From positions 1-51,749 of the forward strand of contig JAICGW010000003.1 in assembly GCA_025922945.1 (NCBI GenBank): a stretch of 51,749 nt of DNA, read 5' to 3'. The position numbers were made by a program, and so were the translations under genes. Positions 1 to 51,749 of this stretch are shown here, piece after piece. The DNA comes from Acidimicrobiia bacterium. GTDB lineage: Bacteria > Actinomycetota > Acidimicrobiia > Spongiisociales > ZC4RG35. The notes under the pieces are model-generated. The model ran no database searches, was not told the DNA's origin, and saw only the letters and a list, made by a program, of their open reading frames with translations. The number at the start of each line of letters is the position of its first letter. Position 1 is the first letter of the stretch.

Positions 1-776
1 AAGGGACCGATGCCTTCTTCGGTGGACCAAACCACCAAGAAGGCCGTACCGGCCATCAGCATGGCAGTACCTCGCTGGCCCACGTAGATCGTCGCCAGGA
101 TGAGGGGGAGGAGGATGAAGTAGGCAAAGCTGCGCCCGGTGACCTCTCTTCCTTCGATGGCAATCACCAGCACCAGGACAGTGATCAGGCCCACGAATGT
201 GGTTTTGAGCCAAATTCCTTTGGGGGTTCGGTCCCTCAGTGCCGAGACGATCGCTAGGGCTCCGGGTCCAATCAAGACGATGCCCAGAGCGTCGGCGGCG
301 AGCCAGGAGAGCATCGCCGGCAAGATCTGACTGTCAAAGGTGATGGCTGTGGCCGTGCCTCCGATTACCGCTCCCACCGACGGCCCTAGTAAGCCGGCAA
401 GCAGCAGGGCACCGATGTCGGCGAGTCGGACGATGCGGTGAGTCTGCGGAAGGCGGGCCCGAAGGATGGAGCCGGCCACCACCGCTTCGGCCACGTTGGC
501 CCCGGCGGCGCATGCGACGTGGAACCAATTGACATCGACGAAGGGAGCGGCGGAGAGGACCGTGCCCACACCTACGCCGGCGATGACGTAGGGCCGGAGC
601 CGGGAGGAGGTGGCAGAAGCGAGGGCGGCGGCCACCCCGGCGGCTGGCCAGAAAATGGTTACCCCGACGGCCTGAGCGGAGAGGCCGCTCCCGGCAAGGG
701 CAGTCAGCGCATAGAGAATCGAGGTGCCGACGAGGGCAATCCAGGGCGCGAACCGTCGAGGTATCTCCACCCCCAC
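1..776 (-). CDS. MASE1-domain integral membrane sensor protein (C-terminal part lies outside the window; start codon uncertain)
   Basis: Manual reverse-strand translation is open from about 776 to the window edge: VGVEIPRRFAPWIALVGTSILYALTALAGSGLSAQAVGVTIFWPAAGVAAAL...LSWLAADALGIVLIGPGALAI...; hydrophobic segments with the MASE1-like FWPAAG and ADALG motifs. Missing from the ORF track because it is partial. Confidence 0.75.
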   Translation of the reverse strand, partial: MGVEIPRRFAPWIALVGTSILYALTALAGSGLSAQAVGVTIFWPAAGVAAALASATSSRLRPYVIAGVGVGTVLSAAPFVDVNWFHVACAAGANVAEAVVAGSILRARLPQTHRIVRLADIGALLLAGLLGPSVGAVIGGTATAITFDSQILPAMLSWLAADALGIVLIGPGALAIVSALRDRTPKGIWLKTTFVGLITVLVLVIAIEGREVTGRSFAYFILLPLILATIYVGQRGTAMLMAGTAFLVVWSTEEGIGP

Positions 777-923
777 GAATCGGCAACCTCTGAGACCGCC
801 TGTAGCTCGTTTGGAGTCAGCGAAAAGACCCGGAACGGGGGCTTGTCCCTAGCTCTTCCGGCTCAATTTTGGGTGCCGCTATGTCGATACAGCATTTTCG
901 ACTTTCACCCAAGGAGGAGCGGA

Positions 924-3260
924 GTGTTCAAGTTTCGTCTGGCCAGCAAGCTGGCGATGGCCAGCCTTCCCATCGGGCTGGTGGCACTCCTGGCCGGCGG
1001 ATATATCGCCTGGACATTTCTCGAGAGTGCCAAGGTTCAGGAAGAAACGTCCCGTGCCTCGAGTGTGGCGAGCGAAGCTATGGGCGCGCTCGGGACGCTG
1101 TGGTCAGAACAGCACCTCGTCAACACCATGGTTCTCCGCCCCGACCAGGTCGATCCTCGCAACCTCGAATCGGCCCGGCTCCAGTCTGAGAGAGCACTTA
1201 GCAACCTTGAGCGCGCGGTCGCGGGTTATGTCTCCTCAGCCCGACCCTCGACCGCGGACACCGCCCGCCGCGTCGAGTCGGATATGGCCGAGCTCGAGGC
1301 CTGGCTTGCCGAGATCCGCCAGGTCGAGCGCTTCAGTGCTTCCGTCGCCTCCGGGTTTAACACCGCCACCGACCTGCTATTCGGCATCATCTCCCAGGTC
1401 TCCCTGAACCTCCCCGATCGCTTGAAGGCCCAGGATGTCGGCGCCGCCGAGGCACTGGCTGAGGCCGCCAGCGTTTCCTTTCAGCAGGAACAGGTCGTGA
1501 GAACCTATATCGCCCAGGGCGAGGATTCGCAACGACAGCTCGTGGAAGCTGCCCTCAACCTGCGGGAACAAGAAGTTCGGGGCTGGCAAGAGCGTGCGGC
1601 GGCGTCGTCGGAAACCGCCGCGCAGGAACTGGCCGCCCTGGCGGCAATGGAAGAGGCGGTCACGGGACGGGCCGCCACCGAGACGGTCGACATCAACGGG
1701 TTCCCCGCCGACCGCAACGAAGTCCTCATCGTGGCCGCCGACCGTCTCGCCGCCCAAGCCTCCGACGCCGCGGAAAGCGACGCGGCCCGGGCCCGGGATC
1801 GGGCCCTTCTGGTGGCGGGCATCGTCGGTTTCATCCTCCTTCTGACGGCTTTCGGGACCGTTCGCATCGAAAGGTCGCTCGTCCGGCGAGTCCGGGCGGT
1901 GACCGACTCGGCCCGTCGGGTGGCAGACGTCGAACTCCCCAATCTGGTGTCTGCGCTGCGTAACCCCGACGATGCCAATGCCGCCAGTGCCGCTTCGAGC
2001 GCAATTCGCATCAAAGAGGCGGGGGCAGACGAGGTTGGCGACCTCGCTCGTTCTTTCTCCGCGCTCCACGGGACGCTGATCGACGTCGCCGCCCAGCAGA
2101 TGGACATCCTGCGGAAGGGGGTTTCGGAGATCTTTGTCACTCTGGCGCGGCGCAACAGCTCGCTGGTCGACCGGCAACTGGCCCTGATCGACAAGCTCGA
2201 ATCGAAGGAAGAGGATCCCGAGACCCTGGCCGGCTACTACCGCCTCGACCACCTCAGCACCCGCATGCGACGCAACGCCGAAAGCTTGCTCGTCCTCGCA
2301 GGTGCCGAGAGCCCTCGCATGTGGGAGAAGCCACTTGAAGTTGGAGACGTCGTCCGTGCCGCCCTCGGCGAAGTCGACGAGTACCAGCGCATCGACATCC
2401 TCGCCCTCGAGCCGGTAAGGGTGGCGGGTCACGTCGTCTCCGACATTGCCCACCTGCTGTCCGAACTGCTGGACAACGCCACCCAGTTCTCGCCCCCTAC
2501 AGAGCGGGTTCGGGTCGCCGGTCTGTTCGACGAATCCGGCTACTTGCTCACCATCTCCGACCACGGGATCGGCATGAGTGATGAACGGATCGTCGAGCTC
2601 AACCAACTCCTGAGCCATCCGCCGGTTCTGGGTCTGGCTCTCGAGCCCACTCTCGGCCTCTATGTCGTGGCTCGTCTCGCCGCCCGGCACGGCATGCGGG
2701 TGCGTCTGGCAGCCGGCGTCCCTGGAACGACTGTGCGCATCACGGTGCCCCGCACGCTGCTCGAGACCTCAACGGCCACCCGACCCGATGAAAGTGGCCG
2801 CCTCCGCAACGAGCCCTCGACCGACGTTCGCCCCACCAGCAGGGAGACGCCACGAGTCTCGGTGCCGTCGCGGCTGGCTACGCCCGAACCTCGAGTGCGC
2901 CCGCCGCTGACGCCATCCGTGCAGCCCGCCGTTCCGAGCCCGTCGCACCTCCCCGGTCGGGTAGTCGAGACTACGCCGGCCAATGGAGGCCAGCGCGCAA
3001 CCGCCACCCCCGCCCCGCCGCTCCCTCGGCCGAATCCAGCTCCGCGGCGCTACGACCCCAATCAGGAACTGCCCACCAGAGTCCCGGGGACGTCCTTCCA
3101 AGACGATGGAGCGGTCCCGACCTCCAAGGCCTCCGAGATTGGTCCCGACGGGATCAAGGCGGCCCTCAGCGCCTTTCAGACCGGCCGCGATTCGGCGGGA
3201 AAACTCGGCGAAGCTCGGACCAATCCCGCTCCCTCGAATGAGCCGGGGGTGATGGAATGA
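924..3260 (+). CDS. Conservon-type sensor histidine kinase (CvnA-like; nitrate-sensor-like periplasmic region, HAMP, HATPase_c, Pro-rich tail)
   Basis: In-frame GTG at 924 preceded by AAGGAGGAG (911-919); two TM segments, HATPase N-box ELLDNATQFSPP and G-box DHGIGM; followed by cvnB/C/D-like genes. Confidence 0.88.
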   Translation: MFKFRLASKLAMASLPIGLVALLAGGYIAWTFLESAKVQEETSRASSVASEAMGALGTLWSEQHLVNTMVLRPDQVDPRNLESARLQSERALSNLERAVAGYVSSARPSTADTARRVESDMAELEAWLAEIRQVERFSASVASGFNTATDLLFGIISQVSLNLPDRLKAQDVGAAEALAEAASVSFQQEQVVRTYIAQGEDSQRQLVEAALNLREQEVRGWQERAAASSETAAQELAALAAMEEAVTGRAATETVDINGFPADRNEVLIVAADRLAAQASDAAESDAARARDRALLVAGIVGFILLLTAFGTVRIERSLVRRVRAVTDSARRVADVELPNLVSALRNPDDANAASAASSAIRIKEAGADEVGDLARSFSALHGTLIDVAAQQMDILRKGVSEIFVTLARRNSSLVDRQLALIDKLESKEEDPETLAGYYRLDHLSTRMRRNAESLLVLAGAESPRMWEKPLEVGDVVRAALGEVDEYQRIDILALEPVRVAGHVVSDIAHLLSELLDNATQFSPPTERVRVAGLFDESGYLLTISDHGIGMSDERIVELNQLLSHPPVLGLALEPTLGLYVVARLAARHGMRVRLAAGVPGTTVRITVPRTLLETSTATRPDESGRLRNEPSTDVRPTSRETPRVSVPSRLATPEPRVRPPLTPSVQPAVPSPSHLPGRVVETTPANGGQRATATPAPPLPRPNPAPRRYDPNQELPTRVPGTSFQDDGAVPTSKASEIGPDGIKAALSAFQTGRDSAGKLGEARTNPAPSNEPGVME

Positions 3261-3676
3261 GCGCCGGAGCCTCCAACCTCAACTGGCTCATCGGGCGATT
3301 CGTCGATGCCGTGCCAGCTGTTCGCAAGGCCGTGGTGGTTTCCTCCGACGGCCTGGCGATGGCGGTTTCACTTGATGTCGATCGAGAGTCGGCCGATCGT
3401 CTCGCCGCCGTCGCCTCGGGCATGATCGGTCTCGCCTATGGCTCGGCTGGGCGAATGGGAGCCGGTGCGGTCTCCAACGTCATTGTCGAGATGACCAATG
3501 GCTGGCTTTTCGTAACCGGCATCAGTGATGGCTCGCTGCTTTGCGCCCTCACCACCCGCTCGGTCGACATCGGCTCGGTCGCCTACCAGATGGCACTCTT
3601 CGCCGAAAGGGCCGGACAGGTGCTGACGCCCGAAGTGCGCGAGGAGCTGAAAATGGAGTTGGTGTCGAGCGAGTGA
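3257..3676 (+). CDS. Roadblock/LC7 domain protein (CvnB-like)
   Basis: MSAGASNLNWLIGRFVDAVPAVRKAVVVSSDGLAMAVS...; ATGA overlap with the upstream gene. Confidence 0.9.
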   Translation: MSAGASNLNWLIGRFVDAVPAVRKAVVVSSDGLAMAVSLDVDRESADRLAAVASGMIGLAYGSAGRMGAGAVSNVIVEMTNGWLFVTGISDGSLLCALTTRSVDIGSVAYQMALFAERAGQVLTPEVREELKMELVSSE

Positions 3677-4053
3677 GCGAATCCGCCGAGACGCTCGAGG
3701 CCGGAAGGCTGGTACGCCCCTACACGATGACCGGGGGTCGCACTGGTCGCGACCTGCCCCAGATCGCCCTCGAGGCACAAGTGGTCGCGACCCGGGCCGG
3801 GCTCGAGAACCGGCACCTCTATCGATTTGAAGCAGCCCGCATCATCGACATGGCTCAGAAGCAGCTGGCCTTGGTCGAACTGGCCGCGCACCTCGATGTC
3901 CCGGTGGGCGTCGTGCGGGTCGTGGCCGCTGACCTCGCTCGGCGGGGAGCGATCCTGATCATGGACCCGCCCAGCGGCATGACCACTGGCCTCGACGGCT
4001 ACCAGTACACAACCCTCCTCCGGAAGGTGCTCGATGGAATCAAGAGCCTCTGA
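3673..4053 (+). CDS. DUF742 protein (CvnC-like)
   Basis: GTG at 3673 overlaps the previous stop; RPYTMTGGRTGRDLPQIALEAQVVAT signature. Confidence 0.88.
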   Translation: MSESAETLEAGRLVRPYTMTGGRTGRDLPQIALEAQVVATRAGLENRHLYRFEAARIIDMAQKQLALVELAAHLDVPVGVVRVVAADLARRGAILIMDPPSGMTTGLDGYQYTTLLRKVLDGIKSL

Positions 4054-4621
4054 CGGACCCCGCCTAACTCCCGTCAAGATCGTCGTCGCCGGCGGATTCG
4101 GCGTTGGCAAAACAACCTTTGTCGGAGCCATCTCGGAGATCGAGCCCCTTCGCAGCGAAGCAGTAATGACCCAGGAAAGCGCCGGCATCGATGAGCTGTT
4201 CGAGGGCAATACCAAGACCACGACCACGGTCGCCATGGACTTCGGGCGTATCAGCCTGAAGGGCAATCTGGTGCTCTACCTCTTCGGCACCCCGGGCCAG
4301 GATCGCTTTCATTTCATGTGGCACGAGCTCTCCAAGGGGGCGATCGGGGCCGTCGTCCTGGTCGACACGCGCCGCCTGGAAGCATGCTTTCCGGCTGTCG
4401 ACTTCTTCGAAAAGCTGGGTGTTCCCTTCCTGGTGGCCGTCAATACCTTCAACGGTGAGAAGCTCCACTCCTTAGATGAGGTGGCGACCGCCTTGGCGAT
4501 CAATCCTTCGGTCCCCTTGCTCTACTGCGACGCCCGTCACCGCCTGCAAGTGCAGGGAGCTCTGGTGCAGCTCGTTGAACATGCGTTGACCAGAGCGCTT
4601 GAGGGGGCCGCAGCGCCATGA
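4034..4621 (+). CDS. Conservon small GTPase / ATP-GTP binding protein (CvnD-like)
   Basis: Walker A GGFGVGKTT, LFGTPGQDRFHFMW, VNTFNGE; position in the conservon. Confidence 0.9.
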   Translation: MESRASDGPRLTPVKIVVAGGFGVGKTTFVGAISEIEPLRSEAVMTQESAGIDELFEGNTKTTTTVAMDFGRISLKGNLVLYLFGTPGQDRFHFMWHELSKGAIGAVVLVDTRRLEACFPAVDFFEKLGVPFLVAVNTFNGEKLHSLDEVATALAINPSVPLLYCDARHRLQVQGALVQLVEHALTRALEGAAAP

Positions 4622-5289
4622 GCCAGTGGCCGGCAGGGCGGGGCGAGGCCACCGACCTGACAGTCATCGATGTCGATTCAATCCACCGTGATCTCGAGGA
4701 AACACGGGCGCGGCTGGCCGAGGCGGAGTGGGCGCTGGCTCGACTGGCGTCGTCGGCGGGGCCGATTGAGACCCGGCTACAGGACCTGATTGTTGCCGCT
4801 CGCGATGAGGCCGCTCAGATAAAGGCCGAGGCGCGCCAGCAAGCCGAGAGCCTGGTGCGGGAAGCCGAGCGTTTGCGGGCGATGGCCGGGCAAGCGGCAG
4901 CCGGGGGCAGTGAGCAGGCCAAGAAGCAAATCGCCCAGAAGGTGAGCGAGATGGTGGCCAACGCCGACCAGCTCCGGATCAACTCCGAGCGTCGGGCGGC
5001 GGAGATCATCAGACAGGCTCAAGAGAAGGTGGCGCCGACACAGGCCCGCACCGATGAGCTAGTGCGCCTGATCGCCCGTCAGGAGGCCGAGCTCGGTGAG
5101 CTGCATGCGATGGTGAAGGAAGCCCGCCACAAGGCTGACGCAATCATCCGACACGCCCAGGTGGAGGCGGCGGCCCGGGTGGAGGAGCTGAGCGAACGAG
5201 CCCGGCAGCGGCTCGAAGCCGCCCGCCTCGAGGCCGATCGAATCGTTGCCGCCGCTCACGAACGCGCCCAGCGGATCAGTCCGACCTAA
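4618..5289 (+). CDS. Coiled-coil, DivIVA/ATP-synthase-b-like protein coupled to the conservon
   Basis: ATGA overlap with cvnD-like gene; Ala/Glu/Arg-rich heptad-like sequence throughout. Confidence 0.75.
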   Translation: MSQWPAGRGEATDLTVIDVDSIHRDLEETRARLAEAEWALARLASSAGPIETRLQDLIVAARDEAAQIKAEARQQAESLVREAERLRAMAGQAAAGGSEQAKKQIAQKVSEMVANADQLRINSERRAAEIIRQAQEKVAPTQARTDELVRLIARQEAELGELHAMVKEARHKADAIIRHAQVEAAARVEELSERARQRLEAARLEADRIVAAAHERAQRISPT

Positions 5290-5290
5290 G

Positions 5291-5315
5291 AAGCGGCCCG
5301 GAGGCCGGGCCGCTT
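5291..5315. terminator. Perfect 10-bp stem / 5-nt loop hairpin between convergent genes
   Basis: AAGCGGCCCG-GAGGC-CGGGCCGCTT directly after the stop at 5289; no strong U-tract. Confidence 0.6.
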
Positions 5316-5358
5316 CGATATGGGGTTCAACCCCTGGTTCTATTTGGCTGGGATCGCT

Positions 5359-5859
5359 CTAATCACCGTCGGGTGGGTTGCTACCGCCGGTGGCCACAAA
5401 GCTCACGCAATCACCCTGGTTCTTGAAGACTCCAAAGGTGACCCACCCCCCCTTCTTGCACTGATCCGTGGAGGTGAGGCCCGCGATCAATGTCGTGGTG
5501 GTGGTTGGAGCGGTCGTCGTGGTGGTGGTCGCCAGGGTCGTGGTCGGAGCCGCGGTGGTGGTCGTGGCCGGTGCGAGAGTCGTCGTGGTGGGAGCATTGG
5601 GACCGCTGGGCAAATTGCGACCGCCGGTGACCACATAACTCACGCAATCACCCTGGTTCTTAAAAACGCCGGCGAAGTCCTGCCAGCCGCCTTGTTTGCA
5701 GTCATCGGCATCGTCGAGGCCAGGGATCGTCAGGGCCAGGTTGCTTTCCAGGCCGGGCTGTGAAAGCGCCATCGGCGCAAAGGCGATCAGCGAAATCAGA
5801 ACCCCCAGGCCAACGACCGCGGCTCGCGATCGACGAATGTTCTCCAGGAGTTGTTTCAT
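5359..5859 (-). CDS. Secreted protein with duplicated CKxGGWxxFxVFKNQGDCVSxVxTGGxN module and Thr/Ala/Pro-rich linker
   Basis: ATG at 5859; signal peptide MKQLLENIRRSRAAVVGLGVLISLIAFAPMALS; two copies of the Cys module separated by TTTTLAPATTTTAAPTTT... Confidence 0.85.
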   Translation of the reverse strand: MKQLLENIRRSRAAVVGLGVLISLIAFAPMALSQPGLESNLALTIPGLDDADDCKQGGWQDFAGVFKNQGDCVSYVVTGGRNLPSGPNAPTTTTLAPATTTTAAPTTTLATTTTTTAPTTTTTLIAGLTSTDQCKKGGWVTFGVFKNQGDCVSFVATGGSNPPDGD

Positions 5860-5983
5860 GCAACAACCTTTCCCTCGGGATCCCAAGTAGTGGCGGGATC
5901 TCTTCCACTCTCCGTGGCCAAGACTAGCCGTCTTGGGGTGGGTGCAAAAAGGGCGTCTAGGCCCATCAAGCTACTCTGGACCG

Positions 5984-8539
5984 ATGCCTCCAGACCCGGG
6001 CTCGCGCATACCTGAAAAGCCTGTTCTCGAGGGTCTCGAGGACAAATGGCAGCCTGTATGGGAGGAGCGAGGCTTGTTTCGTTTCGATCGCTCGAAGACC
6101 CGGGAGGAGGTCTTTTCGATCGACACGCCGCCACCCACGGTGAGCGGCCGCCTTCACCCGGGCCACATGTTTTCGTTCACCCACACCGACCTCATCGCTC
6201 GTTACCAGCGGATGCGGGGCAAGGAGGTCTTTTATCCCATGGGCTGGGACGACAACGGGCTCAACGTCGAGCGTCGGGTGCAGCTGATAACCGGGACCAT
6301 CGTCGATCCGAGCTTGCCCTACGACCCCGACTTCGTTCCCCCAGCGGAAGCGCCCAAGCGACCGATCCCGATTTCTCGACCTAACTTTCTCGAGCTCTGC
6401 GAGAGGGTGGTTCCCGAGCTCGAGGCCGAATACCACCAGCTCTGGTCGCGACTCGGTCTGTCGGTCGACTGGTCGTTCACATATACGACGATCGGAAGCC
6501 ACGCGACCTATATCTCGCAGATCGCCTTCCTGGATCTGGTCAAAAGAGACCTCGCCTACCGAGCTGCCGCGCCCACCCTCTGGGACGTCGATATGAAGAC
6601 CGCCGTGGCCCAGGCCGAACTGGAAGATCGGGATGTTCCGTCGGATTATCGGAAGATCGTCTTTCAGGGACCGGAGGGAGAGCCGCTCCTCGTCGATACG
6701 ACCCGCCCCGAGTTGCTCCCAGCCTGCGTCGCGCTGGTCGCTCATCCAGAGGATGCCCGTTACCAGCACTTGTTCGGAAAGCAGGCGCTAACTCCGCTCT
6801 TTGGGGTGAGAGTGCCCATTGTTTCCCACGAGCTGGGCGATCCCGAGAAGGGGACTGGTTTGGCGATGATCTGTACTTTCGGCGATACGACCGACGTCAC
6901 TTGGTGGCGGGAGCTCGGCTTGCCGCTGCGCGCCATCGTCCAGCGGGACGGGACCATGAGACCCGTCAGCTGGGGTAGTGATGGCTTCGAGAGCGATGAT
7001 CCCACCACCGCCCAGAAAGCCTATGACGCCATCTCCGGGCGGAGCACCAAACAGGCGCGGGGGTTGCTGATCGAGCTGCTTGAAGGCGCCGGAAAACTGG
7101 TCGGGGAGTCGCGGCCCATCACACACGCAGTCAAATTCTGGGAGAACGGCGTTCGGCCTTTGGAAATCGTCACCTCCAATCAATGGTTCATCCGCTACCC
7201 CGACCGCGAACAGATGCTCAAGCGGGGCAAGGAACTCAACTGGTACCCCGACTACATGCAGGTGAGGTACGAGAACTGGGTCAACGGGCTGCTGGGGGAT
7301 TGGAACATCACCCGCCAACGATTTTTCGGAGTGCCCTTCCCGGTCTGGTATCCGATCGATGTCGCAGGGGAGGTGGATTTCCTCTCCCCGATCTTGGCCA
7401 CCGAGGACATGATTCCAGTCGATCCCACCACCACCTCCCCGCCTGGGTTCGAGGAGTCGGACCGTGACCAGCCGAATGGATTTGCCGCCGATCCCGACGT
7501 GATGGACACCTGGGCCACGTCTTCGCTCTCACCGCAGATCGTGTGCGGGTGGAACACCGACCCCGATCTCTTTGCCCGCACCTTTCCTATGGATATGCGG
7601 CCGCAGTCGCACGACATTATCCGCACTTGGCTCTTCAGCACCGTGGTCCGCGCTCACTACGAGTTCGACTCTCTGCCCTGGGCCAATGCTGCGATCTCGG
7701 GGTTTGTGGTCGATCCCGATCGAAAGAAGCTTTCCAAGTCCGCCGCTAACGCCGCCGACGATCCGATGACGATGCTGAGGACCTACGGAGTGGACGGGGT
7801 TCGGTACTGGGCGGCGCAAGGAAGGCCCGGAGTCGACATGGTCTTTGACGAGGGCCAGCTCAAAATCGGCCGCCGTCTCGCCACCAAACTGTTGAACGCC
7901 TCCAAGTTCGCCCTCACGCTCAGTGAGGGAGCGAAAGGTCAGCCCACTGTTCTGCTTGATCGAGCGTTGCTAGCCGGTCTGGCGGATCTGGTGGAGGAGG
8001 CGACATCGTCATTCGACCGCTTCGACTACGCCCGGGCGATCGAACGAACCGAAGCCTTTTTCTGGCCCTTCTGCGACGACTACGTCGAGCTTGTTAAGGG
8101 GCGGGCTTATGGCGCCGAGGGCGACGAAGGGACGGAGTCGGCCCGGGCCACCCTGGCCATCGCCATCAAAACCATCGTCCAGCTCTTCGCCCCCTTTCTC
8201 CCCTACGTCACCGAGGAAGTGTGGTCGTGGTTCGAGGAGGGGAGCGTGCATCGCTCTACTTGGCCGTCTGCCACCGACATCCGCAGCTGGACGAGTGAGA
8301 CCGACGACGTCGGGCTGCTTTTGACGGCCGGTCAGGTGCTGTCAGCGATCCGCAAGGTCAAGACCGCCGCCCAGGTCTCGATGAAGGCGGAAGTTGGAAC
8401 TGTCCATATCGTCGGCCCGAATGCGGTTCGCGCCGGGCTGGAGGCTGTCGAAGGCGACTTGCGAAATGCCGGTGTGATTAGCGGCCCCATCACCTTCGGC
8501 GCCGGCGATGAGTTGCTGGTCGAGGCCGTCCTCGTCTAG
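5984..8539 (+). CDS. valS: Valine--tRNA ligase
   Basis: HPGHMFSFTHTD (HIGH-like), YPMGWDDNGLNVERRVQ, YTTIG, LWDVDMKTAVAQAELEDR, KKLSKSAAN (KMSKS-like); ATG at 5984. Confidence 0.92.
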   Translation: MPPDPGSRIPEKPVLEGLEDKWQPVWEERGLFRFDRSKTREEVFSIDTPPPTVSGRLHPGHMFSFTHTDLIARYQRMRGKEVFYPMGWDDNGLNVERRVQLITGTIVDPSLPYDPDFVPPAEAPKRPIPISRPNFLELCERVVPELEAEYHQLWSRLGLSVDWSFTYTTIGSHATYISQIAFLDLVKRDLAYRAAAPTLWDVDMKTAVAQAELEDRDVPSDYRKIVFQGPEGEPLLVDTTRPELLPACVALVAHPEDARYQHLFGKQALTPLFGVRVPIVSHELGDPEKGTGLAMICTFGDTTDVTWWRELGLPLRAIVQRDGTMRPVSWGSDGFESDDPTTAQKAYDAISGRSTKQARGLLIELLEGAGKLVGESRPITHAVKFWENGVRPLEIVTSNQWFIRYPDREQMLKRGKELNWYPDYMQVRYENWVNGLLGDWNITRQRFFGVPFPVWYPIDVAGEVDFLSPILATEDMIPVDPTTTSPPGFEESDRDQPNGFAADPDVMDTWATSSLSPQIVCGWNTDPDLFARTFPMDMRPQSHDIIRTWLFSTVVRAHYEFDSLPWANAAISGFVVDPDRKKLSKSAANAADDPMTMLRTYGVDGVRYWAAQGRPGVDMVFDEGQLKIGRRLATKLLNASKFALTLSEGAKGQPTVLLDRALLAGLADLVEEATSSFDRFDYARAIERTEAFFWPFCDDYVELVKGRAYGAEGDEGTESARATLAIAIKTIVQLFAPFLPYVTEEVWSWFEEGSVHRSTWPSATDIRSWTSETDDVGLLLTAGQVLSAIRKVKTAAQVSMKAEVGTVHIVGPNAVRAGLEAVEGDLRNAGVISGPITFGAGDELLVEAVLV

Positions 8540-8568
8540 GCCAGTTCGGAGGGGCCAAGCCCGTCCGA

Positions 8569-8582
8569 CAACCTTCGGGTTG
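8569..8582 (+). terminator. CAACC-TTCG-GGTTG tetraloop hairpin after valS
   Basis: Perfect 5-bp stem with TTCG loop, 30 bp after the valS stop, followed by AAGAAAATTT. Confidence 0.45.
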
Positions 8583-8586
8583 AAGA

Positions 8587-8693
8587 AAATTTGGTCACAC
8601 ACGCCCGCTTTTCGGCAAATTTGGTTGCTGGCGACCGGTACTCGTTCGTCAGCTACCGAATTTCCCAGAAAGCGTGCGTCAGCTACCGAATTT
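8587..8693. repeat. Large imperfect inverted repeat made of four copies of a 17-bp motif at 30-bp spacing
   Basis: AAATTTGGTCACACACG (8587), AAATTTGGTTGCTGGCG (8617), and on the other strand AAATTCGGTAGCTGACG twice (8647-8663, 8677-8693); 47-bp arms, about 35/47 identical, 13-nt centre. Confidence 0.85.
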
Positions 8694-8720
8694 GGCCGGC
8701 GCCGGACCCGCAAGGAGTCC

Positions 8721-10055
8721 TTAGGTGACAGCCTCGTTGCGGGCGGCCTCGAGCTTGGCAGTGCTGAGCCGGCCCAGTGCGTAAATCGAAAGACCGGCTT
8801 GGATTACTCCGGCCACGATGAAAGGCGACCGCAACCCGGTGGGGCGGTCGGTGATAGTTGTCACCGATTCGGCCAAGAGACCTCCGAGGAATGCCCCAAT
8901 CGGCATCATCCCCCAGCCGAAGAAGCGGTAGACGCTGTTGACCCGGCCCAGCAAACGGTCGGGAATGATCGTTTGCCGGAGGGAAACGGTCACCACGTTC
9001 CACATGACGGCTCCCAGTGACGTGATGGCGAACATGACCCAGACCAGTACCGCCGAAGATGTGAGCCCGATACCGATAGAGGTCAACGCACCCGTGATCA
9101 ACGTGAACTGGAGGGTCGCTCCCGAACCGAGCCGCTCGGAGAAGCGGGAGGCCACCAAGCTCCCGATGACCCCGCCGGCGGCACCAGCGGTCAGGAGGAG
9201 CCCGAACTCAGATGCTCCCAGCTCGAGGATCTCCTGTCCAAACAGAACGAAGACGGCCAGGGTGGCGCTGCCCAACGCATTGAGGATTCCGAGTATCACT
9301 GCTAGACGACGCAGGAGCGGGTGTCGCCACAGCCAGCGGAAGCCCTCTTTGAGGTCGGTCCCAAAGCCGGATCGAGGTGCGCCCACTTCTCCGGTAACGG
9401 CCCGGAAGTTTCCCTTGAGCAAAAAGAGGATGGCGGCCGACACGGCGAACGTCGTGGCGTCCACGACGAAAGGCAGTGCAAAGGCGATGGCGAGGAGAAC
9501 GCCCGCCAACGGCGGTCCCACGAATGAGTTCATGACCATCTCCGCACCCCAGAGCCGACCATTGGCCCGTTCCAACTGGCTCTTGTCGACCACCGACGGC
9601 ATCAACGTCTGACCGGCGTTATCTCGCAAGACTTCCGCCATCCCCAAGAGCAGGGCCGAAACGTAAATGGTGGTGAGCAGCAGGGTGGGATTGGCAATGG
9701 CGGGGAGTGCTCCACCTTCCAGTTGTTCAGGACCGGGAAGGAGGTCCTGATGGGCAAGCACGATCAGTGCCACGCCGAAGGTGATTACTGCCCGTAGGGA
9801 ATCCATCGTGACCACGAGCCTTTTCCGATCAACGCGATCGGTGATCACGCCCGCGGGAAGAGTGAATACGAGCCACGGAATCCTCGTGGCAACCCCGACC
9901 AGGGCAATGTGGAACGGGTTGCGTGTGACCGCGGAGGCCAACCATGGATACGCCACGAGCGCGACCCCATCACCGAAGTTGGAGATGACGCTGGCCGTCC
10001 AGAGTTTCCAGTAGTTGGAGCCCAGATTGCGCGCAGCCGACGTGGAGGTAGTCAC
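8721..10055 (-). CDS. MFS transporter (drug/siderophore efflux type)
   Basis: FGDGVALVAYPWLASAVTRNPFHIALVGVATRIPWLVFTLPAGVITDRVDRKRLV; 12-TM-like pattern. Confidence 0.88.
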   Translation of the reverse strand: MTTSTSAARNLGSNYWKLWTASVISNFGDGVALVAYPWLASAVTRNPFHIALVGVATRIPWLVFTLPAGVITDRVDRKRLVVTMDSLRAVITFGVALIVLAHQDLLPGPEQLEGGALPAIANPTLLLTTIYVSALLLGMAEVLRDNAGQTLMPSVVDKSQLERANGRLWGAEMVMNSFVGPPLAGVLLAIAFALPFVVDATTFAVSAAILFLLKGNFRAVTGEVGAPRSGFGTDLKEGFRWLWRHPLLRRLAVILGILNALGSATLAVFVLFGQEILELGASEFGLLLTAGAAGGVIGSLVASRFSERLGSGATLQFTLITGALTSIGIGLTSSAVLVWVMFAITSLGAVMWNVVTVSLRQTIIPDRLLGRVNSVYRFFGWGMMPIGAFLGGLLAESVTTITDRPTGLRSPFIVAGVIQAGLSIYALGRLSTAKLEAARNEAVT

Positions 10056-10075
10056 GGCGTTGGCAATAATGCCAG

Positions 10076-10576
10076 ATGGCCACGATCCGACCCGCGGTTC
10101 TCACCGATGTCGAGAGGATCGGTGAAATTCATATCCGTTCTTGGCAAAAGGCCTACCAGGGAATCCTTCCCGCCGATTTTCTGGCGTCGCTCTCGGTTGA
10201 GGCGAGGGTGGAATGGTGGCGGAGCGAGCTGACGTCGATGGGAGAGCAGGATCTCGCCCTGGTCATCGAGAACGGATCGTCGGTCACCGGGTTCGCTCGC
10301 CTGGGTTCCAGCGCCGACCGCAACCACGCCGAGGTCCAGGCGATCTATCTCGATCCCGATCACTGGCGAAAGGGCTGGGGCCGGTTGTTGCTGGGGGCGG
10401 CCGAAGCCTCGTTGGCCGGCCTCGGCTGGAGGGATGCGATCCTCTGGGTCTTGGAGAAGAACGGGCCGGCCAGGCGCTTTTACGAGGCATTGGGCTGGGA
10501 AGCGGAGCCCCGCCGAGCTTTGCTGAACATCGGCGGTGCCGACGTGCAAGAGCTGCGCTATCGCAAGGCCCTTTGA
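10076..10576 (+). CDS. GNAT family N-acetyltransferase
   Basis: IRPAVLTDVERIGEIHIRSWQKAYQGILP... IYLDPDHWRKGWGRLLL...RRFYEALGW. Confidence 0.9.
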   Translation: MATIRPAVLTDVERIGEIHIRSWQKAYQGILPADFLASLSVEARVEWWRSELTSMGEQDLALVIENGSSVTGFARLGSSADRNHAEVQAIYLDPDHWRKGWGRLLLGAAEASLAGLGWRDAILWVLEKNGPARRFYEALGWEAEPRRALLNIGGADVQELRYRKAL

Positions 10577-10953
10577 TGCAGAAAGTCAGGGTGTGGGAAC
10601 CATCGGAGCCAGTGCTGGCGGGAGAATGGCAACGGCGCCTGGCCGAGTCGGACGCCGAGATCGTTGCAGTTCTCGAACCCGATCAGGACGAGGCACTTCC
10701 GGCTCTAGTCCTCCAACTCGGCGATGCCAGCCTGATTTCTGCCTACTCCCCGGTGACCGACGCCCTCAAGGTGGTGGTCGACGGGTTGGTGGTCGACTCG
10801 CTCGACCGCGACGACGTCGTCGAACTGCGCCCGCCATTTGCGTTCCGAGTCAAGTCGGCGTTGCCGGTAATCGAAGCCCTCGACCCAGGCCAGCGCGTCG
10901 ACCTCCTCGAAGCCCTGGCGGCCTCCATCCAACCGGTGGTCTTTCGGCCCTAG
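10576..10953 (+). CDS. Conserved hypothetical protein
   Basis: ATG at 10576 overlaps the previous stop (TGATG); convergent stop overlap (CTAG) with the HAD gene. Confidence 0.65.
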   Translation: MQKVRVWEPSEPVLAGEWQRRLAESDAEIVAVLEPDQDEALPALVLQLGDASLISAYSPVTDALKVVVDGLVVDSLDRDDVVELRPPFAFRVKSALPVIEALDPGQRVDLLEALAASIQPVVFRP

Positions 10954-11735
10954 CGATCGGTGCGGCGACGATGCTTGATCGCCCACACGGCGGCCACGGT
11001 GGCGGCGCCGGCGGCAACCGCGGCGCCCGAGACCACCGGGCTCGGCCGGGGAATTCGCAGGGCCACGGGCTTTTCGAACTCAAGGATCTCCCACTCGCGT
11101 TCGTGGGCTATCGCTCGTAACTCCTTGTCGGGGTTGACGGCGACCGGGTGACCTACCGCCTCCAACATCGGGAGATCGGTGACCGAATCCGAATAGGCAA
11201 ATGAATCGGGCAGGGAGATGGCTTCCCTCATCGCCATTTCGCGCATCGCTTCGGCCTTGCCCGGGCCGTAGGCGTGAAACTCGATGTTGCCGGTGAACCG
11301 TCCGCTCTCATCGATTTCCGGACGGGTGGCGATCACGTTGTCAAGACCCAGGTGATGACACAAGGGCTCGACGATCTCGATCGGGGAGGAAGAGATCACC
11401 ACCACCTGGCGGTCGGCCTTCTGATGCTGTTCGATGATCGAGAGGGCCTCGGCGAAGACCAGGGGCTCCACCACCTCGGCGACGGTCTCGGCCACTAATC
11501 GTTCTATCTCGGCTTTGTCCCACCCCTTGGTCAACTGGCTGAGCTCGGCTCGCATTCTTTCCAGTTGCGAGTGGTCCGCCCCGAACATCTGGTAATAGGT
11601 CTGGGCGATCCCCGCCTTGAGCAAGGCGCGGCGGTTTAGCAGACCGGCGCGGAAGAGCGGGCGCGAGAACGCCAAGGTCGACGATCGGGCGATGATCGTC
11701 TTGTCGAGATCGAAGAAAGCAGCTGACCCTGCCAT
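10950..11735 (-). CDS. HAD-IB family hydrolase (SerB-like phosphatase; Rv3661-like position)
   Basis: MAGSAAFFDLDKTIIARSS..., VVVISSSP, AYSDSVTDLPMLEAVGHPVAVNPD; C-terminal TM segment. Confidence 0.88.
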   Translation of the reverse strand: MAGSAAFFDLDKTIIARSSTLAFSRPLFRAGLLNRRALLKAGIAQTYYQMFGADHSQLERMRAELSQLTKGWDKAEIERLVAETVAEVVEPLVFAEALSIIEQHQKADRQVVVISSSPIEIVEPLCHHLGLDNVIATRPEIDESGRFTGNIEFHAYGPGKAEAMREMAMREAISLPDSFAYSDSVTDLPMLEAVGHPVAVNPDKELRAIAHEREWEILEFEKPVALRIPRPSPVVSGAAVAAGAATVAAVWAIKHRRRTDR

Positions 11736-11828
11736 ACCTGGAATTTTACGGAAACCCTCATTAATGACACCCCGGAGGTCGCTTGACAAGAGGTAGTTCG
11801 AACGCTTTTTGCTCCGTACCTTCGGATC

Positions 11829-12380
11829 GTGGCGCACATCCTCGGGGTCAGGACGGAGATCGATTCGGTGCTCTCGGTGCTGGCGCCACTTGGCCTGGCG
11901 GCAGCGGCCGACCCACCGTCGCTTCTCATCGATCTCGATCCAAGCGGCCCTGCATACCCAAGCCGGAGATCTCTCGCTGACCTGGTGTCAGACGGGCCCA
12001 CCCGGGCGGAGTTGACGCCGGGATCGACTGGCATGGCCGTCCTTCGGAACGGCGGCATTGAATGGAGGGAGGCGGTCGAGTCCGTTCACCGTCTGGCCAC
12101 ATCGTGGTCGTCAATCACCCTCAGGGTTGGCCTTGACGACACCGGACTTCCCTGGCCCGTCATACCCGTGGTCCCGCTGCTCCCCGGGTTTCTCACCATC
12201 GATGACGGACGCCCGGCGGTCTGGCAGACGAGCGAGCGCGGCCAGGTCGCACCTGGGCCAGGTCCCCTGTTGCCGCCCCTCGGTCGCAGAGTCGTGCACC
12301 AGTGCTTGGAGGCGCGCTCGATCCCCCGTGGTCGTTGGGTCCGGGGGTGGCGTCAAGTTTGGGAGCTGCCGTGGCCCTGA
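11829..12380 (+). CDS. Tad-locus associated hypothetical protein (positional counterpart of Ssd/Rv3660c, shorter)
   Basis: ORF between the HAD gene and the TadA/CpaF ATPase, overlapping the CpaF start; no clear P-loop seen. Confidence 0.55.
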   Translation: MAHILGVRTEIDSVLSVLAPLGLAAAADPPSLLIDLDPSGPAYPSRRSLADLVSDGPTRAELTPGSTGMAVLRNGGIEWREAVESVHRLATSWSSITLRVGLDDTGLPWPVIPVVPLLPGFLTIDDGRPAVWQTSERGQVAPGPGPLLPPLGRRVVHQCLEARSIPRGRWVRGWRQVWELPWP

Positions 12381-13444
12381 CCGATCACAGCCTGGCGGCG
12401 AGGCTGACGGGAGCACTTATCGATTCAGACGCCCCCTTGGAGCGGCACCAGTTGCAGCGGGCCGTCCGTCGCCTGGCGGCGGTGGAGGCGCCCCTGGCGG
12501 CTGAAAGCCTGCTCGAGGAGGTCGTAGACGGACTGATCGGGCTCGGCCCACTCGAAGTGTTGCTCCGTGACCCGGAGGTGAGCGACGTTCTGGTCAACGG
12601 ACCTCACGAAATCTTCATCGAACGGGAAGGCGCCCTCTCCAGAGTCGATCTCGGCTTCCCCGACGATGCAGCCGTCATCGCGGCGGTGGAGAGGGTGATA
12701 GCTCCGCTCGGGCTGAGACTCGATCGCGCTTCTCCGATGGTCGATGCCCGGCTTGCCGACGGCAGCCGACTGCACGCAGTGATTCCACCTGCCGCGGTGG
12801 ATCATCCCGTGGTAGCCGTCCGCCGGTTCGTCCGTTCCATCGATTCCCTGGACGACTTGGTGACGCGGGGAACGATCACCGCCGCGCAAGTCGGGCTCTT
12901 GCGGCGCCTCGTCGAAGAGCGGGGCAATCTGATCGTCAGTGGTGGCACGGGTGCGGGCAAAACCACGCTCCTCAATCTTCTCGGTGCGGAGGTCGCTATC
13001 GGCGAGCGAATCGTGACCATCGAGGATGCAGCCGAGCTCGCTTTCGGTGGTCACGTGCTTCGTCTCGAGGCCCGCCCACCGAATTCGGAAGGAAAGGGAG
13101 CCATTTCGCTCCGGACGTTGCTGCGTTCGGCGCTGCGACTCCGACCGGATCGCATCGTGGTGGGCGAGGTCCGCGGCGCCGAGGCATTGGACATGATCGG
13201 GGCGCTCAATACCGGTCACGACGGGTCGATGGCGACGGTTCATGCCAACAGCCCCGAGGAAGCGATGTGGCGCTTGGAGACGCTGGCGCTGTCGGGGGAG
13301 GATCGGGTTGGGGAGAAGGCGGTTCGCCGACAGCTTTGGGCGGCCATCGACTGGGTGCTCCAACTCGAGCGGCGCCAGGGTTCCCGGAGGTTGGTTTCGA
13401 TGGGAGAGGTGATGAACGAAAGTATCGAGGTGGTGCGGTGTTGA
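12371..13444 (+). CDS. Type II/IV secretion ATPase, TadA/CpaF family
   Basis: DVLVNGPHEIFIEREGAL, GGTGAGKTTLLNLLGA, VTIEDAAEL, GEVRGAEALDMIGALNTGHDGSMATVHANS. Confidence 0.93.
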   Translation: MALTDHSLAARLTGALIDSDAPLERHQLQRAVRRLAAVEAPLAAESLLEEVVDGLIGLGPLEVLLRDPEVSDVLVNGPHEIFIEREGALSRVDLGFPDDAAVIAAVERVIAPLGLRLDRASPMVDARLADGSRLHAVIPPAAVDHPVVAVRRFVRSIDSLDDLVTRGTITAAQVGLLRRLVEERGNLIVSGGTGAGKTTLLNLLGAEVAIGERIVTIEDAAELAFGGHVLRLEARPPNSEGKGAISLRTLLRSALRLRPDRIVVGEVRGAEALDMIGALNTGHDGSMATVHANSPEEAMWRLETLALSGEDRVGEKAVRRQLWAAIDWVLQLERRQGSRRLVSMGEVMNESIEVVRC

Positions 13445-14109
13445 CGGGTGTGATCCTCGCCCTGGGTCTCTGCGGCCGGCTCTCGGCGGCCCACACCTTT
13501 CTGCTGGCCGTGACTTGGTCGAGCCCCGAAGTGGCGGTTGGTCCATTGGCTGTGGCTCTCGGCCTGGTTCTTCGCGATAAGGGGCGATCGACTCGGTCGG
13601 CACTAATGGCCGGTTGGCTACGGACCGCCGCAGGCGAACTCCGAGCTGGAAGTTCTCTTCGATCAGCAATTGCCGGTGCAGTTGACGCGTATCCCGATCT
13701 GGGGCTCGAACGGATCGGACGGCTGGCGTACGCCGGGCGCCCTCTCTCCGAAATGAGCGCAGCCTTGGCCGAGTGCCAGGGGATGGAGGCAATAGCGGCG
13801 GTAGTGGCGGTGGCGGGGTCGACTGGGGGGTCGGTAGTCAACGTGCTCGAGACCCTGGCGACGGAAGCGGCGGACGAAGCGACGCTGCAGCGAGAGAAGC
13901 GATCCTTGACGGCGGCCGCTCGCTGGTCGATCGGCTTGGTGGGCGGCTTTCCGCTGGCGGTCCTGGCGGTCCAGGTCATTCGGGGGGAGCTGGGTTCGAT
14001 GCTGCGGGCCGGAACGGTGCCGGCGGCGATGGTTGTCATTGGAGTGTCTCTCCTGACCCTCGGCTTGGTGACGGTGGGTGTGCTTTTGAGAAGGGTCCAT
14101 GCGCTTTGA
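13441..14109 (+). CDS. Type II secretion F domain protein (TadB-like)
   Basis: TTG start overlapping the cpaF stop; GAELRAGSSLRSAI-like T2SSF region and TM segments. Confidence 0.75.
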   Translation: MTGVILALGLCGRLSAAHTFLLAVTWSSPEVAVGPLAVALGLVLRDKGRSTRSALMAGWLRTAAGELRAGSSLRSAIAGAVDAYPDLGLERIGRLAYAGRPLSEMSAALAECQGMEAIAAVVAVAGSTGGSVVNVLETLATEAADEATLQREKRSLTAAARWSIGLVGGFPLAVLAVQVIRGELGSMLRAGTVPAAMVVIGVSLLTLGLVTVGVLLRRVHAL

Positions 14110-14705
14110 GGCGGTTCCTCGCTCAGGCGATCACCAGGTGGCCGGTATCAGCCGCACTCGGAGCGGTGCTCATGATCCATCGACCTCTGGCCCTGGCCTT
14201 GGCCATCGGTTGTTTCAGCGGTCGCTATCTCTGGCGGAAACGCTCCGCCAGCCAGAGTCGCCTGCGGGCGGCACCCGCCCAGCAGGCGCTGTTGGCGCGC
14301 ATCGTGCTGGTCGGGCTCACGGCTGGTCTGCCTCTCGTCTCGGCCTTGGACCTCGCACGGGGATTCGTGCGAGGAGATGTAGCCATGGAAACGGCCGCGG
14401 TCATCCGTCGGTCCCGCCGCCAGGGAACAGCTCTCGCCATGGCGGGATCGGGTCCCCTCACCCGCCCGCTGCTGTCGCGTTTGGCGATGGCGACAGCATC
14501 TGGTGCACCGGTGGCCGAGGCAGTGGCAGATCATCTTTCCGAGATGCGTCAGCTTCGGCGCACGGCGGCGCTGGAGCGGGTGCGACGGCTGCCGGTAACG
14601 CTGATGATCCCCCTGGGCATCCTGATCCTCCCCGGATTCGTCGTCCTTTTCGTGGGACCGATCCTGTTTCGCTCTTTCGGCAGCCTCGTCGGTGCTTTGC
14701 CGTGA
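14106..14705 (+). CDS. Type II secretion F domain protein (TadC-like)
   Basis: TTG start overlap; LLARIVLVGLTAGLPLVSALDLARGFV ... LPVTLMIPLGILILPGFVVLFVGPIL. Confidence 0.78.
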   Translation: MRRFLAQAITRWPVSAALGAVLMIHRPLALALAIGCFSGRYLWRKRSASQSRLRAAPAQQALLARIVLVGLTAGLPLVSALDLARGFVRGDVAMETAAVIRRSRRQGTALAMAGSGPLTRPLLSRLAMATASGAPVAEAVADHLSEMRQLRRTAALERVRRLPVTLMIPLGILILPGFVVLFVGPILFRSFGSLVGALP

Positions 14706-14759
14706 CATTGCTTCCCCCCGTCCCGGCCGGTCGTCGGGAGCAAGTGAAAGGAGCCAGTG

Positions 14760-14957
14760 ATGCTGGCAATCTGGCGGTGGTTAGGACCAGCCCGGGGCGA
14801 CGAGCGCGGGCAGGGAACAGTCGAGTACTTCCTGGTCATCTTGGCGGCAACGGCCCTCGCAGTCATCCTCTTCAAGTGGGTGCAGTCGAGCGGCGGTACC
14901 TCGATCATCAGCACGATCCTGGGCAAGGTCGTGGGTTGGGTAGCTGGTCAGTTCTGA
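14760..14957 (+). CDS. Flp-type pilin / DUF4244-like small protein
   Basis: RBS GAAAGGAG; GQGTVEYFLVILAATALAVILFK prepilin-like motif. Confidence 0.8.
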   Translation: MLAIWRWLGPARGDERGQGTVEYFLVILAATALAVILFKWVQSSGGTSIISTILGKVVGWVAGQF

Positions 14958-14980
14958 GTGCCGAGCGGGGAGGGGTGGCG

Positions 14981-15319
14981 ATGGAGATGGCAGTCACCAT
15001 TCCGACCCTCATTCTGGTTCTGCTGGCGATCCTCGAGGTGGTCGTCGTGGCGCGCATCCAGCTGGAGTTGGTGGCCGCGGCCCGAGAAGGCGTACGGGTC
15101 GCGGCCACGGCTCCAGCCCCGGAGGCGGCCGTGGCGGCCGCCACCGCCGCCATGTCGCCTCAGCTAGCCCAGCGAGCGAAGATCTCGGTGGTGCGACCTT
15201 CCGTGGTGGGAAGACAGGCCATCGTCACCGTCAGCCTGCAACACCGGCTGACGACTCCAATCATGAGATGGGCGACGGTCAACCTTCATGGGCGGGCCGT
15301 GATGAGGGTCGAAAAGTGA
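14981..15319 (+). CDS. TadE-like pilus assembly protein (Rv3655c-like)
   Basis: MEMAVTIPTLILVLLAILEVVVVARIQLELVAAAREGVRVAA; RBS GGGAGGGG; start approximate. Confidence 0.75.
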   Translation: MEMAVTIPTLILVLLAILEVVVVARIQLELVAAAREGVRVAATAPAPEAAVAAATAAMSPQLAQRAKISVVRPSVVGRQAIVTVSLQHRLTTPIMRWATVNLHGRAVMRVEK

Positions 15320-15693
15320 AACCGATCGGAGAGCGAGGGTCGGCGACGGTCCTGGCCCTCGCTCTCGTTTTCTTTGTCATCGCCATCGGGCTGGCGGTGT
15401 TGGCTGCAGTGCAACTCGTAACGGCCCGGGTCCGAGCCGTCACCGCCGCCGATGCGGCCGCCCTCGCGGCCGCCCCCGCCACCTTCCCAGCGCTCTCGGC
15501 TGGCGAGACTCCATCGGCGTTGGCTGCCGAAATGGCCGCGGCCAACGGGGCCCGTTTGCTTCGGTGCCTATGTCCGGTGGTGAAGTCGTTCGATCCCCGT
15601 GACGTCGAAGTTGAAGTCGCCGTGGCGACTCGTGTAGCCATCGTCGGGGAAGTGGAGGTCCGGGCCGCTAGTCGAGCCGAATACGTGCCCTAA
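15316..15693 (+). CDS. Secretion-neighbourhood TadE-like protein (Rv3654c-like)
   Basis: GTG start overlap; GERGSATVLALALVFFVIAIGLAVLAAVQLVTARVRAVTAADAAALAAA. Confidence 0.8.
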   Translation: MKPIGERGSATVLALALVFFVIAIGLAVLAAVQLVTARVRAVTAADAAALAAAPATFPALSAGETPSALAAEMAAANGARLLRCLCPVVKSFDPRDVEVEVAVATRVAIVGEVEVRAASRAEYVP

Positions 15694-15744
15694 GCAGGTT
15701 GCAACCGTGGTTTATGCGCAGTGATCAGGGGGCACGGACTTCAT

Positions 15745-16323
15745 ATGAGAAAGCTCATTGTTCAACAATTCACAAGCATCGACGGACAGGCGGCCGATCC
15801 CAATGGGACCACCGATTTCATCTCCGAGTACGCCGCCAAGCATGACCAAGGCTTCGAGCGAGATGCCATGGACTTCATGGACACGGTCGACACGATGGTG
15901 CTGGGGCGCAAAACCTATGAGCTATTCGTCAGGTACTGGCCCAATGCTTCTGGCGATGATGCCGAGTTTGGGAAGAAGCTCAACGCTCTGAGGAAATTCG
16001 TCGTTTCGTCGACCCTCAAAGAGGCACCGTGGGGGGAGTGGGAAGGGGCCACAATCATCAAGGAGAAACCCGAGGAGAAGATCCGTGCCCTCAAGCAAGA
16101 GGACGGAAAGGACATTGTTATCTGGGGGAGCATCGCGCTCGCCACCGCCATGATGGGCGCGGGCCTGGTAGATGAGTTACAGCTGCGAACGATTCCCGTG
16201 GTTCTGGGAGTCGGGCGGGCGTTGTTCGACGAGGATCTTGATTCACGACAGCTGAACCTGCGCAGAGCTACGCCTTATAACGAGGGGTTGGTGCTGCTGC
16301 AATACGAGGCGACCCCCGCGTAG
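15745..16323 (+). CDS. Dihydrofolate reductase / RibD C-terminal-like family protein
   Basis: MRKLIVQQFTSIDG..., VLGRKTYELF, KDIVIWGSIALATAMMGAGLVDELQLRTIPVVLGVGRALF. Confidence 0.88.
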   Translation: MRKLIVQQFTSIDGQAADPNGTTDFISEYAAKHDQGFERDAMDFMDTVDTMVLGRKTYELFVRYWPNASGDDAEFGKKLNALRKFVVSSTLKEAPWGEWEGATIIKEKPEEKIRALKQEDGKDIVIWGSIALATAMMGAGLVDELQLRTIPVVLGVGRALFDEDLDSRQLNLRRATPYNEGLVLLQYEATPA

Positions 16324-16359
16324 CTAAACCTCCGAACGGATTCCGCTCCGTATAGTCGG

Positions 16360-17604
16360 ATGACAATGAGAGAAGCCTTTTTTGCGCTGAGCACCGACTG
16401 GAAAGAGGGGATCAACTGGGCCAACGTCAGGGAGTGGCGCCTCCGGCGGGCTCACGAGGCGATGGAGCGGCATGGGCTCGGCGCCTTGCTCTTGTTCTAC
16501 GACGAGAACATGCGGTACGTCTCCTCGACGCTGACTCCGGGTTGGAACCGACTCAAACCGGGACTGCGCTACGTGGTGTTGGCCAAGGGCAAGAAGCCGA
16601 TCGTGTACGAGCAGGGCGACATCGGCTTTCACCTTGAGGAGCACAACCCATGGATCCCCAAGGAGAACATCCGTTATTCCTACGCGTGGATCAAGGGAGC
16701 GGTCGGGCCGGCAGCCGAACAACAGGTGACGAAATTCGTCAACTCTCTGATGAGGGACCTCGAGGAAGCCGGGGTCGGTAAGGAGCCGCTGGGCGTCGAC
16801 TTCATCGACATCAACCTGATCAAGCAATTCGAAGCGAGAGGCATCACCTGGACCGACGGCATGTCACCGATGATGGAGGCGCGGGCGATCAAGAGCCCAG
16901 ATGAGATCAAGGCTTTCTCGATCGTTGGTGCCATTTGCGACTACGTCCACTACGAGATCACCAACTTCATCAAGCCCGGTCTCAGCGAGAACGAGGTGGC
17001 AGCCTTCGGGTTCGAGAAGCTGTACTCGCTACCTGGAATGGAAGACGTCGAGGACGTCATCGTCTCCTCCGGCCCCAATGCGTGGCCCAATTGGCGCAAC
17101 TTCTCCGACCGGATGATCCGGCCCGGCGAACTGGTCATCGTCGACCTCGCCGCCCTTACCTGGAACGGCTTCAAGTCCTGTGTCTACCGCACCTATTGCG
17201 TCGGGGGAGAGCCGAGCGACGAGCACAAGCAGACCTACGACTTGGCTCACAAGTGGCTCTGGGACTCGATCGAGGCAACCGGGCCGGGTGTCACCACCGC
17301 CGATGTCGCCTCCAAGTGGCCTTCGGCAAAGGAGGTATGGGGCTACGAAGAGGAGGACCAAGCGGCGGCGAACTTCTGGGGCCACGGCCTCGGCCTCGCC
17401 CAATACGATCCCCCGGTGATCTCCCGGATCTGGTCGCTTGACCACCCGGTGGAGATCCAACCCGGGATGACTTTCGCCCTGGAGACTCAGCACGGCAAGC
17501 TCCATGATCACGGTGTTCGGCTCGAGGAGATGCTCTACGTCACCGACACCGGGATCGAGATGGTGTCGAGCTATGCCAGCCACGAGATCATCACCGTCAA
17601 ATGA
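16360..17604 (+). CDS. M24 (Xaa-Pro peptidase/DddP-like) family protein
   Basis: Creatinase-like N-domain plus pita-bread fold motifs VDLAAL...SCVYRTY, FWGHGLGL, FALETQHG, VRLEEMLYVTDTG. Confidence 0.85.
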   Translation: MTMREAFFALSTDWKEGINWANVREWRLRRAHEAMERHGLGALLLFYDENMRYVSSTLTPGWNRLKPGLRYVVLAKGKKPIVYEQGDIGFHLEEHNPWIPKENIRYSYAWIKGAVGPAAEQQVTKFVNSLMRDLEEAGVGKEPLGVDFIDINLIKQFEARGITWTDGMSPMMEARAIKSPDEIKAFSIVGAICDYVHYEITNFIKPGLSENEVAAFGFEKLYSLPGMEDVEDVIVSSGPNAWPNWRNFSDRMIRPGELVIVDLAALTWNGFKSCVYRTYCVGGEPSDEHKQTYDLAHKWLWDSIEATGPGVTTADVASKWPSAKEVWGYEEEDQAAANFWGHGLGLAQYDPPVISRIWSLDHPVEIQPGMTFALETQHGKLHDHGVRLEEMLYVTDTGIEMVSSYASHEIITVK

Positions 17605-17611
17605 TCCGAGG

Positions 17612-18748
17612 TTGATCACCAGTCTCGACGAACCCTCGGCCGTCGATCCCGAACGAGTCGGCGCCAAGGCAGCGACGTTGGCCGCCGCCCGCCATGATGG
17701 ACTTCCGGTCCTCCCCGGGTTCGTCGTGGAGTCGTCCGCATCTCGACACCACCTGCAGCTCGGAGCATCGGTCCTGCCGGTGCGAGGTTCGGGTGGCGCC
17801 CGGCTGGCGGTGAGCTCGGAGCCCCTCGACGCCGCGGATCGAATCGTGGAGGCTGGGAGGGAGCTGTCGGCCACCCTGGCGGTCCGCTCCTCCAGTCCCC
17901 TCGAGTCGAGCGGGTACTGGGCCGGGGCCTTCACCTCTTATATAGGCATCACTCCCGAGGAGCTGCCCAAGGCGGTCGCCGGCTGCTGGGCCTCCGCCTT
18001 CTCCGTCGACGCCCTCGCCCGCCAGACCCACATTGGAATCGAACCCGGCACTGTGCCGATGGCGGTTCTGGTGCAGCCCGCGATCGATTTTGAGGTGGGG
18101 GGAGTCGCCGAGGTGTCCGCTGATGGGAGCCTTCGGGTTGAGGCATTGGCGGGATCTCCGGCTGGGTTGCTCCAGGGATGGGATCGGGGAGTGGTCGCCA
18201 CCAAGGGGGAGCGATGGGAGGGAGTCGAGGCCATCGCTCTCATCGGGGCCGAGACACTCAACGAGCTCGGGAAGATGCTCGAAATCGCCTGCGCGCGATA
18301 TGGCTATGACCGCTGCGAATGGGGCGTCGCCTCTTCGTTATGGATCCTTCAGCTACAGAAGATGGAAAAACGCGAACCAAGCGCCTGGGAGTCCACGCAG
18401 CTCGCGGCAATCGTTGCCCAGGGAGATCGACACCAGGGCATGCCCGTGGCGGCCGGGATCGGTATCGGCCCCCGGCATCATGTCGATGGAGCAGACCCGC
18501 AGGCGCCGCCAGTGGGCGCGGTGGTCACCGCCTCGTCGGCCCCACCGAGCTTGTCTCAACTGATCTGGGCCGCCGCCGGCCTCGTCACCGACCGCGGCAG
18601 CCCGGCCGCTCATGTGTTCGAGGCGGCGAGGTCGCTTGGTGTGCCGGCGGTGTGCGGTGTAGATCTCGGACCCGATGCCGATCAGATCGTCGCCGTCGAC
18701 GGTTACTCGGGCGTGGTGGCAACTCTTCCCGCTCAGCCGATCCCGTAG
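17612..18748 (+). CDS. Compact PEP-utilising enzyme (PPDK/rifampin-phosphotransferase-like ATP-grasp plus phosphohistidine domain)
   Basis: LPGFVVESSASRHHL, LAVRSSSPLESS, C-terminal VTDRGSPAAHVFEAARSLGVPAVCG; TTG start approximate. Confidence 0.75.
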   Translation: MITSLDEPSAVDPERVGAKAATLAAARHDGLPVLPGFVVESSASRHHLQLGASVLPVRGSGGARLAVSSEPLDAADRIVEAGRELSATLAVRSSSPLESSGYWAGAFTSYIGITPEELPKAVAGCWASAFSVDALARQTHIGIEPGTVPMAVLVQPAIDFEVGGVAEVSADGSLRVEALAGSPAGLLQGWDRGVVATKGERWEGVEAIALIGAETLNELGKMLEIACARYGYDRCEWGVASSLWILQLQKMEKREPSAWESTQLAAIVAQGDRHQGMPVAAGIGIGPRHHVDGADPQAPPVGAVVTASSAPPSLSQLIWAAAGLVTDRGSPAAHVFEAARSLGVPAVCGVDLGPDADQIVAVDGYSGVVATLPAQPIP

Positions 18749-19731
18749 AGCCGGGCGGCGTTGCCCCCGGAAATGGCGGCCCGGTCGTCATCGCTGAGAC
18801 CCTCGGTGGCCGCAACCAAACCCAGGGGATCGGTCTCGCTCATGTCGAAGGGATAGTCAGTGCCGAGGAGGACGTGGTCGGCTGCCACCACGTCGACCAG
18901 GTGGCGCAGATAGAGCGGCTGGAAGACGACGGTATCGAAGAAGAGCATCCGCATGTAATGACTGGGTGGTCGCTCCGGGATGCGGGTCCTGGTCTCGGGG
19001 CGCACCTCCCAGGTGTGGTCGGCCCGGGACGCGTAGAAGGGCAGATAACCACCCCCGTGGAGCAAGACCAGCTTGATCCCCGGATGCTCCTCGAATAGCC
19101 CGCTGAAGATCAGCCGGGTGGCGGCCACCATCGTCTCCAACGGATTGCCGATGCAATTGACCAGGAAATAGTCCCCGAGGCGCTGGCTTTCCGGATATCC
19201 ATTCGGGTGGAGGATGACCGGGATGCTCTTGGCCTCCACCGCCGCCCAGAACGGTCGGAAGCGGGGCTCGTCGAGGTTGGCGCCGTCGACCGTCCCTCCG
19301 ATTTGGAGTCCCTTGAACCCGAGCTGGTCGACCGCTCGGTCCATCTCGGCGATTGCCAGGTCGATGTCCTGCAGAGGCACGGTCGCCCCTAAGGCGACGA
19401 ACCGGTCCGGGTAACTGGCCACCGCCGCCGCCAGATTGTCGTTCTGGACCCGGGCCGACTCCGCCCCGATGCGTGCCGGCGCCCAGTAGAAGTACTCGGA
19501 AACGAAGGTGGAAAGGCCCTGGAGGTCGATGCCCATCCGGTCCATTGCCGCGAGCCGCACCGCCGGGTCAGTGAGAGCGGGAAGGATGCCGCCCACCATG
19601 GTGACGTTGTGGGCCACCGAGTCGGCGCCCATAAAATAGTCGTAGGGCTCGTGCTCGGGGCGGCGATGGGGCTCGACCGCCGTCCTGCTCGCCGGAGTGG
19701 CGAGATGGCTGTGGATGTCGATGGTGGTCAT
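18733..19731 (-). CDS. Amidohydrolase family protein (ACMSD-like)
   Basis: MTTIDIHSHL..., VILHPNGYP, LVLLHGGGYLPFYASR, VLLGTDYPFDM; the upstream extension in the ORF track is antisense to another gene. Confidence 0.88.
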   Translation of the reverse strand: MTTIDIHSHLATPASRTAVEPHRRPEHEPYDYFMGADSVAHNVTMVGGILPALTDPAVRLAAMDRMGIDLQGLSTFVSEYFYWAPARIGAESARVQNDNLAAAVASYPDRFVALGATVPLQDIDLAIAEMDRAVDQLGFKGLQIGGTVDGANLDEPRFRPFWAAVEAKSIPVILHPNGYPESQRLGDYFLVNCIGNPLETMVAATRLIFSGLFEEHPGIKLVLLHGGGYLPFYASRADHTWEVRPETRTRIPERPPSHYMRMLFFDTVVFQPLYLRHLVDVVAADHVLLGTDYPFDMSETDPLGLVAATEGLSDDDRAAISGGNAARLYGIG

Positions 19732-19794
19732 GGGCTCGAGCGGTGTGGGCACGTTAACGATGGTTATCGTCGGCTCCCTGGTCGGGAGATTGCA

Positions 19795-20676
19795 TTGAGA
19801 GTCGGCTTCATTGGACTCGGTGACATGGGTCAGGGGATCGTCCCCCGGTTGCTCGCTGCCGGCCACGAGGTCACCGGCTGGAACCGCACCGAGCCCAAGG
19901 CCCGCCCTCTGTTGGAACAGGGGATGACCTGGGCCGGCACACCCCGGGAAGTGGCGGCCGCATCCGAAGTGGTCTTCTCGATCGTCACCGACGGAGCGGC
20001 GGTGCGCGCAGTGGCGCTCGGGGACGATGGAGTGATCGCTGGCCTCAACTCGAGCTCGGTCTACCTCGACATGAGCACGATCGACCCGGAGGTGAGCCGG
20101 TCGATCAGCCGGGAGTTCGCGGCTGCCGGCTTGATCATGCTCGACGCCCCCATCTCGGGGAGCCCCGTCACTCTGGCCCAGGGCAGCGCCTCGACCATGG
20201 TCGGGGGCGACCGCGCCGCCTTCGAGCGGGTGGAGCCGCTGCTCTACGACATCGGCTCCAAGGTGAGCTACATCGGTGGGCCCGGAACCGCGGTCCAGAT
20301 GAAGGTGGCGGTCAACCTCACCCTGATCGTGGAGATGGTCGCCTTCTGCGAGTCGGTAGCACTGGCGGAGAGGGGTGGTGTCGCCCGCGAGGTCGCCGTC
20401 GACGCCATGTTGAAAAGCGTCGTGGCCTCGCCGGTGATGGGGTATCGGGGTCCCTTCATATTGGAGGGCGGGATGCCGGAGAAGCCGCTGGCCGATGTGA
20501 CCCTGCAGCAGAAGGACATGATCCTTGCTCTGGAGGTGGCCCGGCGGCAGGGCTCGCCGGCACCGCTGGCGGCCGTGGCCAACGAGCTGCTCAACGCTTG
20601 CCGCGGTCGTGGCATCGACCACCGCGACTTCGTCACGGTCTTTGACGTCTACCACCTGCTCAGCGGGATGTCGTGA
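19795..20676 (+). CDS. NAD(P)-dependent oxidoreductase, 3-hydroxyisobutyrate dehydrogenase family
   Basis: RVGFIGLGDMGQGI, DAPISGSPVTLAQGSASTMVGG, VQMKVAVN. Confidence 0.92.
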   Translation: MRVGFIGLGDMGQGIVPRLLAAGHEVTGWNRTEPKARPLLEQGMTWAGTPREVAAASEVVFSIVTDGAAVRAVALGDDGVIAGLNSSSVYLDMSTIDPEVSRSISREFAAAGLIMLDAPISGSPVTLAQGSASTMVGGDRAAFERVEPLLYDIGSKVSYIGGPGTAVQMKVAVNLTLIVEMVAFCESVALAERGGVAREVAVDAMLKSVVASPVMGYRGPFILEGGMPEKPLADVTLQQKDMILALEVARRQGSPAPLAAVANELLNACRGRGIDHRDFVTVFDVYHLLSGMS

Positions 20677-21071
20677 TGGAGCCCTACCGCACCCGGCTCG
20701 AGGACGTTCCCCTGGTGAGCGGGCTTCGTCGGGACGAAGGCTGGGTAGACATGCAAGTCCAGTTCCTGGTGGACAAGCACGCCGCCGGCTCCGACGATTT
20801 TCTGCTCGGCTGGACCGTGCTGCCACCGCGAGCACGGCACGAACGCCATCGCCACCAACGAGCCGACGAGTTTTTCGTTGTCCTCCAGGGGGCGGGCATG
20901 GTGTACACGGACGCCGGTCGAGAGCGGGCGGAGAAGGGGGATGTGGTCTTCACCCCGCGGGGTCACTGGCACGGTTTTGACAACACCGGCTCTGAGGATG
21001 TTGTCCTGGTCTGGGGCTGGAGTGGGGCCGGGTCGCTCGAGGACGCCGGTTACGAAGCGGAAACCATGTGA
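20676..21071 (+). CDS. Cupin domain protein
   Basis: HERHRHQRADEFFVVLQGAGMVYTD...PRGHWHGFDNTG. Confidence 0.9.
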   Translation: MEPYRTRLEDVPLVSGLRRDEGWVDMQVQFLVDKHAAGSDDFLLGWTVLPPRARHERHRHQRADEFFVVLQGAGMVYTDAGRERAEKGDVVFTPRGHWHGFDNTGSEDVVLVWGWSGAGSLEDAGYEAETM

Positions 21072-21754
21072 CGGTCTGGGACGACGCCTCCGTGCTGGAA
21101 GGCACCCGACGGATGCTGGATCGACGTGCGCGCCTCATCGAGGATGGTGAGCGTATGATCGGCTGGAAGCTTGCCTTCGGAGCTCCCGAGCGGCTTCGAC
21201 AATTCGGGCTCACCGGTCCGCTGGTCGGGTTCCTGGCGGAATCGAACGCAAAGTCGTCGGGGGCGGCGGTGTCCTGTCAAGGCTGGGTCCACCCGGTGGC
21301 CGAGCCCGAGATCGCCGTCTACCTGGGAAAGGACGTCGACGAGCCGGACCGAGTGGCGGAGTCGATCTCGGGTCTGGGGGCGGCGATCGAACTGGCTGAC
21401 GTCGACCCCCCACCGGAGGACCTCGGAGCTGTCCTCGAAGGCAACATCTTCCATCGAGCGGTGATCCTCGATCAGCCTGCCCATTCGCGTGCCGGTGGCA
21501 GCGTTGCCGGGATGCGAGCCCGGATCGCAAACAACGGAACCGAGATCGCCGACACCGCGGATCTCGAGGCATTGACCGGCAACCTGGTCTCCATCCTCGG
21601 CCATACCTCACGGCTGCTGCAATCGGCAGGCGCCCGGCTCCGAGCGGGGGAGGTGGTAATCGCGGGCTCGATCGTTCCGCCGATTCCGGTGCGACCAGGA
21701 GACGAGATCACATTCGAACTCGTCCCGCTGTCCCCGATCTCGGTGACCGTTTAG
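21068..21754 (+). CDS. 2-keto-4-pentenoate hydratase / fumarylacetoacetase-fold protein
   Basis: MIGWKLAFGAPERLRQFGL..., VAEPEIAVYLGKD, AIELADVD, LRAGEVVIAGSIVPPIPV. Confidence 0.85.
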   Translation: MTVWDDASVLEGTRRMLDRRARLIEDGERMIGWKLAFGAPERLRQFGLTGPLVGFLAESNAKSSGAAVSCQGWVHPVAEPEIAVYLGKDVDEPDRVAESISGLGAAIELADVDPPPEDLGAVLEGNIFHRAVILDQPAHSRAGGSVAGMRARIANNGTEIADTADLEALTGNLVSILGHTSRLLQSAGARLRAGEVVIAGSIVPPIPVRPGDEITFELVPLSPISVTV

Positions 21755-22197
21755 AAACCCAGCGCGGGGTGGGTTGAGGTCGTCGCATCCCAGGCGGGTG
21801 CGCCGGTCTCGCTGATGTGGGGCCGATCGGCGGCGGTGACCCAGAATCCGACCAACGACGCCGGGATCTCGGGATGCGGGTTGAATGCCCGATGGACCAC
21901 CCCGATCGGTTCGGTGTAGACGTCGCCCGCCGAGTAGTGCTCGCTCCGTCCGTCGTACTGGAGAGAGATGAGGCCGCGCAGCAGGACGAAGTAGACGACA
22001 CCGTTGTGGATGTGCCAGGTCGCGGTCCCTCTTGGGTTGAGCTCCGAGAGCTGGATGTTGATCCGTGACTCTGGGTCGCGGGGGAGGCGGGTTTCGATTT
22101 CATCGAGGAGAACCTGACGTACGTGGTTGTCGCCCTCAGGTACCAGCCCGGTGGTTTGGAGCGCGAGTGTGGCGGGGTCGACGGTGAATCCGGTCAT
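21751..22197 (-). CDS. Cupin domain protein
   Basis: TATWHIHNGVVYFVLLRGLISLQYDG...YTEPIGVVHRAFNPHP. Confidence 0.85.
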   Translation of the reverse strand: MTGFTVDPATLALQTTGLVPEGDNHVRQVLLDEIETRLPRDPESRINIQLSELNPRGTATWHIHNGVVYFVLLRGLISLQYDGRSEHYSAGDVYTEPIGVVHRAFNPHPEIPASLVGFWVTAADRPHISETGAPAWDATTSTHPALGF

Positions 22198-22292
22198 GTC
22201 ATGCTCCTCCTAGAGCCTCGGACGCTTACGTGGCCCAGATCAGGTGATCGTTGCAGACTCCCTGCTCGGTGGCCGTGACACGCCTCTGGCCC

Positions 22293-22313
22293 CTCGGGCC
22301 TCCGAGGCCCGAG
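22293..22313. promoter_or_regulatory. 9-bp perfect GC hairpin in divergent intergenic region
   Basis: CTCGGGCCT-CCG-AGGCCCGAG, 18 bp before the lipoprotein GTG. Confidence 0.5.
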
Positions 22314-22331
22314 CCCTGACATACTGAAGAT

Positions 22332-22682
22332 GTGCGGATCCGAACCGCCTTGGCCCTCGCTCTCGCGGTTGTCTCCTGCTTCGGAGACCCGCCACCGGAT
22401 GCCGAGGATCTGCCGCTCGAGATCGTGGTGCACCCCGACGAGTGTCTGATCAACTACCCCCAAGTCGGTCCCGGCATCCATGAGGTGACGGTCATTTTCG
22501 AGGGCACCATCGGTTCGGTGCGCATCGTCGGGGAAGGCGAAACCGTGTTCGCGAATGACACCAGGACCAGTGGTAGCGCCGAGCTCGTCGTGGGCGATTA
22601 TCAGGTTGTGTGCGAGGCCAACGGTGTCACCAGGCAGATTGCGCTGTCCGTACGCGAGGGCCTTCCGCCCGGCGGAGGCTGA
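22332..22682 (+). CDS. Small putative lipoprotein
   Basis: RIRTALALALAVVSC lipobox, Ig-like beta-rich remainder. Confidence 0.65.
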   Translation: MRIRTALALALAVVSCFGDPPPDAEDLPLEIVVHPDECLINYPQVGPGIHEVTVIFEGTIGSVRIVGEGETVFANDTRTSGSAELVVGDYQVVCEANGVTRQIALSVREGLPPGGG

Positions 22683-23290
22683 ACGACGCTCCCGACGACG
22701 TTCCGTTCAACCGCAGGGTTTTCCAAAATCTCTGTCGCGATCCCAGCGGGTACATTGCGAGGGAGTTTCAGCGAGAGATGGAGGCGGCGTCGATGAAGGC
22801 CGAAGTGATATCTGAGACCGCCAAGCTGTGGGAGGCCGAACCGGACAAGGCCAGGGGAACGCCCACGGTGAGGGCGCGTTCGGAGGGCGCTCTCGCAGTG
22901 ATGGAGGCCGGAACATTCTCCTGGCAGGCCGACCTTCCGTCCCCCCTCGGTGGGTCGAACCAGGCCCCCAGCCCCACGGCCCTCCTGCTGAGCGCTCTGG
23001 CAGGCTGTGCGGTGGTGTTCATCCGCGACACCCTTGGTCCCCAGCTGGGCGTGAGCATCGAGAGCGTCGAGGCGACTGCCTCATGTGAAGCCGACAGCCG
23101 GGGGCTGCTGGGCATGGAGGGGGCCGAACCCGACCTAGGGAACATCGGAATCGATATCCGAGTGGTTTCTCCGGATGGCGAGGACGGGGTCAACCGGGTT
23201 ATGGCCGCCTGGCAGGAGCGCTGCCCGATCTACCTATCCCTCATCAAGCCGATGGTCGTGAGGGTCGACTACGGCCTGGGGAACGCCTAG
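22610..23290 (+). CDS. OsmC family protein (start uncertain, probably inside the listed ORF)
   Basis: WQADLPSPLGGSNQAPSPTALLLSALAGCAVVFIRDTL...VMAAWQERCPIYLSL. Confidence 0.8.
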   Translation: MRGQRCHQADCAVRTRGPSARRRLNDAPDDVPFNRRVFQNLCRDPSGYIAREFQREMEAASMKAEVISETAKLWEAEPDKARGTPTVRARSEGALAVMEAGTFSWQADLPSPLGGSNQAPSPTALLLSALAGCAVVFIRDTLGPQLGVSIESVEATASCEADSRGLLGMEGAEPDLGNIGIDIRVVSPDGEDGVNRVMAAWQERCPIYLSLIKPMVVRVDYGLGNA

Positions 23291-23427
23291 GGAGAAGGCA
23301 GTCGCGGGGCGAGCTGAGGTCAACCTGAGGTGGCGGTCGTCAACGCTGTCCCATCGGAGATTGAAGGGGGACTGAACGATCCGGGAAGACCCGCTCGCGC
23401 CTTGATAGCCGGGTAGCTTCGGAGGCG

Positions 23428-24648
23428 ATGAGTTATCCGACGGCCACGGCCGCGGCACGGGCCGGGGTGAACAAGGATTCATTGAGTCGTTACCGCGACC
23501 TGGGTCTCGTCGGCACGAAGGGCGAGGATGTTTACTCCGACGTAGACATCCGTCGCATGCAGGTCTTCCAGATGTTGGAGGATGCGGGTATCCCGATCGA
23601 GGCGGTGGCCACGATGGCCGCCGAGGGTCATATGTCGCTGGACTTCATCGAGTCCGCTGGCCGGTTCGTCTTCGTACCGCTCAGTGACCGCACTTTCGGC
23701 GAGGTCAGCGCAGAATCCGGTATACCGGTGGAGACCCTGAGCGTGATCCGCGAGGCGCTTGGCGGCGGTTCCCCCCGGCCAGAGGATCGAATGGGGGAAG
23801 AAGAGTTGGCAATTGTGCCTCTGGTTGAGTTCCAGGTGTCGCTGGGGTTCCGTTCTCGGGCGATAGAACAGGCGCTTCGGGTGTATGGAGAAAGCCTGCG
23901 TCGCATGGCAGAGACAGAGGCGGAGTGGTTCAGGAGCGAGATAGTTGAACCGATGCTCGCCCGGGGTCAAACCGAGGACGATGTCGGTCGTCTCAGTGGG
24001 GAGATGTCACCTGTTCTCTCCGAGCTCTCGAACCAAGCGGTGTTAGCGATCTATCACCGACAGCAGAGACATGCCTGGTCGGTGAACATCATCGATGGGA
24101 TCGCCATGAGCCTGGAGCGGGCTGGGCTCCGTCCACGGGACGAGAGGATCCCTGCGATGTGCTTCCTCGATATCACCGGGTACACCCGGCTCACTCAAGA
24201 GCAGGGAGACCTCGCCGCCGCCGACCTTGCCGGGGAGGTCCGACGGGTCGTGGAGCGGAGGGCGGTGGCGCACGGAGGCCGGGCAGTCAAGTGGCTGGGA
24301 GATGGGGTGATGCTGCAATTCCCCGACCCGGGATCAGCCGTTGAGTCGGCAGTCAAGATGGTGGCGGCGTTAAGAGAGGCGGGCATGCCTCTGGCCCACG
24401 TGGGTGTCCACGCCGGCCCAGTGATCTTCCGTGAGGGTGACTACTACGGCCAAACGGTCAACATCGCGTCACGGATCAGCGACTTCGCCCGGCCTGGCGA
24501 GGTCCTAGTGAGCCAAGCGGTGGTCGATCTGGTCACGGGCATCCCAATAGTTTTCAGCGAGATCGGTCCTGTCGAGTTGAAGGGAGTCGGAGATGCTCTG
24601 GTGCTGTATGCGGCGAGCCGCGGCTCTCGTGAGTTGAACCAAAGCTGA
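23428..24648 (+). CDS. Class III adenylate/guanylate cyclase with N-terminal MerR-like/regulatory region
   Basis: FLDITGYTRLTQEQGD, VKWLGDGVMLQF, VGVHAGPVIFREGDYYGQTVNIASRIS; N-terminal LSRYRDLGLVG...YSDVDIRRMQVFQMLEDAGIPIEAV resembles MerR. Confidence 0.88.
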   Translation: MSYPTATAAARAGVNKDSLSRYRDLGLVGTKGEDVYSDVDIRRMQVFQMLEDAGIPIEAVATMAAEGHMSLDFIESAGRFVFVPLSDRTFGEVSAESGIPVETLSVIREALGGGSPRPEDRMGEEELAIVPLVEFQVSLGFRSRAIEQALRVYGESLRRMAETEAEWFRSEIVEPMLARGQTEDDVGRLSGEMSPVLSELSNQAVLAIYHRQQRHAWSVNIIDGIAMSLERAGLRPRDERIPAMCFLDITGYTRLTQEQGDLAAADLAGEVRRVVERRAVAHGGRAVKWLGDGVMLQFPDPGSAVESAVKMVAALREAGMPLAHVGVHAGPVIFREGDYYGQTVNIASRISDFARPGEVLVSQAVVDLVTGIPIVFSEIGPVELKGVGDALVLYAASRGSRELNQS

Positions 24649-24934
24649 CTCCGTTTCATGCTTTGTCCGCCGGTCCGGCTCTCAGGTTAAGGACCCACTC
24701 GGCGCATAGCGTGGCCGTCAGAGATCGACATGACCATCCGCGCGATAACGGGCCAGAGATCGCGGAAGAACGTCGACCGCTCATGGCGCACCGATGTGCC
24801 GATCGGGTACGGGATATGGGCGGAACCACAACTGAATTGTTGATCTGGGACGGGAGTGTCGGTATTACTGGGGCTGGATTGCCCGGTTCAGTGGTCTTGG
24901 CCAGGACGATTACCTTTTCGTGCGGAGGTTTCTC

Positions 24935-26329
24935 TTGACTGAGGTAGATGTCGTCGTCGTTGGAGCTGGCTTGGCCGGCCTCTCTGCTGCTCGAGACTTA
25001 ACCCGGAAGGGTCTTGAAGTGGTGGTGCTAGAAGGGAGGGACAGGGTGGGGGGTCGCACCTTCGACCAGCCTCTCCGAAACGGGGTGACTGTTGAGTTCG
25101 GGGGTCAGTGGATCGGTCCTACTCAGGACGTCATCGCTTCTCTCGTAGACGAGTTGGACCTTGAGACCTTCCCGACCTATGTCCATGGTGAGGACATCAC
25201 CTTCTACGACGGCGAGGCGATTCGTCATACCAGTGAGGACTTCGGCCTACCGGAGAAGACGTCTGCAGAGGTGGTGAGCGTTTGGGAGAGGATCGAGGTG
25301 TTGGCCGAGCAGGTATCGACGGCGTCTCCATGGACTGGTCCGGAGGCTGAGACGTACGATGAAATGACTGTCGCAACCTGGTTACGGGCTCAGACCGGCG
25401 ACGAGCTGGCCCTGCGTTTCTTCGGCATGGTCGTTCCGGCAATCTTTGCAGCGGAGCCGGGGGAAATGTCGATGCTGCACTTTCTGTTTTACGTTGCCTC
25501 CGGGAACGGTCTCTCGATACTTGCCGCTACCGAAGGAGGGGCGCAGGAACGACGGGTGGTTGGAGGCGCGCAGGCGATTTCTCAGAGGCTGGCAAGAGAA
25601 CTCGGTGCGGCTGTACATCTTCGCTCCGGCGTCCATGCCATCCGTCATAGCGACTCGGAAGTCAGGGCTATCCACAACGAAGGAGAGGTCGCTGCGTCGC
25701 ACATTGTCGTCGCAATCCCTCCCACCCTCGCAGGACGCATCTCCTATGACCCTCCGCTTCCCGCACAGAGGGACAGCCTCACCCAGCAGGTCCCAGCGGG
25801 CTCGGTGATCAAAGTGAATGTCGGCTACGCAACACCGTTTTGGCGAGGTGATGGGCTGAGCGGCTTGGTGCTCGGATTGGACGACGAATTCGGGCTGGTA
25901 TTCGACAACTCGCCTCCCGACGGCACCTGTGGCGTGTTGGTCGCTTTCGCCGAGGGAGATCACTCTCGACACGTGCGAGCGATGTCAGAGCAAGACCGGA
26001 ACAGTCTCCTCATAGACACCGTGACGAGCTACTTCGGGCCGAAAGCATCCGATCCGTTCGACATCGTCGCGGTCGACTGGAGCACCGAGCAGTGGACCCG
26101 TGGCTGCTACGGCGCCCACATGGGTTCGGGAGTGTGGACCCAATACGGCCCGGCCCTGGCCGAGCCGATCGGGCGGATACATTGGGCCGGCACCGAAACC
26201 GAACAGGTGTGGAACGGCTACATGGACGGGGCAGTCCGTTCCGGCCTACGCGCCGCTGCTGAGATCGTCGACCACCAAAACGCCTCATCGAGTAGCCGCC
26301 GCTCAATACGCAGCAGGCCAAGTCTCTAA
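24935..26329 (+). CDS. Flavin monoamine oxidase family protein (FAD-dependent)
   Basis: VDVVVVGAGLAGLSAARDLTRKGLEVVVLEGRDRVGGRT, GGQWIGPTQ, IHWAGTETEQVWNGYMDGAVRSG; GGAGG before TTG 24935. Confidence 0.92.
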   Translation: MTEVDVVVVGAGLAGLSAARDLTRKGLEVVVLEGRDRVGGRTFDQPLRNGVTVEFGGQWIGPTQDVIASLVDELDLETFPTYVHGEDITFYDGEAIRHTSEDFGLPEKTSAEVVSVWERIEVLAEQVSTASPWTGPEAETYDEMTVATWLRAQTGDELALRFFGMVVPAIFAAEPGEMSMLHFLFYVASGNGLSILAATEGGAQERRVVGGAQAISQRLARELGAAVHLRSGVHAIRHSDSEVRAIHNEGEVAASHIVVAIPPTLAGRISYDPPLPAQRDSLTQQVPAGSVIKVNVGYATPFWRGDGLSGLVLGLDDEFGLVFDNSPPDGTCGVLVAFAEGDHSRHVRAMSEQDRNSLLIDTVTSYFGPKASDPFDIVAVDWSTEQWTRGCYGAHMGSGVWTQYGPALAEPIGRIHWAGTETEQVWNGYMDGAVRSGLRAAAEIVDHQNASSSSRRSIRSRPSL

Positions 26330-26717
26330 CGAGCAACGTCCCCCGGCACTCGGCGTGGGCACCGAGCAAGAAGTGCCGATCGGGTGCGGGTTTAGATACG
26401 GCCGATACCGCTCCGGAACTGTTGTTATGGGCCTGCTGGCGGCGGATTGATCCGATCTGCTTCGTACGTGATCGCATGGTCGATCTGTGCTGGCAGAACT
26501 TAGAGGCCGGGGGCGTTGGTCAATGCTTCGGCTAGCGCGCTGTTGCCCGCGACATAGGTCCAGCTGAAGTCGATCACGGTGGCAACACACCAAACTCAAT
26601 CCTCGGGCCACCAAAGATTGGCCGATTGCCAGAGTGGACCCTCACACATCGACTCACTAATGGCCCCGATGGGGCCCGACAACAGACGTAGGAGCGGGTG
26701 CGCTTATCCAGTCGTTT

Positions 26718-27587
26718 CTAGGACAGGAGGACGATGGTTGCCCCAGTCAGGACGAACAGCACACCGGCGAAAAAGCGCGGGTTCATTCGCTCGAAGGGTT
26801 GGTGGAACATCATCGGCACCAGGGCGATGACGAAGATCACCGATAGTTGCTGGATGGTGATGGCGATGGCAATGGTGGTGAGATCAAACGACAACCATTG
26901 GGATGAGACGGCGATGGCGCCGCATAAACCAGCGAATGCAATCCAGCGGATGGCGGTGATCGGCATCGGCATCCCCCATCTGCCGGTGACGGTGAGCAGC
27001 AATGCATAGACGACCACGCTGGAGGCGAGACCGATGGTCAGGCCCTCCACCGGGTGATCGAATCTCTCCAGACCGAATCGAATCAAGATCGGTGTGGATC
27101 CCCAGATCAACGCCACGCCTAGCGCGAACCAGGGCCGGCGCCATTCGACGGATCCCGAAACTCGTCCGCTCAGCGAGATCAGCGCCACCCCGATCACGGC
27201 GAGTACCACGCCACCGGCGATCGTCGGCGTGAGGGGCTCGTCGAGAGCGATCGCCGCCACCAGGGTGCCGATGATCGGAGCTGCCGAGACGAGGGCGCCG
27301 GTGCGGGCCACTCCGATGGTCTGCTGGCTGAGAGCGAGCAGGGTCCATCCCCCCACGAAATGGAACAGAGTGGTCACCCCGAAAATCAGGACAGCCGACA
27401 GCGGCGCCGTGAAGAGCAGTCCGAAGTCGCCGAGGAGCGCCGCTCGGAGCAACAACACGATCTCGACCGCCACCAGGAGTCCGAAGGCGGTTCGGTAAGC
27501 ATCGACAAGTTGATTCGCTTTTCGGTTGGAGACCTGGAGAAAGCCGAATCCGATCGCCGCCACCAGGGCCCAGAGGGGCCCCGTCAA
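26718..27587 (-). CDS. EamA/DMT family transporter
   Basis: 10-TM-like EamA repeats; TTG start overlaps the upstream LLM stop. Confidence 0.85.
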   Translation of the reverse strand: MTGPLWALVAAIGFGFLQVSNRKANQLVDAYRTAFGLLVAVEIVLLLRAALLGDFGLLFTAPLSAVLIFGVTTLFHFVGGWTLLALSQQTIGVARTGALVSAAPIIGTLVAAIALDEPLTPTIAGGVVLAVIGVALISLSGRVSGSVEWRRPWFALGVALIWGSTPILIRFGLERFDHPVEGLTIGLASSVVVYALLLTVTGRWGMPMPITAIRWIAFAGLCGAIAVSSQWLSFDLTTIAIAITIQQLSVIFVIALVPMMFHQPFERMNPRFFAGVLFVLTGATIVLLS

Positions 27588-28432
27588 TCGACGCCGCTCA
27601 ATGCTCCGGCAAGAGCTTCGACGGTGCCCCCATCGTGGACCCCGGTGAGTCCGAGGATCACCACATCGATCCCGGCATCGAACATGGTTGCCGCTCGTGA
27701 TGCAACCTCGGCCGGGTCGGGGTTGGGAGCGACCGACAGGTGGCTCGAACACGAGATCTCGCGGGGATCGCGTCCCACGTCCTGGCAATGGCGCCACAGA
27801 ACCTCTCGAAGGCGGAGCCATTCGCTCTTTTCATCCTCGATAAAGAGAGCGTCCCACATCGAGGCGAAGCGGGCGGCGAGACGAAGCGTTCGCTTTTCCC
27901 CTCTGCCTCCGATCACAATCGGCGGGCGAGGCCGTTGGACGGGCTTGGGCTCATTGCGGGCATCGCTGAGCTGATAGAAGCGACCATCGAAGCTTGATTT
28001 CTCCTCGGTCAGCAAGAGGTGGATGACCTCGGTGCCCTCTTCGAACCGTGTCATCCTTTGATCAACGGTGCCGAGGTCCAACCCGTAGGCGTCGGCCTCC
28101 AATTCGTACCAGCCGGCGCCGAGACCGATCTCGAGACGGCCCGCCGAGAGAATGTCAAGCGATGAGGCCATTGATGCCAGGACGGCAGGATGCCGGAAAT
28201 GCATGCCGTTGACCATGGTCCCTACTCGAATCCGATTAGTCGCCTGAGAAAGGGCGGACAGGGTCACCCACGCTTCGAGGCAGGGCCCATCGGTGTCGCC
28301 CCGGATCGGGTAGAAGTGGTCGAAGTTCCAGGCCGATTCGAAGAGGTCGATACTGTCGGCCGCTTGCCACACCTCCAGCATCCGATCCCAGGTGGTGTGA
28401 TGGGTGGGGGTCTTGACTGCGAAACGGGCCAT
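27584..28432 (-). CDS. LLM class flavin-dependent oxidoreductase
   Basis: ESAWNFDHFYP, RIRVGTMVNGMHFRHPAVLASMASSLDILSAGRLEIGLGAGWYELEADAYG. Confidence 0.93.
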   Translation of the reverse strand: MARFAVKTPTHHTTWDRMLEVWQAADSIDLFESAWNFDHFYPIRGDTDGPCLEAWVTLSALSQATNRIRVGTMVNGMHFRHPAVLASMASSLDILSAGRLEIGLGAGWYELEADAYGLDLGTVDQRMTRFEEGTEVIHLLLTEEKSSFDGRFYQLSDARNEPKPVQRPRPPIVIGGRGEKRTLRLAARFASMWDALFIEDEKSEWLRLREVLWRHCQDVGRDPREISCSSHLSVAPNPDPAEVASRAATMFDAGIDVVILGLTGVHDGGTVEALAGALSGVD

Positions 28433-28434
28433 TG

Positions 28435-29286
28435 TCAAACCACGGGGTTGGTGAGGGTGCCGATCGGATCGATGGTGATTTCGACGACGTCCCCGGGACG
28501 GAGATAGCGGGGGGGATCAAATCCCGCCCCCACCCCGGGAGGGGTGCCGGTGGCAATCACATCCCCGCTCTCCAGGGTCATCACCGACGAGAGCGTGGCG
28601 ATCAGGCTGGGAATGTCGAAGATCAGGTCGGCGAGAGATCCTCTCTGTCGGACCTCGCCGTTCACCGACGTGCGAATGGCGAGTTGACGAACGTCGCCGA
28701 TTTCGTCGGTGCTGACTATGCAGGGTCCCATAGGACAGAACGTGTCGGGAGCCTTCCCGGTCAACCATTGCCCATGTCGCTTCTGCAGGTCTCGAGCGGT
28801 GACATCGTTGACGATGGTGTAGCCGAAGACGTGGCTCATGGCGTCCTCGGGCTGAATCCTCTTGCCGTTCTTGCCGATGACGACCGCGAGCTCGCCCTCA
28901 TAGTCCGTGGTCGAGCTGGGATCGTTGCTGGTGTCGATGCTCTCACCCGGGCCGATCACCGCAGTCGGCGGCTTGCTGAAGACGATCGGGAACGCGGGCG
29001 GCGGCTCCGCCTTGGCATCTGCACCCGGCAGTTCCCGTACGTGTTCGAGGTAGTTCTTCCCGATTGCGAACACGTTCTTTCGGGGGCGAAGCGGCGCAAG
29101 GAGGGTGACGTCGGCCAACGGCACCCGGGTCCCATCGAGGGCAGATCGGGATAGGCCCATGACCAGGTCGATCAGCGCCGCGGTGTCGTCCGGCGCGTCG
29201 AGGCTCGCCGAAACATCGAGGACATGACCGTCTTCCAGCAACCCCGACCGAGGGCCATCTTTCCCGAGATACCTCACCAATCGCAA
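28435..29286 (-). CDS. Fumarylacetoacetate hydrolase family protein
   Basis: KNVFAIGKNYLEHVRE, DYEGELAVVIGK, GYTIVNDVTARDLQKRHGQWLTGKAPDTFCPMGP, VIATGTPPGVG. Confidence 0.94.
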   Translation of the reverse strand: MRLVRYLGKDGPRSGLLEDGHVLDVSASLDAPDDTAALIDLVMGLSRSALDGTRVPLADVTLLAPLRPRKNVFAIGKNYLEHVRELPGADAKAEPPPAFPIVFSKPPTAVIGPGESIDTSNDPSSTTDYEGELAVVIGKNGKRIQPEDAMSHVFGYTIVNDVTARDLQKRHGQWLTGKAPDTFCPMGPCIVSTDEIGDVRQLAIRTSVNGEVRQRGSLADLIFDIPSLIATLSSVMTLESGDVIATGTPPGVGAGFDPPRYLRPGDVVEITIDPIGTLTNPVV

Positions 29287-29369
29287 AGCGATCCTCCTTG
29301 GGCACGACGGACCGGCGATAGTCGGCTTCTTTGCGGCCCGCGGGGCGATGCTATATCGTGCGAAGGCGG

Positions 29370-29389
29370 TTAAGCAATCGATTGCCTAA
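29370..29389. promoter_or_regulatory. Putative LacI-family operator (palindrome)
   Basis: GTTAAGCAATCGATTGCCTAAC: 12-bp perfect core, 22 bp with one mismatched pair, in the divergent promoter region 29287-29451. Confidence 0.65.
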
Positions 29390-29407
29390 CACGCTCAGGA
29401 GGACCGG

Positions 29408-29455
29408 ATGGCACCGCGGCTTTCGACCGGATCGATGGAATACTGGTCGGCGTGA
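29408..29455 (+). CDS. 15-codon micro-ORF ([15 protein letters not shown]), possible leader peptide coupled to the ABC ATPase
   Basis: AGGAGG 5 nt before ATG 29408; its TGA overlaps the GTG at 29452. Confidence 0.35.
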   Translation: MAPRLSTGSMEYWSA

Positions 29456-30726
29456 CCTGGGGTAGGCGGCGCGCCAGCCGAACAGCGGGCGCGGTGGGGA
29501 ATATCACGTATGCCTCTGAAATCCCCGCCTCCCGGCAACCTCAGGCCGGGTCAGGAACGCGGCCTCTTGTTGCCTCGGTCAACGATCTGAAGGTTCATTT
29601 TCAGACCAAAGCAGGGATGATCCACGCCGTTGACGGTGTCTCCTTCGAGATCCGGGATGGGGAGACTCTTGGATTGGTAGGGGAGACGGGTTGTGGCAAG
29701 AGCGTTACGGCGCGCTCGTTCATCCGGCTGGTCCCCACCCCGCCGGGGGTCTACGCCGGAGGTCAGGTCCTTTTCTGGTCTTCAGACGCCCGCCGAGAGG
29801 GGAGGGGGCCGATTGACCTTCTGACGATCCCAAAAGACGAGATGCTGGATATCCGCGGCGACCGTATCGCCATGATTTTCCAAGATCCCGGCAAGGCGCT
29901 TAACCCCGCACTCTCGATTCGGAACCAGATCGCCGAGGTCTTTTACCAGCACCGCTCCGAGGAGATCCTGCATTCTCTCGGCCCGTGGGCTCCACGCCTG
30001 ATTCGTCGCGCGGCACGGCAGGAGTCCAGCGGTTTCGAGAGATTTCTCCTAACCCTCCCTCCCTTTCGCTCCCGGGCGGAGAAGCTCCGGGAGAAGGTCG
30101 ACCAGCTCGTGGGCCATGCATTGAGCGAAGTTCAAATCGCCAATCCACGCAAGATCATGGAGAGCTACCCCCATGAGCTATCGGGGGGTATGAAACAGCG
30201 CGTTCTCATCGCACAGGCGCTGGCATGCAATCCCGACCTCCTCATCGCCGATGAGCCCACCACGGCCCTCGACGTCACCATTCAGGCCCGGATTCTCGAG
30301 CTGATCGCAGAATTGCAAGAACGACTCGAAACCTCCGTTCTCTACATCAGCCACGACCTGTCCCTGGTTAAAGAGATCTGCGATCGAGTGGCGGTCATGT
30401 ACGCCGGTCGCATAGTGGAGACCGGAACTACGGACGAGGTCTTTAGCAATCCAAAGCATCCCTACACACGGGGGCTAATGGCGGCGGTTCCATCGGCTGC
30501 CCATCGACGAGGCGAGCTGGCGTCCATCGTCGGAAACGTCCCCGAGCTGCTCGATCCCGAGCCGTCTTGCCGGTTCAACACCAGGTGCCCCTACGCGGTG
30601 GAGATTTGTCGGACCGTCGATCCACGGACGATCCCAGTTGGAGAGAGTCAATCGGTCGCCTGTTTCGCATATGAGTCGGATGACACCGACGTCGTCCTCC
30701 CCCGGCTGGAAGCGTGGGTGTCGTGA
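29452..30726 (+). CDS. Oligo/dipeptide-type ABC transporter ATP-binding protein (OppD/DppD-like)
   Basis: [51 protein letters not shown]-terminal [10 protein letters not shown] oligopeptide-ATPase domain. Confidence 0.93.
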
Positions 30727-32081
30727 CGTCGCTTCGTGCTGCCAACAAAGAGCGCGAACCGTTGACGGCCGCCCGTTCGGTGATCTCACTCCGTGGTGTC
30801 GAGAAATACTTTCCGGTTAAGGAGGGCACCCTCCAGCGGGTCGTGGGACATGTCAGGGCCGTTGACGGCGTCTCCTTCGACGTACGCCCGGGAGAGACAG
30901 TTGGTCTCGTGGGCGAGTCCGGATGCGGCAAGACAACCCTCGGTCGTTGTATCAGTGGACTAACCCAGGTGACCGGGGGAAGGATTTATTTCCGCTTGTC
31001 TGACGCGGACGCAGCCCGGCTCGACGTGATCGAAGCTATTGCCGCCTCCGAGCGAACACGAGATCAGGTACGTGAGCTCAAGCGGATCGAAGAGAACCAC
31101 CGGATCGACCAACTCGAAGGAAAGGCTTGGAAGACGTACCGCCGCAATTGTCAGGTGGTATTCCAAGACTCGTTCAGCTCGCTCAATCCCCGACAACTTG
31201 TGAAGGACATCGTCGGCCGACCGCTCCGGGTCTGGAACGAGGCCTCTGGTGAGGAACTCACCGAGCGGGTCGTCTCCCTCTTGGAAAGCGTCGGATTGAG
31301 GCGACAGCACATGTATCGCTATCCGCATCAGTTCTCCGGAGGCCAGCGGCAGAGGGTCTCGATCGCCCGCGCCCTTGCTCTCGATCCAGAGTTCATCGTC
31401 CTGGATGAGCCCACTTCGGCGCTGGATGTGTCGGTCCAGGCGCAGATCCTCAACCTCCTCTACGACTTGCAGCGCGAGCGCGGGCTCACCTATCTCTTCA
31501 TCAGCCACGACCTCGGAGTGGTGCGATTGATGAGCGATCGGATCGCCGTCATGTATCTGGGGAAGGTCGCCGAGCAAGGCACTGCCACCGAGTTGTTCGA
31601 GGATCCGCGCCACCCCTATACCGAGGCCCTGCTCGCCGCCAACCCCGACATCAAGGCGAAAGAATCCGGAATGAAAGGGTTACACGGACACGTGCCCGAT
31701 CCGGCCAGCCCCCCCGAAGGGTGCCGGTTCCACACCCGCTGCCCGGTGGTGACGCCGGTGTGCGGGTGGGAAGTCGACGACGCTGTCGCTTGGCTGCAAG
31801 ATCACGAGGCGTTGGCCGAAGGTCTCGCCGCCGTGGAACGCCGCACCAATTTCGACGCAACGCTGGTGTTCCACACGGAGGAAGCGGCGGCGTCCGCAGT
31901 CGAGGCCTTTCACAAGGGTGACGTTCCACCCGTCATGAGGTCCGCCCTCGAAGAGATGTCGACCGACGGCCGCAAGGTGAGCATCAAGTTCAGCCCGGTT
32001 CCGCCGGTAGAGCTCGAGGACATCGGCGGCGGTCGCCTCACTGCCTGCATCCTCCACACCTCCCGGGGTTTGCGGATCTAG
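30723..32081 (+). CDS. Oligo/dipeptide-type ABC transporter ATP-binding protein (OppF/DppF-like)
   Basis: GTGA overlap; [62 protein letters not shown]. Confidence 0.93.
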
Positions 32082-32089
32082 CGGGGCCT

Positions 32090-32830
32090 TCAGCCGAGAG
32101 CGGACCAGAGCAGGCGAATCGCCGCGAACCCAAGCAGCACGAGAACGACGCGCTCGAACGTCTTCTGTTCGATCAGTCTCCCGATCCGAATCCCGAGCAC
32201 CGTCATGGCGGCCACGGGGACGATGGCCCATAGCGCCTGAGTGGTTCGTTCAGGGGTGAACGCCCCGAGCACTAAGAGCGTCACCAGCTGGATCAAGCCG
32301 AAGACGGTGAAGGTGAGACTCATCATGTGGATGAACGAAGCGCGGCTCAGCCGGACGCTGTGGAGGAATGTGGCGATTAGGGGCCCGGCCGTGCCGGTGG
32401 CTCCGAGCAGGCCACCACCCAGTAGCCCCATCGGAGCGGCCACCCGGCGGGCCGTTCTCTGCTCCAGCCCGAATTGGGGATCGGCGAGATGTCGCCAGAT
32501 GTAGAAGGCGATCACGAGGGCGATGACCACCGACAGGATCCGATCGTCAATCTCGGTGAGGATCCAGGTGCCAGCGATGACGGCAACAGTCCCGACGGTA
32601 AGAAACGGAATCATCACGAACCCCGTTCCCCTGGCCCCCGCTCGGTGCTCCCAGAGGAGCCACCCGTTGGAGACCATGTTCGCCAGAGATAGAACGACGA
32701 CGGCGTACTCGACGCTCGTGAAAGCAGCAATGAACGGCACGGCCACCAACGGACCACCCATCCCCGCGACCCCCTTGACCACGTAGGCGACGGCGATCAC
32801 CGCCAGCACCAGAGCGAACTCGGCCGTCAC
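32090..32830 (-). CDS. TauE/SafE family permease
   Basis: VAYVVKGVAGMGGPLVAVPFI...GLLGGGLLGATGTAGPLIATFLHSVRLSRASF. Confidence 0.85.
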   Translation of the reverse strand: MTAEFALVLAVIAVAYVVKGVAGMGGPLVAVPFIAAFTSVEYAVVVLSLANMVSNGWLLWEHRAGARGTGFVMIPFLTVGTVAVIAGTWILTEIDDRILSVVIALVIAFYIWRHLADPQFGLEQRTARRVAAPMGLLGGGLLGATGTAGPLIATFLHSVRLSRASFIHMMSLTFTVFGLIQLVTLLVLGAFTPERTTQALWAIVPVAAMTVLGIRIGRLIEQKTFERVVLVLLGFAAIRLLWSALG

Positions 32831-32837
32831 TGCTCGT

Positions 32838-33314
32838 CTAGGAGTTGGTCAGATCCGGAGGGTTGAGCGCCAGCGCTCTGAGCAGGCCCAGCTCGTCCCC
32901 GAAGTACCAGGCCTCGGCGATCAGTCCTTCCCTCACCCGCCAGAGGCCAACCTCGATGACATCGATGTGCCGACCCGTCTTCGGGATCCCATAAAGCGAG
33001 CCGGTGTGTGTGCCAACCACACGGAAGATCCCCCAGACCTTGTCGTTCTTGGCCGTCAGATCGAGAAGGACGTTCTCGCGATCGCGCATCGAATCGTCGT
33101 TCATTCCCCCCGGCCCCTCATGGGCCCACAACTCTCCGATGTGAGTGAACCCTGCTCGATGTCGCTTGAAGTCAGGGGCCAGGTAGGGGGCCCTTTCAGA
33201 CACTTTTGCGACCCGATAGGCGGCCACCACCGCGAGCGCCTCCGCCTCCTGCTCGGTGCAAGTGCACGCGGTCGACCCGAATAACGAGATATGGGGATGC
33301 TCGACCAGGGACAC
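32838..33314 (-). CDS. NTF2/SnoaL-like fold protein
   Basis: HRAGFTHIGELWAHEGPGGMNDDSMRDRENVLLDL... about 158 aa. Confidence 0.6.
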   Translation of the reverse strand: MSLVEHPHISLFGSTACTCTEQEAEALAVVAAYRVAKVSERAPYLAPDFKRHRAGFTHIGELWAHEGPGGMNDDSMRDRENVLLDLTAKNDKVWGIFRVVGTHTGSLYGIPKTGRHIDVIEVGLWRVREGLIAEAWYFGDELGLLRALALNPPDLTNS

Positions 33315-33316
33315 TG

Positions 33317-34369
33317 TCAGATTTCCACGATGGGTCGGACCGCATCACGGGACTCGAGGGCGGCGAGCGCCTCGCCAACTGCCTCCAGGGGATAGACCTG
33401 GGTGATGAGTGGGCTCACGTCTACCTTGCCCGAGCGCATCAGGGCGATCATCGCCGGATAGGCATTCGGGCTGGACCGGATCCCCATGACATCGATCTCG
33501 TCGAGGGTGAGACGGTCGACGTCGATCTCCGACCGTTTTCCCCCGGTCAGCCCGAGGATTGCGGCCCTGCCTCCCCGTCGGAGAGCTCCAATCGCCTGGG
33601 CCGGTACATTGGGATTGCCTGTGCAATCGAAGACGTAGTCCACTCCCCGCCCGGCGGTGAGTCGCTTGACCGCAGCAACGGGATCCTCTTTCTCGTAGTC
33701 GACGACCTCATCGCAGCCCATCTTGAGGGCCAGGTCGAGACGGCTTCCCCGCCCGACCATGATGATCCGGGCCGCCCCGGAGGCCGAGGCCACCGCTGCG
33801 GTGAGTAGACCGAGGAGTCCCGGGCCGAACACCGCCGCCGTCGATCCGGGAAGGAACTCGACCCGGCGCAGGGCGTGGACACCGAGCGATCCCTGGTTGA
33901 CCAATGCCCCTTCCAGCGGTCCAATCGACTCGGGGAGCTTGTGCAGCATCTGCGCCGGACGCACGGCGTATTCGGCCAAAGCTCCAGGTGCGGTGTGCCC
34001 GTAGAGGCGGTAGCCGGGAGTGCCCGCCTTCTCACAGAGGTTGTAGCGGCCCCGCCGGCACATCGGGCAACGGCCGCATCCGACGTGGTTTTCCGCCACC
34101 ACCTTGTCGCCAGGCTGGAGCTCGAGGTCGTCGAGTCCCTCACCGAGGGCGACCACCTCGCCCGACCATTCGTGACCAATTACGAACGGAAGCTTTGGTG
34201 GCCAGCCCCGCTCCTGAAAAGCGCCGCTCACCATCTTGAGGTCGGTCCCGCAGAGTCCGCAGGCTCTGACCCTCAGCAGAACCTCACCCGGGGCGGGGTC
34301 AGGAATGGGTATTTGCTCGACGGCAAGGTCGTTCCATTTCCGTAATACCGCCGCGCGCATCGTGGTCAT
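33317..34369 (-). CDS. Zinc-dependent medium-chain alcohol dehydrogenase (sorbitol/threonine DH type)
   Basis: GLCGTDLKMV, GHEWSGEVVALGEG, GCGRCPMCRRGRYNLCE, AVFGPGLLGLL. Confidence 0.93.
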   Translation of the reverse strand: MTTMRAAVLRKWNDLAVEQIPIPDPAPGEVLLRVRACGLCGTDLKMVSGAFQERGWPPKLPFVIGHEWSGEVVALGEGLDDLELQPGDKVVAENHVGCGRCPMCRRGRYNLCEKAGTPGYRLYGHTAPGALAEYAVRPAQMLHKLPESIGPLEGALVNQGSLGVHALRRVEFLPGSTAAVFGPGLLGLLTAAVASASGAARIIMVGRGSRLDLALKMGCDEVVDYEKEDPVAAVKRLTAGRGVDYVFDCTGNPNVPAQAIGALRRGGRAAILGLTGGKRSEIDVDRLTLDEIDVMGIRSSPNAYPAMIALMRSGKVDVSPLITQVYPLEAVGEALAALESRDAVRPIVEI

Positions 34370-35154
34370 CGCGAGGAAGGATGATCGTCGTCGGGCGCGC
34401 GCTCCGCCAGACTCTTCCAGACCTCTTCCACCGCGCTCACGATGTGATCGGCGACCGCGTCGATGATTTCGCGAGACCGCTCCTCCGGGACTGCGCTGGG
34501 CGTGCCGTACCAGCCGGTGGCGGCAACTTCCCGGAAGTCCTTCATGACCGGGAAGACATCGCGCCTCCGGAATATGGCGTGGCCGTCGCTTCCTGATTCG
34601 ACCAGATCGCCTTCGGTGCGCTGGTCCAGCCGAACGAGGGAAGGGTCGTAAGCGAAGATCGCCGCGGTCTCCATTGAGCCAGCGTGGGTGAACTCCATCT
34701 CCTCGGGGAAGAGTCCGTTGGTGATGATGTGTGCCTCGGCGACGATGACCCTGACCGGCAGTTGCGCTTGGATCTGGTCGGCTGCGATCCGTATCGAAGC
34801 GGTGTTGCCTTCATGCCAGTTGACCACAACGACCCGCTCCACGCCGGCCGCCGACAGACCCTGGCAGACATCGAGCATGAGCGAGCCCAGGGTCTCGGGG
34901 CGGAGGGACAAGGATCCTGCCCAGGGCATGTGATAAGGGGCAACCCCGACCGGGGATACGGGTAAGACCGGGGCCTCGAGGCGGTGTCCAACTCTGACGG
35001 CGATGGTGAGGGCGGCGAAGGCATCGGTGCCGAGGGGCAAATGAGAGCCGTGCTGCTCGACGCTGCCGGTGACCAAGACGGCGGTGCCTCGTCCTAGCGC
35101 CTTCTGTGCCTGGGGCTGGGTCATGTTGGCGAGGAGCATCTCTTCGAAGTCCAT
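34366..35154 (-). CDS. Creatininase family protein
   Basis: GSVEQHGSHLPLGTDAFAA, VVVNWHEGN, HAGSMETAAI; ATG 35154 with GGAGGAAAACG RBS. Confidence 0.9.
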   Translation of the reverse strand: MDFEEMLLANMTQPQAQKALGRGTAVLVTGSVEQHGSHLPLGTDAFAALTIAVRVGHRLEAPVLPVSPVGVAPYHMPWAGSLSLRPETLGSLMLDVCQGLSAAGVERVVVVNWHEGNTASIRIAADQIQAQLPVRVIVAEAHIITNGLFPEEMEFTHAGSMETAAIFAYDPSLVRLDQRTEGDLVESGSDGHAIFRRRDVFPVMKDFREVAATGWYGTPSAVPEERSREIIDAVADHIVSAVEEVWKSLAERAPDDDHPSSR

Positions 35155-35177
35155 CGTTTTCCTCCGCCCATCCAGGC

Positions 35178-35195
35178 TGCGCAAACGGTTGTCCA
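35178..35195. promoter_or_regulatory. Putative LacI-family operator upstream of the creatininase operon
   Basis: TGCGCAAACGGTTGTCCA (core GCAAACGGTTGT 35181-35192). Confidence 0.5.
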
Positions 35196-35232
35196 ACGGA
35201 GAGCCTAACCCTCGGGAAAGCGGCTGTCAGCT

Positions 35233-36273
35233 TCAGACTGGGGCCGTGGAGCCCCTGACCACTAATCGGGCAGACACCAGCTGGGTCTCCGGGGCTCTTT
35301 GCGGCTCGGCAATCGTTTCGAGGAGTAGGCGGGCCGTCCGCGCCCCGAGTTCGGATTGGGAAATCCGGACGGTGGTTAGCGGAGGCGAGAACCGATCCGC
35401 ATAGGGCATGTCGTTGAAGCCGACGACGGAGACATCGTCCGGGCAGGACCGGCCGGTGGCACGGATGGCATCGATTGCCCCCAGCGCGAGCCGGTCGTTG
35501 GCGGCAAGGACAGCAGTGGTGTCGGGGCGCTGTTCGAGCAAGGTGCCTGTGACCCGATACCCCTCTTCCTCGGTCTGACGATGCGTGAACTCATAGCTTC
35601 CGGTTAGGTCGGCGGCATGTAGCGTCTCCTCGAAGGCTTGGAGCCGGTTCACGGTGGATGACACGTCTTCAGGCCCGCCGACGTGGACGATCTTCGTGTG
35701 ACCGAGCGCGATGAGGTGTTCGACCGCCATCCTGGTGCCGCCGTGGTCATCGGGCAGGACCGCGCTTATCCCTAGGTCGCCCGCCGCCCGGTTGAACAGG
35801 ACCACCGGGATCTCCTCTTCGATGATGCCGGCCAAAACGGCGTCGGGGCCACGGGCGACCCCATACATCAGGCCCTCTGCCTGGACGCCGAGCATGGCGG
35901 AGACTTGGGACTGGGCATGGGCCGGGTCGTCATCGGTACTGGCCAAGATCAGGGAGTAGCCCTTCTCGTAGAAGACGTCGCCCGCCCCTCTGGTGATTTC
36001 CGCCTGGTACAGGTTGGCCACATCCGGAACCACCATCCCCACCACGAGGGTGCGACCCGTTCGGAGGGCTCGAGCAATGGTGTTGCGGCGATAACCGAGC
36101 CTGCGGGCGACTTCCCTAATCCGCTCTTCCGTGTCCTGGGTGATCCGACCTGTCGCGGCCTGGTCATTGAGGACACGAGACACCGTCGAGACGTGAACGC
36201 CTGCCTCCCGTGCGACGTCGCGCAGAGTGGGCGATCTCGAGGCTCGGGTGTCGCCGTTTCCGGGCGCGGTCAC
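35233..36273 (-). CDS. LacI family transcriptional regulator
   Basis: PTLRDVAREAGVHVSTVSRVLNDQAATGRITQDTEERIREVARRLGYRRNTIARALRTG; periplasmic-binding-like effector domain. Confidence 0.96.
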   Translation of the reverse strand: MTAPGNGDTRASRSPTLRDVAREAGVHVSTVSRVLNDQAATGRITQDTEERIREVARRLGYRRNTIARALRTGRTLVVGMVVPDVANLYQAEITRGAGDVFYEKGYSLILASTDDDPAHAQSQVSAMLGVQAEGLMYGVARGPDAVLAGIIEEEIPVVLFNRAAGDLGISAVLPDDHGGTRMAVEHLIALGHTKIVHVGGPEDVSSTVNRLQAFEETLHAADLTGSYEFTHRQTEEEGYRVTGTLLEQRPDTTAVLAANDRLALGAIDAIRATGRSCPDDVSVVGFNDMPYADRFSPPLTTVRISQSELGARTARLLLETIAEPQRAPETQLVSARLVVRGSTAPV

Positions 36274-37157
36274 GAGAGACGGGCCACGCGAAATAGCTGG
36301 AGGGGAGTCTCAAGGCCTTTCAGCGCGTGAGATCCCCGGTCCTCGAAGCCGAGGCCGGTCCCTTCCGCCAGGGCCCGCGTGACGGCCGATGTGAGAACTT
36401 CTGAGGGCTGAGCAGCTGCCATGATTCTCGCCGCCGCGTGTACCGCGATTCCCCGCACGTCGTCGGATAGAACCTCGACCTCGCCGGTGTGGACCCCGCC
36501 GCGAATTTCGATGCCAAGGTCGCGGATGGCATCTCGTGTCGCCAGCGCGCATCGCAGGGCAGACTCGGCGCTTTCAAAGATCGCCAAGAAGCCATCGCCA
36601 GTGGTCTTGATCTCACGGCCATGAAAGCGCTCGATTTGCCGCCGTACGGCCCGGTTGTGGTCGCCCAGGCGCTGCTTCCAAGCCGCGTCGCCGACCTCGG
36701 TGGCCATCTTGGTCGAGCCGACGATATCGGTCATCAGCAGGGTCGCGACGGCGCGGGCCCGCGAAGTCGGAAGGCCGAAGTCGGTGACATTGCCTGAGAT
36801 GTCAAGAAGGACGGCGGGCTCGTCACCGACCACCCAGGCATCGTGGCCGGGCGGGATGTCCATGACGTCGCTGGGGGAGAATTCGTACACCTCACCGTCG
36901 GCCATCTCGAAGGCAATTCGTCCGGCGATCAGCACGTGAAGATGGTGAAGCTGGCAGAGCTCGGTTCCGACTGCACTCTTGAGATCGGTTGACCAGCGCC
37001 AGCCCGGCTCGAGTATCGCGCGACCAATTGCCAGCGGCCCGATGTCGACCAATGTGCCAATCCCGTTCGGGAAATGACGGGTCTCATCAGGTCGGTCGAG
37101 GCTCTTCCAGCGGATCAATCGAACGCGGGAGCCGTCCTCGCGGGGTGCTCCACTCAA
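36270..37157 (-). CDS. Cupin-class III nucleotide cyclase fusion protein
   Basis: N-terminal cupin (HHLHVLIAGRIAFEMADGEVYEFSPSDVMDIPPGHDAWVVGDE) plus cyclase TDIVGSTKMATEVGD, EIKTTGDGFLAIFES, GIAVHAAARIM; ATGA overlap with lacI-like gene. Confidence 0.88.
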   Translation of the reverse strand: MSGAPREDGSRVRLIRWKSLDRPDETRHFPNGIGTLVDIGPLAIGRAILEPGWRWSTDLKSAVGTELCQLHHLHVLIAGRIAFEMADGEVYEFSPSDVMDIPPGHDAWVVGDEPAVLLDISGNVTDFGLPTSRARAVATLLMTDIVGSTKMATEVGDAAWKQRLGDHNRAVRRQIERFHGREIKTTGDGFLAIFESAESALRCALATRDAIRDLGIEIRGGVHTGEVEVLSDDVRGIAVHAAARIMAAAQPSEVLTSAVTRALAEGTGLGFEDRGSHALKGLETPLQLFRVARLS

Positions 37158-37324
37158 GGTCGCTCGATTCTATGGGCCTGGTGGCGACGTGATCGGTAGG
37201 GCCATCAGGCGCTGGTGATGTAGCGGGGGAGAAACCGGGACCAGATTTGGGCTCACAGGTTCGTCCGAAAGACTCCACCCTGGTACAAACTTTCGTTCAG
37301 CTCTCATCGGAGACGAAAGCACTC

Positions 37325-38491
37325 ATGCACCCCGAGGACTCATCTGGATTTCGACTCATTGGGCACTCCGATCTCAATGGGCACGGAGACGGAATGCAGG
37401 TGATGCCTCTGGGAGACGTCCTCTACGTGGCCCATTTCGGGCCGAGCGGAAAAGGGACCACGATCCTCGACATCTCCGATCCGACGGGGCCGAGGGTGGT
37501 CCGGCAATGGGATGCTCCTCCGCGATCTCACACCCACAAGGTGCAGGTGGCCGACGGCTTTCTGATGACCAACCATGAGCTGTTTCGCAGTGATGGCCCG
37601 GCCCCGGTAGGCATGGCGATCTACGACCTCACCGATCCATTTGACCCTCGGCGGGTCGGCTTCATCGATACCGGCGGTCGGGGGGTACACCGCATCGTCT
37701 ACGAGGGTGGCGACCTCGCCTACATCTCGGCCACGCCGGAGGGCTTTACCGGCCGGATCTGGATGATCGTCGACGTGTCGGACCCCACCCACCCCACCGA
37801 GGTCGGTCGATGGTGGTGGCGCGGCATGTGGCGAGCCGGAGGAGAGACCATGGAGTTACCGGCCAACGAAGAATGGCTTGTCCACCACGCCATGGTTCAC
37901 GGCGATCGTGCCTACCTGGGATTTTGGAACGGAGGCATGGTGGTGATCGACATCTCGGAGCTCAGCGCCCCCAAGACTGTGTCACGGCTCGGATGGGACG
38001 AAGGGGGACACACCCACACCTGTCTCCCGCTCCCCGATCGCAATCTGGTTGTGGTCACTGATGAGGCGATCAGTGAGGGATGTCAGGGAGACCGGCACAT
38101 GGTGAGAATCGTCGACGTCACTGATGAGCGGGCTCCATTCGTTCGCTCCATTTGCCCAGTGCCAGAAGGCGACTTCTGCGAACGCGGATTGCGGTTTGGG
38201 TCTCATTGTCTGCACGAGAATCGTCCCAACAGCTACCGCAGCCAGGATCTTGTCTTTGTGACGTACTTCAATGCCGGCCTGCGGGTCTATGACACTTCGG
38301 ATGCAGACGAGCCGGTGGAAGTGGGGCACTGGATACCGGAATGTCCTCCCAACCAGTTGGCCGCGCAAATCAACGACGTGTACGTGTCCGATGACCTCAC
38401 CGTGTACACAACTGATCGGATCAACGGTGGGGTCTACATCCTCGAGCCCGAACGAGCTATGGCGGCTCGCATGACCCAAGCAGCCTGGTGA
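37325..38491 (+). CDS. LVIVD-repeat beta-propeller-like protein
   Basis: Repeated units GDVLYVAHFG..TTILDISDP, DLAYISA...IWMIVDVSDPTHPTEVGRW, RAYLGFWNGGMVVIDISEL. Confidence 0.8.
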   Translation: MHPEDSSGFRLIGHSDLNGHGDGMQVMPLGDVLYVAHFGPSGKGTTILDISDPTGPRVVRQWDAPPRSHTHKVQVADGFLMTNHELFRSDGPAPVGMAIYDLTDPFDPRRVGFIDTGGRGVHRIVYEGGDLAYISATPEGFTGRIWMIVDVSDPTHPTEVGRWWWRGMWRAGGETMELPANEEWLVHHAMVHGDRAYLGFWNGGMVVIDISELSAPKTVSRLGWDEGGHTHTCLPLPDRNLVVVTDEAISEGCQGDRHMVRIVDVTDERAPFVRSICPVPEGDFCERGLRFGSHCLHENRPNSYRSQDLVFVTYFNAGLRVYDTSDADEPVEVGHWIPECPPNQLAAQINDVYVSDDLTVYTTDRINGGVYILEPERAMAARMTQAAW

Positions 38492-38510
38492 AAGCGCAGG
38501 GGAGTAGCCA

Positions 38511-39515
38511 ATGACCACATACGACGTCCATGCCCACTGCATCCCCGCCGAGCTCTTCGACCTCTTTCGGTCCGACGGCCCGCGCCTCGGCATCGAGCTG
38601 AGAAACGATGGCAAGGGCGAGTACGCCGTCATTCGTGATCGGGTGCGACTGCAACCCTTCAACCCCGTCCTCAGCGATTTGGAGGCGCGTATCCAGGCGA
38701 TGGATGCGACGGGAGTCGATGTCCAGCTGCTCTCCGGTTGGATCGACCTCACCGCCTACGCCCTCGATGCCGACGCTGGGGCCGAGTATTCGCGACGGTT
38801 CAACGAGATCATCGCCGCCGAGGCGGGCCGCTTTCCAGACCGGCTCATTCCCCTCGGGACGATCCCTCTGCAAGATCCCCGGCGAGCCGCCCAGGAGTTG
38901 GACTATGCGGTAGGCGACCTGGGGATGGCCGGTGTGCAAATCGCGACCACCGTCGATGGCACCGACCTCGACCAAGCCGGACTCGACCCCTTTTGGGAAG
39001 CGGCCGCAGGCTTGAGATGTCTCATCGTCCTGCACCCCTGTGACCCTCTCCCCGGGGTCGACCTGTCCCGCAATTTTCTCGACAACATGGTGGGCCGCCC
39101 GGCCGAGAGCACCATCGCCGTGGCCCACCTTTTATTCAGCGGCGTTCTCGAGCGGTACCCCGAACTCGTCATCTGTGTTGTGCACGGCGGCGGTTTTCTT
39201 CCCTATCAGCTGGGGCGTATGCAGCGGGGCTTTGACGCGGTGCCCCGGTTGGCGGCCCAGAACATCTCGACCCCGCCGTCCGAGTTGGCCCGTCGGCTCT
39301 ACTACGACACCGTGCTCCATGACCCATCCCCGCTCGCTTTCCTCGTGGGCCACGTCGGAGTCGACCATGTCGTCATGGGGACGGACTACCCCTTCCCGAT
39401 GGGCGATCCGAAACCGGTGAACATGGTCAACGCCATCCCCGGGCTCTCCGATGAGCAGCGACAGCTAATTCTCGGGGACAACGTCTCCCGGCTGCTCCAA
39501 GGAGTCGACCGCTAG
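38511..39515 (+). CDS. Amidohydrolase family protein (ACMSD-like), second paralogue
   Basis: TTYDVHAHCIP, LIVLHPCDPLPG, LVICVVHGGGFLPYQLGR, VVMGTDYPFPMGD. Confidence 0.9.
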   Translation: MTTYDVHAHCIPAELFDLFRSDGPRLGIELRNDGKGEYAVIRDRVRLQPFNPVLSDLEARIQAMDATGVDVQLLSGWIDLTAYALDADAGAEYSRRFNEIIAAEAGRFPDRLIPLGTIPLQDPRRAAQELDYAVGDLGMAGVQIATTVDGTDLDQAGLDPFWEAAAGLRCLIVLHPCDPLPGVDLSRNFLDNMVGRPAESTIAVAHLLFSGVLERYPELVICVVHGGGFLPYQLGRMQRGFDAVPRLAAQNISTPPSELARRLYYDTVLHDPSPLAFLVGHVGVDHVVMGTDYPFPMGDPKPVNMVNAIPGLSDEQRQLILGDNVSRLLQGVDR

Positions 39516-40769
39516 GTCGGCGGGCGACCGGTCCTCGTAAGCCCACAACTGGGGCATGAAGCGGGCGATCGCCAGGGCACCGATGACACAGGCGATTCCG
39601 CCAGAGACCACAGAGAATCGCACCGAGGTCAGGGCGGCGACTGCACCAGCCTCGAGGTCGCCCAGTCTGGGCCCGCCACCCACCACCGCGGTGTGTACCG
39701 CGGATAGTCGACCACGCAAGGCGTCAGGCACCACCAATTGGAGGATGGTGTTGCGAAAGACGGCGGAGACCACGTCGGCACCACCGGCCACTGCCAGCAG
39801 GACCAAGGCGAAAGGCAGGTAACTGATCAGGCCGAAGATGGTGATGGCGAGTCCCCAGACCACCACGGCAATGACCACGACCCGGCCCCGTCGCGAAACC
39901 GCGCTGACCCACCCCGAAGTCAAGGCGGCAATCAGCGCCCCCATACCCGGAGCGGCGTAGAGAAGACCGACAGTCGTTGCATCGCCCCCGAATATCTCGG
40001 TGCCGAGAGCGGGGAAGAGGGCGTGGGGCATGCCGAAGATCATGGCGTTGAGATCGATGAGGAACCCCGACTGCAGCAGGGGCTGGCCCCTGAGATAAGT
40101 GAGGCCCTCTCTGATCGAGGACATGCTGACCGCCCGCCCGCCACCTTCCGGACGGAGAGGACCCACCCAAAGCAGGGTGAAGGCGGCGGCGGTAAACGCA
40201 ACGGCCTCGGCCGCGTAGGTGAACGGGAGGCTGTACCGAGCAATGAGAAGCCCCGCCAGAGCTGGTCCGACTGCGGCGGCGACTTCATGCATAGTGGAGT
40301 TCAAAGCGAAGCCCGAGGGCAGCAGTTCCCGACGCAACAAGGCAGGGATCGCAGCCATCCGAGCGGGACCATTGATTGCGCTGAGGGCGGCGTTCAGGGC
40401 GCTCAGCGCATAGAGGGGCCAAAGTGCCGGCTCGGCAGCGGAGGCGTTCAGCATCAGGCCGATGGCCGTGACGGCCAGCAAGACATGGCCTACAACCAGC
40501 AGCTTGCGGCGATCGAAAGCATCGGCCACCGCTCCGCCGACGAGCGATACTGCCATGAGGGGTATGAACTGGGCGATTCCCAAGGCGCCGACGGCCAGAG
40601 TCGAGCCGGTGATGAGGAAGACCTGATAAGGAACCGCCACGATGGTGATCTGCCGGCCGAAGTGGGCCAGGAGCTGGCCGAGGTAGAGGATCCGGAACCG
40701 GGGCGATTCCCGAAGGGGGGTGATATCGACGACGAGCCGCCGACGGGGACTGAGATCGCTCAAGGCCAA
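39465..40769 (-). CDS. MFS transporter (C-terminus overlaps the convergent amidohydrolase)
   Basis: FRILYLGQLLAHFGRQITIVAVPYQVFLITGSTLAVGALGIAQFIPLMAVSLVGGAVADAFDRRKLL. Confidence 0.88.
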   Translation of the reverse strand: MALSDLSPRRRLVVDITPLRESPRFRILYLGQLLAHFGRQITIVAVPYQVFLITGSTLAVGALGIAQFIPLMAVSLVGGAVADAFDRRKLLVVGHVLLAVTAIGLMLNASAAEPALWPLYALSALNAALSAINGPARMAAIPALLRRELLPSGFALNSTMHEVAAAVGPALAGLLIARYSLPFTYAAEAVAFTAAAFTLLWVGPLRPEGGGRAVSMSSIREGLTYLRGQPLLQSGFLIDLNAMIFGMPHALFPALGTEIFGGDATTVGLLYAAPGMGALIAALTSGWVSAVSRRGRVVVIAVVVWGLAITIFGLISYLPFALVLLAVAGGADVVSAVFRNTILQLVVPDALRGRLSAVHTAVVGGGPRLGDLEAGAVAALTSVRFSVVSGGIACVIGALAIARFMPQLWAYEDRSPADLAVDSLEQPGDVVPEN

Positions 40770-40801
40770 TCTGCCAAAGTGGGTTCTCCGATAGAACGAT
40801 T

Positions 40802-41947
40802 GTGCATGACCACGTGAGCGCCATATTCAACCCCGATCTCGAGTCGCTGACCTGCTTCGATTGCGGGGCACGTCATGAGCCCGGCCGGCTCCTCTCCACG
40901 TGCGAAAGATGTGGACTTCCTCTGCAGGTCAATATGCGGTTGAAACCAGAAACCGATCCGGAATCGGTCATCGACCGGTCGTTTTCGTCGCTTTGGAGGT
41001 ACCGGGGGGTCCTGCCGATCCAGCCCGAGGGGGCCATCACCCTGACCGAGGGGTGGACACCTGTGGTGCCGGTCGATGCCACGACCTGGGTCAAAGACGA
41101 GGCGCGGAATCCCACCGGTTCGTTCAAGGCGCGGGGGATGTCGATGGCGGTTTCGGGGGCCGTCGCCCTCGGAGTCGAGCGCCTGGTCGCACCTTCAGCC
41201 GGGAATGCGGCAGGAGCGCTCGCGGCCTATGGCGCCGCCGCCGGCGTCGAAGTGCTGGTGGCGATGCCCGAGGATACGCCCCGGGCATTCGTTGAGGAAT
41301 GCCGCCACTACGGAGCGCGGGTGGAGCTCGTCCCGGGGACCATCTCCGACGCGGGGCGTTGGCTTGGCGACAATCGGTCACCGGGTGACTTCGACCTCTC
41401 GACTCTGAAAGAGCCCTACCGGGTCGAAGGCAAGAAGACCATGGGCTACGAGCTCTGGGAACAGTTCGAGGGAGACCTCCCCGACGTGATCATCTATCCC
41501 ACCGGTGGCGGGACCGGCCTGGTGGGGATGTGGAAGGCCTTTGACGAAATGGAGACCATGGGGTGGATCGGCCCCGCTCGACCGCGGCTGGTGGCGGTGC
41601 AATCGGATGGCTGTGCGCCGATCGTGGAGGGGATGCGAAATGACCGGGAACGGACTCAACCCTGGCCCGATCCCAAAACCAAGGCCTATGGGCTGAGGGT
41701 TCCCAACCCGATCGCCGGATTCCTGTGTCTTCGTGCCTTGCGCCAGACGAAGGGCACCGCCGTCGCCGTACCCGAGAAGGACATCATTCCGGCGGCGGCG
41801 GCCATGTCCGCGGCAACCGGGGTGGACGCTTGCCCGGAGGCGGGGGCGGCGTGGGCCGCCCTGGGGACTCTCAGAGATCAGGGGTGGACGGGAGGCGAGG
41901 ACCGTGTACTGGTGTTCAACACCGGGACCGGCATCAAATACCGCTGA
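40802..41947 (+). CDS. Threonine synthase-like PLP-dependent enzyme with N-terminal zinc ribbon
   Basis: CFDCGARHEPGRLLSTCERCGLPL; EARNPTGSFKARGMSMAVS (PLP Lys), GNAAGALAAYGAAAG, YPTGGGTGLVGMWKAF. Confidence 0.9.
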   Translation: MHDHVSAIFNPDLESLTCFDCGARHEPGRLLSTCERCGLPLQVNMRLKPETDPESVIDRSFSSLWRYRGVLPIQPEGAITLTEGWTPVVPVDATTWVKDEARNPTGSFKARGMSMAVSGAVALGVERLVAPSAGNAAGALAAYGAAAGVEVLVAMPEDTPRAFVEECRHYGARVELVPGTISDAGRWLGDNRSPGDFDLSTLKEPYRVEGKKTMGYELWEQFEGDLPDVIIYPTGGGTGLVGMWKAFDEMETMGWIGPARPRLVAVQSDGCAPIVEGMRNDRERTQPWPDPKTKAYGLRVPNPIAGFLCLRALRQTKGTAVAVPEKDIIPAAAAMSAATGVDACPEAGAAWAALGTLRDQGWTGGEDRVLVFNTGTGIKYR

Positions 41948-41950
41948 ACC

Positions 41951-42880
41951 TCAGCGGCCCTCGGTGCGGGGGTCGAGGACATCGCGCAGACCGTCGCCGA
42001 CGAGGTTGAACGAGAGCGCCCAGAGGAACACCATCAGGCCGGGGAAGGCCGAGGTCCACCAGCGGCCGGCGATGATGTCGGCTTGGCCCTCGCTCACCAA
42101 AGTGCCCCATTCCGCTTGGCCGGCAACGGCCAACCCGATGAAGGCGAGGGTCGCTCCCAGGAGCACGGCGTGGCCCATGTCCAATGTGGCCTGGACGGCG
42201 ACCGGCGTCAACGAGTTGGGGAGGATGTCTTTGCGGATGATTCCGAACTTCGAGTCTCCGATCGTCCGCGCGGCGTCGACATAGTCTTCCTCGCGCACCT
42301 GGAGGATCTGGCTGCGGATGATGCGGGCGTAACGCGCCCACATGATTGCGGCCAGGGCCACGACGATGTTGACGAACGACGGTCCCAGAATGGCCGCGAT
42401 CGCCAGCGGGAAGACCAGCGTCGGTATGGAAAGGAAGACGTCCACCGTCCTCATCAGAAAGGCGTCGACCTTCCCCCCCACGATTCCGGCCGTGCAGCCG
42501 ACGATCAGACCCATCAGGACTGCTCCGGCCACCACATAGAGCGAGAGCTGTAGTGACAGCCGCGCACCCCAGACGATGCCATAGAGGACATCTCCACCGA
42601 GCCGGGTCGTTCCGAGGGGGTGACCTTCGGTCCCGGGTGGGACGGCGACCGCGGTCAGGTCGCGCGGCATCTGATAGGCGCCGCGGGGGTTCTCGTCCAC
42701 GATCAGGGGAGCGAAGATCGCCATCGTCAGCATGGCCGCGATGAGTGTGGCTCCAAAGGCCGTGCTCCCGCGGCTGAACACTTCCCTGGTCGTCGCCCAC
42801 AGTCGCCGAGCCTTGACCCTGATCGGGGTGTCCCGGAGCACACGCGGCGCTGTCTCGGTGCGGACCGTCTGAAACCACAT
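41951..42880 (-). CDS. ABC transporter permease (DppC/OppC-like)
   Basis: EGHPLGTTRLGGDVLYGIVWGARLSLQLSLYVV, DYVDAARTIGDSKFGIIRKDILPNSLTPVAVQATLDMGHAVLLGATLAFIGL. Confidence 0.93.
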   Translation of the reverse strand: MWFQTVRTETAPRVLRDTPIRVKARRLWATTREVFSRGSTAFGATLIAAMLTMAIFAPLIVDENPRGAYQMPRDLTAVAVPPGTEGHPLGTTRLGGDVLYGIVWGARLSLQLSLYVVAGAVLMGLIVGCTAGIVGGKVDAFLMRTVDVFLSIPTLVFPLAIAAILGPSFVNIVVALAAIMWARYARIIRSQILQVREEDYVDAARTIGDSKFGIIRKDILPNSLTPVAVQATLDMGHAVLLGATLAFIGLAVAGQAEWGTLVSEGQADIIAGRWWTSAFPGLMVFLWALSFNLVGDGLRDVLDPRTEGR

Positions 42881-42882
42881 AA

Positions 42883-43893
42883 TCAGGTCTTCCTCAGCAC
42901 GACGCGGCGATCAAGATACCCGTAGGTGACATCGACGAGCAGGTTGATGCAGAGGAAGAGGATGCTGGTGAAGATGACGAAGGCGAGGGTGGTGGCCTGA
43001 TCACCGCTCAGAACGGAATCGGCCATCCAACTGCCAAGGCCGGGCCAGCCGAAGATCGTTTCCACTACCACCGTTCCCTCGAACATGATCCCGATTGAGA
43101 GACCTATGACCGTGACCGTGGGGATGAAGGCATTGCGGCGGGCGTGACGACGGACGACGAGTCGCTCGGGGAGGCCTCGGGCCCGAGCCGCATCGACATA
43201 GTCCTTACCCATCTCCTCGAGGAGCGACGAGCGCATCATTCTGGTGACGATGCCGACTGCCCCGTATCCCAGGGTGAGGGCCGGAAGGACGAGGTGCCAG
43301 ACCGCATCCTTGAGGCCGGCCCAGCTACCGGCGAGGATCGAATCGATCACGTAGAAGTTGGTGGGATGAGGGATGCTGGCCCATACCCGGAAATCGGATC
43401 TCCCGTGCGGGAACCAGCCGAGATAGGACCAGAAGATGATGAGGAGCACGATCCCAAGCCAGAACGTGGGCATGCTGGCTCCACCAACTGCGAACACACT
43501 TGTGAGCTGATCGGACAGCCGGTTGCGACGTCTGGCGGAGAACGTGCCGAGCCCGATCCCCAACGTGACCGCCCACAAAGAGGCGGCGACGCCCAACTCG
43601 AAAGAGGCGGGGATCCGCGACCTGAACACATCCACCACCGGCGAGGCGGCGACCGCCGACCACCCCAATTCACCCCGGATCACTCCTCCGAGCCAGGCCA
43701 GGTATTGCATGGGCACCGGCTCGTCGAGGTTGAACCGCTCCTCCAGCGCGGCGATCTCTTCATCGGTCATCCCCGGTTCTAGATAGGGACCGATCGTGGT
43801 GCCGCCGAGCCGGGTCATCGAGAAAACGAGGATGCTGACGACCACGATTACGAAGGGCAGTGCCAGCAACCGACGCGTTATGTACCTATGCAC
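42883..43893 (-). CDS. ABC transporter permease (DppB/OppB-like)
   Basis: YITRRLLALPFVIVVVSILVFSMTRL, DYVDAARARGLPERLVVRRHARRNAFIPTVTVIGLSIGIMFEGTVVVETIFGWPGLG. Confidence 0.94.
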   Translation of the reverse strand: MHRYITRRLLALPFVIVVVSILVFSMTRLGGTTIGPYLEPGMTDEEIAALEERFNLDEPVPMQYLAWLGGVIRGELGWSAVAASPVVDVFRSRIPASFELGVAASLWAVTLGIGLGTFSARRRNRLSDQLTSVFAVGGASMPTFWLGIVLLIIFWSYLGWFPHGRSDFRVWASIPHPTNFYVIDSILAGSWAGLKDAVWHLVLPALTLGYGAVGIVTRMMRSSLLEEMGKDYVDAARARGLPERLVVRRHARRNAFIPTVTVIGLSIGIMFEGTVVVETIFGWPGLGSWMADSVLSGDQATTLAFVIFTSILFLCINLLVDVTYGYLDRRVVLRKT

Positions 43894-43936
43894 GCTTCAG
43901 ACTTCCTTCGGCGAGGATCGGTAACGACCTGACAGT

Positions 43937-43968
43937 ACCGCCGGACAGGAATTGTCCCGCCCGGCGGT
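43937..43968. promoter_or_regulatory. Intercistronic stem-loop between substrate-binding protein and permease genes
   Basis: ACCGCCGG...CCGGCGGT perfect 8-bp outer stem with inner ACA/TGT pairing. Confidence 0.6.
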
Positions 43969-44022
43969 GCGATGCACTCCGAGCACTTCGGGTGCAACTT
44001 CTGTCATTGGATCCGAGCTACC

Positions 44023-45717
44023 TCACTTGCTGTAGAGCGCCCAGTACTGCGACGGCCGGGCCCACATCGGGTTCTCGACGTGACCCTGCACCCACTCACC
44101 GGATGCCGAGGGAGCGCCCTCGTTGGCCGGCATGATCCACATCGCCTCCTCGAAGAGAACGTTTTGGATCTCAGAGAGGATGCTCAGGCGCTCCTCTTCG
44201 TCCAGGGTGGTGCGAGCGGAGTTGATCAGAGTGTCGATCGCCTCGGGATCGGAGTAGCCGTCGACGAAGCTGTTGACCGCCCCGTACCTGCCGTCTGACA
44301 GTGCGCTGTCGAACAGGTAGGCGTCCGGCGTGCTGTATTGCGAGCTGGTGTACGACCACATCGCCACCGGCAAGGGGTCAGTCGCCAGAATCTCGTCGAA
44401 CTGTGCCTCCGGCACGGCCATCACATTGACATGAAAGTTCGGGTTAAGAGCTTCGATGCTGTCTTTCAGCGTCAGAGCGGCACCAGTGAACCCCTCGTGA
44501 GTTTGGTCGCTGGCTATGGAGATGGTGAATCCCTCATCCCAGTAACCGGCCTCGCGGAAGAGCTCCTCCGCCCGAGCCGGATCGGTCTCGTAAATCGGAG
44601 CATCGGGGTCGTACCCATACATCTCGACGGGGAGGATGAAGCTGTTACGACCACCGAGTCCGCCCAGGATCCCGTCGATCATGCCCTGGTAGTTGTAGGC
44701 ATAGTTAAAGGCTTGCCGTACCCGCACGTCCTGGAAGAAGTCGAGCGGGATGGTGTCGCCCTCGGGTAGGCAGTCCTCGCAGATGTTCATGTTCATGCCG
44801 ATCTGGAGCACCTGCAGGTCAAGGATGCTGGTGTCGACGACCGCGTGCTCGATAGGCTCGATCGAGGGCACGTCCGTGGGGCTGATGTCGACGATGTCGT
44901 ACTCCCTTGCCTGCAAACCGGTGGCCGGCGTGTCGACGATCAACTCCCAACGCACGGGCAGGTGGGCCGGCTCACCCCAATAGTCGGGGTTGATGTCGAA
45001 GGTCATGCGGTCACCGCGTTCCCAGGTGGCGAGGGTGTACGGACCGGTCCCCACCATGTTCTGGGCCATGAACTCGTTGGGCTGACCGGCGACCACGCCA
45101 CCGTTTGCTTCCACCGCGTCCTGGCTGACGACTGATGCCACTGGATGGGCAGCGAGGAAGGCGAGGAAGGAGGCGTCGACCTCGTTCAGGGTCACTTCGA
45201 AGGTGAGGTCGTCGACTACCCGGGTCTCGGCCACGTTCTCAAACAGTGGTGCCTGGCCTTCGGGAAGGTTCATCTCGACGACGCGATCCCACGAGTACTT
45301 GACGTCCTCGGCCGTCATGTCGGTGCCGTCGGAGAAGACCACGCCCTCCCGGAGCGGGAAGGTGTAGGTAAGCCCGTCCTCGGAGAGCAAGCCATTCTCC
45401 TGGCTCGGAACCTCGGTCGAAAGCTGCGGGATAACCGAACCGTCCTCCGCGTCAATGAAGACCAGCCGGTCGTAGACATTGAGGATGACGTCCATGCCGA
45501 CATCGTTCCCGTTGACGGCAGCGGGATCGAGGTTGAAGACGTCGTCGTTGACAGTGGCCACCAGCACGTCGGGGTTGGGCACGTCACCGGTACCTGCCGC
45601 CGCCGTCGTACCAGAGCTCGATGTCGTTTCGGTAGTCCCTGTGGCGCACGCCGATCCAACCAGCGTGAGGACGGCGCATAAGGCCAATATCCTCGCCGCA
45701 AACGATTTTCGTCCCAT
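44023..45717 (-). CDS. ABC transporter substrate-binding lipoprotein (SBP family 5, oligopeptide type)
   Basis: Lipobox TLVGSAC; SDGTDMTAEDVKYSWDRVVEMN, VGTGPYTLATWERGDRMTFDINPDYWG; GAGGAGG before ATG 45717. Confidence 0.92.
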   Translation of the reverse strand: MGRKSFAARILALCAVLTLVGSACATGTTETTSSSGTTAAAGTGDVPNPDVLVATVNDDVFNLDPAAVNGNDVGMDVILNVYDRLVFIDAEDGSVIPQLSTEVPSQENGLLSEDGLTYTFPLREGVVFSDGTDMTAEDVKYSWDRVVEMNLPEGQAPLFENVAETRVVDDLTFEVTLNEVDASFLAFLAAHPVASVVSQDAVEANGGVVAGQPNEFMAQNMVGTGPYTLATWERGDRMTFDINPDYWGEPAHLPVRWELIVDTPATGLQAREYDIVDISPTDVPSIEPIEHAVVDTSILDLQVLQIGMNMNICEDCLPEGDTIPLDFFQDVRVRQAFNYAYNYQGMIDGILGGLGGRNSFILPVEMYGYDPDAPIYETDPARAEELFREAGYWDEGFTISIASDQTHEGFTGAALTLKDSIEALNPNFHVNVMAVPEAQFDEILATDPLPVAMWSYTSSQYSTPDAYLFDSALSDGRYGAVNSFVDGYSDPEAIDTLINSARTTLDEEERLSILSEIQNVLFEEAMWIMPANEGAPSASGEWVQGHVENPMWARPSQYWALYSK

Positions 45718-45766
45718 GGGAGGCCTCCTCAAATTGTCTCCAGACGAGCGGGCTCGATCGCCAGCC

Positions 45767-45778
45767 CAATCGTTTGCA
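45767..45778. promoter_or_regulatory. Putative LacI-family operator upstream of the SBP gene
   Basis: Reverse strand TGCAAACGATTG, within GTTAGCGTGCAAACGATTGGG. Confidence 0.5.
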
Positions 45779-45834
45779 CGCTAACCAGGGGCGCCGTCCT
45801 CTGCAACCGATCCCAGAGGTCGTTTGGGGCCGAA

Positions 45835-46983
45835 TCAGCCGATGCGGCCCAGTCCCCGGGGGAAGTCATGGAGGGAGCGGTGCCCGTTTTGAGTTACCGC
45901 AACGAGATGCCCGGTCTGTACTCCGGCCCGTTCGTCGGTGGTGATGACGTTGGGCTGGATGACCAATGCCATGCCCTCCTCGAGTGTGAGGTCGGGTATG
46001 GGCAGGTTGGGGCGGCTCTTGGCCCCTAGGACCGGCGGCAGGTACCCACCGCCATAGCCATGAACAAGGTCGTCATAAATGGTGAACCCCATCTCTTCGA
46101 TGACTGCCGATGCCTCGACCAGGTCGGCGGCATGGGCGCCGGGACGAATTGCGGCGGCGATGGCATCGAAGGCGGCGTCGGCCGCCCGATGGAGGTCAAC
46201 GAATAGCGGCGTCGGGTCGGCGTTGATGCTGAAGGTCCGCAATACCTGGGCGGCATACCCCCAGTAGGCGGCGCTGATCTCGCAGAAGAGGATGTCACCG
46301 GCTTGCAGTCGCCGGGTCGACTGGAACTGGGACGGAACGCACTTGTTGGGATCGTTCATCGAGGTGACGGCGAAGTAGTGGATGTGGTTGGTGCCGCCCT
46401 CGGCCAGGTAGGCACCTTCGACAATCGCCGCCAACTGCCGCTCATCCATCCCGATTTCGACCTGGTCGACCAGGGCGGCGACCGCCTGATCGGAGAGCCG
46501 GGCAGCCACCTCCAGTCGCGCGATTTCCTCCTTTGACTTGATCAGCCGCAGTCGTTGGTACTCGGCATCCAGTTCGACCAACTCCCCCACTGCGCTCGCC
46601 AATCGCAAATGACTTCGGTGACGTAGGGGTCCCAATACTCCGACCCGCTGACCCGGCCCAACCCGAGCCCGAAGCAGCTCTTCGACGCGGGCGATGGTCG
46701 AGGGCCCGCCCCATTCCACCTCGCAGTCGGAGGCGATGGTGCGCGCATTGGGCAGATGGTTGTAATGCTGCACGAAGAGGCGCGGTGTCTCCTCGGGCGT
46801 GAACAGCAGGGCGGCTTCGGTGGTAACCGGCCAGTCGGTCAGCCAGGGGACGGCGGACCCGACGCGCTCGGCGCCATAAGCCAGGAGATGCGAAACTCCG
46901 GCGCCCTCCATCAGCTCGACGATCTTCTGGCGCCGTCCGACGAGCTCTTCCTGGCTGAATTTCGGATAGAGGTTTTCGGTCAT
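45835..46983 (-). CDS. M24/creatinase-fold protein with degenerate metal-binding residues
   Basis: Creatinase-like N-domain; FCEISAAYWGYAAQVLRTF, DLVHGYGGGYLPP, VIQPNVITTDERAGVQTGHLVAVTQNG. Confidence 0.88.
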   Translation of the reverse strand: MTENLYPKFSQEELVGRRQKIVELMEGAGVSHLLAYGAERVGSAVPWLTDWPVTTEAALLFTPEETPRLFVQHYNHLPNARTIASDCEVEWGGPSTIARVEELLRARVGPGQRVGVLGPLRHRSHLRLASAVGELVELDAEYQRLRLIKSKEEIARLEVAARLSDQAVAALVDQVEIGMDERQLAAIVEGAYLAEGGTNHIHYFAVTSMNDPNKCVPSQFQSTRRLQAGDILFCEISAAYWGYAAQVLRTFSINADPTPLFVDLHRAADAAFDAIAAAIRPGAHAADLVEASAVIEEMGFTIYDDLVHGYGGGYLPPVLGAKSRPNLPIPDLTLEEGMALVIQPNVITTDERAGVQTGHLVAVTQNGHRSLHDFPRGLGRIG

Positions 46984-47987
46984 CTTGCTGACCCTATTCC
47001 ACCCGTTGGGAGAGCGCCCACCTCGGGTTTGACCGAGTTCACATCATCAACGACCGTCCCAATGTCGGCGACCGCGGCGCGCTCGAGGAGATGGGAAGCA
47101 ACGATGAGGTCCTGTGCTCCAGTCCCGACCGATTTGAAAAGGGTGATCTCATCCTCATTCCGCCGACCTTCGGCGCTTCGGGCGACGAGGGCGCTTAGCT
47201 CCTCGGCCCGAGTCGAGTCGAGTCCGTGCGTCATAGCCGCCTGATGGGCGTCTCCTGCCTCGGCGAGCACCAAATCGGCCGAGTCGCACACGATCCGATC
47301 GAAACTGCTGAACAGGCTGGGATCGATCTCGACCCGATCACGGCTCGCCGGACCCACCGAATTGACATGCATTCCTGGTTGCAGGTGCTTGGCGAGCAGG
47401 ACGGGAGCACGCGCCTTCGTGGCCAATGTCACCAGGGTTGCGTCCTCGATGGCCTCCTCCAGCGAGGATGCCGCCACCAGGTGGCCAGCTACGAATCCTG
47501 ACATCTCCGTCACAAACTCCGCTCGATTCACTGGGGTGCGGGCGAAGACCCTGATTTCGTCTGCAGGTCGGACCAACTCGAGCGCCCGCAGCTGACCGCG
47601 CCCTATCGGTCCCGTGCCCACGATCGCCGCCACCTCAACGTCCTCACGGGCGAGATAGTCGGTGGCCACGGCGGAGACTGCCCCAGTTCGTAGGTTGGTG
47701 ATCTGGAGCGCGTCGACGATGCCGATCAGCTCGCCGGTGCTGAGCCGGTGAACGTAGATCGTGTACCGCATGCCAACGCCTTCGGTTCGGTGCAGCACCT
47801 TGAAACCGAAGAGGTCCAAGCTGGCGATGAACGCTGGAAGCGAGCGAAGCCAACCAGTGGGATGGGTCAGGTCGACCCTGGCGAGGCCGGTCTGGTTGGG
47901 CGACAGGGAGAAAAGCTCGCGCATCGCTTCGAGGACCATCCGATCCTCGATGAGAGCGTCGACGGCCGCAGCGTCGAGAATCCTCAT
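46980..47987 (-). CDS. Ornithine cyclodeaminase/mu-crystallin family protein
   Basis: YTIYVHRLSTGELIGIVDALQITNLRTGAVSAVATDYLAREDVEVAAIVGTGPIGRGQLRAL; ATGA overlap with the M24 gene. Confidence 0.93.
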   Translation of the reverse strand: MRILDAAAVDALIEDRMVLEAMRELFSLSPNQTGLARVDLTHPTGWLRSLPAFIASLDLFGFKVLHRTEGVGMRYTIYVHRLSTGELIGIVDALQITNLRTGAVSAVATDYLAREDVEVAAIVGTGPIGRGQLRALELVRPADEIRVFARTPVNRAEFVTEMSGFVAGHLVAASSLEEAIEDATLVTLATKARAPVLLAKHLQPGMHVNSVGPASRDRVEIDPSLFSSFDRIVCDSADLVLAEAGDAHQAAMTHGLDSTRAEELSALVARSAEGRRNEDEITLFKSVGTGAQDLIVASHLLERAAVADIGTVVDDVNSVKPEVGALPTGGIGSAR

Positions 47988-47989
47988 CC

Positions 47990-49006
47990 TCAGGCGGGAT
48001 TGCGGCCGATGAAGAACTCGGCAAAAGGCTCGTCGGAGAAGGCGATCTGGGCCTTGCGCAATCCCTCGACCGAGGTCCTCATCTGGCTCTCCGACAGCTT
48101 CATCGCCGGTTGACGGATCGGCCCCCCGTTGTAGCCGTCAAGCCAGGACTGGAACTTCCACAGATAGCGGTGCACCAGGTTGGCGCCGCCCGAGCTCATG
48201 GTCGCGGCCCGGGCGTTGCGGGCGGGCTGGATTCGCCAATACTCCTCCATCGCTCGCTGGGTATCGCCCCCGTGGAGCAACTCGAGTAGCCGGGGGACGT
48301 ACGACCCGTAGTACTCGTAGTTGCTCGTCCCCATCCATTGCATGCCGAACAGGTCGACCCACATCGGGGCGTTGAACTCCATCGGGTCAGAGAGAAGGAC
48401 ATCGGAATTCTCGAGACGGCGGAATGTCTCATAGGTGTTAGTGGTCTGCTGACGGCCGACCTCGTACTTCACCGCCACGATGGTGTCTACCTTGGTCAAT
48501 CGCTCGAGAACGTCGGCCGGGAATCCACGAACATCGAGTCGTCTCAGGTTGGAGTGCTCGACGATGAAGAGGACGACTGCCAAATCCGTTGCCTCGCAGA
48601 TCTCGACGGTGTAGTCCTCGACCTGTTGGGCCGATGTCGGATAGAAGCTGTTCGGATGCCCCAGCAGCATGGCGTCGACACCGAGGGCAGCGGCATCGTT
48701 GGCCATCGTGATGATCTCGGCCGGCGAGTCGAACACCCCTTGGAGCAAGAACCGATGCTCGCCATCGGCCTCGTCCACTGCGATCTCAATGAACCGCAGC
48801 ATCTCCTCAGTTGTGGTGCCCGCCTCCGAAACGAGAAGAGCTCCCCAAAACCCGAGCTCCATGTTGCGGCGGACGTCGTGGCGGATGGCGGCTTCGTTGA
48901 GCGACTTCAGGTCCGCCGTGTACGAGGGGATGATGACGTTGCACGCTCCCCGCCAAGTCTCGCGAGCCCAACCCTTGGCCTCTGCTCGTGTGTACCCGGG
49001 CGTGAC
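47990..49006 (-). CDS. Dihydrodipicolinate synthase/N-acetylneuraminate lyase superfamily protein (5' end unresolved)
   Basis: RGACNVIIPSYTADLKSLNEAAIRHDVRRNMELGFWGALLVSEAGTTTEE...VDTIVAVKYEVG; no in-frame ATG/GTG/TTG at the expected N-terminus. Confidence 0.78.
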   Translation of the reverse strand, partial: VTPGYTRAEAKGWARETWRGACNVIIPSYTADLKSLNEAAIRHDVRRNMELGFWGALLVSEAGTTTEEMLRFIEIAVDEADGEHRFLLQGVFDSPAEIITMANDAAALGVDAMLLGHPNSFYPTSAQQVEDYTVEICEATDLAVVLFIVEHSNLRRLDVRGFPADVLERLTKVDTIVAVKYEVGRQQTTNTYETFRRLENSDVLLSDPMEFNAPMWVDLFGMQWMGTSNYEYYGSYVPRLLELLHGGDTQRAMEEYWRIQPARNARAATMSSGGANLVHRYLWKFQSWLDGYNGGPIRQPAMKLSESQMRTSVEGLRKAQIAFSDEPFAEFFIGRNPA

Positions 49007-49046
49007 ACAGCCTTCCTCTGGCGCAGAGCCAGCGTACCCGGGATGC

Positions 49047-49058
49047 GCAAACGTATGT
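49047..49058. promoter_or_regulatory. Putative (weaker) LacI-family operator between divergent DapA-like genes
   Basis: GCAAACGTATGT in the divergent intergenic region. Confidence 0.35.
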
Positions 49059-49108
49059 GCTGCTAGCGTCGGTCCGTAGCTGGCTGTTAGCGCGAGGAGG
49101 TGACCGCC

Positions 49109-50083
49109 ATGACATCCAGGGCGAAAGAAATTGCCTTTGAGAAGGTGAGAGGGCTCTGGATCGCGATTCCCACCCCGTTCACCTCGGCCGGAGAGACCGA
49201 CGAGGGGGCACTGCGCAAGTCGGTCGACTACTACATCGAGGGCCTGGCGGTCGATGGCATCTTCTGCGGGGGAGTCATGGGCGAGTTCTGGGCGATGACT
49301 ACCGAAGAGCGAGCTTTGGTGCACGAGCTCGTGGTGAATGCCGCCGCCGGGAGGGTGCCGATCATGGTCCACATCGGTCACCACACCTACTCGGAGGCGG
49401 CGCAACTGAGCCGTCACGCCGAGCAGATCGGAGCCGATTTCGCCATCGCGATCAATCCCTACTTTCCGATCAAGCCCTCCGATGAGATCGTGCGCGACTG
49501 GTACCGGCGTCTGACGGCCGAGTCGTCGATCCCCTTCTTTCTCTTCAACACCTCTTATTCCGGATACGCCTTGAGCCCTGGGCTGATCGCCGAGCTCGCC
49601 AACCTGGAGACGGTGTGCGGGATCAAGAACCCGAAACCGAGGGAACATCTCCTGCGCGTCCAGGACCTGGTGGGAGACAAGATCGTTGTTTGTGACGCCG
49701 ACGAGGCCGACTGGCTGGAGCTTCATCTGGATCACGGTTTTCAATCCCTCATGTCGACCCCGGCGCTGGCCATGTACCAGACCCCGGACAAACGACCCAT
49801 CCACGACTACACGCGGCTGGCCGACAGCGGCGACACCGCGGGCGCCTGGGCCCTGCATGGCACCCTCGAGCGGGAGCGGGATGCGTTCGGGCGTTGGATG
49901 CGGGACAGCTGGCTCGCCCGGGGCGAGGGCGCAATTCCCATTGCCGAACTCAAGACTTGGCTCGCCTTGATGGGTCTGCCGCAGGGCCCGGTGCGACCGC
50001 CTCTGATTTCGCTCAGCGAGGCGCGGACCGAGGCTCTGCGCGCCGACCTGGATGGCTTGGGCCTGCTCGATTCGCTCTCATGA
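49109..50083 (+). CDS. Dihydrodipicolinate synthase/N-acetylneuraminate lyase superfamily protein
   Basis: GLWIAIPTPFTSAGETDEGALRKSVDYYIEGLAVDGIFCGGVMGEFWAMTTEER... FFLFNTSYSG... VCGIKNPKP; GAGGAGG RBS before ATG 49109. Confidence 0.9.
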   Translation: MTSRAKEIAFEKVRGLWIAIPTPFTSAGETDEGALRKSVDYYIEGLAVDGIFCGGVMGEFWAMTTEERALVHELVVNAAAGRVPIMVHIGHHTYSEAAQLSRHAEQIGADFAIAINPYFPIKPSDEIVRDWYRRLTAESSIPFFLFNTSYSGYALSPGLIAELANLETVCGIKNPKPREHLLRVQDLVGDKIVVCDADEADWLELHLDHGFQSLMSTPALAMYQTPDKRPIHDYTRLADSGDTAGAWALHGTLERERDAFGRWMRDSWLARGEGAIPIAELKTWLALMGLPQGPVRPPLISLSEARTEALRADLDGLGLLDSLS

Positions 50084-50102
50084 TCAAGAGACGGAGGAAC
50101 TC

Positions 50103-51377
50103 GTGACGTCGACCGATATTGACTTCAAGGACGCCGCCGGCCAGATGCATACCGAGGCCTTCGGGGCCATCGCCAACTCGCCGTGGTACTCCGACGCGGT
50201 CTACGAGCGATTCTCCGATGCCGAGTACCAACGTCGGTTCGACGCCACCCGAGCGAAAATGAAGCGGCTCGGCCTCGACGTCCTCATCGCATCCGGTGGG
50301 CCAAATCATTGGAGCTGGGGCGGGGGAATGCGCTGGCTGAGCAACCACTGGGAATGGCATGGGATCTCGGCCTATGTCGTGGTGCCCCCGGAAGGGGAGC
50401 CGGTCCTGATCTGCGGGCCCGGTGGCGCCCATCGCGAGGCGGTGCGCCGCGCCACCCCGCTAAAAGATGTGCGCCACTCCCGCTGGGGCCGCTCGGGCGA
50501 TGTGATCGTCGAGCTGATCAAGGAGTGGGGACTGGCCGACGCCACCGTCGGCATCTCCCATGTCGATCCCGTATATGGCCACCATCTGCCGGTGGACGAA
50601 TGGGAGCGTCTCCGGGAGGGCTTGCCCGAGGCCAAGTTGGAGCGGGTGGGGGACTTCTTCCATGAACTTGTCCATACCAAGAGCCCGGAGGAGATCGAAT
50701 GCGTTCGCCAGGCCGGGAAGCTGATGGACCAGGCCTTCGAGGCCATGATCGCCGCTGCCCGTCCCGGAGTCACCGAGTATCAGCTCGCCGCGGCCGCCAC
50801 CCACGCGGTCATGGAAGGTGGTGGCCAGATGGATTTCAACATCATCGGGTCGACGCGGATGGATGAGCCGGGGATGGTGTTCGGCAATCCGTGGCCGTCG
50901 AGCCGTCGCCTTGCGAAGGGCGACATCATCATCAATGAGCTGGCTTGCGGCTACAACGGATACTCGGTGCAAATCGGCGGCCCTATATGCATCGGGGAGC
51001 CACCCTCGTGGATTCGTGAATTCTTCGACGAGGTGGTGCTGCCGGGCTACGACCTCATGGCGGAACAACTCATCGGGGGCAACAGCTGGGACGACGTGAT
51101 GAAGGCCAGTCAGTTCTTCCGGGACAAGGGATACGACTCCCGACCCCTCTTCCTTCATTGCATCGACTTCACCAGCCACACCCCGCACGTGATGTGGGAC
51201 CACGTGGTGGCCGAGGACAACGAGCTCGATCTCGTCCCGGGAATAGTTGCGATGCTGGAGCCAACCATCATCACCCCCGACGGATTGCTCGGGATTTTCT
51301 TTGGACGAACCTATGTCCTCACCGACGGCGGGCACGAACAGGTGACGAAGTTCCCCCACGAGCTGGTCGTGACCTGA
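50103..51377 (+). CDS. M24/creatinase-fold protein with altered metal-binding residues
   Basis: GTG 50103 with ACGGAGGAACTC RBS; RFDATRAKMKRLGLDVLIASGGPNHWSWGGGMRWLSN, HTKSPEEIECVRQAGKLMDQAFEAMIAAARPGVTEYQLAAAA, MLEPTIITPDG. Confidence 0.88.
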   Translation: MTSTDIDFKDAAGQMHTEAFGAIANSPWYSDAVYERFSDAEYQRRFDATRAKMKRLGLDVLIASGGPNHWSWGGGMRWLSNHWEWHGISAYVVVPPEGEPVLICGPGGAHREAVRRATPLKDVRHSRWGRSGDVIVELIKEWGLADATVGISHVDPVYGHHLPVDEWERLREGLPEAKLERVGDFFHELVHTKSPEEIECVRQAGKLMDQAFEAMIAAARPGVTEYQLAAAATHAVMEGGGQMDFNIIGSTRMDEPGMVFGNPWPSSRRLAKGDIIINELACGYNGYSVQIGGPICIGEPPSWIREFFDEVVLPGYDLMAEQLIGGNSWDDVMKASQFFRDKGYDSRPLFLHCIDFTSHTPHVMWDHVVAEDNELDLVPGIVAMLEPTIITPDGLLGIFFGRTYVLTDGGHEQVTKFPHELVVT

Positions 51378-51384
51378 CCCCCTC

Positions 51385-51495
51385 GGCCCTTCGGGCCACT
51401 CCCCCCAACACTCGCTTCGCTCGTTGGGGGGAGAAACAGCATTCGGGTTTCTCCCCCCGTAGGGGGGAGAGCCGGCGCAGCCCGGGAGGGGGGAG
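51385..51495. repeat. Cluster of overlapping GGGGGGAG/CTCCCCCC inverted repeats (terminator-like, mutually exclusive hairpins)
   Basis: CTCCCCCCAAC/GTTGGGGGGAG (51399-51433), GGGGGGAGAAAC/GTTTCTCCCCCC (51426-51458), TCTCCCCCC-GTA-GGGGGGAGA (51450-51470), plus GGCCC-TTC-GGGCC (51385-51397). Confidence 0.85.
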
Positions 51496-51505
51496 AAGCC
51501 GCTCG

Positions 51506-51749
51506 CTAGCTTCCGAGCTTGTTCGCCAGCCAGCGGAAAGTGGCCGGGGCCCAGTGGTTGAAATGCTTGAAGGCGCAGTGCCCGTCATCGGGGTAGATGC
51601 GAGCTTCTTTGCCGGTGGCAGGGCCGGTCTCGAGCATGAAATAGATGTTGCCGATCGGCGCCAGATGGTCGAGCTTGCCGTTGATCATCAGCACCGGCAT
51701 GGTGATGTTGTCGAGGATCCCTTGCTCGGAGAGCGCCCACCGGGAGAAG
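51506..51749 (-). CDS. Alpha/beta hydrolase (C-terminal part; N-terminus beyond window)
   Basis: ...ILDNITMPVLMINGKLDHLAPIGNIYFMLETGPATGKEARIYPDDGHCAFKHFNHWAPATFRWLANKLGS*; open to the window edge. Confidence 0.75.
   Translation of the reverse strand, partial: FSRWALSEQGILDNITMPVLMINGKLDHLAPIGNIYFMLETGPATGKEARIYPDDGHCAFKHFNHWAPATFRWLANKLGS

Follow-up and report, generated by a model that had tools for sequence, protein, structure and literature searches.

Known palindromic repeats and the layout of the window's element

The RUP repeat unit of pneumococcus, 107 bp long, is a MITE for which IS630-Spn1 has been proposed as the mobiliser; it is intergenic, non-coding and dispersed, has terminal inverted repeats, and shows TA target duplications and termini matching the insertion sequence (PMC2229807). 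Correia/NEMIS and ERIC are imperfect palindromes of about 100 to 150 bp, dispersed intergenically, with TA termini and target duplications and with an enzyme that acts in trans or is unknown; internal 30-bp tandem sites are not reported for them in the review consulted (PMC2229807). The REP, REPIN, and BIME repeats (GTAG and CGTC palindromes) are palindromic and extragenic, form several subfamilies per genome, lie adjacent to 3' ends where the neighbouring genes are convergent or codirectional, and sometimes donate a stop codon (PMC3733652). REP units are stem-loops of 20 to 40 bp with a terminal tag, many of them with a RAYT; the CGTC REPs are said to be without a dedicated transposase (PMC3733652).

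The window, by which we mean the whole 51,749-nucleotide stretch of Acidimicrobiia DNA that was analysed, contains a 107-bp element that resembles each of these systems in part. It shares with RUP the length (a coincidence), the terminal inverted repeats, and the intergenic, non-coding, dispersed character, but it has no target duplication, no matching IS was found, and each of its arms holds two tandem 21-bp sites. The general build and dispersal of Correia/NEMIS and ERIC are also found in it, but their termini and duplications are not, and the host phyla are unrelated. As regards TA termini of the RUP, Correia, or ERIC type, the copies in the window's own genome start with AAATTT and have varied flanks, and many copies of one subfamily (A) in a congener have TA on one side only. 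The features listed above for REPs as a group, from extragenic palindromy to stop-codon donation, recur here, but the 21-bp unit is no stem-loop, a RAYT is absent, and the frame consists of four units in 107 bp; GTAG or GACG strings occurred in some units only. The ends of Tn7-type transposons carry several protein sites of about 21 to 22 bp each (22-bp TnsB sites). The presence of several sites per end is an analogy only, and membership is not claimed, as the element has neither TGT/ACA ends nor a 5-bp duplication and no tns genes were seen at any copy. An integron attC site, which would have R'/R'' boxes GTTRRRY / RYYYAAC at its ends and an integron integrase nearby, was set aside on inspection, the ends AAATTTGG/CCAAATTT not fitting these boxes.

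The first-pass annotation had described four 17-bp motifs, two in each direction at a 30-bp period, and the layout was seen exactly so at 8587-8693, with units at 8587 and 8617 on the plus strand and at 8647 and 8677 on the minus strand. The period stood, but the unit size did not: because of the conservation among copies, the unit was redrawn at 21 bp (AAATTYGGTNRCTGRCGNNCG), the spacers at 9 bp, and the centre, GTACT, at 5 bp, in place of 17+13 (21+9+21+5+21+9+21 = 107). The 47-bp arms (8587-8633 and 8647-8693), put by the annotation at about 74% identity around a 13-nt centre, turned out to be identical at 35 of 47 positions (74%), with ACCGGTACTCGTT between them, and the runner-up inverted repeat of equal shape in the whole 51.7-kb window reached 26/47. 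The RNA folding z-score of the 107 nt was -7.6. The convergent setting that had been named was likewise found, valS (plus strand) ending at 8539 and the MFS gene (minus strand) at 8721. The motif count in the window, 4 matches against 2.9 expected, is not significant alone, and the reality of the element follows from the spacing and the genome-wide copies, not from that count. The sequence CGGTACTCG at the centre is asymmetric and invariant in 9/9 copies; the element therefore has an orientation. The features are as follows.

5933..8539, plus strand: valS, valyl-tRNA synthetase, context (Pfam PF00133, PF08264)
8587..8693, plus strand: 107-bp palindromic dispersed repeat, oriented by CGGTACTCG (9 genomic copies; arms 35/47)
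8587..8607, plus strand: outer left unit AAATTTGGTCACACACGCCCG (alignment of copies)
8608..8616, no strand: 9-bp spacer CTTTTCGGC (alignment of copies)
8617..8637, plus strand: inner left unit AAATTTGGTTGCTGGCGACCG (alignment of copies)
8638..8642, no strand: centre GTACT; CGGTACTCG spans 8636-8644 (invariance of CGGTACTCG, 9/9 copies)
8643..8663, minus strand: inner right unit AAATTCGGTAGCTGACGAACG (alignment of copies)
8664..8672, no strand: 9-bp spacer, CTTTCTGGG on the minus strand (alignment of copies)
8673..8693, minus strand: outer right unit AAATTCGGTAGCTGACGCACG (alignment of copies)
8721..10055, minus strand: MFS transporter gene, context (Pfam PF05977, PF07690)

A stem-loop without a T-run, CAACC-TTCG-GGTTG, lies at 8569-8582 between valS and the element, which it adjoins.

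Copies, subfamilies, and orthologous junctions

A search of the full genome had been proposed as a check, and the element proved not to be single copy. In the window's own assembly (G000; 2.56 Mb, 179 contigs, 94.6% complete), a DNA search gave seven loci besides the window copy, and a covariance model of eight aligned copies added a ninth. The nine copies occupy unrelated intergenic loci and have sharp borders, with no flanks in common outside the 107 bp (the C60/C96 match lies mostly within the element), and two-unit arms were found in this genome solely within 107-bp copies, save for one chance-type match with three mismatches. Identity among the copies was 66 to 93%, the closest pair being the window copy (C3) and C42; a divergence of 7 to 34% does not support recent movement. 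Five of the nine lie between convergent genes (C3, C42, C60, C27, and C7), four between codirectional genes or tRNAs (C4, C96, C165, and C148), and none between divergent genes; the automatic context call is blind to tRNAs, and C165 and C148 were assigned with tRNAs considered.

The sole congener compared, the MAG Acidimicrobiia bacterium MGR_bin69 (G001), carries at least 33 elements in several subfamilies, as found by a geometric scan of fetched stretches. The automatic call placed 11 of them between convergent, 18 between codirectional, and 4 between divergent genes, the numbers for gaps in general being 12, 23, and 15. Among the 33 parsed elements, 22 were exactly 107 bp and 4 were 106 bp long, counts that are description and not a test, given that the scan mildly favours 107 bp. 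The unit cores differ by subfamily (e.g., GTCCTGTGGCGAACG, GGCAGGTGAGGAACG, GGCACTACATCCGTG, and GGCGTCCCATTGCCG), and AAATTYG and the 30-bp period are kept. From one subfamily to another the four cores change together, at a length that remains close to 107 bp. Across subfamilies, the four units of an element have their core in common, with a within-element identity of 0.55 to 0.67 versus 0.41 to 0.47 between. At locus C36 of the congener two units are identical across 21 bp, which supports a unit of that length.

Copies of subfamily A in the congener (L069, L070, L077, and L081) have about 40 to 90 bp of flanking DNA in common, so that this genome also has composite repeats of larger size; the outer units of this subfamily carry CCTGTGGCG on one side and, on the opposite side, CGCCACAGG, which is its reverse complement. 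At C36 (L117, about 4080-8390) there is also a transposon of the IS1595 family, with GGTAATAATATACTTGACTCACC as a perfect terminal repeat and a cargo of PIN-domain and DNA-methylase/Mrr-type genes. It was rejected as the mobiliser, as its own ends (GGTAATAATATAC) differ from those of the repeat, and it is a later passenger, sitting inside one repeat unit with an 8-bp duplication, CAAATTTG.

The two-unit pattern AAATTYG-N23-AAATTYG was matched 14 times in G000 and 19 times in G001, and not once in the 136 other genomes searched from that family or order. In the wider class, G144 and G146 gave pattern matches that lack the unit sequence; the reversed control matched equally often in G146. The covariance model applied to 58 relatives agreed with this distribution. 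On present evidence, the repeat family thus appears confined to one small genus of Acidimicrobiia. No element was found in phage, plasmid, and viral-contig searches; the single viral pattern match (L116) was rejected as AT-rich sequence in which the second arm is absent. A literature search for such dispersed repeats in Acidimicrobiia found nothing relevant.

Two orthologous junctions were compared, neither of which gives a base-exact empty site. The hyuB-glcD pair is syntenic in three of the four relatives checked, and the element is absent from all three, the gap being about 40 nt in G006 and holding other DNA in G010 and G001. In G000 the element starts directly behind TPGGGGWG, the conserved end of HyuB, and provides the hyuB stop codon, a TGA within the element. 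G001 also has the convergent pyrF/DUF4015 pair, whose DUF4015 part is 81% identical where it aligns; about 500 bp of different DNA occupy the place of the element. Since these congener junctions are without the element and the hyuB copy provides the stop codon, the element was probably inserted. At hyuB/glcD, insertion in G000 rather than loss elsewhere would be much the simpler reading; at pyrF/DUF4015, loss in relatives is also possible. For valS and the MFS gene, DNA comparison gave no match in G001, and the genes are apart from each other in G010, G013, and G015, so that there is no empty site for the window's copy. The G001 hyuB/glcD junction (L179) contains a gene cassette of about 1 kb with the inverted repeat TTTTTATCACCAAA / TTTGGTGATAAAAA on its flanks, which may be a separate small mobile cassette, and the DUF4015/pyrF gap of that genome (L152, 957-1468) holds, by eye, a HicB-like reading frame where the repeat would be.

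Conserved sites and base pairing

Of the 28 anchor columns (AAATTYGG), 25 were invariant, versus 14 of 70 columns elsewhere (p = 2e-10). With the full 47-bp pairing imposed, the number of pairs changed on both sides was 3, fewer than the shuffle mean of 6.4, and RNAalifold found no such pairs. The arms of one copy were no more alike than the arms of different copies, both in G000 and in subfamilies A and B of G001. These tests covered 8 or 9 copies in G000 and 6 or 7 per congener subfamily, and related copies are not independent. Judged from these alignments, the unit sequence is conserved as DNA sites and not for base pairing, since the anchors are nearly invariant and arm covariation is absent within subfamilies.

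The structured RNA that the first-pass annotation had considered accordingly lost ground, there being no compensatory changes beyond shuffles and no match of the element in Rfam. The same two results weigh against an RNA hairpin that would terminate transcription in both directions or stabilise mRNA 3' ends, a reading that we consider improbable. Most copies fold strongly, as such a hairpin would, but C60 folds poorly (z = -1.5), and neither a T-run nor a terminator call is present. The excess of convergent over divergent settings also suits it, but REPs show the same 3'-end bias (PMC3733652), and for this reason the bias alone does not show a terminator.

A multi-site protein array, another of the early options, held up as the likely anatomy of the element, in which the anchors are conserved and pairs do not covary; the binding protein would be a putative one. 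Such an array could serve the host, with four copies of a nucleoid, replication-fork, or transcription-roadblock protein bound about three helical turns apart at 3' ends. The anchors conserved without pairing, the strict 30-bp spacing, and the 3'-end bias would all agree with this, but several unrelated cores within the congener are hard to square with one protein, the two species do not share positions at either locus compared, and the family is limited to one genus; we therefore regard a host array as unlikely, if somewhat less so than the terminator. Several cores in one genome within the same 107-bp frame fit families of mobile elements better than one host protein. It had also been held that a single copy, no conservation, and no covariation would speak against the element; only the last of these was found.

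Probable mobility of the repeat family

The reading that we favour, with a probability of roughly 0.6, is that of a palindromic insertion element in the MITE/REP class, non-autonomous and restricted to one genus, with two tandem sites in each arm. The dispersed REP/MITE-like element suggested at first thus gained support from nine copies in G000, at least 33 in the congener, and absence at orthologous junctions. Like MITEs, it is short (107 bp), non-coding, and dispersed, with 47-bp terminal inverted arms. No target-site duplication, for which a check had been suggested, was found when flanks were compared at 2 to 10 bp and all offsets up to 3. No autonomous element with the same ends was found in G000 (94.6% complete), and a transposase survey covering the Y1 type (Y1 transposase/RAYT, PF01797) was negative in both carriers, G000 and G001, with positive controls. 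The element is filed as neither MITE nor REP, and "MITE-like" is preferred, because some MITE tests and some REP tests came out negative.

Since the searches revealed neither a target-site duplication nor an autonomous element nor a REP-type tyrosine transposase, we infer a mobilising enzyme, which would be a transposase or recombinase acting in trans. The two tandem 21-bp sites of each arm, at their 30-bp period, would be read by a DNA-cutting protein, and the same protein would presumably both bind the units and move the element. In the simplest mechanism, the protein would read each unit, and element and protein specificity would shift together, as in transposon families. Having come to rest close to the 3' ends of genes, where selection may tolerate them, most copies would be passive.

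The element might instead be the single-strand hairpin substrate of a tyrosine-type recombinase, in the manner of REP and RAYT or of an attC-like site. It is palindromic and intergenic, it lacks a target-site duplication, and its centre is asymmetric and conserved, all of which would suit such a substrate; but neither carrier genome has a PF01797 protein, arm covariation is absent, and the units lack the form of short, GTAG- or CGTC-tagged stem-loops, so we give this reading little credence.

Within the favoured reading of a MITE-like insertion element, this is a new family among the known small palindromic dispersed repeats, and its modular architecture is unusual: from family to family the sequences of the four evenly spaced sites differ, but the spacing is constant. 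Tentatively, and with the odds clearly against it, the family could stand for a class of palindromic mobile repeats with four 21-bp sites in a rigid 30-bp phase, whose cores switch together between subfamilies and on which an undescribed recombinase acts as a four-site complex. If the mobilising protein is found, the four-site assembly would be directly testable through the 30-bp phase. The repeat accounts for local differences where genes end, for example the new C terminus of HyuB, and its co-resident subfamilies, with fixed geometry and a swapped core, could be used to study how the specificity of an element shifts along with that of its recombinase.
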